Of a DNA stretch of 64,000 nucleotides, positions 1 to 64,000 are shown in pieces. Position 1 is the first letter of the stretch, and every line of letters begins with the position of its first letter. The notes under the pieces were generated by a model. The model made no database searches. It was not told the DNA's origin and saw nothing but the letters and a program-made list of their open reading frames with translations. Origin of the DNA: Pseudomonadota bacterium (GTDB lineage: Bacteria; Pseudomonadota; Gammaproteobacteria; Ga0077536). Position numbers and translations under genes: made by a program. The stretch spans positions 1-64,000 of the forward strand of contig JABISZ010000054.1 of the NCBI GenBank assembly GCA_018668255.1, read 5' to 3'.

Positions 1-510
1 AAAGCGCCTGCCAAAAAGGCACCTGTGAAGAAAGCGCCTGCCAAAAAGGCACCTGTGAAGAAAGCGCCTGCCAAAAAGGTGCCTGTGAAGAAAGCGCCTG
101 CCAAAAAGGCACCTGTGAAGAAAGCGCCTGCCAAAAAGGCACCTGTGAAGAAAACGCCCGCCAAAAAGGCATCTGTGAAGAAAGCGCCCGCCAAAAAGGC
201 ATCTGTGAAGAAAGCGCCCGTGAAGAAAACACCTGCCAAAAAGGCATCTGTAAAGAAAGCGCCCATGAAGAGAACACCTGCCAAAAAGGCATCTGTGAAG
301 AAAGCGCCCATGAAGAAAACACCTGCCAAAAAGGCATCTGTGAAGAAAACACCCGCCAAAAAGACATCTGTGAAGAAAGTGTCTGCTAAAAAGGCATCTG
401 TGAAAAAGACACCTGCCAAAAAGACATCTGTGAAGAAAGCGCCTGCAAAAAAGGCGCCTGTTAAGAAAACACCCGCCAAAAAGACATCTGTGAAGAAAGT
501 GCCTGCTAGA
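1..510 (+). repeat. Degenerate in-frame tandem repeat (about 30 nt / 10 aa unit, [10 protein letters not shown]) encoding lysine-rich tail
   Basis: Repeated 'aaagcgcctgccaaaaaggcacctgtgaag' units, near-perfect at the start and more degenerate after about 220. Confidence 0.9.
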
Positions 511-1011
511 TCACTAGCAAAAGCTGCGCCGACTATACCAAAATTAGCGTCGGCCTCTGCTCCGACATCAAGAGGGCGAGGATTCAACTTCGACGACATT
601 ACTCTACCAACAGGTTATCAACCATCCGTAGACGAAGAATATATGAGCCCTATGCAACTGCTATATTTCAGAACCAAAATGCTGCAGTGGCAAAAAGATC
701 TGATTACAGAGTCTGAAAAAACAATTGATAATTTAAAATCTGAAATACGAGACGTAGGAGATGAAGCCGAACGCGCGAGTCGCGAAAGCGATAATATCCT
801 AGAGCTCAGAACTCGTGACCGATATAGAAAATTACTCGCCAAAATAAATGCTGGCCTCAGACGGATAGAAGATGGTTCCTATGGGTATTGCGAAGAAACT
901 GGAGAGGAAATAGGTGTCGGCAGACTAGAAGCGCGTCCCGTTGCTACGCTGACGGTAGATGCCCAAGAGCGAAGAGAAATGCTCCAGAAGCAGTTTAGAG
1001 ATAACCGCTAA
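1..1011 (+). CDS. DksA/TraR-family RNA polymerase-binding protein with N-terminal histone-H1/AlgP-like KKAPAKK repeat tail (5' partial; frame open to window edge)
   Basis: Frame 1 is open from base 1 ([11 protein letters not shown] ...), so the GTG at 25 is probably not the true start. C-terminal DksA domain: [20 protein letters not shown]...[36 protein letters not shown]. Confidence 0.88.
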
Positions 1012-1013
1012 AA

Positions 1014-4000
1014 CTATTTATGAAGTAGTGGGCTCCACTCACGCCATTCGCTTAAAAGCGGGAAATACAGACCGAGCATGATAGGTTGCGGGAAAATCTC
1101 TGACATAACTTTTGCATAGCGCTCTAATTGGGGCTCATACCTGCGCTGTTCAGAATCAAGATACTCTACCAAACCAGCCCCTGAATGATCTCCGGTCTTA
1201 AAGTCGATTATCCAACGCACCCCTGCTGAGTCGACAAAAGTTCTATCCACTATAATTCTTTCAACACCTTGTGACCCAACATACGAAAGTGCCAATTCCA
1301 CTTCAACATCATCATGCAGACTAGAAAAAATCCAGGCGCCTCTGTTGCTAGAAAACGTATTTTTAATCGCACGTAGAACAATACTAATCGCACGCGATAA
1401 TTCTTTTTTAGGCACCCCCAACTGCAGTAATTGCCTTCTAGCAAATTCTCTAAAATCCGGCTCGCCTTCTTTGAAAGTTTGTGAGAGTTCTCTCACTTGT
1501 CTAACTTCTAGCAACCGGTGTGTAATAGTTCCTATATGTTTTGACAGAGGACCTGCCCATTGAAATTCAATTTTCTCGGTTAATCGGTGTACGTTAGAAT
1601 TAAGATTATTATCAATTTTAGGAAGAGACTTGAGTCCAAGGCGCGTTATTTTGGAAAAGCTATTTTGAGCGGCGTCGAGAGCTGGCTTAGGCTCGCTATA
1701 CTTTTTTTCTCCCTCTACTAACAACGCTGCTGCCCTCTCTCTGATAGCCATATCTTTTGTGGCTGGCCAGAGATAGCTAAGAAAAGTATTTTTGTCTGGC
1801 TTGGCTTTTTCCTCTTCCCCTTTAGCATGGCCAAGTAGAAAGATTTGTTTGCGAGCACGTGTCAGTGCCACATATAAGATTCGAATAGTCTCCTCTCTTG
1901 CTTCCTTACTATCGATATGGCGGAGATAGTCGTACAAGAAAATCTGCCCCTGTTGTGCAGGCAAGAGCGACATCAAAACCCCCCTTGCCTTGCCTTCTTC
2001 ATGAAACTGCTTCCAGAGTAGTAGGGACTTTGATTCACCTTTAGGACGTCGCCCTAAGCCTGGAAGGATAACAAAATCAAACTCCAACCCTTTTGCTCGA
2101 TGTATTGTCATTATCTCAACTCCACCGGCAGCATTGCTGACACCAGCAGTGGAATAGGACTCTTGAATACAGGAATGCAGACGCTCTGCCGTGAGCAAAA
2201 CCGATTCCGACTCCAACTTTCTAACATTAGAGAAAAACAGCTCCGCATCTGTAAACTCTGAATCTTGTGGGTAAATAGATGTGCCTCCTAACTTTAGCCA
2301 AGTATTTTCTAATACGAGACTAAAAGGATGTATCCTACTTTCCCGCCTCGCCCGAGATAAAACACTCGCCATGTGAACACAACGCCCATATTCGCTCGGC
2401 TCATCAAGTAACTCCTGAGTCACCGAGCACAACGATCCCAAAACAGTTGGTTCAATTCGTGACAAAATTTCCAGAGTTTTCAGTGACAATCCAGACCAAG
2501 GTGCCCTCAGCGTCGCAAACCATGCGGCACGGTCACCTAAGTGGATTAAAGCTCTAGACAAGGCCAATAGATCGAGAATTACTGGTCTAGTATCAAGCCT
2601 GTCAAGATCTCGTGATGAAACGGGCACCCCTTTCTTATTTAATGTCTTTACTATTTGACTAACATGCGTTCGACTTCTAACCAAGATGCCAATTTTCGGA
2701 TCGGAATGCTGGTCCTTTAGTGAACAAATAATTTGATAGACTTGCTCGGACTCCCACAAGTCATCTTTAGTGCCGGAGCAACAAATAACTACAGGTTCTG
2801 ATGTGGCTTCTTGAGCTGCTTGTTGAGGAACAAAATACTTGTCTGATTCACCAGCCAGTTCTAAGGCTTGCGGCATTACGAAATTAACCCAATCGACGAG
2901 ACGAGCTTGAGATCGAAAATTGCGAGTTAACGTAAGAGCGGTAACTTTCACAGAACCAATATATCCATTTTCTAATGCCCTCTCGAAAAGACTAACGTCA
3001 CTCTCTCTGAACCGATAGATTGACTGCATCGGGTCTCCGACCACGAATAGTGTGCGGCCATCACCCTCCGACCACCCATCAGTAAGCCTAGACACCAATT
3101 CAAACTGACTGTTTGAGGTGTCTTGAAACTCATCAATTAATAAATGCTGGATCCGATAGTCTAAAGATAATGCAAGATCTGTTGGATCTTCATCGTCTCC
3201 AAGCGCCCTTAACGCAGCTATAGAATAAGTTGCAAAATCCGTAAGGCCTTGTTGTTCACTAAGCAATATAAGATGTGCCGCTGCGGACTTCATTACAGCA
3301 CTTAATGCGTCTATTAATCTCCATTCTTCTTCCCTAAGAATTTCAACCGGCAAAAAAGAAACTTCTAGCAACTCAGGGCACTTTTGTTGCAGTAATGCAA
3401 CCGTGTCTTTCCACCGAGATTTCATGCGTGCCGCCTCAGGGAGTGCTTTAGCCAAGGGAAATCCCTCGCGAATGGTTACAGCCTTTCGCCAAGTCCCTTG
3501 CCCATTGTTAGTTATGAACAAAGCACCGAAACTTTGCCAAACAGGAAGACTTTCCATAGTTGGAGATGGAAAGGATTTATCTACGACTTGAAAATCTTTT
3601 TTCTTATGCTGGTTCGAATACAGCAACAATGACAACATTTCAGCTCTAATTTCGACGGTCAATCTCTTATCTATCTTCTCTAATAATCTAGATACAAACT
3701 TTGAATAAAGATCCTGGGATGACTTCTGATCATGGCTACTTGATACATGGGACAACCATTGCTCTCTCTTAGCGAGCATCGCTGAAAGAAGGTTTTCTAA
3801 TTTGCTCCAGTTATTGTCAAAATAACCTAGCAGTGCAATGACTGGTTTTTTATATTTTACTTCCTTAATTCCCAGTAATGCATTTCGCGCTGCTTCTTGG
3901 TAGAGCAAAGACGGATTCTCAGCTAAGGTAAACGCACCTCCTATTCTTGATGAAATTGGCATCTGGCGGACTAGACTGTGACTGAATGAATCAATAGTCA

Positions 4001-4415
4001 TAATGCGCAGTCGACTTGGGTCTTCAATTAGGTGCCAATTTAATTCGCTATCTCGTGCCACGACCGCCTTCGCTAGTTCACGTGTTCCTTCAAGTTCCCT
4101 ATTGTAGGATTCATTCTTTTTAGATGCGCACAGCGCATCAATAACTCTAGTCCTCATTTCCTGAGCGGCTTTCCTAGTAAAGGTAATCGCAACTATGAGT
4201 TCTGGCGCCTCAACTGTAGCGAGCAAACGTAAAATTCTATTTGTTAAAACAGTTGTCTTCCCCGAGCCTGCTGGAGCCCTAATAGCAAAAGATTTGAATG
4301 GGTCTAGTGCACGCTCGCGTATCTGTTGGTCGTTACTATTACTCACTTGTGCCGGAATCCTCGCTAAGTTCACAGCGCAAGATCTCAGGAATCCGACAAA
4401 ACAAAGACTGATCAC
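1014..4415 (-). CDS. UvrD/AddA (RecB-like) helicase-nuclease subunit; likely GTG start near 4346
   Basis: Walker A APAGSGKTTVLTNRILRLL, ITFTRKAAQEM, LLIDEFQDTSNSQ, GDPMQSIYRFR, MTIHRAKGLEFDFVILPGLGR, VALTRARKQIFLLG; C-terminal nuclease motif WIIDFKTGDH. Confidence 0.9.
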   Translation of the reverse strand: MISLCFVGFLRSCAVNLARIPAQVSNSNDQQIRERALDPFKSFAIRAPAGSGKTTVLTNRILRLLATVEAPELIVAITFTRKAAQEMRTRVIDALCASKKNESYNRELEGTRELAKAVVARDSELNWHLIEDPSRLRIMTIDSFSHSLVRQMPISSRIGGAFTLAENPSLLYQEAARNALLGIKEVKYKKPVIALLGYFDNNWSKLENLLSAMLAKREQWLSHVSSSHDQKSSQDLYSKFVSRLLEKIDKRLTVEIRAEMLSLLLYSNQHKKKDFQVVDKSFPSPTMESLPVWQSFGALFITNNGQGTWRKAVTIREGFPLAKALPEAARMKSRWKDTVALLQQKCPELLEVSFLPVEILREEEWRLIDALSAVMKSAAAHLILLSEQQGLTDFATYSIAALRALGDDEDPTDLALSLDYRIQHLLIDEFQDTSNSQFELVSRLTDGWSEGDGRTLFVVGDPMQSIYRFRESDVSLFERALENGYIGSVKVTALTLTRNFRSQARLVDWVNFVMPQALELAGESDKYFVPQQAAQEATSEPVVICCSGTKDDLWESEQVYQIICSLKDQHSDPKIGILVRSRTHVSQIVKTLNKKGVPVSSRDLDRLDTRPVILDLLALSRALIHLGDRAAWFATLRAPWSGLSLKTLEILSRIEPTVLGSLCSVTQELLDEPSEYGRCVHMASVLSRARRESRIHPFSLVLENTWLKLGGTSIYPQDSEFTDAELFFSNVRKLESESVLLTAERLHSCIQESYSTAGVSNAAGGVEIMTIHRAKGLEFDFVILPGLGRRPKGESKSLLLWKQFHEEGKARGVLMSLLPAQQGQIFLYDYLRHIDSKEAREETIRILYVALTRARKQIFLLGHAKGEEEKAKPDKNTFLSYLWPATKDMAIRERAAALLVEGEKKYSEPKPALDAAQNSFSKITRLGLKSLPKIDNNLNSNVHRLTEKIEFQWAGPLSKHIGTITHRLLEVRQVRELSQTFKEGEPDFREFARRQLLQLGVPKKELSRAISIVLRAIKNTFSSNRGAWIFSSLHDDVEVELALSYVGSQGVERIIVDRTFVDSAGVRWIIDFKTGDHSGAGLVEYLDSEQRRYEPQLERYAKVMSEIFPQPIMLGLYFPLLSEWREWSPLLHK

Positions 4416-6915
4416 AATAAAGACATGTTGTATGTGTTTTTTTAGGATTTACCAAAGCAAACCCATCACGAATTTCTAGCGCCAGATTTTCAATTTCTAT
4501 GCGCCAAGAAGCACAGGCTTCATCCCAATCGTGAAGTTTATCTAATCCCGAAATCCAATTAGGTTGGTCACCGTGAACGTATGCAAAAGCAATGTTATCT
4601 GCCACTCCCATAGAAAGAAATAGGGCATAAATTGGTAACTGCGGAGACTCCATTCGAGGAACTTTCCATCCACTTGCCGAGCATTTGCCAGTCTTATAAT
4701 CTATAACAATCACACGACCGTCTTTCAGACGATCAATTCGATCGATTCGAACATTCATGGGGATCCCAAAAACATTAATAGATTCACGCTGCTCTACAGA
4801 CAAAACTTCAAACTCGATATCACCCCGAGACACCTCAAAATCAAGCCATTTAATTAAAATCCCAGTTAATCTGTTCTTCTCAATCAGAAATATCTCGCGC
4901 TCAAGCACTGTTTCGTAATATGTCTTCCTAAGCTTCTCCATTATTATTTTTTCTATAGTTTCTATCCGCTCGTGCACTCCCATAGATCGCAACGTGGCAA
5001 AGCTTTTAAGGGTAGTCCAAAGTGCTGCTAATAATTCATGCACCACCATACCTTTCTCTGCTGGACTGGTCCCAAGCTGCATTTCAGGTAACCCAGTAGA
5101 TCTGAGTCTATGCTTTGCAAATGCACGAAATGCACATGCGGACTGATCAGCAAAAAATGTTACTCCTGCCTTGACAGGCTCAGCTATCGGTAGAGGAGGT
5201 CCCGAGATATCTTCGTAAGATTCTAAATCGACCGCACTAATTTTCCAGCGGCTATGGCGAAAAGATTGACTATTATCTACCGTAGCTTCTTCTAAAGTGG
5301 GAAAGAGGGCTGCCGGTGATAAAGGTGAATCACCTTCCGAGTTAGTGAAACTAACATGGTGCTCTATAGCAAAGAGGCCAAGCGCGCCTTGTCGGTTACA
5401 CATGTCTTTCACTGTAGCTAGTGGATCAGTAAACGGCATTCGTGCCTTACGCTGCATATCTATAGGCAGCAATGAAGAAAATTTATTACGGGAAGAAAAG
5501 GTCTCACTATCAGCTTTTAATACCCAAACATGTGTGGGCTCGATTAGACAAGCTTCGGTTGCTGAAACCAGGAAAATACCATCTTTAGGAGGGCTCGCAC
5601 TAAGGCATTTTTTTTCGACTTTCTGTTTTAATGCTTTATACAATTCAAGACGTCTTAAAGGTTTTGCCAAGGTGTCCAATTGAATAAGCTCATTACAGCA
5701 ACTGCCGAAACTGTCGAATAGACGTTTTTCTAAGACCGTACTTACGTTTGAAGAGCCAATCTCCAGAACGCCTAAATACCGATCAACTATGACGAGCCAC
5801 TCTGCAATTGATAACTTATAAGCGGCTTCAGTTATATTTAAAACGACATATTGCAAAATCTTCAGCAATTCTGGACATTCCCCAGATTGGCTTAGATTGT
5901 CAATCACCATCCGCAGATCAATTTCGAACCGATTATCATTACGCAGCTTTTCATCCAACAACACCCGTGCTTGACGCTCATCTGTAGCCCCTTTTAGTCG
6001 TGGATGGCGAATAAACTCGCTCAAAACGTCCCAACGAGTTACAAGATTCAGATCAAGCGCTAATAATACAATGCGGATAGATGGGTAGATGGATATCAGA
6101 TCTCCTTCACCCAAATAGTAACGCGGCTGCGCCTCAGTCAAAGTAGGCCCAAGAATATTTTCACAACAACGAGAAACTATTTGATTTGTGTTTTCGGTCA
6201 CCTCCAAAACTATTGCCACGCGCGCATTGTCTGTTTGAGAAACGACTGAATCTGCCCAGGTCAAAGCTTCACAAAGCTCCAATTCCTGACTTTCAAAAAC
6301 GTGCGGCACATAAATATCAGGGCAGAATACCGCGTGGGGATTGGCCACTGATATAGGCTCTCTAATCAATCTAGCGACTACCGGTGATGGCGAAAGGAAT
6401 CCACTAGAAAGAAACGAGTCTGTTTTCATCGTCGAGCGGTTTAAACCTGATAGCACTCGAGCATGGTCAGTTGCCGATAAGTCATTGCACAGCCTTTCAT
6501 ATAGCTCACACCAACGCGAAAAAAGAATATTGTCCGGCGAAAACGAAGCCTGATCAGATCGAATATCCAAATTCCATGAATGCAAAAGAAACCATGCTTC
6601 ACGAGCCAATACTGCAAGTTGAGAAATCGCGTCGACATCGTCTTCTGACACAGTCAAAATCGCTTTTTTCCAGAGGAATAACTCCTGATTTGGTGTAAGG
6701 AGGAAGTAATCTCTGTTGGCACCTCCAAACACTTCTTGTTCATGCCACTGAGCAATAGCATTTTGAAGGCTCATAATACGCGGAGATCGCCAAACAGATT
6801 TACAGTGCTGGGCGCGTTGGCTAAGTGCAGCAGACAGGAGGCTCTGACAGCTGGCATTTTCAACTAATATAGAGCTAGTCGTAACTGATAGACGTTCGAA
6901 TCGTTCTAAATGCAA
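4339..6915 (-). CDS. AddB-like PD-(D/E)XK nuclease / probable DNA repair protein with Fe-S-type cysteine motif
   Basis: C-terminal GRVIVIDYKTGK nuclease motif, CLYCDQSLFC cysteine cluster and upstream SACAFRAFAKHRLRS; overlaps the helicase gene start. Confidence 0.8.
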   Translation of the reverse strand: MHLERFERLSVTTSSILVENASCQSLLSAALSQRAQHCKSVWRSPRIMSLQNAIAQWHEQEVFGGANRDYFLLTPNQELFLWKKAILTVSEDDVDAISQLAVLAREAWFLLHSWNLDIRSDQASFSPDNILFSRWCELYERLCNDLSATDHARVLSGLNRSTMKTDSFLSSGFLSPSPVVARLIREPISVANPHAVFCPDIYVPHVFESQELELCEALTWADSVVSQTDNARVAIVLEVTENTNQIVSRCCENILGPTLTEAQPRYYLGEGDLISIYPSIRIVLLALDLNLVTRWDVLSEFIRHPRLKGATDERQARVLLDEKLRNDNRFEIDLRMVIDNLSQSGECPELLKILQYVVLNITEAAYKLSIAEWLVIVDRYLGVLEIGSSNVSTVLEKRLFDSFGSCCNELIQLDTLAKPLRRLELYKALKQKVEKKCLSASPPKDGIFLVSATEACLIEPTHVWVLKADSETFSSRNKFSSLLPIDMQRKARMPFTDPLATVKDMCNRQGALGLFAIEHHVSFTNSEGDSPLSPAALFPTLEEATVDNSQSFRHSRWKISAVDLESYEDISGPPLPIAEPVKAGVTFFADQSACAFRAFAKHRLRSTGLPEMQLGTSPAEKGMVVHELLAALWTTLKSFATLRSMGVHERIETIEKIIMEKLRKTYYETVLEREIFLIEKNRLTGILIKWLDFEVSRGDIEFEVLSVEQRESINVFGIPMNVRIDRIDRLKDGRVIVIDYKTGKCSASGWKVPRMESPQLPIYALFLSMGVADNIAFAYVHGDQPNWISGLDKLHDWDEACASWRIEIENLALEIRDGFALVNPKKTHTTCLYCDQSLFCRIPEILRCELSEDSGTSE

Positions 6916-6988
6916 CTTTCTTCCCTATAATTTTGTTCCTTTAAAATGGTTCAGCTATCTGTAAAACCGTCTGCGAACGAAACTGTAA

Positions 6989-7432
6989 TTACTTTCTAGC
7001 TTCATGTTTGGCACGAATGAACTCAGCTTGGTCCATATACAACAGATCCGATATTTTTCTTACGTAATATTCCTCGTATTTATCAACTCTCCCATCCGCA
7101 TAGGCCACTTTCCATAGCAAAACTAAAAGCTGATACCGTTTTTCACGGCTCAATTTTTCGTTAATAACTGAGGTGAAATCGTAAAGTGAGATGGAGTCTG
7201 CAACAGTTTTATCAGCATCTACCATTATACCCTCAACTTCATCAGCGGTTAATGAGGTCACTTGTAAAACTGCGGTAACAATAGCTTTTGATTCGCTTTC
7301 ATCCACCTCATTATCAGAACGGGATATCTCTATCAACAGTGCTGCCAAAGATAATGCCAACTCTCTATCAAATGCCTCGGGAGTCTCTTCTGCCTCGGTC
7401 TTTTTAAAAAAATTCTTTAAAATGTTCAACAT
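6989..7432 (-). CDS. TerB-family (tellurite resistance/DjlA N-terminal-like) protein
   Basis: ALAALLIEISRSDNEVDESESKAI...LLWKVAYADGRVDKYEEYYVRKISDLL, typical TerB pattern. Confidence 0.8.
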   Translation of the reverse strand: MLNILKNFFKKTEAEETPEAFDRELALSLAALLIEISRSDNEVDESESKAIVTAVLQVTSLTADEVEGIMVDADKTVADSISLYDFTSVINEKLSREKRYQLLVLLWKVAYADGRVDKYEEYYVRKISDLLYMDQAEFIRAKHEARK

Positions 7433-7548
7433 AGCTCGTACCGCCTGATTTAATCACCGAAATAAAATAAGTTATGATGACTATATTAAAGATTTTCAGC
7501 CTGGCTAGATAGCTCAACAATTAATTTCTTATAACAGAGAAGGCGCAA

Positions 7549-8277
7549 ATGGTAAGAATTTTCATTGAAGCTCAACTAGCAGTCGGTATTGCGGTAGACC
7601 TCCCAACAGATAAAGCGCACCACGTTCGCAATGTACTCAGGCTTGAGCCAGGCTCTAAAGTAACCTTGTTTAATCAAGATGGGGAATCCTATGAGTCCTC
7701 GTTAACCAACGTCTCACGCAGCGTCGTGTCCGCATTGCCTAATAGACGAGTCTTATCCAATGCCGAGTCCCCAGTAATCACAACGCTAGTACAAGGTATT
7801 TCAAGAGGGGACCGTATGGATTACGCCTTGCAGAAAGCTGTTGAACTGGGAGTGAACCATATTATCCCTGTTTATACCGCCAGAAGCGCCGGTCGACTTG
7901 ATGAGAAAAGAAAAGTCCGCAAGTTAGAACACTGGAAAGGTATCGTGCAACATGCAAGTGAACAGGCAGGTCGCAACATGGTTCCAACAATTGACCCCAT
8001 ACAAGAACTCAAAGAAAACGTGCTAGCGCTAGTCGGGGCAAATGTATATGTCTTGGATCCGCTTAGTAAGACGCCTCTTTCAAAACAAAAACCAAGTGGC
8101 AATAAGATTGCAATCATCGCCGGACCCGAAGGAGGCTTCGATGGCAATGAGATTCATCAAATGTCACTGCGATATGGCGCCACACCAGTATCGCTTGGGC
8201 CACGAACCTTACGGACAGAAACTGCAGCAGTATGCGCCTTAAGCGTTATACAGGCACTCTGGGGGGACCTCGGCTAA
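7549..8277 (+). CDS. rsmE: 16S rRNA (uracil1498-N3)-methyltransferase RsmE
   Basis: HHVRNVLR, YALQKAVELGVNHIIPVYTARS, IIAGPEGGFDGNEI, LGPRTLRTETAAV. Confidence 0.93.
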   Translation: MVRIFIEAQLAVGIAVDLPTDKAHHVRNVLRLEPGSKVTLFNQDGESYESSLTNVSRSVVSALPNRRVLSNAESPVITTLVQGISRGDRMDYALQKAVELGVNHIIPVYTARSAGRLDEKRKVRKLEHWKGIVQHASEQAGRNMVPTIDPIQELKENVLALVGANVYVLDPLSKTPLSKQKPSGNKIAIIAGPEGGFDGNEIHQMSLRYGATPVSLGPRTLRTETAAVCALSVIQALWGDLG

Positions 8278-8487
8278 TTAAATCAATCGTACAACCGTCG
8301 TCATCCATTGTCGATACGCCAAATTTTCACCTATACTACCCAACATAAGGCAGTAATAATGCGACATTGCAACCCTTGAGCAGGCACTGTTTAAGGCTCG
8401 CATCATCGGAAATACCGTCTGTGCTTTTTAAAAATATCAGGTTGACGCACTGCGGTGAGAGAAGCTCAATTGATCTAGGTATCTGAA

Positions 8488-9891
8488 ATGAATGATAAAC
8501 CAAGTATTCGTAAACCATGGGGGGGACGTTTTAATAGTCCCACCGACGCTTTCGTTGAAAGCTTTACTGCGTCGGTGACTTTTGATCAGCGACTAGCTAT
8601 GTGTGATATTCGCGGCTCGATTGCTCATGTCACTATGCTAAGTGAAACTGGAATCATTACCGAAGATGAGAAAAAACTTATTGTTGATGGATTGGAAGCA
8701 ATCAAAAGCACTATTAAAGCTGGGGACTTTAGTTGGTCAATAGCTCTTGAAGATGTTCACATGAATATAGAGCATGCTCTTGTCGAGGCTATTGGAGAAG
8801 TTGGCAAGAAATTGCACACCGCACGCTCAAGAAACGATCAGGTTGCAACAGATATTCGTCTTTATTTGCGAGCGCAAACTGAAATCTTTCAGTCTCGTCT
8901 GCTAGAACTAATGACAACACTCATCGAGCTCGCAGAACGAGAAGCCGCTACGCTAATGCCAGGATATACTCACCTGCAAGCTGCTCAGCCGATTACGTTT
9001 GGACATCACATGCTAGCGTGGTTCGAAATGTTAATTAGAGATTACTCTCGATTTTCAGATTGTAAAAAAAGACTTAACTCCCTGCCGCTGGGAGCCGGAG
9101 CGTTGGCGGGGACAACCTTTCCCATTAATCGCCAACGAGTCGCTGAACTCCTGAAATTTGATACAGTAGCTGAAAACTCACTAGATGCCGTCAGTGACCG
9201 AGACTTTGCCTTAGAATTCTCTTCTGCAGCGTCTATATTAATGATCCACTATTCCAGAATGGCTGAAGAGTTAGTGTTATGGAACTCACAGGCTTTCGCT
9301 TTTGTCGAAATAGATGATGCCTTCTGCACAGGGTCTTCGATGATGCCACAGAAAAAAAATCCCGATGTGCCTGAACTACTTAGAGGAAAATCTGGCCGCG
9401 TGGTAGGTAATCTGATGGCCTTACTTACTTTAATGAAGTCGCAACCTCTTGCCTACAATAAAGACAACCAGGAGGACAAAGAACCAATTTTTGACACAAT
9501 TGATACCATCAACGACTGCACACGTGCGCTCACAGAGTTGATACCTTCGTTGAGAACCAATGAAGATCGCATGAGGGCGGCAGCGGCACATGGTTTTATC
9601 ACCGCCACCGATTTAGCAGACCACCTTGTTCGACTAGGCCTGCATTTTAGAGATGCCCATGAAGTGGTCGGGAAGGTCGTCAATTTAGCTCTTAGCAAGG
9701 ACTGCCAGATGCACGAATTGTCTTTAGCTGAGTTTAGAACCTTTGATGAGCGTTTAGATGAAAGCGTCTATAACATTCTTGATATGGATAATGCTCTAGA
9801 TAGCAGAAAGCATTGGGGCGGAACTGCGCCATTAGCCGTGCGTGAGGCTTGCGCTCGGGCAAGAAATCGGCTGAAGGATCTCGACTACTAA
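8488..9891 (+). CDS. argH: Argininosuccinate lyase
   Basis: KPWGGRF start, LHTARSRNDQVATD, GSSMMPQKKNPDVPELLRGK signature. Confidence 0.97.
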   Translation: MNDKPSIRKPWGGRFNSPTDAFVESFTASVTFDQRLAMCDIRGSIAHVTMLSETGIITEDEKKLIVDGLEAIKSTIKAGDFSWSIALEDVHMNIEHALVEAIGEVGKKLHTARSRNDQVATDIRLYLRAQTEIFQSRLLELMTTLIELAEREAATLMPGYTHLQAAQPITFGHHMLAWFEMLIRDYSRFSDCKKRLNSLPLGAGALAGTTFPINRQRVAELLKFDTVAENSLDAVSDRDFALEFSSAASILMIHYSRMAEELVLWNSQAFAFVEIDDAFCTGSSMMPQKKNPDVPELLRGKSGRVVGNLMALLTLMKSQPLAYNKDNQEDKEPIFDTIDTINDCTRALTELIPSLRTNEDRMRAAAAHGFITATDLADHLVRLGLHFRDAHEVVGKVVNLALSKDCQMHELSLAEFRTFDERLDESVYNILDMDNALDSRKHWGGTAPLAVREACARARNRLKDLDY

Positions 9892-9902
9892 GGGTTCCGC
9901 TA

Positions 9903-10712
9903 ATGACCAAAACACGGCTCCTAAAGTTTTTAGCCAGTTTCATATTGATAGTCGTTTTTATAAGCTGCATAACTATGCTAACTAACCCAAACAACTATAA
10001 AAACTTTATAGCTGACAAATTTCACAGCGAAACGGGATATCAGCTTCACTTAACTGGAGACATAGAGCTTTCGTGGTGGCCTAACATCACAGGCTTAATT
10101 AATAACATCTCTGTCGGCAACAGTTCTGATGATAAAACTTGGTTTATAGCTGAAAAACTGTCTATCTCCACTGATTCCGCTCAACTAGTGAAAAACTATG
10201 GTGTACCTGATGTTGTTCAGCTTTTGGCTACTGATGGAGTATTGAACGGATTTGATGTTGTAGGTATTCTTAATGTTTTGGAGCGCATTATTGAGTGTAA
10301 GTGCCTTTTACCTATTCCTACTTCAGGGGAAACTCGGTTCGAGACTTTAACTGCCAAAGTTTTTATGCAAAACCAAGTCTATAGTAATCAAGACTTATAC
10401 ATCCAAGGATCAGGCTTCACTTTAACGGGTAAAGGAACCCTAGCCGACATCAAGAAATCTTCAGTCGATTATGACTTGATACTGTATGTCGATGCAATGT
10501 CCGAACAGTCTCAATTGCAAAACAGCAACCTCGGAAATTACACAATTGCGATCCACTGTTATGGAGATCTATCGGATCCTACATGTACACCAGACTTGAG
10601 TACAATAGTCGAACAAATCATCAAAAAAGACAGCAAAAAAAAAATCAAAAAACTAGAGAAAAAAATAATAAAAGAGGCCGAAAAATTCTTAAAGGGACTA
10701 CTACAGTTCTGA
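9903..10712 (+). CDS. Short AsmA-family protein
   Basis: N-terminal TM then YKNFIADKFHSETGYQLHLTGDIELSWWPNI...; ATG at 9903 preferred over 9849, which lies inside argH; sits upstream of mutY. Confidence 0.65.
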   Translation: MTKTRLLKFLASFILIVVFISCITMLTNPNNYKNFIADKFHSETGYQLHLTGDIELSWWPNITGLINNISVGNSSDDKTWFIAEKLSISTDSAQLVKNYGVPDVVQLLATDGVLNGFDVVGILNVLERIIECKCLLPIPTSGETRFETLTAKVFMQNQVYSNQDLYIQGSGFTLTGKGTLADIKKSSVDYDLILYVDAMSEQSQLQNSNLGNYTIAIHCYGDLSDPTCTPDLSTIVEQIIKKDSKKKIKKLEKKIIKEAEKFLKGLLQF

Positions 10713-10713
10713 A

Positions 10714-11316
10714 ATGAAGAACGCACTAACTCTCTCGGCGCTATTCAGAAACATAGAGTTTCTAGTCATTCTAATGATCATCTCATTGGTCAATGGCGGT
10801 GTTCTGGCAAATCAACGGCCTGTTCTAAAGAGCTTCGAAGTAATCGATGGCGCCTATCTTTATAAATACTCTCAAGTGATCAACGCGCGCGCCCAAGATG
10901 TTTATGCCGTACTTAGCGAACATAACAAAATATCCCAATTGAATCCAAACGTACAAGCCAGCGCTGTCATCAGTCGGGATGGCGACACATTGAAAAGACT
11001 ACTCAGGATTAAACAGTGCATCTTTTTTTTCTGCTTCAAGATGAAATTGGTCGAGCATATCGTTGAAACCAGAAATGAAATAAAAAGTACGATTCTGCCC
11101 AAAGAAAGCGATTTTTCAGAAGGGTTTTCACATTGGCGATTGGACAGTATCGGATCAAAAGAAACCATGCTTACTTTAAGCGCAAGACAAAAGCCCAACT
11201 TCTGGATCCCACCAATAATAGGTGCAGCCATCATTCGATCTGTACTAAAAGAACAACTCGGAATAACTTTCAACTCGATCCGCTTAGTAGCCCAAAATAA
11301 AGCGACAAAAAAATAA
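10714..11316 (+). CDS. SRPBCC (START-like) family protein with signal peptide
   Basis: KYSQVINARAQDVYAVLSEHNKISQLNPNV ... SHWRLDSIGS ... VLKEQLGITFNSIRLVAQ pattern. Confidence 0.6.
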   Translation: MKNALTLSALFRNIEFLVILMIISLVNGGVLANQRPVLKSFEVIDGAYLYKYSQVINARAQDVYAVLSEHNKISQLNPNVQASAVISRDGDTLKRLLRIKQCIFFFCFKMKLVEHIVETRNEIKSTILPKESDFSEGFSHWRLDSIGSKETMLTLSARQKPNFWIPPIIGAAIIRSVLKEQLGITFNSIRLVAQNKATKK

Positions 11317-11319
11317 AAA

Positions 11320-12384
11320 ATGGACAAGCGACTCTCTTTCTCTCAGAAATTAATCGACTGGCATCAAGTCCATGGTCGACATGACTTGCCATGGCAGGCT
11401 GATCAAACCGCTTATCGTGTTTGGATTTCCGAGATTATGCTACAGCAAACCCAGGTAGCTACTGTAATTCCATATTTCAACAAATTTATACTAAACTTTC
11501 CAACAATTAAGTCTCTTGCCTCGGCAGGGGAGGATGACGTTCTGAGACTTTGGACGGGACTAGGATATTACTCTCGAGCAAGAAATCTAATGAAAACCGC
11601 TCAACTAATCCAAACACTTCATGATGGAGAATTCCCGACAAACATTGATCTTCTGATTGCCTTACCTGGCATAGGGCGCTCGACTGCCGGTGCTATAATT
11701 TCTTTAGCTTTCGAGGCAAAGGCGGCAATCTTGGACGGTAATGTTAAACGTGTTCTAGCACGTTATCATGGGATCCGAGGTTGGCCCGGACATGGAAAGA
11801 TCGAGAAAAAATTCTGGGCTGTCGCCGAAGCCTCACTTCCTGATAAGAACTATCGCACTTATTCGCAAAGCGTTATGGACCTTGGAGCTACTTTATGCAC
11901 TCGTGCCAAACCTGAGTGCATACGATGTCCCTTACGAAAAGGATGTCACGCGTTCAAACACGACGTAATCACCGACCTCCCAGGGAAAAAACCTCGTCAA
12001 ACCCTTAAAAGACAAAATTTTTTTTTCATGATCATAATAAATCAATTAGGTGACATACTGCTGCAAAAGCAACCTGAAAAAGGCGTGTGGGGTGGCCTGT
12101 GGAGCTTTCCTAAAGCTGCGGATAAGAAAGACTGTGATATTTTCCTCAACGATTTATTTTCGGTTAAGTGGCAACGAGTGAAAGAGATGGACTCCTTTCA
12201 ACATCGCCTTACTCATTTAGAATTCCGAATCACTCCTCTTTTGTTTAGCTCATCCGCAACCAGGAAAGAAACCGTGCTTACAGATAACCTAACGTGGCAT
12301 AAAATCCACAAAAAAATGTCTGTGGGTCTACCTGCTCCGGTAAAAAATCTGATCCTAGAAGTCGCAAAAGTGAATAGTCATTAG
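11320..12384 (+). CDS. mutY: A/G-specific adenine glycosylase
   Basis: DLPWQ, VWISEIMLQQTQVATVIPYF, LPGIGRSTAGAI, VMDLGATLCTRAKPECIRCPLRKGC (4-Cys Fe-S), NUDIX-like C-terminus. Confidence 0.96.
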   Translation: MDKRLSFSQKLIDWHQVHGRHDLPWQADQTAYRVWISEIMLQQTQVATVIPYFNKFILNFPTIKSLASAGEDDVLRLWTGLGYYSRARNLMKTAQLIQTLHDGEFPTNIDLLIALPGIGRSTAGAIISLAFEAKAAILDGNVKRVLARYHGIRGWPGHGKIEKKFWAVAEASLPDKNYRTYSQSVMDLGATLCTRAKPECIRCPLRKGCHAFKHDVITDLPGKKPRQTLKRQNFFFMIIINQLGDILLQKQPEKGVWGGLWSFPKAADKKDCDIFLNDLFSVKWQRVKEMDSFQHRLTHLEFRITPLLFSSSATRKETVLTDNLTWHKIHKKMSVGLPAPVKNLILEVAKVNSH

Positions 12385-12396
12385 GGAACTGCTATA

Positions 12397-12672
12397 ATGA
12401 ACGATATGAGTACAGTACAGTGCGTAAAATTAGACCGAGAGGGCGAAGCTCTATCGCGAGCGCCATACCCCGGTGAATTGGGACAACGAATATTGGCTGG
12501 CGTCTGTAAAGAAGCATGGCAGGGCTGGCTAGGCCACCAAACCATGCTCATCAATGAAAACCGATTGACGCCTATCGAGGCTAAAGATCGAAAGTTTTTA
12601 GAAACTGAAATGGAAAAATACTTCTTTGGGGAAGGCTCAGAAGCCCCTAAAGACTTTATTCAACCTAAATAA
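12397..12672 (+). CDS. YggX, probable Fe(2+)-trafficking protein
   Basis: VQCVKLDREGEALSRAPYPGELGQRI...CKEAWQGWLGHQTMLINENRL; mutY-yggX order conserved. Confidence 0.93.
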   Translation: MNDMSTVQCVKLDREGEALSRAPYPGELGQRILAGVCKEAWQGWLGHQTMLINENRLTPIEAKDRKFLETEMEKYFFGEGSEAPKDFIQPK

Positions 12673-12953
12673 CAAAAAAGACACTATATGAACAACCTGT
12701 ATAAGTTCGGATTTCCAGGACCGCGGGTTGGAGTACTAACTGTCATAGAGCGTCCGTAAGATTTGTAGAAAAATATCGTGTGGCGGAAGAGACAGGTCAG
12801 TTAGTACAATCGCTAGAGATAGCCGACGACCGGCACGATCGTACCCTAACTATGACTCGCTATTTTGATCGTAAGGAAAAATAGTATGGCCGTCGACGAG
12901 GCGTAACATTCTGTCCTGCAAACCAGCGCGGACAGAATGTTATACAACTTAAT

Positions 12954-13343
12954 TTAGCCGATTAGCTTCAGCCCCATAATCACAAGCAATATAAGCTGCA
13001 CGCTGTAAAGCGTTGCTCTCAATAGAACCGGATAAAAGGATGTGGAGATTAAATGGACTACGGATTGCCCTATTCTGCAGTATAAAAATATTGCAGCTAA
13101 GCCATTGATGACTTCCGTTTTCCCTAAAAATACTGCTAGTAGCATTATACCGAGAGCAGGAGCTAAATTTTCGAGTGTGTTGCCCAGAGCACGAGTTGCG
13201 CGCAAACCGAAGTCGCTGAGATCGCTTCCGTCGTTTCTGAAGCTATATCTAACTCCCTTTTCCGTGATGCGCACTGCGACTAGCAGAAAAGAGAGCGCAA
13301 TCGCCCAAAGCACGAGGTACACGATGACTTGAATAGTATCCAT
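12954..13343 (-). CDS. MAPEG-family membrane protein
   Basis: About 129 aa with 4 TM; RATRALGNTLENLAPALGIMLLAVFLG ... IFLYCRIGQSVVHLISTSF typical MAPEG. Confidence 0.75.
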   Translation of the reverse strand: MDTIQVIVYLVLWAIALSFLLVAVRITEKGVRYSFRNDGSDLSDFGLRATRALGNTLENLAPALGIMLLAVFLGKTEVINGLAAIFLYCRIGQSVVHLISTSFYPVLLRATLYSVQLILLVIMGLKLIG

Positions 13344-13432
13344 TTAAATCCCCTTTGAAACATTTAATTACTATGTATCTGCATAATAACGGGAATTATG
13401 TGTGGTTGCGATCTTTAATCGTGTCTCTATTT

Positions 13433-13813
13433 TTATTGATTCAGTTGTAGTTCCTTAATCGCGTCAATGATTTGACAATGATAGGAAGAGCTTGCACACA
13501 ATATTCCTTTATTTCCAAGCATTCCTTCAGCATCAGAAACTACCGCGCCAGCGTCGGTCGCTATTAGAAATCCTGCTGCGTCATCCCAAATTTTTTCTAT
13601 GTAGTACCGGTCTGTTAGTAGTCTGATAAACGCGTCAGCTTGACCTCTACTTACTATTGTATATTTGCATTGACTATCTATTTTTGGTTTATAATTTTTT
13701 TTATTAAGGGCTTTCGCGATCCGGTCGTTCTTTTTTGTGACCGAGTGAAGGGGCTCCACAGAGCCACATATCTTTATTTCGCTTGATTCCTCTGCTAAGG
13801 ACCGCTCTAAATT
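13433..13813 (-). pseudogene. C-terminal remnant of inositol monophosphatase superfamily 3'(2'),5'-bisphosphate nucleotidase (HAL2/CysQ-like)
   Basis: Minus-strand reading frame ..LAEESSEIKICGSVEPLHSVTKKNDRIAKALN..DSQCKYTIVSRGQADAFIRLL..YIEKIWDDAAGFLIATDAGAVVSD.. matches the HAL2 C-terminal half. The N-terminal metal-binding half is absent and the frame hits a stop near 13815-13820. Confidence 0.7.
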
Positions 13814-13831
13814 TAGTCGCTACTCCGTCAA

Positions 13832-14584
13832 TCAAAGTAGCAGTATCCAAAAACCTGAGACCATCATTAAAATCGCGGGTATTGCGGCGATATAACCAGA
13901 AAGAACCCGCTCGAAAAGCATAAAAAAGCATAATGCGCTCATCGTCAAAAGACTCATCGTACCGCCGGCAAACATTAATAACATCAGCATCCAACAGCAA
14001 CCAACGCAATATAAGCCATGTCTAGCTCCCATTATGGAAGCGCCCAACAAACCGTCACGCCAGTTCCCTATGAAAAACCCTAACGGGCTCTGACAGTGTC
14101 TGAGGCACATTTCCTTCATCGGGCTTAGTTGATAGAGTCCCGCAAGGATCAACAATAGGCCGGCTAAAATGGCCTTTAAAGAAAAAGAGCCTGCCTGAAG
14201 ATATCCCATTGTATTCGCTAGATACTGCAGACATGCCGCCATAAGGGCAAATATAAACCACACAAACAGATAGCCGGAGAAAAAGAGTAAACTAGCCCGA
14301 TTAGTTTGAGTCCCCTTATACACCTGACGAAAAACTATCCCTGTTGGCAAAACAACGGGGACCATCATGGCGATCATCATCACCATCCACATGCTCGCTG
14401 TAACTGTGAGGTAAGTCGTCATATCTGTAGGGTGCATCATTACATGCATAAAGAACTTGTCGACGTCTAACTCGCCGCCGCTCCACGATATTGAAGGCAT
14501 CGTCAGAATCCACCATGACACAGCGGTAAGACTTATAAGGACAAACCATGTCAGTAGATTTTGAATACGATAATAAAGACGCAT
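13832..14584 (-). CDS. DUF2182 integral membrane protein
   Basis: MMVPVVLPTGIVFRQVY, YQLSPMKEMCLRHCQSPLGFFI..WRDGLLGASIMGARHGLYCVGCCWMLMLLMFAGG. Confidence 0.85.
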   Translation of the reverse strand: MRLYYRIQNLLTWFVLISLTAVSWWILTMPSISWSGGELDVDKFFMHVMMHPTDMTTYLTVTASMWMVMMIAMMVPVVLPTGIVFRQVYKGTQTNRASLLFFSGYLFVWFIFALMAACLQYLANTMGYLQAGSFSLKAILAGLLLILAGLYQLSPMKEMCLRHCQSPLGFFIGNWRDGLLGASIMGARHGLYCVGCCWMLMLLMFAGGTMSLLTMSALCFFMLFERVLSGYIAAIPAILMMVSGFWILLL

Positions 14585-14598
14585 CCTATCGTCTCAAT

Positions 14599-15225
14599 TC
14601 AAGCAACCTCTCCTGACCAGTCAAATGGCGCGAAATGTCCATTAGTGCTCTCGGTATTATCTTCCCAATGAATACCAAACGCGCTGATGACATTGCGTAT
14701 TGCAGTTGCGAGGTTAAGACGCTTATTGACTGGGTGCGAAGTGTTGTCAATCGCAACACACTCGCCAGGGATAGAAAAACTCTCAACACCTTCAATAGAT
14801 TGATCCAACAAGTCACCTATTTTTACACTGACATTATTCCCATCTCTAACAAACTCGATAGGATGTCTTTCAACGCCACGAAAATCACTAATCATTGGAG
14901 CAAACATTCCGACTCCTTGATCTGCAGGAGTCGTACATAACGCAACTATTGCATCTACTTGGGCATCAGATGCTGAGGAGTCAACGACCAGTCCTCCAAT
15001 CCATCCGCCTTCGGACATTATAGCCTTCGACTGGGCAAACATAGTCCAGCGGACACCATTCAGTGACACGCCGGCATATGAGCCAACTGTCGTGGAGAAA
15101 GCCAACGCTACTTTACAAAAGTCGTATGTCGCAGCTGTAGTAGAGTTCTTCGGTATGCAAGGACATAGAAATTCACAACTGCAGGCCTCCATATACTCCC
15201 CAGACATATTCCATTTTTGTGCCAT
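14599..15225 (-). CDS. DUF1326 family protein
   Basis: MAQKWNMSGEYMEACSCEFLCPCIP..., followed by DUF2182 partner; ATG at MAQ preferred over upstream MRGYK. Confidence 0.85.
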   Translation of the reverse strand: MAQKWNMSGEYMEACSCEFLCPCIPKNSTTAATYDFCKVALAFSTTVGSYAGVSLNGVRWTMFAQSKAIMSEGGWIGGLVVDSSASDAQVDAIVALCTTPADQGVGMFAPMISDFRGVERHPIEFVRDGNNVSVKIGDLLDQSIEGVESFSIPGECVAIDNTSHPVNKRLNLATAIRNVISAFGIHWEDNTESTNGHFAPFDWSGEVA

Positions 15226-15476
15226 TTTATATCCCCTCAAATAAACGACATGAATCGTCTATTAAACTACACGATAATTAGGCAACAAACAAAGCTCCAC
15301 CAACGACTTGAATACTTGAGAGGCCACTCGGTAGCTCGAAATACACAACTAATAAAATATTTAGAACTATGATCACTAATGGCAGTCGTGTTAAAATATT
15401 AAAATCGAGAAGCTTAATCTGTTACGTAAAACTAACCAGCTAATCTGCTGGGGGAATTACGCCAAAGCACTCGAAT

Positions 15477-15552
15477 GGCCTGGTAGCTCAGTCGGTAGAG
15501 CAGTGGACTGAAAATCCTCGTGTCGGTAGTTCGAATCTACCCCAGGCCACCA
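15477..15552 (+). tRNA. tRNA-Phe (GAA), CCA encoded
   Basis: GGCCTGG acceptor pairs with CCAGGCC; D-arm GCTC/GAGC; anticodon loop CTGAAAA; T-arm GGTAGTTCGAATCTACC; ACCA end. Confidence 0.95.
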
Positions 15553-15827
15553 CTCCCCAAAAAAAGCAGGTGCAATTAAGCCTCCAAAACCCTTAAGTTC
15601 ATTCCAGAGTGTCCAGTACAAAAAACTGTAGACAGATCTGCAAACTCCCTCAGACACGGTAACCGTCGTCCGTCTTTTTCACCTAAGGTGCCACAAATTT
15701 GATCCCGCGGCCTGCTTTCATCGTACATAACACTAAAGTTGAAAATCTTCAGACCTTTAATCATCGGGGCTTACCTGAAATGTTTTTAATTTAACGAGTC
15801 TATGAAAATTAGGGAAGTAAGTATTTT

Positions 15828-16229
15828 ATGAATAGATCCTTAGAAAAAACTTTACAAGATGCTGATGTTAGTCTCAGCGTACTTCAAGCTCTTGCCGACA
15901 ATAGCTTTGATTCTGTTCTTGTCACCGATGCGACCAAAGCAGGGAAAATTATCTACGCGAATAAGTCATTCAGTAAATTGACAGGCTATACACAATCAGA
16001 AGTAACTGGTAAAACTCCAAGAATTTTACAGGGTCCCGCAACCGACAAAAAAGTCGTAGGTCGTCTGAGGGAAGCGCTTATGCAAGGCAAAAAATTTGAA
16101 GGGAAAGCCATTAACTATAAAAAGAATGGAACTCCATTTATTATGTATTGGAGAGTAGTTCCGGCCCGCGTCGGAAAAGATACAAAAGTATGGATAGCTA
16201 TCCAACGAGAGGGAGTTGCGGTGGAGTAG
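15828..16229 (+). CDS. Stand-alone PAS (LOV-like fold) domain protein
   Basis: IIYANKSFSKLTGYTQSEVTGKTPRILQGPATD...FEGKAINYKKNGTPFIMYWRVVPAR. Confidence 0.85.
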   Translation: MNRSLEKTLQDADVSLSVLQALADNSFDSVLVTDATKAGKIIYANKSFSKLTGYTQSEVTGKTPRILQGPATDKKVVGRLREALMQGKKFEGKAINYKKNGTPFIMYWRVVPARVGKDTKVWIAIQREGVAVE

Positions 16230-16267
16230 TGCGTCGCCTGTTTGGAGATTTCAAATAGTGACTATTG

Positions 16268-17149
16268 TTAAGGTTTTTTGTTGTCTTTGGTTGTGATCAA
16301 GCTCAGGGCTAGTAGCCCACTGACTATGAGTGACATACCTAACCATTCAAAATTATCCGGTGTTTCTCCAAAATAAACAGCTGACGTAACCATAGCAATA
16401 GGGGGAGCTGCTAATGTCGAAAGGCTAGCGGTACCTGCATCCAAGTTGTTGAGTGCGTACATCCAGAGCATCGAGCCTAAAGCTGTAACGCCGACAGACA
16501 CAAAACCTAGCGACAAGACAAAACGGCTTGACCACACGATTGGGTCCTCAGAGGCAAACCAAGAAACAGCTGTCAGCGGGATGCATCCGAAAGCCATTTG
16601 CCAAGCCGTCATTGACAGTAAATCCATTTTCTCTCGGCTTTGAAGTTGCTTAACCATAATGGCTCCTAAGGCCCACACTATTCCCGCAGATACGGCTAAA
16701 AGACTACTTTTGAAGCCTCCAATTAGAACCCAAGGTTTAACGATGGCGATCAATCCAAAGGCTGCCAAAATCACGGCGCCCCACTGGGCATGCTGAACTT
16801 TTTCGTTCAGAAGTAGCCAAGCAAATACTAAGGTAAAAAACGGCATGGTATAAACCATAAAAGCTACCCGCCCCGCGCTACCTTCAGCCACAGCCCAGGT
16901 AGAAAGGCTGAATAGCAAGGTAGTATGCACAAACCCCAAAACCATCAACTCGCGCCACCTAGTTGGCCGCAGAGAACGACCTGTGAGAGGCAACAGTGCT
17001 AACAAGCATAATGCACTAAGACTGAGCCGCAGGGCCGTAAATTTAAATGGTGGGGCATCAATCAGGCCTACTTTAAGAATGGTCCAACCATATCCCCATA
17101 AAATAGACATCACGAAAATTGCCGCAAGCGGCTTACCTTTTAACTGCAA
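16268..17149 (-). CDS. EamA/DMT-family transporter
   Basis: Ten hydrophobic segments, SILWGYGWTILKVGL, VAFMVYTMPFFTLVFAWLLLNEKV. Confidence 0.88.
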   Translation of the reverse strand: MQLKGKPLAAIFVMSILWGYGWTILKVGLIDAPPFKFTALRLSLSALCLLALLPLTGRSLRPTRWRELMVLGFVHTTLLFSLSTWAVAEGSAGRVAFMVYTMPFFTLVFAWLLLNEKVQHAQWGAVILAAFGLIAIVKPWVLIGGFKSSLLAVSAGIVWALGAIMVKQLQSREKMDLLSMTAWQMAFGCIPLTAVSWFASEDPIVWSSRFVLSLGFVSVGVTALGSMLWMYALNNLDAGTASLSTLAAPPIAMVTSAVYFGETPDNFEWLGMSLIVSGLLALSLITTKDNKKP

Positions 17150-17272
17150 CGGTACGGCCCTCGATTATCCACCAAAGCGTCATAGACGCTAGCGAATATC
17201 AGTGTAGTAGTGATCAATCAGCTCCGCATAGTACATCAAAAGGTCAATGAGTAATGTAGTTGGAAAAGTTGA

Positions 17273-17929
17273 TCACTGGCATAAAGGCCAAACTTTATAC
17301 CAGCTACGACATCGCAATCGCTGCTCGCAAGCGGGTAGCTGTGTGGCAAACTTGGCCGCTACTCGTGCAACCTTGTCGGAAACTGATAACAAGCCAGGCT
17401 TCTTATGCTGATTGCCGCGCTTGTACCCTCCATGACCTTCATGATAAGCAAGATACAACTCTTTCGCGTTCCATTTAGAAATACCTAAACGTGTATGTGT
17501 GCGATGGTTGTACCATCCAATAAAATCTAGAGCATCCTCCATATCAGTCCGATTTCTAAAAAGCGCCCCTCTTTCACTTTCATATTCACTCCACACAGGG
17601 TTTTGTGCTTGGGCATAGCCTTTAGCTGAAGACCCTCGACCTATCGGTACAAATAAAAACCACTTGAACGGAGGTTTTGCATGGCTACGAAAGCTAGATT
17701 CCTGCTTCACAAAAGCCATCAGTATATGCTTTGGGGTTCCCCACTCTTTTTGCGAGTCCTGAGCATAGTCGAACCATTTCGGATACTGGTCAAAAATCCG
17801 ACAGATATTCCCTTGTTCTTTAGGAGGAACGGTCGCACACGCAACCATCATCGGAAGCAATAAAAGTCCTATCAATACTTTGGTTAAATAGGTATGCAGA
17901 CACGTCATAACTTCAACAACAAGATGCAT
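17273..17929 (-). CDS. SLT-type lytic transglycosylase lipoprotein
   Basis: Lipobox-like VACATVPP; ILMAFVKQESSF catalytic Glu region; SAKGYAQAQNPVW; YLAYHEGHGGY. Confidence 0.75.
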   Translation of the reverse strand: MHLVVEVMTCLHTYLTKVLIGLLLLPMMVACATVPPKEQGNICRIFDQYPKWFDYAQDSQKEWGTPKHILMAFVKQESSFRSHAKPPFKWFLFVPIGRGSSAKGYAQAQNPVWSEYESERGALFRNRTDMEDALDFIGWYNHRTHTRLGISKWNAKELYLAYHEGHGGYKRGNQHKKPGLLSVSDKVARVAAKFATQLPACEQRLRCRSWYKVWPLCQ

Positions 17930-18706
17930 TCAAAACTCCGATATTCCCGAAAATTCTACCGGTCGACCCTTCATAAAAGCGTTTACCGCTTCATTGTTCA
18001 GCGCACCACCCATCAATTTCCGATAGACCTCGATTTCTCTGTCATGGCATTCTCGTCCCAACCGATGTTTTCCTGAGGCAAGCATCAATTTCTTAGTCTC
18101 GACAAGCGATAGGATCGGGTTTTTACTAATGTTCTCAGCTACTGCCATCGCCTCGACTTGTAATTCGCTAGGCTCAGAGAGCTTCCATACGTAACCAAAT
18201 TTGAGAGCCTCATCTGCGCTAATCCATCCCCCCGAGAACAATGTATATGCTGCATTTTGCCAACCCATTTGCGACACAAACAAACCGCTGCTTCCGGCCT
18301 CTGGAGCCAATCCAAGCTGGGGAAACGGTGTCCGCAGTCTTGCATCACGTGACATAAAAACAATGTCACAATAAGCTAACAGTGTCATCCCAATGCCAAC
18401 GGCAAGCCCATTAACCGCGCCAATGAGCGGTTTACTGAAGTCAGACAAAGATCTTAAGAAATCAGGAAAGACGTGTTTCTTAACCTTTCCATCAAGAATT
18501 AACTGCATATCATAGAGATCTTGCCCAGCTGAGAACGCCGACCCCTCCCCAGTCAACACGACAACTGCCACCTCCGATGAGGCATCAGCTTGTAGTAAAG
18601 CATCTCTCACTTCGGCGAACTGCAAGTTATCAAAAGCGTTAAGCTTATCAGGACGGTTGAATGAAATTTTTCTTACTCGTCCCAAGTTCTCAATTTTCAA
18701 GCTCAT
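17930..18706 (-). CDS. Enoyl-CoA hydratase/isomerase family protein
   Basis: KIENLGRVRKISFNRPDKLNAFD, AFSAGQDL, KPLIGAVNGLAVGIGMTLLAYCDIVF. Confidence 0.92.
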   Translation of the reverse strand: MSLKIENLGRVRKISFNRPDKLNAFDNLQFAEVRDALLQADASSEVAVVVLTGEGSAFSAGQDLYDMQLILDGKVKKHVFPDFLRSLSDFSKPLIGAVNGLAVGIGMTLLAYCDIVFMSRDARLRTPFPQLGLAPEAGSSGLFVSQMGWQNAAYTLFSGGWISADEALKFGYVWKLSEPSELQVEAMAVAENISKNPILSLVETKKLMLASGKHRLGRECHDREIEVYRKLMGGALNNEAVNAFMKGRPVEFSGISEF

Positions 18707-18721
18707 AACAGTCGTCCCTTT

Positions 18722-19609
18722 CTAATTCCTGACATCATCGAATAGATCCATGAGATCTGCATTGCCCCCGAGGTCCTCAACCTGATCACTAGAATCTATG
18801 GCGACGAAAAGCATCTTATCTATAATCTTAGTAACTTTTCGTGTAGCGGTTCTATCAAATTTTCTGTCTGTGTGATTATCGAACCAGTGTGCCGCCCCAG
18901 CTAAACCGACAAATTCGACCCCTCCACCCGAGCGAGATAAATTGTCAGCTTTAGCCTCACATTCAGATGCACTGGTGATGCGATCTTTCAAACCATGGAA
19001 AATTATCGCCTCCGTCGAATTAGGGAAACCTTTATTTGCGGATATACTCCCCGCACCACAGTAGGGGTAAAATAGGAAAGCTGCTTTAAAGTTATCCTCT
19101 TTTAAACTGACGTTAACTGTTAGATTCGGAGGTCGGTCACCAGATGCCACCATGGATAAAAAATCAGAAGCGCTCCAGCCACCATGAGACCAACCCATAA
19201 GGATAGTTTTTGTCTCATCAATGTCCGACCGAGCCCAAATACTCGGTAAAATAGCCATTAAATCGCCAGCACGCTCGCTCCCTTGCATCAACGTACCGGC
19301 ACAAACCTCATTCAGCATCTTTCGTCTATCTCGAATTCTACGAACGGCAAAGCTATCTACGTGAAGAACTGCAAAACCCTTTTTACGCAGTCGCTTTTTC
19401 CACACACTTTGATGTGGGTGCCAGCTCATACAACCTGGCAACAGGATAGCTAACGGATGCGGACCAGCACCTCTGGGCATCTTCAGCTCAGAAAAAGGGG
19501 CCACAACTTGCGAGTATGCGACTGGATCCTCTCGCCCATGGACGCTCGAGGCAAAGGCTAGGAAGACAAATCCCAACAGGAAAAATTTATTAAAAGAGTT
19601 AACACACAT
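18722..19609 (-). CDS. Dienelactone hydrolase-like alpha/beta hydrolase, exported
   Basis: Signal peptide, LAILLPGCMSWH, MGWSHGGWSA nucleophile, IIFHGLKDRITSASECE, GAAHWFD. Confidence 0.8.
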   Translation of the reverse strand: MCVNSFNKFFLLGFVFLAFASSVHGREDPVAYSQVVAPFSELKMPRGAGPHPLAILLPGCMSWHPHQSVWKKRLRKKGFAVLHVDSFAVRRIRDRRKMLNEVCAGTLMQGSERAGDLMAILPSIWARSDIDETKTILMGWSHGGWSASDFLSMVASGDRPPNLTVNVSLKEDNFKAAFLFYPYCGAGSISANKGFPNSTEAIIFHGLKDRITSASECEAKADNLSRSGGGVEFVGLAGAAHWFDNHTDRKFDRTATRKVTKIIDKMLFVAIDSSDQVEDLGGNADLMDLFDDVRN

Positions 19610-19731
19610 TTAAGTCGGAACTCCAGGTAGATCGATCAACAATTTACTCATGTTCACAGGTTAGCATAGTATAGTCATATCATTTTCAAGGACGCACAGT
19701 TAAAGCGTCCAAATTTTAAGAGCATCTGTTT

Positions 19732-20388
19732 ATGTCGAACACAGCTAACTGGTATTTTGATTTCATTTCACCTTATGCTTATTTCCAGTTCAAGCATTTT
19801 CATCGTCTGCCTTCCTCACTAAATGTCACTCTGCGCCCCATCTTGTTCGCGGGTCTTTTAGGTCACTGGAAAACAAAAGGACCGGCAGAAGTACCAGCAA
19901 AGCGAATTCAAACGTACCAGTACTGTGATTGGTATTCAAAGCGCATAGGACTTCCTTTTAAAACGCCACCAGCACACCCTTTTAACCCATTAAAGATATT
20001 AAGGCTGGCAATTGCGCTAAATTGTTCAATGAAAGCTGTTGGCGCAATATTTGATTACGTCTGGGGACAAGGAGGCGACACACACTCTGAAGAAGGCTTT
20101 AAATCACTGTGTGATAAAATGGCACTCAAGGACGTCCCTGCTCTAATAGGCTCCAAAGACGTCAAAATCAAATTGCGTGAAAATACCGCACAAGCTATAA
20201 AGGCAGGAGTTTACGGAGTCCCCACATTTCATTACGAAGGAGATCTATTTTGGGGATTCGATGCCACCGAAATGTTTCTTGAACGAATCAAGGACCCATC
20301 CTTACTCACTCAGCCTGAAATGATTCGGCTTGCCGATCTCCCGGCAGCAAAAGAACGAAAAAACATAGCTGTAAAACTGGAAAGTTAA
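19732..20388 (+). CDS. 2-hydroxychromene-2-carboxylate isomerase / DsbA-like thioredoxin-fold protein
   Basis: WYFDFISPYAYFQF, PFNPLKILRLAIAL, AGVYGVPTFHYEGDLFWGFD. Confidence 0.88.
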   Translation: MSNTANWYFDFISPYAYFQFKHFHRLPSSLNVTLRPILFAGLLGHWKTKGPAEVPAKRIQTYQYCDWYSKRIGLPFKTPPAHPFNPLKILRLAIALNCSMKAVGAIFDYVWGQGGDTHSEEGFKSLCDKMALKDVPALIGSKDVKIKLRENTAQAIKAGVYGVPTFHYEGDLFWGFDATEMFLERIKDPSLLTQPEMIRLADLPAAKERKNIAVKLES

Positions 20389-20808
20389 TTGGTAAAGCGA
20401 ATGACAAGATTACAGCGAGAAATGTTTCTTGAGAAACCTTATCTTGCTGTCGTAGGTATTGAAGAGCCGGGCTTATCACCCAGAGTCGTTCCCCTCTGGT
20501 ATAACTATAAGCCCTCAACCGGATTCAGTATCATTGTTAAAAAGAAATCTAAGAAACTTCTACTACTCCGAGCAGCAAAACGATTCTCTCTTTGTATTCA
20601 GGAACAACAACCTCCCTATAAACATGTAAGCGCACAAGGACCTATCATTGAGATGCGCGACTGCGTCGACCACATTGACTTGCTGGCTGTAGCCACCAAG
20701 TATTTAGGTGTCGAAGAAGCACAAAAATTTCTTCAAGACCGAGTACCCTCTGACTCGCTAATTCTAATTATGGATCCCAAAAAATGGGTCACGGCCGATT
20801 ACTCATGA
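20389..20808 (+). CDS. Pyridoxamine 5'-phosphate oxidase-like FMN-binding split-barrel protein (TTG start)
   Basis: REMFLEKPYLAVVGIEEPGLSPRVVPLWYNYKPSTGFSIIVKKKSKKLLLLRAAKRFSLCIQ. Confidence 0.75.
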   Translation: MVKRMTRLQREMFLEKPYLAVVGIEEPGLSPRVVPLWYNYKPSTGFSIIVKKKSKKLLLLRAAKRFSLCIQEQQPPYKHVSAQGPIIEMRDCVDHIDLLAVATKYLGVEEAQKFLQDRVPSDSLILIMDPKKWVTADYS

Positions 20809-20935
20809 TTCTGTAACCTCATTAAATCTTCACATATCATTCACGTCTTTCGTGATAGCTTTACGGCGTAAAAACTGATAGCCAGGGGAGGTGTGTTATC
20901 GAATAGAAAAACTAAAAAACAGAATAGGAGCTATT

Positions 20936-22318
20936 ATGGAAAGGCTTAAAATAAGCACTTTTTTGCTTTTTGTCCTGACACTTTTTGCGTCAATGACACT
21001 AAGCGCGTTTACTGCTGAAGATCACATTTCTTGGATAAAAACCAACCAAACAGCTGCCCCTCAATTTGTGGATGGGGACGTTATCACATTCGATAAAGCC
21101 GATCTCATCCGACCTTTTATCCCAGCTGAACAGCAGGAAGAGCTGATTTTCCCTGGAATGGAAATGGTAATTAAAGATGCTGGAGATCTCAGTCCGGCAG
21201 ATGCATTCAAAGTCGCAACGAAAAAACACTATGGCAGTGCAACAATAGCCGCCAATGGCGCTATTGAAAACTACCAAGCGGGTCGCCCGTTTGACCCTAC
21301 AAAGTTCAAAGCAGGCAGCAAAGAAGACGGCTGGAAAATGGCTTGGAACTGGACATTTCGCTGGAATAACGATGGCTTGAAAATCAATGACGTGCATTGG
21401 GTTTGGGTGCGCAGAGGCGGCGAACATGCGAAACACGAAGTCATGTCTACAAGCAAAGGGAAATATGCTAAATTTTATGAAGGTGGCGGCACGTTCGAGC
21501 GTGTACTAGCTGGCCCTTACCAACGTGTCATCATGTCTCATAGAGCAGACTTACCAGAGTCTGACTATAGAATGAATGCAGGGAAAGGCTTCGCTAAAAA
21601 CACTAATTTCCGAGAATACACTGGTTTTAACTCACCGTTTGATATCGCAGGAACCGCTTTCCTGATCTTACGATACGATGATGTGAATAAAGCTGATGAC
21701 TCTTGGGCTTATATCCCAAGTCTAAGACGTGTTCGTCGCATCTCAGTTGAAGTGAAATCAGACTCTCTGTTAGGCACAGACCATACTCTAGAAGACTTTT
21801 ACGGATTTAATGGCCGACCAATGGAGCATACTTGGGAGTACGTCGGCGAAGCGAATTTGCTCGCTGTTGTGCGATCACGTCACACGGATACCGTCTTTTA
21901 TGGTCCAAACGGATGGGCGCCTAAAGACGACTGGGCCCTGAGAAAGGTCGACATATTGAGAATGTACCCTGGACGCTCTAATCATCCATATTCGACAAAA
22001 TTTATCTATATGGGTAGACAATCAGGTGAAGCATTCTATGCTAATGCCTTCGATAAAGCGGGTGAACTGTGGAAGATTTGGCAAATTCAAAAATCTTGGA
22101 CAGAAGATCCTCAATATGCAGAGCATCAGAGCAAAGTCTTTAAAGGTGACGCGACAAACCCTGGAACACGAGTTCTTAGTTTCCAAAGTATCAACGTTAT
22201 CGATAAACAAAACAATCGAGGTACATTAGTACCCTGTCGTGGAGTAAGCTTCCCGGACACCACTATCAAAAAAGTTAAACGTACACATGACGTTAACTAT
22301 TTGACAGAAGGTCGATAG
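20936..22318 (+). CDS. DUF1329 family (outer membrane lipoprotein-sorting protein-like)
   Basis: Signal peptide from M at 20936; SLRRVRRISVEVKSDSLLGTDHTLEDFYGFNGRPMEHTWEYVGE typical of DUF1329. Confidence 0.82.
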   Translation: MERLKISTFLLFVLTLFASMTLSAFTAEDHISWIKTNQTAAPQFVDGDVITFDKADLIRPFIPAEQQEELIFPGMEMVIKDAGDLSPADAFKVATKKHYGSATIAANGAIENYQAGRPFDPTKFKAGSKEDGWKMAWNWTFRWNNDGLKINDVHWVWVRRGGEHAKHEVMSTSKGKYAKFYEGGGTFERVLAGPYQRVIMSHRADLPESDYRMNAGKGFAKNTNFREYTGFNSPFDIAGTAFLILRYDDVNKADDSWAYIPSLRRVRRISVEVKSDSLLGTDHTLEDFYGFNGRPMEHTWEYVGEANLLAVVRSRHTDTVFYGPNGWAPKDDWALRKVDILRMYPGRSNHPYSTKFIYMGRQSGEAFYANAFDKAGELWKIWQIQKSWTEDPQYAEHQSKVFKGDATNPGTRVLSFQSINVIDKQNNRGTLVPCRGVSFPDTTIKKVKRTHDVNYLTEGR

Positions 22319-22328
22319 TAAAAAAGCT

Positions 22329-22358
22329 AAAGTGCTCGGCGTTGCCGAGCACTTTTTT
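22329..22358 (+). terminator. Rho-independent terminator
   Basis: AAGTGCTCGGC-GTT-GCCGAGCACTT followed by T-run. Confidence 0.93.
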
Positions 22359-22534
22359 CACTTGCTCTAAAAGTCGTGGATTTTTCATCTCATAATCCCC
22401 ATAAAACATATCACCTTCTAGTTTAGACACAACACTATATTAGGCCTATCTAAAGCTTCCAAAAATAATCCCGAAACAAGAAGATTCGAGCTAATATGAT
22501 CACCTTTATGAAAAATCAGAGGAAGTAGCAGCTA

Positions 22535-23887
22535 ATGAAAAAAGTTTATCAAAATGCAAACGAGGCTCTAGCTGGCCTACTTAGTGATGGGATGACTGTA
22601 GCTTCAGGAGGCTTTGGTCTTTGTGGTATCCCAGAGAACTCCATCGAGACGCTCGCCAACTCGGAAGTTAAAGAGCTGACGATAGTAGGGAACAACGCAG
22701 GCGTGGATGACTTTGGAATGGGGTTGTTACTGGCGACTCATCAAGTTAAAAAAGTCGTGGCTTCTTACGTGGGAGAAAATAAAGAATTTGAACGACAAGT
22801 CTTGGCAAAAGAGATCCAGCTTGAGCTAAATCCTCAGGGCACATTAGCAGAGAGGATTCGCGCGGGTGGTGCAGGAATACCCGCGTTTTATACTAAAACT
22901 GCTTTTGGAACTGAATTGGCAAAAGAAAAAGAAACTAAAGAATTTGATAACGAAAACTACGTTCTTGAAACAGCAATTAAAGCAGATCTCTCATTAGTTA
23001 AAGCATGGAAAGGCGACCATGAGGGAAACCTTGTTTTCCGTAAAACAGCGCGAAACTTTAACCCTATGATTGCTACATGCGGGAAAATCTGTATTGCCGA
23101 AGTGGAAGAACTCGTTGAAGTAGGAGAGTTAGATCCTGATCAGATACACACTCCAGGTATATATGTAGATCGAATATTTGAAGGCACTAACTACGTTAAA
23201 CGAATTGAATTCCCGACCACCTCGGCTCATGCCGGCGGGTCAGGGTCGCCGACTAGAGAATTGATGGCTAGAAGAGCGGCAAAAGAACTGCACGATGGCT
23301 TCTATGTGAATTTAGGTATCGGTATACCGACACTTGTCGCCAACTTCATCGCGGATAACATAAAGGTAACGCTCCAGTCGGAAAATGGTCTTCTCGGAAT
23401 AGGCCCTTTCCCGGGTGCAAACGAAATAGACGCTGACCTAGTCAATGCGGGGAAACAAACAATAACCTCCATCCCTGGTTCAAGTTTTTTTTCTAGCGCT
23501 GACTCCTTTGCAATGATCAGAGGTGGACATATAGATATCTCAATACTTGGAGGCTTAGAAGTAGCTGCAAACGGCGACTTAGCCAACTTCATGGTCCCTG
23601 GGAAAATGATCAAAGGCCCTGGTGGCGCGATGGATCTTGTTTCAGGTGTGAAACGGGTAGTTGTTTTACTTGAGCATACGGCTAAAGACGGGAGTCCGAA
23701 AATCCTAGATCAGTGCGCTTTGCCTGTTACAGGAAAAAACGTTGTTGACCTGATAATAACGGAACTCTGCGTTTTTGAGGTGTTGCCTGATAATCAAGGA
23801 CTTCTCCTTGTAGAGTTACAACCTGGAGTCCAACTCGAGGAAGTCATACAAAAAACTGGCTGCAACTTTAAAACTACGTCAGACTAG
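22535..23887 (+). CDS. Fused alpha/beta 3-oxoacid (succinyl-CoA:3-ketoacid) CoA-transferase
   Basis: GLCGIPENSIETL, GNNAGVDDFGMGLLL, NLGIGIPTLVANF, LQSENGLLGIGPFP, GHIDISILGGLEVAANGDLANFMVPGKMIKGPGGAMDLV. Confidence 0.92.
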   Translation: MKKVYQNANEALAGLLSDGMTVASGGFGLCGIPENSIETLANSEVKELTIVGNNAGVDDFGMGLLLATHQVKKVVASYVGENKEFERQVLAKEIQLELNPQGTLAERIRAGGAGIPAFYTKTAFGTELAKEKETKEFDNENYVLETAIKADLSLVKAWKGDHEGNLVFRKTARNFNPMIATCGKICIAEVEELVEVGELDPDQIHTPGIYVDRIFEGTNYVKRIEFPTTSAHAGGSGSPTRELMARRAAKELHDGFYVNLGIGIPTLVANFIADNIKVTLQSENGLLGIGPFPGANEIDADLVNAGKQTITSIPGSSFFSSADSFAMIRGGHIDISILGGLEVAANGDLANFMVPGKMIKGPGGAMDLVSGVKRVVVLLEHTAKDGSPKILDQCALPVTGKNVVDLIITELCVFEVLPDNQGLLLVELQPGVQLEEVIQKTGCNFKTTSD

Positions 23888-23967
23888 AGCTCATGACGCC
23901 CTGATCACAACGGTAATGGCTAAATATGGCTGCCGTTAAAAAGACTGCGTAAAAAGGAGCGAAAGAA

Positions 23968-24264
23968 ATGGGAACAAACGCTGATGATCTACAATTAATC
24001 GAGGAATTCAAAAAGAATCCTATTGGCCATCACAGCCCCGATTTACAACGATTATTAAACCGCCTCCGGTCCGTTCCGATGGAAAACAAATATTGTCTCG
24101 TTGTAATTAAACCGAATCGAGAGTGGCAGCTTGCAAAAACCACTGGGAAACCTGGGGTCGCTGTAAAACTACTACAGAAAAAATTCACCAGTCAACCCGA
24201 AGCCGAATGGTATGTTTTTCGAAAACGCTGGAAAAACCTCACCGGCGAAACATTAAAACCATAG
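23968..24264 (+). CDS. N,N-dimethylformamidase small (alpha) subunit-like protein
   Basis: Immediately upstream of the large subunit; LQRLLNRLRSVPMENKYCLVVIKPNREWQLAKTTGKPGVAVKLLQKKFTSQPEAEWYVF resembles paralogous ORF 38042-38464. Confidence 0.7.
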   Translation: MGTNADDLQLIEEFKKNPIGHHSPDLQRLLNRLRSVPMENKYCLVVIKPNREWQLAKTTGKPGVAVKLLQKKFTSQPEAEWYVFRKRWKNLTGETLKP

Positions 24265-24349
24265 CCATATATTGTCTCTATGAAGAAAGCACGTTCATTA
24301 CCTACATGCCTAAGGTGCTTAAATTGAAGAAGGGGAGTGTTTCAAACTC

Positions 24350-26611
24350 ATGAAAATTACAGCCTATGCAGATAAAACAAGTGTCGCACCTGATGAAACT
24401 ATTAACTTCATGGTCAACTGTAATGCTAAGCAGTTTAAAGCAGACTTTGTAAAGTTAATTTGCGGAGACATGAATCCCGACGGACCTGGCTATCAAGAAA
24501 AAGTCATCAGAACTAAAGCAACTGGCACCTACCCGGGCAGAAAGCAGACTATCTATGCCGGTTCATTTGTTCAAATCCAAGACAACGAAAAATTTAATCA
24601 CCTTGAAAGCTTTACTTTGAAGGCGTTCATATGGCCAACCACCCCAAATAAAGGGCACCAAACCATTATTGGCAACTGGTCAGAAAAAGATCAAAACGGT
24701 ATGTCACTGGACATAAGTCCGAATAACAATGGCCTGATGTTAACAATAGGTTCAGGGCCTGATAAAGTTCAGTATGTCGTCTCTGGGAAACCATTTTTAG
24801 AAAGAGAGTGGTATTTTGTAGCGGCGACCTACAATGCAGACACCAAGCGAATTACTCTGATTCAAGAGCCTTTGCATACGCACGCAAAAACACGCGATCG
24901 AAGTATTAAAAATGGAAAATCCAAATTCATCACACCACCAAAATCAAATCGTCGGATCACTATTGGCGCCCAATTTAAAAGAACAGACAAAGGTCGTACG
25001 GTCTGCCAAAACTACTTCAATGGTAAAATTGACAGTCCTCTTATAGCCGCAAGAGCGCTAACAGCCAACCAAATAGAACAACTCAAAACGGGTTACGATA
25101 AAATTAGAATGTCCAATGACGTCGTTGCCGCATGGGACTTCTCAACCGACATCTCTTCGTTAAAAATTTCTGATGTTTCTGGAAACAATATCCATGGGAA
25201 AGTTGTCAATATGCCAGTAAAGGCTATGACTGGCTGGAACTGGGATGGGGAAGAAATGAACTGGAAGCATGCGCCGAAACAATATGGTGCGATTCACTTT
25301 CACGATGATGATGTTCACGATGCGGGCTGGGAAATAGACGTCTCATTAAGGGTTCCAAAAACTCTGAAAAGTGGTCTTTATGCCATCCGGCTCCGCGCCG
25401 GTAAAGATCTGACAGATGAAGACTACGTGCCGTTTGCTGTTCTTCCCCCAAGAGGGAAGGTGACGGCTGATATCTGCTTCATCTTGCCCACCGCGACCTA
25501 CATGGCATATGCCAATGAACACATGGGAACCGACTCTCCCATAGCACAGTTACTTGGTGGTCGTCTTGTCGAACACGAAAGACAGGATCTCTATCGTAAT
25601 GAGCACAGAGAATATGGGGCTAGTTGCTATGATACTCATACCGACGGCTCGGGGGTCTGCTACTCATCGCGACTTCGACCAATATTAAATATGCGACCAA
25701 AATATAAGAGCTGGCTGGGTGGAGAAGGCTCTACACTATGGCAATTTAACGCAGACACTCATATTACTAACTGGCTTGAAGCTCAAGGCTATAATTACGA
25801 TGTTATTACTGATGAAGAACTTCATCACGACGGAGTCTCCGCCTTAGAAAAATATCGAGTAGTCCTGTCGTCCTCTCACCCTGAGTATCATTCGAAAGAA
25901 ATGTGGGATGCCATGTCGACCTATCAAAAGGGCGGAGGTCGCTTAATGTATCTCGGTGCGAACGGATGGTACTGGCGTATTGCCTTTCATCAAGAAGCCG
26001 AAGGTGTCTTAGAAGTCCGGCGGGCAGAAGGGGGCATACGCGGCTGGGAGGCACAAACAGGAGAATATTACCACTCCTTTACCGGAGAATACGGCGGACT
26101 ATGGCGACGAAATGGGAGAGCACCTCAAAAAATTGTTGGTACGGGATTCACTGCACAAGGGTTTGATATCTCGTCTTACTACAAAAGGAACCCTGACAGT
26201 TTCAAAAAACCAGTCAAATGGATAATGAATGGCGTCAAGGATGACGAGCTAATCGGTAACTTTGGACTTATTGGTGGAGGTGCTGCGGGACTTGAACTCG
26301 ATCGTGCTGATACAAAACTGGGGACACACCCCGATGCATATGTACTCGCATCTTCCGAAGATCACACTGATCTATACCTAGTCGTTTGTGAGGAACTCTT
26401 GATTAATTACCCCGGCCTAGGAGGACAAGAAAACCGTCTCGTTAGAGCAGATCTTGTATTCTACGAAACAGATCAAGGTGGAGGCGTGTTTTCAACGAGT
26501 TCAATCGCATGGCCTGGGTCGCTTTCACATAATAATTATGACAACAACGTGTCAAAAATCACTAAAAATGTGCTTGATCGCTTTGTCGGAGAAGACCCTC
26601 TACTAGACTAA
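24350..26611 (+). CDS. N,N-dimethylformamidase large (beta) subunit-like protein
   Basis: 753 aa; central laminin-G-like region; TYMAYANEH, YSSRLRPILNMRPKY, LWQFNADTHITNWLE, SSHPEYHSKEMWDA, GNFGLIGGGAAGLELDRADTKLGTH. Confidence 0.85.
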   Translation: MKITAYADKTSVAPDETINFMVNCNAKQFKADFVKLICGDMNPDGPGYQEKVIRTKATGTYPGRKQTIYAGSFVQIQDNEKFNHLESFTLKAFIWPTTPNKGHQTIIGNWSEKDQNGMSLDISPNNNGLMLTIGSGPDKVQYVVSGKPFLEREWYFVAATYNADTKRITLIQEPLHTHAKTRDRSIKNGKSKFITPPKSNRRITIGAQFKRTDKGRTVCQNYFNGKIDSPLIAARALTANQIEQLKTGYDKIRMSNDVVAAWDFSTDISSLKISDVSGNNIHGKVVNMPVKAMTGWNWDGEEMNWKHAPKQYGAIHFHDDDVHDAGWEIDVSLRVPKTLKSGLYAIRLRAGKDLTDEDYVPFAVLPPRGKVTADICFILPTATYMAYANEHMGTDSPIAQLLGGRLVEHERQDLYRNEHREYGASCYDTHTDGSGVCYSSRLRPILNMRPKYKSWLGGEGSTLWQFNADTHITNWLEAQGYNYDVITDEELHHDGVSALEKYRVVLSSSHPEYHSKEMWDAMSTYQKGGGRLMYLGANGWYWRIAFHQEAEGVLEVRRAEGGIRGWEAQTGEYYHSFTGEYGGLWRRNGRAPQKIVGTGFTAQGFDISSYYKRNPDSFKKPVKWIMNGVKDDELIGNFGLIGGGAAGLELDRADTKLGTHPDAYVLASSEDHTDLYLVVCEELLINYPGLGGQENRLVRADLVFYETDQGGGVFSTSSIAWPGSLSHNNYDNNVSKITKNVLDRFVGEDPLLD

Positions 26612-26650
26612 AGGTCTAGCAAAGACCTCTGAAAGTTACTTTTCTTTTTT

Positions 26651-26671
26651 AGAAAAACACTTGTTCTAAAA
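26651..26671 (+). repeat. 21-nt direct repeat, copy 1, upstream of sRNA candidate 1
   Basis: agaaaaacacttgttctaaaa, identical to 26822-26842. Confidence 0.9.
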
Positions 26672-26677
26672 AACATA

Positions 26678-26705
26678 TTGCGCTGCGAGATACTAGCACT
26701 ATAAT
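26678..26705 (+). promoter_or_regulatory. Candidate sigma70 promoter for sRNA candidate 1
   Basis: TTGCGC, 16-nt spacer, TATAAT. Confidence 0.6.
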
Positions 26706-26710
26706 TCTTG

Positions 26711-26797
26711 CTCCTTCTTGGTATTTCGACCTCCCCTCGACTCCAAGTTGGAACCTCCCAAAAAGAAGTCGGGCCTCCTTGGTCCGACTTCTTTTAC
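26711..26797 (+). ncRNA. Candidate small RNA 1 with C-rich anti-SD-like loop and intrinsic terminator
   Basis: CTTGG-tatt-TCGA[CCTCCCC]TCGA-ct-CCAAG hairpin, ACCTCCC linker, AAAAGAAGTCGGGCC-tcctt-GGTCCGACTTCTTTT terminator; no ORF. Confidence 0.65.
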
Positions 26798-26821
26798 TTC
26801 ACAAAACGTTTATTCCAAAAC

Positions 26822-26842
26822 AGAAAAACACTTGTTCTAAAA
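26822..26842 (+). repeat. 21-nt direct repeat, copy 2, upstream of sRNA candidate 2
   Basis: agaaaaacacttgttctaaaa, identical to 26651-26671. Confidence 0.9.
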
Positions 26843-26880
26843 TAATGTTGCAACGCAATATAATATTCGATAAAGTGCAT

Positions 26881-26999
26881 GGGTCTGAGAGAATTTGTCT
26901 TCCCCTCAATCTCTCAGACAGCCCAATTAGTAATTCGACTCCCCTCGAATCTAACTGGGATTCTCCCCCAAACCGGACCTTCATGGTCCGGTTTTTTTT
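26881..26999 (+). ncRNA. Candidate small RNA 2 (sibling of RNA 1)
   Basis: TCTGAGAGA[atttgtCTTCCCCTCaa]TCTCTCAGA; CCCA-a-TTAG-ta-ATTCGA[CTCCCC]TCGAAT-CTAA-c-TGGG; TTCTCCCCC linker; AAACCGGACC-ttcat-GGTCCGGTTTTTTTT terminator. Confidence 0.65.
26970..26999 (+). terminator. Rho-independent terminator of sRNA candidate 2
   Basis: 10-bp stem, 5-nt loop and T8. Confidence 0.9.
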
Positions 27000-27059
27000 G
27001 CTTCCGCCTAAAGAGAAACTCTAAAAACGAATCGTTTTAGAAGTCATTACCTAAACTGA

Positions 27060-27587
27060 TTAATCGGCACCGCTGCGTTTTAACAACAACTCACATACCT
27101 CTCGGACTGCACCATGCCCCCCGACCCGATTACAGACGTAATCAGCATTGGCGATAATTTGAGGAAGAGCATCGTTCGGACATGCTGAGAACCCAACTGC
27201 GAGGATGGAGGCTAGATCATTAACGTCATCCCCTACAAATGCCACTTCAGACATCTCTATATCCCATTCTTTAACAAGCCCTTCTAAAACCTGCAGTTTA
27301 TCAGTGACGCCAGGGTAATAGCTTTGAATGCTAAGTTTTTCCATACGTGCGCGAGTAGGGGCATCATCCTCACCAGTCATCACACAGATTAATACGCCTG
27401 TACTCTCCAAAAGCTGCATTCCTTTGGCGTCTCGAGTGTCAAACTTTTTTAACTCAATACCTTGAGCTCCGTAATACATCCCACCATCAGTAAGAGTGCC
27501 ATCAACGTCCACTACCAAAGCTCGAATCTTGGGTATGCGTGTCGCTGAGGATTGTGCAGCTTTTTGTTTATCAGTCATGAAATTCAC
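27060..27587 (-). CDS. KdsC-like HAD-IIIA phosphatase
   Basis: IRALVVDVDGTLTDGGMYYG, KKFDTRDAKGMQLL, VAFVGDDVNDLA, NADYVCNRVGGHGAVREVCELLL. Confidence 0.88.
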   Translation of the reverse strand: MNFMTDKQKAAQSSATRIPKIRALVVDVDGTLTDGGMYYGAQGIELKKFDTRDAKGMQLLESTGVLICVMTGEDDAPTRARMEKLSIQSYYPGVTDKLQVLEGLVKEWDIEMSEVAFVGDDVNDLASILAVGFSACPNDALPQIIANADYVCNRVGGHGAVREVCELLLKRSGAD

Positions 27588-27733
27588 AGCTCACTATAAA
27601 TTAACTGGTCAAGGCTAAACGCTCGCCCCAGCCGCTGCTGACTAACAAGCATTGAATAATATTGTTTTGCAGTCTAGAGTCTATCATTCAAGATAGGTTT
27701 TACGAATAACTATAGATAGCAGGAGGTTTTAGT

Positions 27734-28744
27734 ATGCAAATCATAAAGCGCCGTGAGTCTCAAAAATATGCGTTCGACAATCGGGATGAACCTGCGTTAC
27801 ATGTCATAGAGGGGGAAACATTTCAGGTCGAAACAGACGATGCCCTCTCTGGAATGATCGATGATGACAGCGATGACCCGTTCATCCAAGGATTCGACGG
27901 GAAACACTTTTCAGAACTAGCACAGGCAACTCCAGGTCTATTCAACCCAGTAGTAGGGCCAATTCACATCAAAGGATGCAAAGCAGGCGATGTCCTGGCA
28001 GTACATATCGATTGGGTTGACCCTTGGAGATATGGCTTTTCTGGAATTTTACCGCGTATCGGACCGCTTGGAGACTCTCTTCGATATCCAGATTGCGCGG
28101 ATGGACACGTACAAGTGATAGAGCATCTGGCTGGTCCCAGCGGATTCACGCGCGATGGCACTGCAAAATACTCAGAAAATCTTAGCTGGCCCCTGGAACC
28201 TTTTATAGGTACTTTGGCTACCGCGCCAGAACGCGAAGTGTTCACCTCCGTTCTCGGACAAGGGCCATTCGGTGGAAATATTGACTGTCGAGATATATGT
28301 GCGGGACACACAATCTACCTCAATTCCTATAATGATGGGGGACTCCTTTACATAGGGGATGTTCATGGAGGACAAGGGGATACTGAATTTACTGGCATCG
28401 CTGATGAGACTCGCTCTACGGTGCAGTTGTCGTGCACCGTCATACCCAATAAGCGGAATCCCTGCGTGAGAATAGAAAAACCAGATAGTATCGTAGCAGT
28501 TGGCATCAATCTACCTATGGAACATGCGGTATATGATGCAACGGACAATCTAATGCAGTGGCTCGCTGATGAGTATGACGTCCCTCCCAAAGATCTATAT
28601 ATCAGAATGTCATGTGATCCGGCGTTTAGAATCCGTACTTATCAAATGGTTCGGTTACAAACTATTCAGCACGTTGTAGGTGCAGAATATCCCAAGAGTC
28701 GTCTTTTTAACGCCATAGATTCTCCGACTAAAGTTAACTCATGA
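27734..28744 (+). CDS. Acetamidase/formamidase family protein
   Basis: NPVVGPIHIKGCKAGDVLAVHID, GQGPFGGNIDCRDICAGHTIYL, GLLYIGDVHGGQGDTEFTG. Confidence 0.88.
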   Translation: MQIIKRRESQKYAFDNRDEPALHVIEGETFQVETDDALSGMIDDDSDDPFIQGFDGKHFSELAQATPGLFNPVVGPIHIKGCKAGDVLAVHIDWVDPWRYGFSGILPRIGPLGDSLRYPDCADGHVQVIEHLAGPSGFTRDGTAKYSENLSWPLEPFIGTLATAPEREVFTSVLGQGPFGGNIDCRDICAGHTIYLNSYNDGGLLYIGDVHGGQGDTEFTGIADETRSTVQLSCTVIPNKRNPCVRIEKPDSIVAVGINLPMEHAVYDATDNLMQWLADEYDVPPKDLYIRMSCDPAFRIRTYQMVRLQTIQHVVGAEYPKSRLFNAIDSPTKVNS

Positions 28745-29583
28745 GAATTGGCGTTTCTCTACCTATTCGTGAGCTCAAGAACGACCTCGCTGCAATAGTA
28801 GCGTTTGCACAACTCGCAGAGGAATTAGGCTTCACTCATTTAAGAATACCAGATCAAATACTGAGGCCGAACAATCAACATCTTCATGAACCATTAACAT
28901 TAATGGGATATCTGGCCGCCCTCACCGAGAAGATCGAACTGACCCCATCTGTAATCGTCTTGCCTTTAAGAGAGACAATTCTCCTCGCAAAACAAACTAC
29001 GGAAATCGATATATTATCAGGAGGTCGACTGAGACTTGGCATTGGAGTGGGTGGGAGTGAAGATGAGTATCAGTTCGTGGGAGAGGACTATAAAACTCGT
29101 GGAAAGAAATGCGACGAACAAATGAAACTACTAAAGGAACTGTGGTGTAAAGAAAGCGTCGAATTTATAGCCGATTGGCACAATATTTCTAAGGCCGGAA
29201 TTAACCCGCTACCTATACAACGGCCTATACCCATGTGGATCGGCGCGAAGGCATCGCCAAGACGGAGTGTCATTAATAGAATTGGTACCTTATCCGATGG
29301 GTGGTTTGTATTATGCAATCCAGAAGAATTTCCAAAACTTAACATGGAAATTAATGATATCGCCAAAAAAAGCGGTCGCGACCCAAAAGAAATTGGCACT
29401 GAAGCAGGGGTCGCAGTAGTAGGCCCACGCGAGCACGAATGGCAAGGCCGAGTGAAAGTGTGGAAAAGCAAAGGATTATCACACCTATGCATCAGGACCC
29501 TAGGAGGAGGGCTTTCTCCAAAGCAACACCTTGAAAAGTTGCAGGAAATTTCAACCGAGCTCGAAGAAGTAAACGCTTATTAA
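28741..29583 (+). CDS. LLM class flavin-dependent oxidoreductase
   Basis: RIGVSLPIRELKNDLAAIVAFAQLAEELGF, GGRLRLGIGVGGSEDEY, PMWIGAKASPRRSVIN; ATGA overlap with the preceding gene. Confidence 0.9.
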   Translation: MRIGVSLPIRELKNDLAAIVAFAQLAEELGFTHLRIPDQILRPNNQHLHEPLTLMGYLAALTEKIELTPSVIVLPLRETILLAKQTTEIDILSGGRLRLGIGVGGSEDEYQFVGEDYKTRGKKCDEQMKLLKELWCKESVEFIADWHNISKAGINPLPIQRPIPMWIGAKASPRRSVINRIGTLSDGWFVLCNPEEFPKLNMEINDIAKKSGRDPKEIGTEAGVAVVGPREHEWQGRVKVWKSKGLSHLCIRTLGGGLSPKQHLEKLQEISTELEEVNAY

Positions 29584-29672
29584 CTAATTTAAAGGGAAGA
29601 GATTCTTTTGGCTTCTGGTAACTGAAAAAAGCGTTAAAACGAAACAAGTTAAAAAGCCTGATCTTCTTACTA

Positions 29673-30554
29673 TTACCCTAAAAAATTCTCCACTAACTCT
29701 AAGAAAGCCGCCAATTGATCATGGTGCACCCAATGCCCCGCCCCTGAAAACCCTTTGACCGTAGCGTTAGAAAAGTACTTTGCTCTACCATCTTCCTCAG
29801 GGCTGGAAGCCCAGCTTTCTTCGCCGTAAACGAGTAAAGTAGAACAAGCTATCTGTCCCCATAAATTTTCGATTTCTTTACTCGGCATGTCGAACGGCGG
29901 CCAAGCTCTTACGTAGTTATCGAACTTCCAAGAGTACGTGCCATCTTCATTCTGACTGGTCCCGTGCACAGTCAAGTGATAAGCCTGCTCTGGAGACAGG
30001 TGCTTATTCTCTCCTTGCATGCGCCCGAGAGCTTCTTCTACCGAAGCATACCGTCGAGGTAATCGCCCGGCAAAACTTCTTTTTTCCTCGATCCAATCAC
30101 GCAGCCTCTGGTCATAACTTTTCTTTGCTCTCTCCGCCAGCATCTTAGGAGGAAAGCCCAATCCTTCTATAGCTATTATAGATTTTACCATGTCCGGAAA
30201 CAGACCAGCATACCGAAGTGCTATGTTTCCACCCAGAGAATGAGCCAAGATCGTAACCGGCGCGAGCTGCTTTTGATGCACGAGCTGAGCTAAATCATAA
30301 ATATAACTTGCCATATCATAATGACCATCAGGAGACCAGTCACTATCTCCGTGACCTCGTAAATCAGGAGCAATAATGTGCCATTTGTGACGCAAAGACT
30401 GCGCCACCCAGTCCCAATTCCGACAGTGGTCGCGTCCACCATGAACCAAAAGCAAAGGCGGGCCATCTGGATTACCCCAGTCGACGTAGTGAAGGCGCAG
30501 CCTTTGTGAAGAATATCGATGTGAAGTTGGGCCTGGAATCAAATCTTTAGTCAA
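29673..30554 (-). CDS. Alpha/beta hydrolase
   Basis: LLLVHGGRDHCRNWD, IAPDLRGHGDSD, ILAHSLGGNIALRYAG, GAGHWVHHDQ. Confidence 0.9.
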   Translation of the reverse strand: MTKDLIPGPTSHRYSSQRLRLHYVDWGNPDGPPLLLVHGGRDHCRNWDWVAQSLRHKWHIIAPDLRGHGDSDWSPDGHYDMASYIYDLAQLVHQKQLAPVTILAHSLGGNIALRYAGLFPDMVKSIIAIEGLGFPPKMLAERAKKSYDQRLRDWIEEKRSFAGRLPRRYASVEEALGRMQGENKHLSPEQAYHLTVHGTSQNEDGTYSWKFDNYVRAWPPFDMPSKEIENLWGQIACSTLLVYGEESWASSPEEDGRAKYFSNATVKGFSGAGHWVHHDQLAAFLELVENFLG

Positions 30555-30600
30555 TTAAAAGCTCCTCTCGCATAAAACTATGATGTTATCGAATCTGGGC

Positions 30601-31542
30601 TCATTTTTGAGCATGGCTAAGGCCAGAAACAATATTGTAAGCCATGTTTAATACAGGACAATCGAGACTCAGACGCTTGGCCTCTCTGACTAAAAACCCG
30701 AGTGTTTCGTGAACTTCTAACTGTTTTCCCGCCAGAAGATCTTGCAATGCAGATATACGATGCCCTGGAGCCTGGCGCTTGAAATCGTTTCCAATACCCA
30801 TAACAACAGAAATTGCCGTCTCAAGAGAACCTTGAGTAATTGTTGCAACCGGAAATGGAGGTCTATCTAAAAGTACTACCCCGCTCTTATCAGCAACACG
30901 TCCAGACTCACGCATAATCTCTGCCCCAAGCTTTGCAAAAAAAGGATTGCTCAGGCTATCTCCTGTGTCTAGCCGCGAAATAACAGCTACTGTCAATAAC
31001 GCTACCCATCCCACAAATTTAGACCACTCTTCGTTGTAGATATCGTCACTTAACTTAGTGGTAATGCCGGCGGCATCGATAACAGAAACTAGAGAGCCTA
31101 CTTCGGGCCAATCACCACCCAAGTGCAAAGCAACGTTCCGGGTGAACACAGCTGTTCCATCCGCATCAAGCTCTCCGCTAAAATTAGCCATGCATCCTAG
31201 GACTTCGTCATAACGCGATTCTAATAACCGTGTTTTTTCTACTCCATTTGCAAGCGAGAAAACGACATCTGCTTGGGAGCCAGCACAATCTTCCAACGCC
31301 TCAGCCATATGGTAAGTTTTCACCGCATAGATGAGAATACCATCTTTGGATGGCTCATTTATTGTAAGTCCTTTTTCAACGCCTAGCGCCAACGATACTA
31401 AGCCTCTGACCTTAAGACCATGTGCCTGCACTTGCTCTAATCGTCGACCTCGTACTCTCACATTTACAGTATGCCCCGCTTCAAGCAGGTGAGCTGCTAA
31501 AATAGTCCCTAATGCTCCACATCCGACGATAGTAAACCGCAT
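30601..31542 (-). CDS. Ketopantoate reductase (PanE/ApbA) family protein
   Basis: MRFTIVGCGALGTILAAHLLEAGH, YAVKTYHMAEAL, SLANGVEKTRLLE, EEWSKFVGWVALL. Confidence 0.88.
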   Translation of the reverse strand: MRFTIVGCGALGTILAAHLLEAGHTVNVRVRGRRLEQVQAHGLKVRGLVSLALGVEKGLTINEPSKDGILIYAVKTYHMAEALEDCAGSQADVVFSLANGVEKTRLLESRYDEVLGCMANFSGELDADGTAVFTRNVALHLGGDWPEVGSLVSVIDAAGITTKLSDDIYNEEWSKFVGWVALLTVAVISRLDTGDSLSNPFFAKLGAEIMRESGRVADKSGVVLLDRPPFPVATITQGSLETAISVVMGIGNDFKRQAPGHRISALQDLLAGKQLEVHETLGFLVREAKRLSLDCPVLNMAYNIVSGLSHAQK

Positions 31543-31656
31543 ATACCCTCTTTCAAAATCACCCCAACATAAGTGGTATTCTACACAAGAAATAATTTTA
31601 TTTTCTTAATCTACCAGTATGCCGATACAATCAGTAAGGTAAAAAAGGGAAACAAT

Positions 31657-32889
31657 ATGCGATGTGAAGTAGTGGCCATAGGGACAGAGCTCTTGTTGGG
31701 CCAGATCATTGACACCAACTCTTCTTGGATTGGGGAGCAACTGACCCAAATTGGAGTTGATTCTCTTTACCAAACAAAAGTTGGCGACAACCATAGTAGA
31801 ATCATAGCGACTATAAAAACTGCTCTTGAAAGAAGTGATGCTGTCATATGCTGCGGCGGCTTAGGTCCTACGCAAGATGACATCACTCGTGAAGCAATTG
31901 CTGAGATTATGGATGTCAAACTAATTTTTGATTCTTCTATAGCTGAAACCATAAAAAAAATGTTTGTCTCTCGCGGGCGCTCAATGCCCGACAATAACTT
32001 AAAGCAAGCAGAAATTCCTGAAGGTGCCTCCCCAATTCCTAAACAGCCTGGAACTGCGCCAGGATTAATATGCCCTATAGGTCAGAAAGTTCTTTATGCC
32101 GTTCCTGGCGTTCCCTATGAAATGCATCAAATGATGAAGACGGCAATTCTTCCCGACCTTATTGCGCGTGCTGGTCATAAGGCTATTATCAAAAGTAGAG
32201 TATTAAAAACGTGGGGATACAGTGAAAGCAGGCTAGCCGAGATCCTAGAAAACAGAATATCGGAACTAGACGAAGTAGGGAATCCTACGATTGCTTTTCT
32301 AGCTAGCGGTATAGAAGGCCTCAAAGTCCGGATTACGGCTAAAGGTAATACTCAAGCTGAGGCAGAAGAACTGATAGAAAAAGAAGAAGAGAATGTGAAA
32401 CAGCTTTTGGGGAGCTCAATATTTGCAACTGACAATGGGACTATGGAATCAACTATCATTAGCTTACTCAAAAAATCTGGACTGACATTGTCATTGGTCG
32501 AAGTAACCAGCGGTGGAATTGCTAGTGCCCGGCTATCCGCTGCAGATCCACTTGGTGAGGTGTTCTTCGGCAGTATAGTGCCAAGATCTAGCGGCACGAG
32601 AAAACAATTACTTAATGTGCCCCAGGACATTATTGGGACCTCGGAAGGCGCCAAGCAGCTGGCAATCGCAGCAAGAGAACTATTCAAAACAGACATTGGT
32701 CTATCCACCACTGGGGAGCATGATGTTTTAGGTGTAACAAAAAGAGGCCAAACGTATCTTGGAATTGCCAACCGAAATGAAGCTCAAGTAGAGCAAGTCA
32801 AGTTACCTGGAGACTACGAAAGGGTTCGTCAATTTAGCGTTATTAGCCTTTTAAATTCACTACGCCTAAGTGTGTCTAAAAAAGATTAA
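31657..32889 (+). CDS. CinA-family protein (MoCF-like N-domain, C-terminal PncC-like domain with altered active-site motif)
   Basis: MRCEVVAIGTELLLGQIIDTNSSWIGEQL, CCGGLGPTQDDITREAIAE; C-domain EVTSGGIASARLS. Start corrected from 31573. Confidence 0.9.
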   Translation: MRCEVVAIGTELLLGQIIDTNSSWIGEQLTQIGVDSLYQTKVGDNHSRIIATIKTALERSDAVICCGGLGPTQDDITREAIAEIMDVKLIFDSSIAETIKKMFVSRGRSMPDNNLKQAEIPEGASPIPKQPGTAPGLICPIGQKVLYAVPGVPYEMHQMMKTAILPDLIARAGHKAIIKSRVLKTWGYSESRLAEILENRISELDEVGNPTIAFLASGIEGLKVRITAKGNTQAEAEELIEKEEENVKQLLGSSIFATDNGTMESTIISLLKKSGLTLSLVEVTSGGIASARLSAADPLGEVFFGSIVPRSSGTRKQLLNVPQDIIGTSEGAKQLAIAARELFKTDIGLSTTGEHDVLGVTKRGQTYLGIANRNEAQVEQVKLPGDYERVRQFSVISLLNSLRLSVSKKD

Positions 32890-32896
32890 AGAGATT

Positions 32897-33115
32897 ATGG
32901 AAATTGAAATAAAATATTGCGGAATATGAAACTATAAACCTGAAGCGCTCCGTGTGAGGGAACAGCTGATGAGATCAGGATGCAATGTGCAACTCATAGA
33001 AGGCACAGGTGGAGTGTTTGATATCGTGGTCGACGACCAACTGAAATTTTCCAAAAAAATAAGTGGCAACTTTCCATCAGAAAAAGAAATTTCGTCGATA
33101 ATTTCGGGTTTTTAA
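32897..33115 (+). CDS. SelW/Rdx-type selenoprotein, TGA 32927-32929 read as selenocysteine
   Basis: MEIEIKYCGI-U-NYKPEALRVREQLMRSGCNVQLIEGTGGVFDIVVDDQLKFSKKISGNFPSEKEISSIISGF*; CxxU redox motif, G-x-F-x-V-x-VD and FSK...G-x-FP of the Rdx fold; TGA exactly at the Sec position. Confidence 0.82.
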
Positions 33116-33121
33116 AATCAT

Positions 33122-33385
33122 ATGTTGGTAAAAAAATGGATCCTAGAACAACTAGGATCCGAACAAATTACTTTTGAAAAAATCAGTAGCACAGTGCTTC
33201 TACAAGCCCAGAACCACAACGTAAATATTTCACTACAAGAAATCCGGACCGTTACCGAACATCTGATAAAAAATGGAACGATAGACAGCTATCAGTACCT
33301 CGCTGAAGAAAAGTACTATGCAAAGACAATTTATGATAAATCTAATATCTACTGGTACTTTTTTAAGCTAAGCTCTAGCGAGTAG
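33122..33385 (+). CDS. Hypothetical protein (87 aa), possible small winged-helix-like
   Basis: Open frame 6 nt downstream of the selenoprotein, intact start/stop; no recognised family. Confidence 0.5.
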   Translation: MLVKKWILEQLGSEQITFEKISSTVLLQAQNHNVNISLQEIRTVTEHLIKNGTIDSYQYLAEEKYYAKTIYDKSNIYWYFFKLSSSE

Positions 33386-33415
33386 TTCAAACAGTGATGA
33401 AAAGAGGACTGTTAA

Positions 33416-34819
33416 ATGGGAAACATAGATGATCTATTGCTAGAAACCATACAAACTATAGCACCGATGATCGAATCTAAAACTATCTCTCCGGTCGATC
33501 TGACCGAAGCAATGTTGAACAGGATCGAATCGGTCGATGAAAGCATCGGAAGCTATGCGCTTGTTACACCAGATCTTGCCATGGACGAAGCACGACTAGC
33601 TGAATCACAAATCATTGCTGGCAACTATCTTGGTGCACTTCATGGCGTGCCAATCGCACTAAAGGATCTTATTGACGTTGCTAACGTTCCAACTGAGTGT
33701 GCTTCGACTATCCTGCGAGGAAACATTCCACGCACAAATGCTACAGTCGTTGAAAAACTCAAATCAGCAGGAGCGGTTACTTTAGGTAAATTAAACCTGA
33801 CAGAATTTGCACTGTACGGCTACCATCCCGAGTTTACCCCACCTGCCAATCCTTGGAACCTTGAGCATTGGTCAGGTGTATCGTCCTCAGGTTCAGGAGC
33901 CGCCACTGCTGCATCACTTTGCTACGCGAGCCTAGGAACCGATACTGGCGGTTCAATTCGTTTCCCTTCCGCCGCATGTGGTGTCGTAGGAATAAAAGCT
34001 ACTTTTGGGAAAATCAGTCGACATGGTGTTTTTCCATTATCGGATACGCTGGATCACACAGGACCAATTGCTCGCTGTGTTAAGGATGCTGCGCTTATGC
34101 TAAGCATCCTCGAAGGTAGAGATCCAAAGGACCCGTCGACAAGAACAGACCCTGTAAGCGACTATTTCGGCGCAACCTGCAAAGGACTCTCCGATTTTAA
34201 AATTGGGCTGGATCCTATCTATTGCTCTAAAGGATGTGATACGGAAATGTCAGCGGCAACGTTCACCGCAGTCGACCTTCTCAAAAGCGCAGGCGCAACC
34301 ATAGTTCCGCTCGACGCGCCTGAACTAGAAAATGCCGCAAGACATTGGTTAAGTATATGCTCAGTTGATGCTCTCATGAGTCACAAAAAGCTTTTCCCAG
34401 AGAGAAGGGAGGACTACGGGCCAGTCTTCAGGGCACTTTTAGAGCATGGAGAAACTGTCTCTTCAGTTGAGTATGCAGAAGCGACACGTCAACGCCAATA
34501 TACTACTGCCCTCATCAATGACCTATTATCGAAAGCGGACGTCATCGTTTGTCCTGCAATGCCAACGATTGCTGGACCTCAATCCGATTACCCCCCTCAG
34601 CAAGTCGCCGCCGTCGAAGACATTGGACCATTAGTGAAATTCGCAGCACCAACAAATTTTTCTGGCCACCCAAGTATTACGATACCTAATGGATTTAGCG
34701 CAGGTGGAATGCCTACTGGGATGCAGTTTATTGGTCGACATGGAGATGAGGCGTCCATCATTCGAGCGGCTGCCGCCTACGAGGAACTGACGGATTGGCA
34801 AAAACACAAACCCTTATAG
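33416..34819 (+). CDS. Amidase signature family protein
   Basis: GALHGVPIALKDLIDV, GVSSSGSGAATAASLCYASLGTDTGGSIRFPSAACGVVGIKATFG (Ser-cisSer-Lys region). Confidence 0.94.
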   Translation: MGNIDDLLLETIQTIAPMIESKTISPVDLTEAMLNRIESVDESIGSYALVTPDLAMDEARLAESQIIAGNYLGALHGVPIALKDLIDVANVPTECASTILRGNIPRTNATVVEKLKSAGAVTLGKLNLTEFALYGYHPEFTPPANPWNLEHWSGVSSSGSGAATAASLCYASLGTDTGGSIRFPSAACGVVGIKATFGKISRHGVFPLSDTLDHTGPIARCVKDAALMLSILEGRDPKDPSTRTDPVSDYFGATCKGLSDFKIGLDPIYCSKGCDTEMSAATFTAVDLLKSAGATIVPLDAPELENAARHWLSICSVDALMSHKKLFPERREDYGPVFRALLEHGETVSSVEYAEATRQRQYTTALINDLLSKADVIVCPAMPTIAGPQSDYPPQQVAAVEDIGPLVKFAAPTNFSGHPSITIPNGFSAGGMPTGMQFIGRHGDEASIIRAAAAYEELTDWQKHKPL

Positions 34820-34826
34820 CAAGCTA

Positions 34827-36020
34827 TCACGATTGCCTCGTCTCCGCACGGGATAGATCTAAAAGTCTCCAGAGATACCAGCTAGCTACACTCCGGTAAG
34901 GTCTCCACAACTGTCCGTATTTATTGAGTGTTTTTCGGTCAGTTTCTCCTTTTTTCCCAAGCATATAGGCATGACCCAAGCGAAGTCCCAAGTCGTCTAC
35001 TGCAAGCACATCTGGTCTACCAAGACGGAACATTAACAGCATCTCAACAGTCCATTGTCCTATGCCCTTGACTTGAGTTAACGATTCGATAATCTCATTA
35101 TCGCTCATTTTTTTTAATTTAATCAGAGTTGGAATTTCACCAGAAAGTGTTCGTTCTGAAAGATCACTGACTGAGAGAATCTTGTTGCGAGACAAACCGC
35201 ACCCGCGCAACTCTTCATGCGATAGGCTCAAAAAATTCTGCGCCGACAGTCCTTTAGGCAATAGTTCAAACTTGTCACATAGCCTCTGGAAAATCGCGGC
35301 CGCAGCCTTAACACTGAGCTGTTGCGATACAATAGCTTTCACTAAGGAGAAATAAACCGTAGATTCTTTTCTTAACGTCATGCTCGGTTCTCCTACTCGA
35401 ACAATTGCCTTCGCCATGTCTGGATCCACTGCACTAAGATAATCGGCCGCTTTTCTAGGATCGTAGGGGAAACCCAGGTGTCCCTTATGCGGCATTTTCT
35501 CTACTTCTATGAGATATCTTTTTAGAGATAGCCCTCCTGGCGCACTAAAACCTCTAAGGTCACCATTAGCGGCAACAATTCGATGGCATGGGACGATCAA
35601 TGGAAAAGGATTGGCCCCCAATGCCTGTCCAACCGCACGCGAAGAATTGGGAGACCCAAGCAACTTGGCCAGTTGCCCATATGACACTGTAGATCCTGCG
35701 GCTATCTTGCTAGCTTGAGAATAGACACGCTGACAAAAAGCCGTCACGGTGGTCAAATCTAAATTGGAAATAGGTAATTCAAAAGATTGTCCGGACAGCA
35801 TCTGAACTATGTTTTTCTGAACTTTCCTAATAGTCGGACTGGCAAGTGAAACATATGGGAAATCCTCAAAACCAGTCTTTAAGGCAGCCAGTGTTATTGC
35901 TTCGGATCGCTCAGGAAACTGTACTTTTACTATCCCGCGGTTATTCCAAACCAATCCGCAGTGGCCAATTACCGTCTTAAAAAGCGTCAACCCTTTTTTA
36001 TCCATGACTAACATCCCCAT
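34827..36020 (-). CDS. Fusion of O6-alkylguanine-DNA alkyltransferase (OGT) and AlkA-like DNA-3-methyladenine glycosylase
   Basis: N-domain: SYGQLAKLLGSPNSSRAVGQALGANPFPLIVPCHRIVAANG; C-domain: IVSQQLSVKAAAAIFQRL...LTQVKGIGQWTVEMLLMFRLGRPDVLAVDDLGLR (HhH-GPD). Confidence 0.93.
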   Translation of the reverse strand: MGMLVMDKKGLTLFKTVIGHCGLVWNNRGIVKVQFPERSEAITLAALKTGFEDFPYVSLASPTIRKVQKNIVQMLSGQSFELPISNLDLTTVTAFCQRVYSQASKIAAGSTVSYGQLAKLLGSPNSSRAVGQALGANPFPLIVPCHRIVAANGDLRGFSAPGGLSLKRYLIEVEKMPHKGHLGFPYDPRKAADYLSAVDPDMAKAIVRVGEPSMTLRKESTVYFSLVKAIVSQQLSVKAAAAIFQRLCDKFELLPKGLSAQNFLSLSHEELRGCGLSRNKILSVSDLSERTLSGEIPTLIKLKKMSDNEIIESLTQVKGIGQWTVEMLLMFRLGRPDVLAVDDLGLRLGHAYMLGKKGETDRKTLNKYGQLWRPYRSVASWYLWRLLDLSRAETRQS

Positions 36021-36104
36021 TCAAGAAAGGTATTTTCTACTTGTTTTGCAAGATAAGATAGATGTATTGTCTACATCAATAAAAAACATCGGAGTTATAA
36101 ACAC

Positions 36105-36656
36105 GTGATGTACCAACTGGACTCACAGAAAATCACCGCTGATGGAGAATATTTCATCGCACCAAGCGCAACGGTATTAGGAAACGTCCATCTCAAAAAT
36201 AACGCTAGCGTATGGTTCGGCGCGGTATTGCGTGGCGATAATGACCTCATCACAGTTGGAGAAAACTCCAACATACAAGATCTATCAGTTTTACATACAG
36301 ACCCTGGTTGCCCTTTAACCATAGGAGCTAACTGTACAATAGGACACAAAGTCATGCTTCATGGGTGCACGATCGGAGACAATACGTTGATTGGGATCAA
36401 TGCTGTTGTTTTAAATGGCGCAAAAATAGGCTCAAACTGCCTTATCGGAGCGGGCGCACTCATAACGGAAGGAAAAACTATCCCAGATGGTAGCCTTGTA
36501 ATGGGTGTCCCCGGAAAAATCATAAAGAAGCTCACACCCGAACAGATTGAAGGACTAACCGAATCAGCACAAGGGTACGTGCAAAATTCTCAGCGCTTCA
36601 AGTTAGGCTTAAAACACCAGGAAAGTGCAACAAAACCCTTAAACTCCTCTGAATAA
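36105..36656 (+). CDS. Gamma carbonic anhydrase family protein (YrdA-like hexapeptide repeat)
   Basis: NASVWFGAVLRGDNDLITVGENSNIQDLSVLHTDPG...IGANCTIGHKVMLHGCTIGDNTLIGINAVVLNGAKIG. Confidence 0.92.
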   Translation: MMYQLDSQKITADGEYFIAPSATVLGNVHLKNNASVWFGAVLRGDNDLITVGENSNIQDLSVLHTDPGCPLTIGANCTIGHKVMLHGCTIGDNTLIGINAVVLNGAKIGSNCLIGAGALITEGKTIPDGSLVMGVPGKIIKKLTPEQIEGLTESAQGYVQNSQRFKLGLKHQESATKPLNSSE

Positions 36657-36669
36657 TTAGCCTACCTAA

Positions 36670-37872
36670 TCAACTGAAACGTTTAATAATCTGCTTACCA
36701 AGAGCCATCATGTGAACCTGGTCCGGCCCATCAGCCTGACGACACCAGCGAGCATAGTTAAAGGCTTCAGCCATAAAGTAGTCACCTGTCAACCCACCGG
36801 CGCCATGGATCTGCATACAGCGATCAATAACCTTCTGCGCCATGAGCGGAACAGTTATCTTGGCTGCCGCAATCATATCGCTAGCCTCTCGAGCCCCTAC
36901 TTCATCCATACGAGATGCCGTTTTCATAGTAAGTAAACGAGCCTGCTCAATCTCGCAAAAGCTTACTGCAATATCCTCTCTAACGGACTGATGTTCAGCA
37001 AGCATTTTACCAAAAGTCGAACGGGAGACAGATCGTCGGCAAGCGTACTCTAGTGCACGTTGAGCAGCTCCAATAAGGCGCATGCAATGATGTATCCGAC
37101 CGGGGCCGAGTCTTCCTTGAGCTATTTCAAACCCACGCCCCTCACCCAAAAGCATATTTTCAGCTGGAACTCTTACATCATCAAACAGTACTTCTGCATG
37201 CCCTTGAGGTGCATCGTCATAACCTAAAGTAGTCAATGGACGGGTGACTATCATACCTGGAGCCCCTTTAGGCACCAGAATTTGGCTTTGCTGTAAGTGT
37301 CGATTAGGATTCTCTGGGTCAGACTTGCCCATAACAATAAAAATTCCTGTGCGCTCATTCATTGCGCCAGTAATAAACCATTTTTTTCCATTGATAACAT
37401 ATTCATTGCCATCACGCATAATTGAAGTCTGGACATTAGTGGCATCACTGGATGCTACATCAGGCTCTGTCATTGCAAAAGATGAGCGAATATCTCCAGA
37501 CAAAAGAGGCTCCAACCAGTGCTTCTTCTGCTCTTCAGTTCCATATTTCATGAACACTTCCATATTGCCAGTGTCCGGGGCATTGCAGTTGAAGACCTCA
37601 GCGCTCCAATAGACTCGACCCATGATTTCAGCCAGAGGAGCGTAATGAGCATTACTTAACCCACCAAATTTCTCAGGGACAAAAAGATTCCACAAACCTT
37701 GCTCTTTTGCTTTTGATTTTAGTTCTTCTACGACCGACATAGTCACGAAACGATCTTCTAAACCCGCTAACTCCTCGTGATACCGAGCCTCATTCGGATA
37801 GACATGTTCAGTCATAAACTGTTCAAGTTGCAGTTCCAGATTTTCGGGACTCTCGGTGATATTTGCGTACAT
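36670..37872 (-). CDS. Acyl-CoA dehydrogenase
   Basis: [67 protein letters not shown]. Confidence 0.93.
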
Positions 37873-38041
37873 TTGCTTATCCTAGATATTAACTATGAGG
37901 TTTATTATACCCGCTATGATAGCTTTTTAGACAGGTTGCCTGAATAGGTAATTTACATAGCACGCCAAAAATGGTGTCATACCGCGATGGGCTAAAAATA
38001 GTCAGTAACGAATAGGGCAAAAGAATACGAGGGGAGCATAA

Positions 38042-38464
38042 ATGCCGGCACCAAAAAAACCCACTGCACTGCAACAAAACTACGCCTTAACGGCAGTAGA
38101 TGACTATGACATGAGAATGTATGTGGTCGATCACTTGAAAGATAAAGACAAAAGAAACGCGCTTATAGCAGAGCATGCGAAATTCCCTAGAGGAGGAGCG
38201 ACTCAACCGGGAAGCCCGCCTCCACTCCAGAGCCAAACGTTAAAGAGATTAGTAGATAAGTTACGAATGGTGCCTCAAACCGGGAAACACACCATCGTAG
38301 AAACAATTCCATGGAAGGAATATGCCATCGGCATCTTACCTGGCGCCCGCGGGAAGCCGGTAAAAATAACTAACGAAAAATATAACTCTAGAGATGATGC
38401 TAACCACGCTATTTTTTGCAAACGATTAAAGGCTTTGTGCGCTCATTACGATATCCGCATGTAG
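38042..38464 (+). CDS. N,N-dimethylformamidase small subunit-like protein (paralog 2)
   Basis: LKRLVDKLRMVPQTGKHTIVETIPWKEYAIGILPGARGKPVKITNEKYNSRDDANHAIFCKRL parallels 23968-24264; upstream of large-subunit paralog 2. Confidence 0.68.
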   Translation: MPAPKKPTALQQNYALTAVDDYDMRMYVVDHLKDKDKRNALIAEHAKFPRGGATQPGSPPPLQSQTLKRLVDKLRMVPQTGKHTIVETIPWKEYAIGILPGARGKPVKITNEKYNSRDDANHAIFCKRLKALCAHYDIRM

Positions 38465-38478
38465 TTCAGGGGAAAACC

Positions 38479-40887
38479 ATGAAACAAGACTCAATGTTAC
38501 GCATAACCGGCTATTCCGATAAATGCTCCGTTACACCAGGAGATGAGATCACATTTTATGTTCATAGTGAATTTGGTGAATCTTACCAATCTGATATCGT
38601 AAGACTTATCAACGGAGACACCAATCCTGAAGGTCCAGGATTCAAGGAAAAACTATTCCGAACCAGTGTTAATGCAAAGTACAAAGGTGAGAATCAGCCT
38701 TTAATGGCAGGAAGTTACCTGCTTGCCCCGCAAAGTGATCATTTTGACCTAGAAAGCCTGACGCTGTGTGCCTATATTTACCCAACAACTCCAACGGTCG
38801 ATACAGAAGGAGTTGCGGTCGGAGAACAAGCGCTGCTCTCGAAATGGGATGCAGATAAGAAAAAAGGGTACGGATTATTCATCAATAAAGAGGGTGAGCT
38901 TGAATTTCGTTTAGGGAATGGCAGAGGAAAAGTAGAAAGCTTTAGCACTCGCAAACCCATGATGAGAAAAATTTGGTATAAAGTCATGGTCAGTTTCGAC
39001 GCGTCTACTGGCAAAGGACTCATCTGCCAGATCCCTTATCTGACTGCGACTAATGGTGGTCATGGACCAAGTATGCTCCATCCCCGCTCTGACACCGAAG
39101 CTGAACGTAAATTTATCGCTAAAAACGGCGCAGCCAAAATGCACGAAAGCCCCTTCACGATGGCCGCTAGCTGCAAGTCCTCGGAATGTGGCCGGCAGGT
39201 GTTTGATGGACATTACAACCATCTGGAACAGCCTTGGGATATCCCCGAGCACACTGAAAAATACAATGGGAAAATCGATAGACCACGAGTGGCAAATCGA
39301 GCGCTAAACAGAGCTGAAATAGAGCTTATTCTAGGTGCACCTAGAATGGAGGCCATACCAACAGAACTAAGGTCTTCTATCGTAGCTGCTTGGGATTTCA
39401 GCGCTAATATTTCAGAAAATGCTGCGTCCACGCACATTGTAGATGCGGGTCCCCATCGACTACATGCTGTTGGAATAAATCTCCCAGTCCGGGGAACACC
39501 AGGTCATAACTGGTCCTCCCACTTCATGAGCTTCATCCATGGGCCTCAAGAGTACGGCGCAATACATTTTCACGATGAAACTGTGGATGATGCGCGTTGG
39601 AAGCCAACATTTACGCTAAAAATCCCCGAACGCATGGTCAGTGGAGTCTATGCTGCTCGCCTCAGGGTCAAAGGGAAATCAACTCCAGATCATGAAGACT
39701 ATATCCCATTTTTCGTACGTCCACCTAAGGGCACAACGACTGCGAAAATTGCTCTAGTCATGCCGACTCACAGTTATATGGCATACGCGAACGATAACTT
39801 AAGCGTTAACTCCGTGGTAGCACAATTATTAACAGGACAGGTGCCACTCCTGCAACCAAGCGACTTATTACTTAATCAAGAGCGCGGATATGGACTAGGG
39901 ACGTATGCGTCCTATCGAGACGGCTGGGGAGTAAACGTGTCTTCTCGTCTGCGCCCGATCCTCAATATGAGGCCCAAGTATCTGCATGTGCTCTCGCCAT
40001 CGCTTTGGCAGTTCAACGCAGATTTACATCTCGTTGACTGGTTGCATGAACTTAAGTATGACGTAGATATTATTACTGACGAAGACGTGCAAAGAGAAGG
40101 CGTGACGCTTCTAAACCAATATCCCATAGTCTTAACAGGACACCATCCGGAGTATGTCTCTGAAGAGGCAATGGACGCCTATCATGACTACCAGCTGCAA
40201 GGCGGTCGTTTTCTATATCTGGCAGCCAATGGCTTCTATTGGATCACTGTGCCGCATCCCGAAAACCCCAACATCATCGAGGTGAGAAAAGGGGATAACG
40301 GAACTCGAGCATGGACTATTAACCCTGGCGAATACTGTAATGCCTTCGATGGAAAACATGGTGGCTTATGGCGAGTTCGAGGACGAGCTATGAGCAAGCT
40401 ACTCGGCGTCACTTTCACTTCTTTTGGCCTCACATATTCTTCCTACTATCGCCGCGCGCCGGATAGCAATCTGCCTGAGTGCCAATGGATAATGAAAGGC
40501 TTAAGTGCTGACGAGCCTATTGGAAACTTTGGCTTAGTAGGTGGAGGTGCCGCGGGTCTTGAACTCGATCGATACGATCTAGAACTGGGCACGCCACACA
40601 GAGCGTATCTATTAGCTCACTCTGAGGGGCATAACGATATCTTTGTATCAGTAACTGAAGAATCGACGTTTAATGCCAGAGGCTATACACAAGGAGGAAC
40701 AGGCGACAACAATCCTTGGACACGCGCAGATATCGTCTACTACAAGACACCGAACGACGGGGCAGTTTTTTCTGTCGGTTCAATGTCATGGTGTGGCTCA
40801 TTGCAGCACAATGATTACGACAACAATGTCTCTCAAATCATGCAAAATGTTCTCAATGGTTTTCTAAAACCAGGCACATTGCCATGA
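38479..40887 (+). CDS. N,N-dimethylformamidase large subunit-like protein (paralog 2)
   Basis: Collinear with 24350-26611: SYMAYANDN, VSSRLRPILNMRPKY, LWQFNADLHLVDWLHE, TGHHPEYVSEEAMDAY, GNFGLVGGGAAGLELDRYDLELGTP. Start corrected from 38416. Confidence 0.85.
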   Translation: MKQDSMLRITGYSDKCSVTPGDEITFYVHSEFGESYQSDIVRLINGDTNPEGPGFKEKLFRTSVNAKYKGENQPLMAGSYLLAPQSDHFDLESLTLCAYIYPTTPTVDTEGVAVGEQALLSKWDADKKKGYGLFINKEGELEFRLGNGRGKVESFSTRKPMMRKIWYKVMVSFDASTGKGLICQIPYLTATNGGHGPSMLHPRSDTEAERKFIAKNGAAKMHESPFTMAASCKSSECGRQVFDGHYNHLEQPWDIPEHTEKYNGKIDRPRVANRALNRAEIELILGAPRMEAIPTELRSSIVAAWDFSANISENAASTHIVDAGPHRLHAVGINLPVRGTPGHNWSSHFMSFIHGPQEYGAIHFHDETVDDARWKPTFTLKIPERMVSGVYAARLRVKGKSTPDHEDYIPFFVRPPKGTTTAKIALVMPTHSYMAYANDNLSVNSVVAQLLTGQVPLLQPSDLLLNQERGYGLGTYASYRDGWGVNVSSRLRPILNMRPKYLHVLSPSLWQFNADLHLVDWLHELKYDVDIITDEDVQREGVTLLNQYPIVLTGHHPEYVSEEAMDAYHDYQLQGGRFLYLAANGFYWITVPHPENPNIIEVRKGDNGTRAWTINPGEYCNAFDGKHGGLWRVRGRAMSKLLGVTFTSFGLTYSSYYRRAPDSNLPECQWIMKGLSADEPIGNFGLVGGGAAGLELDRYDLELGTPHRAYLLAHSEGHNDIFVSVTEESTFNARGYTQGGTGDNNPWTRADIVYYKTPNDGAVFSVGSMSWCGSLQHNDYDNNVSQIMQNVLNGFLKPGTLP

Positions 40888-41300
40888 GTGAAGTAAATGA
40901 GGAGGTTCCTCTTGATCGGGATCACTTTTGGTGGATACACCCTGCACTTCGAGGCCAGCAGTCGCTAGACGGCTCCGCGGCTGGAGCATTGCCTTGGAGA
41001 TGGGAGAAATCCGCAACTGCCAGTAATGCTGATCCTGTTGAAACAATCGATCCGGCAGGACCTTATGCAGATTTTGCCAAGCTACTCTATAAACTCAATG
41101 GCTATAAACCCGGACCAGTTACTGGTTGGTATATTGTCCTGTCCCCAGAAAAAGACAAGTTTGCAGTCGGACAGCTATGTGTCGATCCCAATATCCCAGT
41201 TGTCTTGTTTGAAGATAATGTCTATTCAACTGAAGCCGAAGCGAGAAAAGTTGCCACTGAGTTAAAAAAGGTAAACCCTGGCCTTATACATACAAGTTAG
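40884..41300 (+). CDS. Third DMFase small-subunit-like protein, downstream of large-subunit paralog 2
   Basis: ATGA overlap with large subunit; YADFAKLLYKLNGYKPGPVTGWYIVLSPEKDKFAVGQ...NVYSTEAEARKVATELKKV has the same pattern as the other small-subunit-like ORFs, with an extra N-terminal segment. Confidence 0.5.
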   Translation: MSEVNEEVPLDRDHFWWIHPALRGQQSLDGSAAGALPWRWEKSATASNADPVETIDPAGPYADFAKLLYKLNGYKPGPVTGWYIVLSPEKDKFAVGQLCVDPNIPVVLFEDNVYSTEAEARKVATELKKVNPGLIHTS

Positions 41301-41350
41301 TTAGCCTTGATTCTCTATCAGACCACAACTCTTTTGACGGCGACGATTAA

Positions 41351-42604
41351 ATGAATGTTCCTAAGCGCCTTCTGGCGATGGTGGCACTGGTGGCTGCCGG
41401 TGAAATGATATTTAGTCTACCATTCCATCTACCCCGATACCTCCGCCCTTCAGTACTTGAGGGGTTTAATCTAACCAACTCTGAGTTAGGCGACATATTT
41501 GCAGTGTATGGTGTCACAGCGATGCTGGCATACTTCCCCGGCGGATTAATAGCCGACAAATTCAACCCAAAAATCCTGATCATTATTTCACTTGTAGCTA
41601 CAGCGATTGGTGGTATCTATCTCGCCACCTTCCCTGGTGTTGTAGGACTCGCAATTCTCTATGCGTACTGGGGAATAACTACCATTTTCCTATTCTGGGC
41701 GGGCTTGATGAAATCCACCCGAGAGTGGGGCGGTGACGCAGCTCAGGGGAGAGCATTTGGATTCCTAGAAGGAGGCAGAGGGTTAGCTGCAGCCGTTTTT
41801 GCATCAATCGCGGTCTGGCTATTCGCACAAGGAATCCCAACTCTAGAAATAATCAATCAAGCAGATAGGCGACAGGCATTATCGAGTGTTATCTTTTTAT
41901 ACACTGGTCTTACATTCCTTGCGGCAATTAGCGTCGCCATTTGGCTGCCTAATAATGAAAAAAGCGGCACTTATAAGCCGCTAAAGACAAGCGTCTTAAA
42001 AATGCTAGTGAGGCTAGATATATGGCTGATTGCAATTGTCATCACTTGTGCATACTGCGGCTATAAAGGATTAGACAATTACGCTTTATACGCGCACCAA
42101 GTGCTAGGGATGAGCGAAGTCGAATCAGCTTCCTTCATCTCTAAAACTGCCTATTTACGGATCTTCGCCGCTATATCCGCAGGTCTACTCGCAGATCGGA
42201 TTCAAGCTAATAAGACTTTAATCTTCTTGTTTTTGACTCTCTTCCTGAGCTATAGCTTTTTAGGGATCTGGGGCGGACCTGAAGAGCTACTTTACTTTAT
42301 TATCATTAACATAATTATTACTCTGTTGGCCGTTTTTGCGCTCCGTGGGGTATATTTTGCGATGCTTGAAGAAACCAAAATACCGGCGAGGAATACAGGA
42401 TCTGCTGTCGGATTAGTGTCAATAGTCGGCTATACCCCAGATATTTTTCTGGCACCTATTGGAGGCCGAATTCTGGATGCTTCACCAGGCGCAGAAGGTC
42501 ACTTAAATTATTTCTGGTTGCTTTCAGCCATTTCTCTTATAGGCGTCATTGCTGCGGTCGCTTTATACTTCTGTAACAATCATTTAACTAGGGACAAAGA
42601 ATGA
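41351..42604 (+). CDS. MFS transporter
   Basis: Multi-TM; YGVTAMLAYFPGGLIADKFNPKILI; repeats with LRIFAAISAGLLADRIQANK. Confidence 0.88.
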   Translation: MNVPKRLLAMVALVAAGEMIFSLPFHLPRYLRPSVLEGFNLTNSELGDIFAVYGVTAMLAYFPGGLIADKFNPKILIIISLVATAIGGIYLATFPGVVGLAILYAYWGITTIFLFWAGLMKSTREWGGDAAQGRAFGFLEGGRGLAAAVFASIAVWLFAQGIPTLEIINQADRRQALSSVIFLYTGLTFLAAISVAIWLPNNEKSGTYKPLKTSVLKMLVRLDIWLIAIVITCAYCGYKGLDNYALYAHQVLGMSEVESASFISKTAYLRIFAAISAGLLADRIQANKTLIFLFLTLFLSYSFLGIWGGPEELLYFIIINIIITLLAVFALRGVYFAMLEETKIPARNTGSAVGLVSIVGYTPDIFLAPIGGRILDASPGAEGHLNYFWLLSAISLIGVIAAVALYFCNNHLTRDKE

Positions 42605-43332
42605 GAAAGAAAGTATGTCTTATAGTCGGGGCAGGACAGGGACTAGGAAGAGCTCTGGCTCAGAAATTTGCGACCGAAGGCTATCATCTTAACTTAGTGT
42701 CACGGACTCTAAGTGGAAGTCAGATAGCGCTAAAGGCCGCACATTCGGCATTCCCAGGAGGGGACCATCGTCATGTAACCGCTGATGCTACTAAGCCGGA
42801 GGAATTAGAAAAAACTCTAGCTGAAGCAGTTGCCTCGCACGGCACTCCCGAAATTTTTATTTACAACCCTCGTGGTGGATACCAATTAAGGGATCCTTTG
42901 CAGATATCCTATGCAGAAATGAACGATACCCTCAACCTAGAAGTGGTAGGGGCCCTCGCGTCAGCAAAGGCCATAATTCCAGAGATGCTGGACAACAAAA
43001 AAGGAACCATTATTTTTTCAAGTGCGACAGCCGCTTTTAGAGGATCAGCAACCAATCCGCTATATTCCATCGGAAAGTTCGGGCTTCGTGGATTGTCTCA
43101 AAGTCTGGCCAAAGCATACAGTGCTAAAGGCTTACATATTGCACATGTTCGGCTCGACTGCACTTTGGACGTCCCTGACATCAGAGACTGGATGGGGGAT
43201 ACATTTAAAATTAAAGAAACGAGTAATGTAGATGACGTAGCACAGTCTTACTGGTGGCTTCACCAACAACCAAGATCCGCATGGAGTAATGAATTGGAGC
43301 TCAGACCTTATAGTGAGAACTGGACATTTTAG
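42601..43332 (+). CDS. SDR family oxidoreductase
   Basis: CLIVGAGQGLGRALAQKFA, IFSSATAAFRG, YSIGKFGLRG (YxxxK); ATGA overlap with MFS gene. Confidence 0.85.
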   Translation: MRKKVCLIVGAGQGLGRALAQKFATEGYHLNLVSRTLSGSQIALKAAHSAFPGGDHRHVTADATKPEELEKTLAEAVASHGTPEIFIYNPRGGYQLRDPLQISYAEMNDTLNLEVVGALASAKAIIPEMLDNKKGTIIFSSATAAFRGSATNPLYSIGKFGLRGLSQSLAKAYSAKGLHIAHVRLDCTLDVPDIRDWMGDTFKIKETSNVDDVAQSYWWLHQQPRSAWSNELELRPYSENWTF

Positions 43333-43410
43333 AGTCAAAAATTCACCATCAAAAGACTTCGATAAAAATACGACAGCTACATTAAGTGCAACTGATAAAA
43401 AGGACAAAAA

Positions 43411-44184
43411 TTGGTTCAAAATTTTGAAAAAAAGTTAGTGCTAATTACTGGTGCCAGTCGCGGCATCGGAAAATCAATAGCTCTAGCCTTAGCAAAAGAT
43501 GGAGCTCATGTGATCTGCGCTGCAACCGAGGCACGCAACTCAGGCAAAGTTGTGGCTGAAATACAAGCAGCTGGAGGCAAAGCAACAGCTGTCGGTTGCC
43601 TTGTAGAGAACCCTCTTGCTGTCAAAAGAATGTTTGCGGAAGTGCTCGATCAGGCAGGACCTGTTGACGTCCTGATCAATAATGCGGGTATATCAAAACC
43701 GATGCTTACTATGGAGATGACTGAAGAAAACTGGGATCAGCACATGAATATTAACTGTAAATCCATATTTCTGTGTTCTCAAGCTGCTGCGCTCCAAATG
43801 AAAATGAACAATGGCGGATCCATTATTAATATAGGATCAATCTTGGGCCGCAATGCCTTCCCTGCAACGCTAGGATATTGCGCCTCCAAGGCCGCCGTCG
43901 ATCAGATGACAAAAGTAATGGCAATAGAATGGGCGCGATATGGAATCCGCGTGAACTGCATCGCACCAGGCTATATTCGTACTGAGCTAATTGACCAACT
44001 GGCAGTTGATGGAAAAGTAAAACTTAAAGATCTGGAAAGACGGACTCCTCAGAGAAGATTGGGAACAGGTGATGACATTGCTAACGCAGTAAGATATGTT
44101 GCCAGCGAAGGTGCGGCTTTTATGACGGGGGAAACATTGGTTGTTGATGGTGGGTGGACCGCTTTCGGCTACTATCAAACATAA
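43411..44184 (+). CDS. SDR family oxidoreductase (FabG-like)
   Basis: VLITGASRGIGKSIALALA, LINNAGISKPM, YCASKAAVDQMTK, VDGGWTAFGYYQT; TTG start. Confidence 0.92.
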   Translation: MVQNFEKKLVLITGASRGIGKSIALALAKDGAHVICAATEARNSGKVVAEIQAAGGKATAVGCLVENPLAVKRMFAEVLDQAGPVDVLINNAGISKPMLTMEMTEENWDQHMNINCKSIFLCSQAAALQMKMNNGGSIINIGSILGRNAFPATLGYCASKAAVDQMTKVMAIEWARYGIRVNCIAPGYIRTELIDQLAVDGKVKLKDLERRTPQRRLGTGDDIANAVRYVASEGAAFMTGETLVVDGGWTAFGYYQT

Positions 44185-44207
44185 TTTAATGAGATAAAGG
44201 AAGAACG

Positions 44208-45020
44208 ATGCAGATCGGTATCTCTATCAACAATATGGGACCTCTATCTACAAAGGAAGTGATCACCCGGCAGGCCCTTAAAGCTGAACAATCGGGGTTA
44301 GATCACATATGGGTACTCGATCATATCGCCATTCCTCCTGATCAATCAGAAGGATCTGGGGGACGATACGTAGATCCTTTGGCTACACTCGCGTTTCTAA
44401 GCGGCATTACAAGCACAATAAAATTAGGCACTTCTGTTTTAGTGCTCCCCTATCGTCCTGCATTAGCTACTGCTAAATGGGTTGCTTCTATCCAAGAGCT
44501 CTCGTCAGGAAGATTAATTCTTGGTGTAGGTATTGGATGGATGGAAGCTGAATTCATTGTGACTAATGCATCACTGAAGACCAGAGGCTCTGTAACTAAT
44601 GAAACAATTGAGTTCTTCATGGAGTGCTTCGCAAATGATATTGTTTCATACAAAAACCAACAGTTTATTTTTAGTCCGCGCCCAAAGCGACCTCCAATTT
44701 TGATTGGGGGAAATCAGAATGCCGCAATCCAACGAGTAATGAATTACGGAGACGGTTGGATGCCTATGATAAAGGATCATGATTCACTCATAAGCAAATG
44801 CCAAGATTTACAGCGACTGAGAAGAGAAGAAGGCAAAGACAAAGCAATTATCATCCCCTTAATGGCTTTAGATTTCTCTGATCTTTCAAAAGTCGTGGAT
44901 CAGTTGAGCGCGCTCGAAGAGGCGGGATGCACGGGTATAGAACATTTTCAGTCGTCCAAAACAGAATACGACTTTAATTCAACGGTAGACTGTCTCGCAG
45001 AACTTAAAAGCCAATTGTAG
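44208..45020 (+). CDS. LLM class flavin-dependent oxidoreductase (paralog of 28741-29583)
   Basis: GLDHIWVLDHIAIP, LGTSVLVLPYRPALATAKWVASIQELSSGRLILGVGIGWMEAEF, RPPILIGGNQNAAIQR. Confidence 0.9.
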   Translation: MQIGISINNMGPLSTKEVITRQALKAEQSGLDHIWVLDHIAIPPDQSEGSGGRYVDPLATLAFLSGITSTIKLGTSVLVLPYRPALATAKWVASIQELSSGRLILGVGIGWMEAEFIVTNASLKTRGSVTNETIEFFMECFANDIVSYKNQQFIFSPRPKRPPILIGGNQNAAIQRVMNYGDGWMPMIKDHDSLISKCQDLQRLRREEGKDKAIIIPLMALDFSDLSKVVDQLSALEEAGCTGIEHFQSSKTEYDFNSTVDCLAELKSQL

Positions 45021-45028
45021 AAAATATT

Positions 45029-46201
45029 ATGAATTTAATAAAAAAAATAGTCGATAAGAACAAGGACCATGCCGCTTGGCGTCAAATAATACACGCACAC
45101 CCAGAGCTTGCTTATCAAGAGTATGTCACAGCCCAATTTGTTGCGGACAAACTAGAATCTTTTGGCATCACTATCGTAAGAGGTCTCGGGAAAACGGGTG
45201 TAGTTGGCACGATAAAATCTGGGTCCAGTGATAGGTCAATCGGGCTGCGGGCAGACATGGATGCCTTGCCTCTGACAGAGATGAACACTTTTAGTCATCG
45301 TTCAAAGAATACGGGAGTAATGCATGCATGCGGACATGACGGGCACACCGCAATGCTTCTAGCGGCTGCACAGCACCTATCAGCACACCAAGACTTTGAT
45401 GGCATAGTCCACTTTATTTTTCAGCCTGCTGAAGAAGGAGAGGCCGGTGCAAAAGCCATGATGGATGATGGACTTTTTACAGATTTTCCTATGGAAGCTG
45501 TTTATGGAATTCATAACTGGCCCGGACTTCCCGTTGGTGAAATGGCAATGAGAAAAGGTCCCATAATGGCTGCGATGGATTTGTTTGAAATTAAGGTTAT
45601 CGGGAAAGGTGGTCATGCAGCTTTACCACATTTAGTGATTGACCCTATACAAGTTGGGACACAAATCGTACAGGCTTGGCAAACGATTGTATCCCGTAAC
45701 GTAAAACCAACCGACCCTGCCGTACTTTCGGTCACGCAGTTCCATGGAGGAGATACAGATGCATGGGCAGTGGTTCCTGAAGAAATAACAATAAGAGGAA
45801 CAGTTAGAACATTCTCAACGGACACAAAAGAGCTTATAAAATCGCGCATGGAGAAGATCGCACTTGGAATCTGTCAGGCACATGACTGCAAGTTAGAATG
45901 GTGGTATGACGAGCGATTTCCACCAACTGTCAATTCAGACGAGGAAACTGACGTGGCAGCAAAAGCAGCTATCTCAATTTGTGGTGCTGAAAACGTCAAT
46001 ACAAATGTCGAAATGGTTACCGGATCAGAAGATTTCGGGTATATGCTTGAGGAAAAGCCGGGGTGCTATGCATTCATAGGTAACGGACCCGGAGATGGCG
46101 GATGCCTACTCCATAGTCCTCATTTTGATTTTAACGATGAAGTAATTCCCGTAGGTGCCAGTTACTGGGTGGAACTAGTGAATCAAGTATTAAAGAAATA
46201 A
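45029..46201 (+). CDS. M20 family amidohydrolase (hippurate hydrolase-like)
   Basis: HAHPELAYQE, GLRADMDALPL, HACGHDGHTAMLL, FQPAEEGEAGAKAMMDDGLF, GSEDFGYMLEEKPGCYAFIGNG. Confidence 0.94.
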   Translation: MNLIKKIVDKNKDHAAWRQIIHAHPELAYQEYVTAQFVADKLESFGITIVRGLGKTGVVGTIKSGSSDRSIGLRADMDALPLTEMNTFSHRSKNTGVMHACGHDGHTAMLLAAAQHLSAHQDFDGIVHFIFQPAEEGEAGAKAMMDDGLFTDFPMEAVYGIHNWPGLPVGEMAMRKGPIMAAMDLFEIKVIGKGGHAALPHLVIDPIQVGTQIVQAWQTIVSRNVKPTDPAVLSVTQFHGGDTDAWAVVPEEITIRGTVRTFSTDTKELIKSRMEKIALGICQAHDCKLEWWYDERFPPTVNSDEETDVAAKAAISICGAENVNTNVEMVTGSEDFGYMLEEKPGCYAFIGNGPGDGGCLLHSPHFDFNDEVIPVGASYWVELVNQVLKK

Positions 46202-46231
46202 GTAACATCACAACAAGCAAAGGACATAACT

Positions 46232-46624
46232 ATGGATACACATCAGAAACTGATAACAGCTGGATTTAAGGCACTAGGAGAAGGCGACCACGAACCACTC
46301 ATGGGGCTGTTTGACAAAAATGTCCAGTGGACCATCATAGGTAACACCCGATTTTCTGGTACTTACAATGGGATGGAAGAAGTAGCGACTAAGCTCCTGG
46401 CTCCTCTCGGCGAGCTTGTCGATGGCCATCTTCACATTACCGTTGATAATTTAATATCTGATGGCGACTATTTGGCTTGTCAGGGGCGTGGAGAATCTAA
46501 AACCAAAGCTGGCGGGACATACAATAATACTTATTGCTGGGTATATCGCTGGTCGGGAGACAATATTGTCTCAGTTACCGAATACTTAGATACCGAAGTC
46601 TTAACGGCGTCCTTTGGAGCATAA
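46232..46624 (+). CDS. SnoaL/NTF2-like protein
   Basis: GEGDHEPLMGLFDKNVQWTIIGNTRFSGTYNGMEEV...YNNTYCWVYRWSGDNIVSVTEYLDTEVL. Confidence 0.85.
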   Translation: MDTHQKLITAGFKALGEGDHEPLMGLFDKNVQWTIIGNTRFSGTYNGMEEVATKLLAPLGELVDGHLHITVDNLISDGDYLACQGRGESKTKAGGTYNNTYCWVYRWSGDNIVSVTEYLDTEVLTASFGA

Positions 46625-46658
46625 TCACGGAATGGAGAGGACCGAGTGCACTGATTGA

Positions 46659-47756
46659 TCAAACATTAAATCGAAAATGCATCACGTCTCCGTCTTTGAC
46701 AACATATTCTTTCCCTTCAACCCGCAATTTACCTAATTCTCGAGCCTTAGACTCTCCCTTGTGCTCAATAAAATCATGATAGGCAATAACTTCTGCGCGG
46801 ATGAATCCTCTCTCAAAGTCAGTATGTATCACTCCAGCCGCCTCTGGTGCTAACGAGCCAATAGGAATTGTCCAAGCACGAGACTCTTTAGGGCCGGCAG
46901 TAAAATAGCTTTGTAGTCCTAGTAACCGATGGCCTGCCCTTATAACCTGATCTAAGCCTGACTCCTCTATTCCTATATCACTCAGAAATGCAGCTCTTTC
47001 ATCCTGAGGTAAGGCAGCAATCTCTGCTTCAATCGATGCGCAAAGTACAATACATTCTGCCCCTACTTTTTCAGCATACGCGACTACTGCCGCTGCCTCA
47101 TCACAACCTTGCAGTTCGTCTTCTGCAACATTAGCCACAAACAATAATGGCTTTGCCGTCAGTAATGCCATCTCTTGCGCGAGAAGTGCAGGAGCACCAT
47201 CATTCTGTAAGTTACCCGCCCTGATAGCTGTTCCTGCCTCGAGCAAGTCTAAAAGCACTTTGAATGACTCCGTACGTAATTTTTGATCTTTATCACCAGA
47301 TTTCGCTTGTTTCTCAGCTCGTTCCAATCCCCGCGTACAAGACTCGAGATCAGCTAAAGAGAGCTCAGTCTCAATAATCTCTATATCTGAAATAGGATCA
47401 ACAGTACCAGACACATGGGTAATATTATCGTCATGAAAACATCTCACAACATGCGCAATTGCCGCTGTTTCTCTAATATGAGCAAGAAATTTATTACCTA
47501 ACCCTTCGCCTTTAGAAGCACCTGCAACTAGCCCAGCAATATCTACAAATTCCATACTCGAGGGGATCACTTTTTTGGAGCAGGCTATATCTGCAATCGC
47601 GCTCAATCGCTTATCAGGGACAACAACTATTCCTATATTTGGCTCTATAGTACAAAAAGGATAATTTTCCGCAGCGATCCCCGCGCTTGTTAACGCGTTA
47701 AACAGAGAAGATTTCCCCACGTTAGGTAATCCAACAATTCCGCACTTAAAACCCAT
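46659..47756 (-). CDS. ychF: Redox-regulated ATPase YchF
   Basis: MGFKCGIVGLPNVGKSSLFNALT, FVDIAGLVAGASKGEGLGNKFLAHIRE, C-terminal TGS. Confidence 0.97.
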   Translation of the reverse strand: MGFKCGIVGLPNVGKSSLFNALTSAGIAAENYPFCTIEPNIGIVVVPDKRLSAIADIACSKKVIPSSMEFVDIAGLVAGASKGEGLGNKFLAHIRETAAIAHVVRCFHDDNITHVSGTVDPISDIEIIETELSLADLESCTRGLERAEKQAKSGDKDQKLRTESFKVLLDLLEAGTAIRAGNLQNDGAPALLAQEMALLTAKPLLFVANVAEDELQGCDEAAAVVAYAEKVGAECIVLCASIEAEIAALPQDERAAFLSDIGIEESGLDQVIRAGHRLLGLQSYFTAGPKESRAWTIPIGSLAPEAAGVIHTDFERGFIRAEVIAYHDFIEHKGESKARELGKLRVEGKEYVVKDGDVMHFRFNV

Positions 47757-48355
47757 TAAATACCCTCGGCTTTTTTCTTTTCTCGAGTGTTCAAACGATT
47801 CATCACCTGCGTAAAGGCTCCCGCTCGAATGTCTTCCAAGGAGTCCACTACCCTATCTATAGCTACACAAATTTCATCGCACTCACTTGGTTTAACCGAG
47901 CCTAGGACATAGTTCGTAACATCCCAACCTTCAGGAGGTCGCCCTATCCCGATCCGCGCTCGCCTATAACCGTCTGTACCGAGCTCTTGCGTAATACTGC
48001 GCAAACCATTATGTCCCCCATGACCACCCCCGTGCTTTAACCGCACAGAACCAACCGGTAGATCCAAATCATCGTGAACTACGAGGATTTGACTTGGTTT
48101 AACCTTATAGTATCTAGCAAAGGCAGCGACGCTGCGTCCACTCAAGTTCATATAAGTGGTTGGTTTCAAACCATACATTCCCGCGGCTCCCTTTGCTAAA
48201 AGGCCGTGGAAACGAGCTTCCTTTGAAAAGTCAGTCCTTGTCTTTAATGCCCATTCGTCTAACAGCCAGAAGCCGACGTTATGACGGCTTTTTTCATGCT
48301 CACTACCAGGGTTGCCTAGCCCGACAACCAGTTCGATTGAGTCAGCTGCGACCAT
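47756..48355 (-). CDS. pth: Peptidyl-tRNA hydrolase
   Basis: VVGLGNPGSEHEKSRHNVGFWLLD, KPTTYMNLSGRSV, VVHDDLDLPVGSVRLKHGGGHGGHNGLRS. Confidence 0.97.
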   Translation of the reverse strand: MVAADSIELVVGLGNPGSEHEKSRHNVGFWLLDEWALKTRTDFSKEARFHGLLAKGAAGMYGLKPTTYMNLSGRSVAAFARYYKVKPSQILVVHDDLDLPVGSVRLKHGGGHGGHNGLRSITQELGTDGYRRARIGIGRPPEGWDVTNYVLGSVKPSECDEICVAIDRVVDSLEDIRAGAFTQVMNRLNTREKKKAEGI

Positions 48356-48396
48356 GAAAAAAGCTCAGAGTAAAAACATCTGAGATGACTTTTCTT

Positions 48397-49059
48397 TTAA
48401 TCAGGAGTATCGGCGCTTTCATCAGTCTCTGAGGCATCTTCTTCTGGCACATCATCTTCCTGAGTCGGCTCTTCCTCTTCTAGGCGCGGAGCATTAACCT
48501 GGACTATGGCAGCTGCACCATCTCCACCATGAAGCATTGCAGTGATTTCCACACCTTCAGGCATAGATAGATCATACATATGCAGAACATCTCCCAAACT
48601 TAAGGCCTCGACATCAACCTCAACAAATTCTGGGATACTGGCAGGCAAACAAGTCACTTCGATATCAGCCGCTAAATGCGCAATCACACCACCATCTTGT
48701 TTGACACCGACACATAAATCTTCGTTCACAAAATGTATTGGCACTCTGATGTTTAGGGTCTCTGATTCGTTTATCCTGTTGAAGTCCATATGCATTATCA
48801 CTGGTTTCCAAGGGTGCCGTTGCATATCTTTAATTACTACTTTCTCCTTTTTACCTTCAATAGACAAACCCAGGACCTGCGAGTAAAAGCTTTCGTTAGA
48901 GGTCGCTTTTAGCATATCGGAGTGTGATAACTGAATCGAAACCGCATCTTTTTTACCACCGTAGACTATACCCAAGACTTTGCCGGCTTTGCGAAGGCGG
49001 CGGCTCGCACCCTTGCCCATCTCGCTGCGAATTTCCGCATTTAAAATAATATCTTCCAT
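48397..49059 (-). CDS. rplY: 50S ribosomal protein L25/Ctc
   Basis: GKGASRRLRKAGKVLGIVYGG, HMDFNRI, acidic C-terminus; next to pth and prs. Confidence 0.95.
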   Translation of the reverse strand: MEDIILNAEIRSEMGKGASRRLRKAGKVLGIVYGGKKDAVSIQLSHSDMLKATSNESFYSQVLGLSIEGKKEKVVIKDMQRHPWKPVIMHMDFNRINESETLNIRVPIHFVNEDLCVGVKQDGGVIAHLAADIEVTCLPASIPEFVEVDVEALSLGDVLHMYDLSMPEGVEITAMLHGGDGAAAIVQVNAPRLEEEEPTQEDDVPEEDASETDESADTPD

Positions 49060-49126
49060 TTCGTATTCTCCAAGTAACTATTAATATCCGTCATCCTTCA
49101 TCCGCGACCAAATGAAAAACAACCCT

Positions 49127-50080
49127 CTAATCAACAAACATCGAGCTCAACGATTGGCTCGAATTAATTCTACGGATACTCTCCGCCAACAAACCTGCAA
49201 CTGATAGCTGTCTTATCTTCCCGCATGCAATGGCATCCTCGGTTAACGGGATTGTATCAGTAACCACCAACTCATCTAATGGCGAATTGGTCAAATTAGT
49301 TATCGCACTGCCTGAAAGAACGGCATGTGTGCAATAAGCGACTACTTTTTTAGCGCCATTCTCTTTTAGAGCAACCGCTGCACTGCATAAAGTACCCGCA
49401 GTATCAACCATGTCATCAACCATCACGCAAGTTCGATCTGCGACATCACCTATTATATTCATGACACGCGTCTCATTGGCCTTAGGACGGCGTTTATCGA
49501 TAATAGCTAAATCGGCATCATCAAGCCTCTTAGCGATAGCGCGGGCGCGGACCACTCCTCCGACGTCGGGCGAAACCACCATCAGATCGGGATATTCGTG
49601 CTTCCAAATATCTCCGAGTAGCACGGGTGAGGCATAAACATTGTCCATGGGTATATCAAAAAATCCCTGAATTTGCTCAGCATGCAAATCAACTGTGAGC
49701 AACCTCGTAGTACCAACATTCGAGATCATGTTAGCAACAACTTTAGCTGTAACTGGCACCCGGGCTGAACGCGGCCGCCGATCTTGTCGAGCATAACCAA
49801 GATAAGGTACGACTGCAGTAATGCTTTGAGCCGATGCCCGCCTAAGAGCATCAATTAAAATTAACAGCTCCATAAAGTTATCATTGGTTGGCGCGCAAGT
49901 AGGTTGTATCACTATAGCATCTCGTCCTCGAACATTTTCTGAGATTTCCACCATAGTTTCTCCGTCACTAAACGAACCAACTACAACTTTCCCTAAGGGA
50001 ACATTAAGGTAACGCGCCACAGCCGATGCTAGTGATGGATTGGCATTACCAGTGCACAGCATCATTGAATCTTCATTCAT
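49127..50080 (-). CDS. prs: Ribose-phosphate pyrophosphokinase
   Basis: [44 protein letters not shown]. Confidence 0.97.
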
Positions 50081-50208
50081 TACGGTCGAAACCTCTTCAC
50101 ATAAATATTTAGATTAAGCCGCCCATATGATTCGTTATAGGCGTAGCTTTATGATTCCGCCACATCTTATACTAAGCGGAGACTATTAGCTTCACGAAGC
50201 TAAAAAAT

Positions 50209-50283
50209 TGGCTGGGCTGACAGGATTCGAACCTGTGAATGCTGGGATCAAAACCCAGTGCCTTACCGCTTGGCGACAGCCCA
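50209..50283 (-). tRNA. tRNA-Gln (TTG), CCA encoded
   Basis: Reverse complement TGGGCTGTCGCCAAGCGGTAAGGCACTGGGTTTTGATCCCAGCATTCACAGGTTCGAATCCTGTCAGCCCAGCCA; anticodon TTG; between prs and ispE. Confidence 0.96.
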
Positions 50284-50288
50284 ATTGT

Positions 50289-51152
50289 TTAAATTTTTTC
50301 CTTCATCGCTTCTCTATGAAGCCTGCTTAATAGTGGGGATTGATTCATCCGTCCCCCACAATGTCCTTTCCACTGCTTAGGCAGTACCTTGAATACATTT
50401 TCAGCCGCCAAATCGCTTTCAATACATATAAACACGGCAGCCCCAGTACCACTCATTTTCGCAGCCCCGTATCCAGATAACCAGAAGAGAGCGTCGGCCA
50501 CCTCCGGATATAAGCGACAAGTTACTGGCTCACAGTCATTATGGCTTAGCTCCAAAGAAAAGTCGTGCATTTTGATTGCCTTGGTATCGCGTGTCAACTC
50601 CGAATCACCGAATATTTGTGCTGTTGCAACACTTACTTGAGGAGTAACAACAATAATTGGACCAACATCAGGCTCACAAAAGGATAATTTTTCTCCCACT
50701 CCCTCTGCCCAAGCTGCCTGTCCATGAATAAAGATCGGCACGTCCGCACCCAGTCTCAGTCCCAACTCGGCTAGCTCCTCAGTCGGAAGTTCCAAACCCC
50801 AAAGATAATTTAACGCAACCAAAACAGTTGCGGCATCTGAGCTACCACCTCCTAAGCCAGCGCCCATTGGAATATTCTTTTTAACTGATATGTCTACGCC
50901 GCTTTTGACTGCACAGTGCTTTTGTAGCGATTTAGCCGCCAACACTACCAGATCATCACTCGCATCTACCCCAGGCAACTGAGTTTGTCGGGTAATTACA
51001 CCATCATCACGAATCATAAAGTCGAGCTGATCATACAGATCTATGAACTGAAATAGAGTTTGGATATCGTGATAGTTGTCAGAACGACGTCCTGTAATAT
51101 GGAGAAATAGATTTATTTTTGCGGGTGCTGGCCAGCTAGCGGATACGTTCAA
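50289..51152 (-). CDS. ispE: 4-diphosphocytidyl-2-C-methyl-D-erythritol kinase
   Basis: WPAPAKINLFLHITGRR, IPMGAGLGGGSSDAATVL, MSGTGAAVF. Confidence 0.96.
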   Translation of the reverse strand: MNVSASWPAPAKINLFLHITGRRSDNYHDIQTLFQFIDLYDQLDFMIRDDGVITRQTQLPGVDASDDLVVLAAKSLQKHCAVKSGVDISVKKNIPMGAGLGGGSSDAATVLVALNYLWGLELPTEELAELGLRLGADVPIFIHGQAAWAEGVGEKLSFCEPDVGPIIVVTPQVSVATAQIFGDSELTRDTKAIKMHDFSLELSHNDCEPVTCRLYPEVADALFWLSGYGAAKMSGTGAAVFICIESDLAAENVFKVLPKQWKGHCGGRMNQSPLLSRLHREAMKEKI

Positions 51153-51787
51153 TCACCTACCTCCCAATCTCTAAATGCTATGCGCGACTCCCGCTCTCCA
51201 CAGACCACAGAAATCCTCCTCGGCAAATTAGGCTTCCTGGTTTCATAATACCCTGAGATCTCTACATTACATCCGGCTTGAGAGAATCCTACCCACCGAC
51301 CAACAGAATCAAATACCATATTAGTAGTGGCCTCCGATAGTCTCCGATCGGGAATACCCAGCATCCAATAACGAAAGTGCGAAATAGGCACCGTCCAACC
51401 AAACTGAGACTTCAGGAGCGACTCAGGCGTCTTAGCTAAAACTGATTGCCCATCAGAAGTGATCAGCTTCACAACTTTAGTATTTCCTTTTATAACTAGA
51501 CTCCCTGCACCAAATGGACCCGAGAACTCTAAAGTAAAAATATCCCCCTGCTGACGCCACTTCAGGTCGCCGCTAAATGAGCCTTCATCCGACTTTAGCG
51601 AAAAACGAGATGCAAAACTCCAACGGTTCAATGTTGCAACAGCCTCGGCATGCTCGCCTGACAAATTATTCACTTCTTGCGGAGTTACTCGTGTATGGAA
51701 CATGGAAGTCGAACATGAGCATATTGCACAAAGGCCAACTCCCATTAAACTGGCTCGGATAAAGCCTGTTTTCTTATACAAATCCAT
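51149..51787 (-). CDS. lolB: Outer membrane lipoprotein LolB
   Basis: Lipobox-like LCAICSCS; WSFASRFSLKSDEGSFSGDLKWRQQGDIFTLEFSGPFG; between ispE and hemA. Confidence 0.9.
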   Translation of the reverse strand: MDLYKKTGFIRASLMGVGLCAICSCSTSMFHTRVTPQEVNNLSGEHAEAVATLNRWSFASRFSLKSDEGSFSGDLKWRQQGDIFTLEFSGPFGAGSLVIKGNTKVVKLITSDGQSVLAKTPESLLKSQFGWTVPISHFRYWMLGIPDRRLSEATTNMVFDSVGRWVGFSQAGCNVEISGYYETRKPNLPRRISVVCGERESRIAFRDWEVGD

Positions 51788-52085
51788 AACTTTCCTTAAC
51801 TTCGCTACCCATACGTCCCGCCAACCCTGACTCTCTACTGTCTATTGTCCAACAAATACAGGAACTAGGTCGAGAACTTTCCCCCAGCTTATATTCGCTA
51901 TGGATACCAGTCATATGCGCACAAAAAAGCACTACTAACATCAAAGTAGGCTAGGCATACCTGATTGAACTATAATCCAGAGTAAATAGGTTGGCTTAAA
52001 GAACAAAGAACTAATTTAAATCAACCTGCTAAATCAAATATTTTTGAGTTCACATCGCGCTAGAACAGGTACTTATTATAACACT

Positions 52086-53333
52086 ATGTCTCTGATTATA
52101 CTGGGTTTGTCTCACAAAACTGCACCTCTACAGATCAGGGAAAAAGTAGTTTTTGACGATGGCAATTTGCCAGAAGCACTTGCAGAGTTGACCAATCAGC
52201 CGGGAATATCAGAAGCTATGATTCTTTCAACCTGTAATAGAACAGAGATTTACTGCTATGCTGAGGGCCTCGCTCAAAATGCCCTAGTGACATGGCTTGC
52301 TAAGTTGAAAGGGCTAGAAGCAAATATTATCCTGAAGCATATGTATAGCCTTACTAATCAAGATGCTGTGCAGCACTTACTTAGAGTTGCTAGTGGCCTT
52401 GATTCCCTAGTAATTGGTGAGCCTCAAATACTAGGGCAGCTCAAAAAAGCCTATAGAACCGCATTCGAAGTTGGAACGCTTGGAAAATTTTTAAATCGGT
52501 TACTGCAGTTTTCTTTTTCCTCGGCCAAAGAAACGAGGACAGAAACAAAAATCAACAACTCTCCTGTGTCAATTGCCTACGCAGCGGTAAAACTTTCACA
52601 GCAGATCCATGGAGATCTTAGCAAAAAAACTGCTCTTTTGGTGGGGGCTGGAGAAACTATCTCACTGGTGGCTAGTCATTTAGTAAGCTCAGGACTACGA
52701 AACCTTATTGTCGCGAATCGCTCTTTTACTAGGGCCTCAGTCCTTGCCAAGAAATATGCTGGCGAAGCAATAACCTTAAGCTTGGTTCCAAATAGGCTCC
52801 ATGAGGCGGATATAGTGGTGTCGTGTACAGCCAGCCGCTCGCCCATCATCACTAAGAAATCAGTTCAACTATCAACTGATAAACGGGAGGGGAAACCAGT
52901 CTTCATAGTAGATCTAGCCGTCCCGCGAGATGTTGAGCCTGAGGTAGATAATCTGCAGAATACTTTTCTATACACTGTGGACGATTTCGAATCCGTGATC
53001 TCGGAAAACCTCAAACTAAGAAAAGATGCTGCTGCAGTCGGAGAAGAAATGATCCATATGCAAGTGCAAGAATATATGGGGTGGCTAGAGTCTCAAACAG
53101 CGGCCGAAACGATCAGAGAGTTCAGAGAATATGCGCAAAACCTTAAAGAAGAAGCCTTGGAGCAAGCTCGCTCCAGTCTAAATAGTAAGCCAGCCGACAA
53201 AGTAATAGAACAGTTAGCTACGACCCTTACGAACAAGTTGATACACCGCCCTACAATAGCGCTTCGAGAAGCACACCTGCAAACCAATGACCTTCAGGTT
53301 GCTAGAAAAATTCTTGGGCTAAATGAAAACTAA
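52086..53333 (+). CDS. hemA: Glutamyl-tRNA reductase
   Basis: [50 protein letters not shown]; start corrected from 52044. Confidence 0.97.
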
Positions 53334-53341
53334 TAATTGTT

Positions 53342-54424
53342 ATGAAAAAATCCTTACTCCAGAAGCTAGAAAGTGTATCCGACCGGAAAGTCGAGGTAGA
53401 GGAGATGCTAGCCACTCCTCATATTATTAAAGATCAAGCACAATTTAAAGCGCTCTCAAAAGAACATGCCGAGATAGCCCCTCTAGCAGGCTGGTTTGAG
53501 AAATATACGGAGATGCAAGCCGAGGTAACTAGCGCATTAGAGCTTGCACAAGAACAAGATGCACAAATGCGCGAAATGGCAAACGAAGAACTACTAAAGG
53601 TAAAAGCAGCATTAGCTAATATTGAGCGAGAGGTTCAAACTTTACTTATCCCAAAAGACCCAAATGATGAAGCCAGCGTATATCTTGAAATCCGCGCAGG
53701 CACTGGTGGAAATGAGGCTGGGATATTTGTTGGAAATCTTTTGCGCATGTATTTACGCTATGCAGAGAAACAACAATGGCAAACCGAAATTATTAGCGCT
53801 AGTGAGTCGGAAGCTGGCGGCTATAAGGAGGTCGTAGCTCTAATTGATGGGAAAAACGTGTTCTCCAAACTAAAATTCGAGTCGGGGGCCCATAGAGTTC
53901 AGCGTGTGCCAGAAACTGAGTCTCAGGGTAGAATACACACATCAGCGTGTACAGTTGCAATTATGGCACAAGTTGATGAAGCAGAAATTGAAATCAACCC
54001 CAGTGACTTGAGAATAGACACGTTCAGGGCATCTGGAGCAGGGGGTCAACACATAAACAAAACCGATTCTGCGATCCGAATAACCCACCTCCCAACCAAC
54101 GTCGTAGTTGAGTGTCAGGATGAACGCTCCCAACACAAAAATCGTGCGCGCGCACTTAGTTTGCTGCAATCGAGACTGCTACAAGCAGAGCGCGACAGGA
54201 TAGACTCGGAACAAGCTTCTACCCGGAAGAGATTAGTAGGCAGTGGGGACCGCTCGGAAAGAATAAGAACCTATAACTATCCTCAAGGGCGTGTTACGGA
54301 TCACAGAATCAATCTCACAATATATAAACTTGATGAAGTTTTAATCGGGGATCTAGATCTGGTAATCGCCCCCTTGGTCAGGGAACATCAAGCGGAACTA
54401 ATTGCAGGAATGCAAGCAGAATAA
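53342..54424 (+). CDS. prfA: Peptide chain release factor 1
   Basis: [24 protein letters not shown] (GGQ), [19 protein letters not shown]. Confidence 0.98.
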
Positions 54425-55273
54425 ATGCGGCAAACCAACAACATAGCTACGCTGTTGCAGCAAAGTACCCATCTGCTGACCAAGAGCCTAACTCCGCGAT
54501 TAGATGCTGAAGTCATATTAGCCTCAGCTCTAAAAACTAATAGAACTTGGCTGTATGCCAATAGCGATTCCATAGTATCTCCCGAAGAAACAGCTGCTTA
54601 CTTAGTAAAAGTAAAAGAACGAGGCAAAGGTGTACCGGTACCCTATATAACCGGATGCTGCGAATTTTGGTCATTACCTCTAAGCATAACACCCGATGTT
54701 CTGATCCCTAGACCGGAAACAGAGCTTTTAGTGGCGATGACACTAGAGATCATAAAACGTTCACCATCTCGACTTTCAATGGCAGATCTTGGAACAGGAA
54801 GTGGAGCGGTGGCGCTTGCCGTGGCTAGCGAGACGGACCAACCAATGATCGCTGCTACTGATCTATCTCTCTCGGCACTGAGAGTAGCAAAGCGCAACCT
54901 ACATCAACTAGATTATAAAAACGTAATAGTGTTAGCCGGTTCTTGGCTAAATCCCTTCGGGCGCAAAAGTCTGGATATTATAGTCGCAAACCCTCCATAT
55001 ATAGGGCGTGAAGAAAGCCATCTGACTGATGCTGCTATTAAGTTTGAGCCGGCAATAGCGCTTTTTTCAAAAAATGACGGAATGCAAGAAATCGACTGTA
55101 TAATCGTTCAGGCAAGTAAGTGCCTTAAGCAAGATGGTTGGATTTTACTAGAGCATGGGTTCCAACAAGGGAAAAAAGTGCGGAGCAGTTTAGAACACAA
55201 TGGCTATTCTCAAATACATACAGAAAAAGATCTTAATCAATGCGAGCGGATAACACGAGCCCGTATGAGCTAA
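54425..55273 (+). CDS. prmC: Release factor glutamine methyltransferase
   Basis: PRPETELLV, DLGTGSGAVALAVA, IIVANPPYIG. Confidence 0.96.
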   Translation: MRQTNNIATLLQQSTHLLTKSLTPRLDAEVILASALKTNRTWLYANSDSIVSPEETAAYLVKVKERGKGVPVPYITGCCEFWSLPLSITPDVLIPRPETELLVAMTLEIIKRSPSRLSMADLGTGSGAVALAVASETDQPMIAATDLSLSALRVAKRNLHQLDYKNVIVLAGSWLNPFGRKSLDIIVANPPYIGREESHLTDAAIKFEPAIALFSKNDGMQEIDCIIVQASKCLKQDGWILLEHGFQQGKKVRSSLEHNGYSQIHTEKDLNQCERITRARMS

Positions 55274-55285
55274 TGGATATATCTA

Positions 55286-56044
55286 ATGGATGATGATTTA
55301 CTGCTCCGTTATAGTCGGCAAATACTCCTGCCAGAAATTGATATTAATGGTCAGAGCCTTCTAGCAGAGTCGACAGTAGTGATTATAGGAATTGGCGGTC
55401 TGGGATCACCTATCTCTATGTATCTAGCCGCGGCAGGCGTGGGGAACTTAGTGCTTGTCGATCACGACGTGGTCGAACTATCAAACTTACAGCGACAAAT
55501 AGTGCATTCGACACAAGATCTAGGGAAAAATAAAGTCGTATCGGCTAAAGATAGACTCCTAGCTCTTAACCCTAACGTGAAAGTCAAAATTATTCCCAAA
55601 ATGTTAGAGAAAACTGATTTCAATAAACTATTCTCTAGCGTAGATGCAGTAGTCGATGCGACCGATAACTTTGAGTCTAGATTTGAAATCAACAGGCAGT
55701 GTGTTAAACACAGTAAACCATTAATATCTGGCGCCGCAATTCGTTTCGAGGGACAGGTGACGGTTTTTCAGACAAGTATCAATAGTCCTTGTTATCGATG
55801 TTTATATAATGATGACATCACTACCGCCGAAAACTGTATCGAGACTGGGGTAATCGCGCCTTTACTGGGAATTATAGGGAGTATACAAGCTCTAGAGACT
55901 TTAAAAGTGCTCACAAATACAGGAGTCTCTCTAGACGGTAGATTGCTATTGCTCGATGCTCTTGGAATGGAGTGGCAAACAATGAAGTTTAAGAAGGATC
56001 CTAAATGTCCTGTATGTTCAACCAGAAGCCCATCAGCCACCTAA
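55286..56044 (+). CDS. MoeB/ThiF family adenylyltransferase
   Basis: LLRYSRQILLPEIDINGQ, IGIGGLGSPISMYLAAAGVG, NLQRQIVHS, C-terminal CPVC. Confidence 0.93.
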   Translation: MDDDLLLRYSRQILLPEIDINGQSLLAESTVVIIGIGGLGSPISMYLAAAGVGNLVLVDHDVVELSNLQRQIVHSTQDLGKNKVVSAKDRLLALNPNVKVKIIPKMLEKTDFNKLFSSVDAVVDATDNFESRFEINRQCVKHSKPLISGAAIRFEGQVTVFQTSINSPCYRCLYNDDITTAENCIETGVIAPLLGIIGSIQALETLKVLTNTGVSLDGRLLLLDALGMEWQTMKFKKDPKCPVCSTRSPSAT

Positions 56045-56063
56045 CTGAATTACGCAATTAAAT

Positions 56064-56816
56064 ATGAATAAATTTAGTTTCTTAATCTGCGCAGTCATAA
56101 TGACTCTTCCGCTGCAAAATTTATTTTCAGCAGATAGAGCCTATGTCATCGATAAGCTCCTAGTTGGCATCTATGAGAAAGAAGATCTAAATAGCACAAT
56201 CGTAAAAATCATATCCACTGGGACTGAATTAGAAGTGATACAGAAAACAGATCAATTCGCACTAGTTGTTGACCCTACGGGCGCAAAGGGATGGATAGAC
56301 AAATCCTACCTAATGGCTGAACCAACGTCAGAAATGATCTTAAACAAACTGATAAGGGAAAATACAAAAAATGTTACGTCGAATTCAAAAACGGTAGGCT
56401 CAGGAGAAACCTTAGCTGCGTTGAAAAAAAGTAATACCAAATTAAAAGCTAAGCTTGCAGGAGTGCTGCCTGAAGCAAAGAAATGTGAATCTAAGCTATC
56501 TATTCTAGAAAAAGAATCTACTCAAATGCGACAAGAGCTAAGCACAGAGTGTTCTAGTATTGGCTCTTCTGCCACGTGGACTAAAAACGATTATATGGCG
56601 ATTGAATCCGCACTAGAAAAAGCCAATATACAGATAAAGAAGCAGAACTTAATAAAAGATACAAAAATAAACTTACAGTTAGTTCTTATAGTTATTCAGC
56701 ATTACTGGATATCATTAATGATCCTGGTAATGCTGATAACAGCAGCTGCTTTTGGCGCAGGGGCTTATATGTTTGACGTGATATCTCGCAAACGACATGG
56801 AGGCTATCGCCTTTAA
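56064..56816 (+). CDS. SH3-domain periplasmic/membrane protein (TIGR04211-like)
   Basis: Signal peptide, bacterial SH3 region (VGIYEKEDLNSTIVKIISTGTELEVIQ...GWIDKSYL), coiled coil, C-terminal TM. Confidence 0.75.
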   Translation: MNKFSFLICAVIMTLPLQNLFSADRAYVIDKLLVGIYEKEDLNSTIVKIISTGTELEVIQKTDQFALVVDPTGAKGWIDKSYLMAEPTSEMILNKLIRENTKNVTSNSKTVGSGETLAALKKSNTKLKAKLAGVLPEAKKCESKLSILEKESTQMRQELSTECSSIGSSATWTKNDYMAIESALEKANIQIKKQNLIKDTKINLQLVLIVIQHYWISLMILVMLITAAAFGAGAYMFDVISRKRHGGYRL

Positions 56817-57580
56817 TGAAAATTGCCACATGGAATGTGAACTCTATTCGGGCTCGTCTTGATCAAATCACAGATTGGCTCGCAATCAATAATATTGACA
56901 TACTGGCCATTCAAGAAACCAAAGTACAAGACAAGGATTTTCCCTTAGATGCGTTCAACGAACTTGGCTACAATTGTTCATTCTATGGTCAAAAATCGTA
57001 TAATGGAGTTGCATTCTTGGCGAATTCAAACATCGAGCTGCTTGCGAACAACATCCCCTCCTTTGAAGATCCTCAATGCCGTGCTTTAGCGGTAAATATT
57101 GATGGCGTTACCCTAGTTAATTTGTATGTCCCTAATGGCTCAGAAGTAGGGTCGGAAAAGTACAGCTATAAAATCTCATGGCTGAACGCTTTAAACGTCT
57201 GGCTATCAGGACTTTTAAAGTCTCACTCAAACGTAATAGTTCTCGGAGATTTCAATATAGCCCCAACAGATGATGACGTACACGATCCTTCTGGATGGAA
57301 AGGAAAAATACTATGCAGTGACGAGGAACGCTCTCAACTAGAAGCCATTACTCGATTAGGCCTGAAAGACTCGTTTAGAAGCTTCCCCCAGGAGCCAGAA
57401 ATTTTTTCTTGGTGGGATTACCGCGCGGGTGGCTTCCAACGAAACAGAGGGCTTAGGATAGATCTTATATTAAATAGCCAAAGCCTTGATGATAGGCTGG
57501 TAGCCTGTTCGATTGATCCCACCCCTCGCAGAAATACTAGACCCTCAGACCACGCCCCAGTTATTTTGGAAATAAAGTAA
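56816..57580 (+). CDS. Exodeoxyribonuclease III family protein
   Basis: MKIATWNVNSIRARLDQI, LAIQETKVQD, NLYVPNGSEVG, LGDFNIAPTDDDV, PSDHAPVILEI. Confidence 0.95.
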   Translation: MKIATWNVNSIRARLDQITDWLAINNIDILAIQETKVQDKDFPLDAFNELGYNCSFYGQKSYNGVAFLANSNIELLANNIPSFEDPQCRALAVNIDGVTLVNLYVPNGSEVGSEKYSYKISWLNALNVWLSGLLKSHSNVIVLGDFNIAPTDDDVHDPSGWKGKILCSDEERSQLEAITRLGLKDSFRSFPQEPEIFSWWDYRAGGFQRNRGLRIDLILNSQSLDDRLVACSIDPTPRRNTRPSDHAPVILEIK

Positions 57581-57711
57581 ATATGCCCCTATATTTATAT
57601 ATCAGAGCGATTAGCTTCCTCAAAACCTATACGCTAATTTAAAGATAAGGTTGCAATCTAAGACATCCGAAACTAAACTCCCCGAACCAAGAATGTCTCG
57701 TTGAGAAAAAA

Positions 57712-57924
57712 ATGAAAGAAGCAATACACCCTAATTACCATACGATAAGCGTCACTTGCAGTTGTGGCAGCACTTTCGAAACGCAGTCGACCTACTCTGA
57801 AGAAAAATTACATCTAGACGTCTGCTCGTCATGTCACCCCTTTTACACTGGGCAACAGAAGATCGTCGACACTGCTGGCAGAGTCGACAAATTCAACAAG
57901 CGCTACGGGAAAGGTGCCAAATAA
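57712..57924 (+). CDS. rpmE: 50S ribosomal protein L31
   Basis: [27 protein letters not shown]...[30 protein letters not shown]; four cysteines. Confidence 0.97.
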
Positions 57925-57929
57925 TAAGC

Positions 57930-58535
57930 TCAGCTAGGGTTATTCTCAGCGGAGCTAAACAACCATTCCTCTATCGTGCACCAAGCACTCTCGATACCCT
58001 GATGCTTGGTAGCAGAAAATAACTGGGCTGAAATCACGTCAGAAGACTCAGAGATACGGCGGTTCACCTTACTTAAAACATTAAGGCCCTCTCCACGACT
58101 CACCTTGTCCGATTTGTTAATCAAAATCAACATCGAAACGTCACATGACGAACACCACTCTATCAGAACCTCTTCCTGAGGCTTTAAAGGGTGTCGTACA
58201 TCCATTAACATGACCAGACCTGCCAAAGATTTTCTGGTCTCAAGATAGTCGGGCAGCTCCTGCTCCCAATGAGATCTCAAGCTTTTAGCGACCTTTGCAT
58301 ACCCAAAACCTGGAAGATCCATCAAGCGTCTCTGAGAATCGAGATTAAAAACCACTAGATGTTGAGTACGGCCTGGAGTTCTGCTAGTGCGCGCTAAATT
58401 TTTTTGCCCGCAGAGCACATTTAGTGCACTAGATTTACCACTATTCGACCGGCCGGCAAAAGCCACCTCGTAACCTTCATCACTTGGGAGCAAACTGCAT
58501 CTAGGCACGCTCATTTGGAACGATGCCTGTTGCAA
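57930..58535 (-). CDS. engB: Ribosome biogenesis GTPase EngB/YihA
   Basis: EVAFAGRSNSGKSSALNVL, RTPGRTQHLVVF, MDLPGFGYAKV, LILINKSDKVSRG. Confidence 0.95.
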   Translation of the reverse strand: MQQASFQMSVPRCSLLPSDEGYEVAFAGRSNSGKSSALNVLCGQKNLARTSRTPGRTQHLVVFNLDSQRRLMDLPGFGYAKVAKSLRSHWEQELPDYLETRKSLAGLVMLMDVRHPLKPQEEVLIEWCSSCDVSMLILINKSDKVSRGEGLNVLSKVNRRISESSDVISAQLFSATKHQGIESAWCTIEEWLFSSAENNPS

Positions 58536-58682
58536 TAGGGCTCTAGTTTTTGAAAAGGCTTCTGTGTCTATGTGAGTACTCTCTTTTTGAGTAAATTATA
58601 ACATCTGATGCAAATATTATTTAGATCATCCGATGATCCAAGTATATAATAGGCGATACATAATCAACCGAGAGTTATTCGA

Positions 58683-59282
58683 ATGTATCAAAGGAAATTT
58701 TTCCTTCGCCTTTTAGTCATATTTTTATTTGCTACCACACAAAACGTGTACGCAGATGGAGCTGAAAAAGCTGCCGTTTGTGGAGCATGCCACGGCGCTG
58801 ACGGGAATAGCTTAAATCCAGTTTGGCCAAGCCTTGCTGGCCAAGGGGTAGATTATACTGTCAAGCAACTAAAGGCTTTTAAGTCTGGAAAACGTCAAAA
58901 TGGACTTATGTCCCCGATGGCAATGAGCTTAAGCAACGAGGATATGTTGGATATTGCCCTATATTATGAAAAACAGCCCCTCATAATTAAATCTGTGGCC
59001 GCAGACGAAATAGAAGACGCCGAAAAATTGTATCGAGGTGGGGACAAGGCTCGAGGTATACCAGCGTGTATGTCCTGTCACGGACCAAATGGTGCTGGAA
59101 ATCCTGCCGCCAAGTATCCTGCGATTCGCGGACAACATGCTGAATACACAGCGGATCAATTGCAACAGTATGCAAACAAGTCGCGCACCACTGATCAACA
59201 ACAAATGATGAGAATGGTAGCAGAAAAACTTACTGAAAAAGAGATGCGTCAATTAGCGACTTATGTGTCCGCTCTCCGCTAG
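58683..59282 (+). CDS. Cytochrome c4-like di-heme cytochrome
   Basis: Two heme sites CGACH and CMSCH; signal peptide. Confidence 0.93.
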   Translation: MYQRKFFLRLLVIFLFATTQNVYADGAEKAAVCGACHGADGNSLNPVWPSLAGQGVDYTVKQLKAFKSGKRQNGLMSPMAMSLSNEDMLDIALYYEKQPLIIKSVAADEIEDAEKLYRGGDKARGIPACMSCHGPNGAGNPAAKYPAIRGQHAEYTADQLQQYANKSRTTDQQQMMRMVAEKLTEKEMRQLATYVSALR

Positions 59283-59297
59283 GCGTGATTAAAAAAT

Positions 59298-59966
59298 ATG
59301 CGCTCTGAGAAAATGTTAATGACCACACGAGCTTTAGGCGCATTCCTGCTGGTGTTAGTCGTTGCATCAGCAATATCAGCCACCGACAAATTTGTTGCTG
59401 GCAAAGACTTTGAGCAAATTTCTCCTAGCGTAAAAACCCAAGCGACAAAGGGGAAGGTAGAAGTTATCGAGTTATTTTGGTACGGATGCTCCCACTGCTT
59501 TGCATTCGAGACCGAAATCTCAGTATGGGAAAAACAAAAATCAGGATTTATAGAATTTCGGCGAGTACCAGCAATCTTTGACAGAAAATGGGCTAGCCAT
59601 GCGCGGGCTTACTATACCGCTGAAAAACTAGGACTTACGAAAATTGTGCACCCGAAACTGTTCGCGGCCTTGCACACAGAGAAGCAAACAATCTACACAG
59701 AAACCGAGCTCGCTGATTTCTTTGAAAGCATAGGTGTGGGGAAGGAAGATTTTACCGCTGCCTACACTTCTTTCGAAGTAGATACCCTTACTAGAAAAGC
59801 AATGGCGCTAACAAGAAGCTATGGCATCGGGGGCGTGCCTTCTATGATTGTTGCCGGAAAATTTCGCTCAAGCGTAAGACATGCGGGATCTTCTAAAAAC
59901 CTGCTAAATGTAGTCGACTTTCTAGCTCACCGAGAGCTAAAGATGGGCACCAATTTATCACCCTAG
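59298..59966 (+). CDS. Thiol:disulfide interchange protein DsbA
   Basis: Signal peptide; VIELFWYGCSHCFAFE (CSHC); GIGGVPSMIVAGKFR cis-Pro. Confidence 0.93.
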   Translation: MRSEKMLMTTRALGAFLLVLVVASAISATDKFVAGKDFEQISPSVKTQATKGKVEVIELFWYGCSHCFAFETEISVWEKQKSGFIEFRRVPAIFDRKWASHARAYYTAEKLGLTKIVHPKLFAALHTEKQTIYTETELADFFESIGVGKEDFTAAYTSFEVDTLTRKAMALTRSYGIGGVPSMIVAGKFRSSVRHAGSSKNLLNVVDFLAHRELKMGTNLSP

Positions 59967-60014
59967 CTAATGTGCGACACTCCAGCTTCTAAACGAGACA
60001 TCGCAGTGATAGAA

Positions 60015-60032
60015 AGTTCATCAAACTGTCAT
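60015..60032 (+). promoter_or_regulatory. Candidate Pho box upstream of PstS-like gene
   Basis: AGTTCAT-CAAA-CTGTCAT, one perfect CTGTCAT half-site with a partial one at 11-nt spacing. Confidence 0.35.
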
Positions 60033-60096
60033 GTAGCGAACGCATACTCGTTCTCCCTTTAACCCTTTTTATATTCCTGCTTGGAGGTTTTGTCTA

Positions 60097-61062
60097 ATGA
60101 TTAAACGTCTTCTCTCCGTTATTGCAACTACACTAGTATTGTCTAGTTCACTCAGTGCGCTTGAAGTAGATTCTGGAATACAGAGTTATCAAAAAGAGCC
60201 TGGTATATCAGGGAATCTAAATAGCGTAGGTTCAGACACGCTGGCTAACCTTATGACTCTTTGGGCAGAAGGTTTCAGAATATTCTACCCAAATGTTAAT
60301 ATTCAAATACAAGCTGCAGGCTCTTCTACTGCGCCTCCCGCACTGACTGAAGGCACGGCAAATACTGGTCCGATGAGCCGGAAAATGAAATCAAAGGAAA
60401 TGGCAGCTTTCGAAACTAGACACGGCTACAAACCAACGGCTATACCTGTAGCAATCGACTCTCTTGCTATCTTCGTAAACAAGGACAATCCTATTAAAGG
60501 GATGAGTATCATGCAGGCAGATGCTATCTTTTCTGCAACCAGAAGATGTGGTGCAGTAAGTGATATCAAAACTTGGGGTGAAGTCGGTTTAACTGGTGAT
60601 TGGACAAACAGAAATATTCAGGTATATGGTCGTAACTCTGTCGCAGGCACCTATGGCTATTTCAAGAAGAAAGCTCTTTGCAAAGGCGACTTTAAAGATA
60701 GCGTAAACGAGCAACCCGGTTCTGCTTCTGTTGTTCAAGGGGTCACAAAATCTCTTAATGGAATCGGATACAGTGGCATCGGTTACCGGACATCTGGAGT
60801 CAAAGCTATCGCTTTGTCGAAAAAAGGAACCAAGTACATCGAACCTACGTCCGATAACGCTATAGCAGGGATTTATCCTCTTGCACGCTTCTTATACGTA
60901 TATGTAAATAAAGCCCCTAATAAACCTCTTCCTCCTCTTGAACGAGAATTCATGAAAATGGTACTTAGCAAAGAAGGGCAAGAAGTTGTTATAAAAGACG
61001 GCTACATTCCTTTACCTGAAGTTGTCGTCAGGAAGTACCTTGCAACTTCGCTAGCTAAATAA
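60097..61062 (+). CDS. PstS-like phosphate ABC transporter substrate-binding protein
   Basis: Signal peptide, [22 protein letters not shown]...[43 protein letters not shown]. Confidence 0.9.
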
Positions 61063-61170
61063 AAAATAAGTCGTGTTTTCGGCATGGAGTAGTCGCAGCT
61101 TTTTTCATGAGCATTCCTCAAAATTATTAGCTACACTGCATTGGATTAACATTCCTGAACGCGAGTACCG

Positions 61171-62352
61171 ATGAATCTAAAGTATGATGTAGTCATAGTA
61201 GGCGCAGGAGCTGCGGGATCTATTTGTGCCAGCGAAGCTGGAGAGCGAGGACGTCGTGTAAGATTAATTGATCATTCAAAAAAATTTGGGGAAAAAATCA
61301 GAATTTCCGGTGGCGGACGTTGTAATTTCACCAATATTCACTGTGGACCCGAAAATTTTATTTCGTCAAACCCTCACTTCTGTAAATCAGCTCTAACGCA
61401 ATTTGACTCAAAAAGCTTTACTGATATTTTAGATGCTGCCAAAATTCCTTATCACGAAAAACACTCTGGCCAATTATTTTGCGACAATAGCTCACGAGAT
61501 ATTCTAAATCTTCTGCTTCAAAAAATTACTGAAAACAAAGTAGATCTTTCACTAGGAGAATCGGTCACTAAAATCGACAAAACTAACGATGGATACCGCA
61601 TATATACGGATATAGCCTCTTATTCATGTACCTCGCTAGTTATAGCAACTGGTGGACTTTCAATCCCAAAGATTGGCGCAACTAAGTTTGGTCATGAAAT
61701 AGCCCTGCAATTTGGTCACTCTCTTGTCTCCACAAAACCTGGTTTGGTGCCGCTTACATTCGATACGGCATTATTGACGCATTGTGCAGATCTTTCAGGC
61801 ATAGCTGTCGAAGCAATAGTCAGCTGCGAAGGACACTCTTTTTCCGGTGGTTTACTTTTCACGCATCGAGGACTCAGTGGGCCATCGGTTCTACAAGCAT
61901 CTTCATACTGGCAGCCCAACAAACCTGTCACAATAAACCTAGCGCCACTAAGCGGTGACAGTCAGAAATTAAATTTATACAACCTATCGAAGCCTAATAA
62001 ATTGGTGAAAAATATCTTGGGCCAGTTAATTCCCCAAAGACTTGCGACGTCTATCTGTGCACAAATGAATTTAGATAAGAGATTAGGAGAAGCTACTGAA
62101 ACTTTGATTGCATCGCTAGATGAAAGAGTGTGCGCTTGGACTGTTTGTCCTACAGGGACTGAAGGTTATCGCACTGCGGAAGTTACGGTAGGCGGTGTAG
62201 ATACCTCTAATCTATCGTCGAAAACCATGGAGTCGTCGATACACCAAGGGCTTTACTTTATTGGAGAAGTAATCGATGTCACTGGTCATCTAGGCGGGCA
62301 CAACTTTCAGTGGGCATGGTCTTCGGGTTGGGTAGCAGGAAAAAATGCCTGA
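61171..62352 (+). CDS. HI0933/BaiN-like NAD(P)/FAD-dependent oxidoreductase
   Basis: YDVVIVGAGAAGSICASEAGERG, ISGGGRCNFTN, TAEVTVGGVDTSNLSSKTMES, DVTGHLGGHNFQWAWSSGWVAG. Confidence 0.94.
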   Translation: MNLKYDVVIVGAGAAGSICASEAGERGRRVRLIDHSKKFGEKIRISGGGRCNFTNIHCGPENFISSNPHFCKSALTQFDSKSFTDILDAAKIPYHEKHSGQLFCDNSSRDILNLLLQKITENKVDLSLGESVTKIDKTNDGYRIYTDIASYSCTSLVIATGGLSIPKIGATKFGHEIALQFGHSLVSTKPGLVPLTFDTALLTHCADLSGIAVEAIVSCEGHSFSGGLLFTHRGLSGPSVLQASSYWQPNKPVTINLAPLSGDSQKLNLYNLSKPNKLVKNILGQLIPQRLATSICAQMNLDKRLGEATETLIASLDERVCAWTVCPTGTEGYRTAEVTVGGVDTSNLSSKTMESSIHQGLYFIGEVIDVTGHLGGHNFQWAWSSGWVAGKNA

Positions 62353-62668
62353 ACTGGCTAAGTGTTCAGAAACCATCTTAATCCTAACGGGATATCGATC
62401 GGATGCCCTATTGAATCGGAGTCTTTCTAGTCATCCCACGATTGAAGAGCTGTAACTTCATGAGCATGATATCTCACTGCATCGATAATAAATCCCCTAG
62501 GGGAAAGACAGAAAGCAGCACAAGCCTACCTTCATTAGGGCATGACATATTGCCTGTTAAAGCGTTCTTAATTCTAGCCATAACAAAAATTTTATAAGGC
62601 CTATAGTCCTTGGAAATTTTTCGCTATAATACGGCTTGATCAATTAGCCAATCTTTTGAGAGTATCTA

Positions 62669-63187
62669 ATGAATAATAATGAAGACGAAATATTCGTTCG
62701 CAATTTTTCTCTAGTTTTAGCAGGGCTTTTAGTAATTGGGTTGATAGCTTTTATATTAGCTAATGTGGTAACTGAAAAATTTGCCGGTGCATCAGGCGAC
62801 AGTGAAATCATCGCGGAGCGAATCGCTCCTGTGGGCGCTCCGAATACGAGTGAGGCCGCAATAGTTTTCGAAACTTCCAAAAACGCAAATGCAGGAGCGC
62901 CAAAAACTCCTAAAGAATCTATGGCAGAAGTAGAAGACGGAAAAGTAGTTTACGATAAAGTTTGCACTGTCTGTCATGCTCAAGGAATTGCAGGGGCACC
63001 AAAATTTGCCGATATATCTGCTTGGTCAAGCAGACTAGCGAAGGGGAAACAGGCTTTATATGCAAATGCTATCAACGGTTATATGGGCGATGCAGGATAT
63101 ATGCCGGCCAAAGGCGGTGACATGAAACTACACGATGACTCCGTTCGCGCCGCAGTAGACTATATGTTAACAAGCTTAGAAAACTAA
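62669..63187 (+). CDS. Cytochrome c5 family protein
   Basis: N-terminal TM, YDKVCTVCHAQGIAGAPKFAD heme site, GYMPAKGG. Confidence 0.93.
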   Translation: MNNNEDEIFVRNFSLVLAGLLVIGLIAFILANVVTEKFAGASGDSEIIAERIAPVGAPNTSEAAIVFETSKNANAGAPKTPKESMAEVEDGKVVYDKVCTVCHAQGIAGAPKFADISAWSSRLAKGKQALYANAINGYMGDAGYMPAKGGDMKLHDDSVRAAVDYMLTSLEN

Positions 63188-64000
63188 TTATTAAGCTCTC
63201 GTAAAATTGACTGGTAAGACTCCTCTGTAGCTTTGTTAAAACTGGCACGGCGGGCTCTGAATTCTGTGTACGAATTTAGTACTTTCATGAACTTCTCATC
63301 CTTTTCCGCCTCTTCGCGTAGCACCTCCCTAGTCAGCTTTGCTAGATGCAGAGTAACTTCCTTCGGAAATTCGAGAACTTGAATATGGTCTTTGTTTTTT
63401 AGTGAGTTAAAAGCATCCATATTTCCCACTTCTGACAAGCCATACATGTAAAGGCTAGCTGATGCAGCTGCGGCTTCAACGATTGTCTTTAAGTCTGCGG
63501 GCAAATCAGCCCACGCATTAGAATTTATGATTAGCTCCAGTTGAGTCCCGGGCTCATGCCAACCAGGGTAATAGTAATATTTCGCAGCACGGTCAAGCCC
63601 AAATCTCAGATCATGAAGAGGCCCTACCCACTCGGTTGCATCTATCGTCCCTCTTTCTAAAGCCGTGTATATTTCCGCTGCGGATAAAAGGACCGGATTA
63701 CCACCCGCTTTGGCTAAAACTTTTCCTCCCAACCCAGGAATTCTCATTTTAAGGCCTTTGAGATCCTCGATGGTGTTAATTTCTTTGTTGAACCATCCGC
63801 CCATCTGTATGCCTGTATTCCCTAAAGGGAAAGGCACAATTCCAAAAGGCTCGTAAAGTTCTCGCCAAAGCCCAAGGCCTTCGCCACTATAAATCCAAGC
63901 CCATGCCCCATTTTGCATCATGCCAAAAGGTACTGTGCTTAAGAACTGAGCAGCAGGAACTTTCCCTGCCCAATAATAAGAAGCTCCGTGTCCCATCTCT
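63184..64000 (-). CDS. TRAP transporter DctP-type solute receptor, TakP-like (5' partial at window edge)
   Basis: MGHGASYYWAGKVPAAQFLSTVPFGM, GGWFNKEINTIEDLKGLKMRIPGLGGKVL, ERGTIDATEWVGPLHDLRFGL; no signal peptide in window, frame runs to edge. Confidence 0.9.
   Translation of the reverse strand, partial: EMGHGASYYWAGKVPAAQFLSTVPFGMMQNGAWAWIYSGEGLGLWRELYEPFGIVPFPLGNTGIQMGGWFNKEINTIEDLKGLKMRIPGLGGKVLAKAGGNPVLLSAAEIYTALERGTIDATEWVGPLHDLRFGLDRAAKYYYYPGWHEPGTQLELIINSNAWADLPADLKTIVEAAAASASLYMYGLSEVGNMDAFNSLKNKDHIQVLEFPKEVTLHLAKLTREVLREEAEKDEKFMKVLNSYTEFRARRASFNKATEESYQSILRELNN

Follow-up and report, generated by a model that had tools for sequence, protein, structure and literature searches.

What do the two similar, hairpin-rich units downstream of a dimethylformamidase (DMFase) gene encode, and how might they be controlled? 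The window analysed here is a stretch of 64,000 nucleotides, to which all positions refer. The segment 26651-26999 contains two complete small-RNA (sRNA) genes in tandem (~26712-26798 and ~26883-26999). Each comes with a sigma-70-like promoter of its own and ends in an intrinsic terminator; in between are one or two hairpins whose loop is CU-rich and a linker that is likewise CU-rich and unpaired. The pair is flanked by the DMFase large-subunit gene (24350-26611; PF20254, PDB 6lvb) and a convergent HAD-family phosphatase gene (27060-27587), which is taken to be kdsC. Computation shows the structure of the RNA genes, their conservation and covariation, the box in the promoters and a phaR gene. 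The best explanation, and in our judgement a fairly probable one, is that the units are two paralogous, separately transcribed and terminated trans-acting sRNAs directed against Shine-Dalgarno (SD) sequences, probably under PhaR/AniA and a second regulator. The parts of the two genes are as follows.

26712-26798, + strand: small RNA 1, ~87 nt, predicted start; fold z-score -7.3 for 26708-26798; matched by covariance models R1 and R2
26712-26752, + strand: hairpin of small RNA 1, loop CCUCCCC at 26730-26736
26754-26759, + strand: unpaired linker CCUCCC of small RNA 1
26761-26795, + strand: intrinsic terminator of small RNA 1 (inverted repeat I2)
26883-26999, + strand: small RNA 2, ~117 nt, predicted start; fold z-score -6.0 for 26876-26999; matched by R1 and R2
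26883-26919, + strand: 5' hairpin of small RNA 2, loop UCUUCCCCUC at 26898-26907
26922-26959, + strand: second hairpin of small RNA 2, homologous to the hairpin of small RNA 1, loop CUCCCC at 26939-26944
26961-26969, + strand: unpaired linker UUCUCCCCC of small RNA 2
26970-26999, + strand: intrinsic terminator of small RNA 2 with its U tract

The hairpins, C-rich loops, linkers and terminators with 5-nt loops are as the original prediction described, including the extra 5' hairpin with its UCUUCCCCUC loop in copy 2, and the starts that it estimated (26711 and 26881) lie close to the refined, predicted ones (~26712 and ~26883). A CU-rich loop at the position of this 5' hairpin is also found in relatives of the same genus. 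Between the terminator of small RNA 2 and the phosphatase gene lies a near-perfect palindrome, TCTAAAAACGAATCGTTTTAGA (27020-27041), which is perhaps the terminator of the convergent gene. The phosphatase is strongly diverged in G004 (L024, 2723-3241), where the DVDG motif has become DVDR; in G002 and G005 (L023 and L025) no matching phosphatase ORF is listed and another ORF, of 170 residues, separates the sRNAs from the formamidase gene. Beyond the sRNAs, the region 27734-29583 carries genes for a formamidase/acetamidase (FmdA) and a luciferase-like monooxygenase, which together with DMFase form a putative amide-degradation cluster.

Both fold z-scores are relative to dinucleotide shuffles, none of which (0 of 200) folds as well, and the CU-rich loops and linkers are predicted to be unpaired with probabilities of ~0.9-1.0. 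The compensating stem changes that had been noted between the two copies were upheld on a larger set: in the alignment of the 17 copies from which R2 was built, standard pairs occupy 87.6% of the pair cells and 19 of the 26 pairs show a change of both bases in one or more copies. Double-changed cells number 50 against a shuffled mean of 15, a value that none of 500 shuffles reaches, and slid controls collapse; as the structure was derived from the same sequences, the contrast with the slid controls on paired cells is partly expected, but the double changes are not. The middle of the stem, for example, occurs as CTTGG/CCAAG, ATTAG/CTAAT, GACAG/CTGTC and GTTAG/CTAAC. No copy in the same alignment departs from the loop CUCCCCU, and the linker CUCCC is almost as constant. 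Stems that drift around fixed C-rich bases are the pattern expected of an RNA that presents anti-SD segments. An ORF of 81 residues (26779-27024) does overlap the region, which could suggest a small protein-coding gene, or the hairpins might have arisen by chance; this ORF is broken by stop codons in the two closest relatives and the covariation is far above that of the shuffles, so that we regard a coding or chance origin as refuted, with a negligible residual probability. The fold, the covariation, the fixed loops and the conserved promoter and terminator together give strong support to a pair of sibling sRNA genes that expose anti-SD segments.

The original prediction had called for conservation of the loops and stems in related genomes, and BLAST and covariance-model searches found it. 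Every one of the six genomes examined in the genus has the tandem pair 3' of the same DMFase gene, a second genus has a tandem pair beside DMFase in three genomes, and three further genera of the family contribute single copies, giving members in five related genera overall. R2 also gave an independent match in G011 (E = 5.5e-11), a genome whose genus is absent from the model, and, less strongly, copies in G016 and G022 that look genuine. The position directly downstream of DMFase in two genera would also suit elements of the DMFase mRNA itself, whether for 3' processing, as a double terminator or as cis attenuators. This explanation is highly improbable: promoter and terminator are conserved for each unit separately, and some single copies have no DMFase beside them, the one in G008 neighbouring a CoA-transferase gene and the one in G010 lying in a different context.

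Among 369 genomes drawn across the class, the search, with filters that are strict at that size, yielded no convincing member beyond the family. R1 matches from genomes not belonging to it, G161, G179 and G128, proved on reading to be ordinary terminators, and the weak R2 matches L138, L139, L141 and L151-L153 were rejected by eye. A further weak R2 match (L140, G032:C265:4374-4466; E = 0.036) comes from another genus of the family and comprises a hairpin with a ACUCCCCUCCCC loop, an AACCUCC linker and a terminator, with no clear PhaR-like box; it is possibly an analogous sRNA. A pattern scan also matched in actinobacteria, archaea, Paenibacillus and similar organisms, probably by chance given the short motif. 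Rfam gave no match at curated cut-offs and nothing convincing at permissive thresholds for the window, the locus or the relatives; the permissive matches to rli32, RsaA and similar models are chance or noise. Since no convincing homologue came from Rfam or from the 369 class genomes, the sRNAs look like an undescribed, family-restricted family. We rate this family as new but functionally of a known kind; it has no Rfam model and no description in the literature searched, its covariation is unusually clear and the architecture of its promoters is conserved.

The promoters of the two copies contain the following elements.

26651-26667, + strand: upstream inverted repeat of copy 1, AGAA-N9-TTCT, comprising most of the 21-nt element; half-sites at a constant distance from the -35 in most copies
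26678-26687, + strand: PhaR-like box TTGCGCTGCG over the -35 of copy 1, fitting the core of the PhaR consensus from S. meliloti, YGCRNYGCR
26700-26705, + strand: -10 of copy 1, TATAAT, 16 nt after TTGCGC, in a conserved column block
26822-26838, + strand: inverted repeat upstream of copy 2, with the same sequence as in copy 1
26848-26857, + strand: PhaR-like box TTGCAACGCA over the -35 of copy 2
26871-26876, + strand: -10 of copy 2, TAAAGT, 17 nt after TTGCAA; the six genomes of the genus all have TANAGT here

The 21-nt element AGAAAAACACTTGTTCTAAAA, described earlier as shared by the two units, does recur without change, at 26651-26671 and, 171 nt further on, at 26822-26842, but it lies upstream of the -35 and outside the RNA. 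The conserved core of the upstream repeat is GGAA/AGAA-N9-TTCC/TTCT, ~10 bp upstream of the PhaR-like box, and is a candidate activator or operator site. The box over the -35, which is absent from the original prediction, resembles the consensus WNWD2NYGCRNYGCRNH2WNW of S. meliloti PhaR (PMC12542648). TTGCRNYGC is present over the -35 in all 23 copies, three of them outside the model, at one position relative to the -10; these letters were imposed by the search pattern, so the finding is the match in every copy and the fixed position. YGCRNYGCR is matched exactly in 19 of the 23, and the other four differ solely in the last base, which is C instead of R. In some copies (G008, G016, G017, G022 and G023) there is a second, downstream box near the start site. 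Genome-wide, PhaR-type boxes are only about twofold enriched at one mismatch, a point against the PhaR reading. A perfect PhaR-like box, TTGTTGCATTGCA, also precedes the start of a LysR-type regulator gene by 29-38 nt (G000:C66:24919; L068) and makes this gene a possible further PhaR target.

The genome encodes a PhaR with both the DNA-binding and the PHB_acc domain (PF07879 and PF05233), at G000:C44:38749 (L096, 1480-1956), between dihydrolipoamide-dehydrogenase-like and PEP-carboxykinase-like genes. No PhaC_N (PF07167) and no Phasin_2 (PF09361) domain was found in this 98%-complete genome, and control genomes gave matches; a PHB synthase that escapes PF07167 may still be present. Of the hallmarks of a PhaR regulon, the YGCRNYGCR palindrome in the promoter and a phaR gene are thus present, and a PHB synthase and phasin were not found. 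With no PhaC_N-type synthase or Phasin_2, the known PHB-titration route would be closed to PhaR here, unless a divergent synthase exists.

These observations bear on whether the box belongs to PhaR at all. Real tandem anti-SD sRNAs could instead carry the site of another regulator, or an unusual -35 plus discriminator, with PhaR uninvolved; the missing PhaC_N and Phasin_2, the overlap with the -35 hexamer, which makes TTGC partly expected, and the four copies ending in C would all fit. The invariant GC at positions 7-8, which lies outside the hexamer, the R-N-Y centre and the second downstream box of the five genomes named above, however, all point to a PhaR-type palindromic operator, and a phaR gene is present here. 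We consider a box unrelated to PhaR rather unlikely. The PhaR-like palindrome over the -35 together with the upstream GGAA-N9-TTCC-type repeat suggests that PhaR/AniA and a second regulator are probably in control. More specifically, and tentatively, a PhaR kept without a recognisable PHB synthase in this family of uncultured Gammaproteobacteria may control the tandem anti-SD sRNAs and, through them, adjust the catabolism of amides (DMFase/formamidase).

Multicopy sRNAs with CU-rich loops include LhrC and the cuckoo (CcsR) RNAs. The original prediction named these as parallels, but they come from unrelated hosts and contexts and match nothing at the window locus in Rfam; NmsRA/B, AbcR1/2, alphaR8/MmgR and bdhR1/NcS27 are nearer. 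The window sRNAs are built like NmsR, AbcR, alphaR8/MmgR and bdhR1/NcS27, with membership established in none; NmsR was compared by description. NmsRA/NmsRB of N. meningitidis and NgncR_162/163 of N. gonorrhoeae are tandem siblings that repress metabolic mRNAs at the ribosome-binding site (PMC5362039, PMC9973317). As in the window pair, their UC-rich anti-SD segments are two, the first placed in the loop of a hairpin and the other in a single-stranded linker. NmsR differs in being tied there to the stringent response (RelA), and the consulted parts of PMC5362039 and PMC9973317 report no PhaR-type box.

AbcR1 and AbcR2 (alpha-r15, RF02345), also tandem and homologous to each other, repress mRNAs for transport and metabolism; their aSD1 occupies a hairpin loop (CUCCUCCC) and their aSD2 the stretch separating stem-loops (UUCCCCUC) (PMC8844928). 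The window pair shares with them the tandem arrangement and the placing of a first anti-SD motif in a hairpin loop and a second in a linker, whereas AbcR is alphaproteobacterial, with AbcR1 under LsrB and AbcR2 under RpoH1. RF02345 gave no match at its gathering score in the genome itself, nor in the control genomes, which leaves this search unvalidated, and none at the locus at E up to 10; no LsrB/VtlR box (GCAT-N3-TG-N3-T) was seen upstream of copy 1 on inspection of the promoter alignment. Membership of AbcR was rejected on both counts, the negative model and the unseen LsrB box. The double-hairpin or toxic sRNAs of betaproteobacteria (bdhR1/NcS27, RF02278) and S17 of B. pertussis are short, with CU-rich unpaired stretches that match the ribosome-binding site; those of Burkholderia are multicopy, and three of the four have a common upstream motif (PMC5688073, PMC11722255). 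Unlike the window pair, bdhR1/NcS27 genes are dispersed, and RF02278 scores 15.5 bits (E = 1.5) at the locus against a cut-off of 50 bits.

The alphaR8 family (MmgR and SisA-D; suhB, RF00519) also consists of siblings, of which mmgR is repressed by PhaR/AniA (PMC12542648, PMC12559287). The window sRNAs might be divergent members of it, inherited or transferred into Gammaproteobacteria: the logic is the same, with a weak hairpin, a single-stranded UC-rich anti-SD stretch containing CUCCC and a terminator; both window copies have a PhaR-type box as in the mmgR promoter, the alphaR8 family being PhaR-repressed in S. meliloti; and sub-threshold RF00519 matches fall on copy 1 of G002, G004 and G005. 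These matches, however, reach 17-20 bits against a cut-off of 41, which is noise level. None of 40 genomes is above this cut-off, one control genome is, the best score at this locus is 19.5 bits and no match appears in the window locus at E up to 10. Neither the alphaR8 10-mer UUUCCUCCCU after the weak hairpin, where the linkers here are AACCUCCC and UUCUCCCCC, nor the N-formylglutamate amidohydrolase neighbour was seen. SisA-D, moreover, have no common promoter motif, whereas all copies of the window family do, and alphaR8 is an alphaproteobacterial family, which the host is not. Membership was rejected on the sub-threshold RF00519 scores, and an alphaR8 origin is improbable.

Taking the units to be separately transcribed anti-SD sRNAs, we propose a model in which transcription, the role of Hfq, PhaR binding, targets and physiology are all predicted. 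PhaR/AniA and a second factor would set transcription from both sigma-70-type promoters; by analogy with mmgR, PhaR may act as a repressor, and its control would tie the sRNAs to carbon surplus or acetyl-CoA status. The stems would hold the C-rich segments single-stranded, in the loops CCUCCCC, CUCCCC and UCUUCCCCUC and the linkers CCUCCC and UUCUCCCCC. These segments, two or three per sibling, would pair, probably on Hfq, with G-rich SDs such as GAGGGGAG and so block translation initiation. Plausible targets are the DMFase and other amide-catabolic mRNAs, for which two candidate pairing sites were found in the window.

38029-38036, + strand: SD GAGGGGAG of a DMFase small-subunit paralogue (start 38042), candidate pairing site with the best duplex, -18.8 kcal/mol
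24332-24338, + strand: SD GGGGAGT (AAGGGGAGT) of the adjacent DMFase large subunit, candidate pairing site with the second-best duplex, -15.7 kcal/mol

These are the two strongest duplexes with the loops among the 51 gene starts of the window, and both belong to DMFase genes, which are also the only two of the 51 with GGGGAG within 30 nt upstream. The first precedes a second DMFase operon (38042-40887), 11 kb downstream, with the small subunit at 38042-38464 (matching PDB 6lvb chain B) and the large subunit from 38479; a third DMFase copy lies on contig C33 (L157), giving at least three DMFase systems in one 2.3-Mb genome. A genome-wide scan for GAGGGGAG-N4-10-ATG returned seven sites, the 38042 paralogue among them, against two for the reversed control; three of the seven precede plausible genes, two of which are DMFase subunits, including the third copy. 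In the second genus, the SD of the DMFase small subunit is GAGGGGAG in two of the three genomes. The SD of the adjacent large subunit is the same in G001 and G003 only, and is not conserved in G002, G004, G005 or the second genus; the adjacent DMFase was thus rejected as a universal target. The target signal is suggestive, being post hoc and drawn from few genes. Of the original reading as trans-acting, SD-targeting riboregulators, the sibling sRNAs with exposed anti-SD segments stand, and trans-acting SD targeting is the best reading of what they would do.

The DMFase SDs provide a concrete target hypothesis for one-carbon amide degradation. As far as the literature searched shows, the promoter link to PhaR, as read from the sequence, would be new for the class. 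It suggests a pairing of PhaR with C-rich anti-SD sRNAs outside Alphaproteobacteria, in the form of tandem siblings and possibly without PHB storage. If true, PhaR would here act on sRNAs in a circuit independent of PHB, a parallel to the alphaproteobacterial PhaR-mmgR circuit that arose without detectable RNA homology. Two questions become testable: whether the origin of such circuits was convergent, and to which signal PhaR responds where no PhaC is found.
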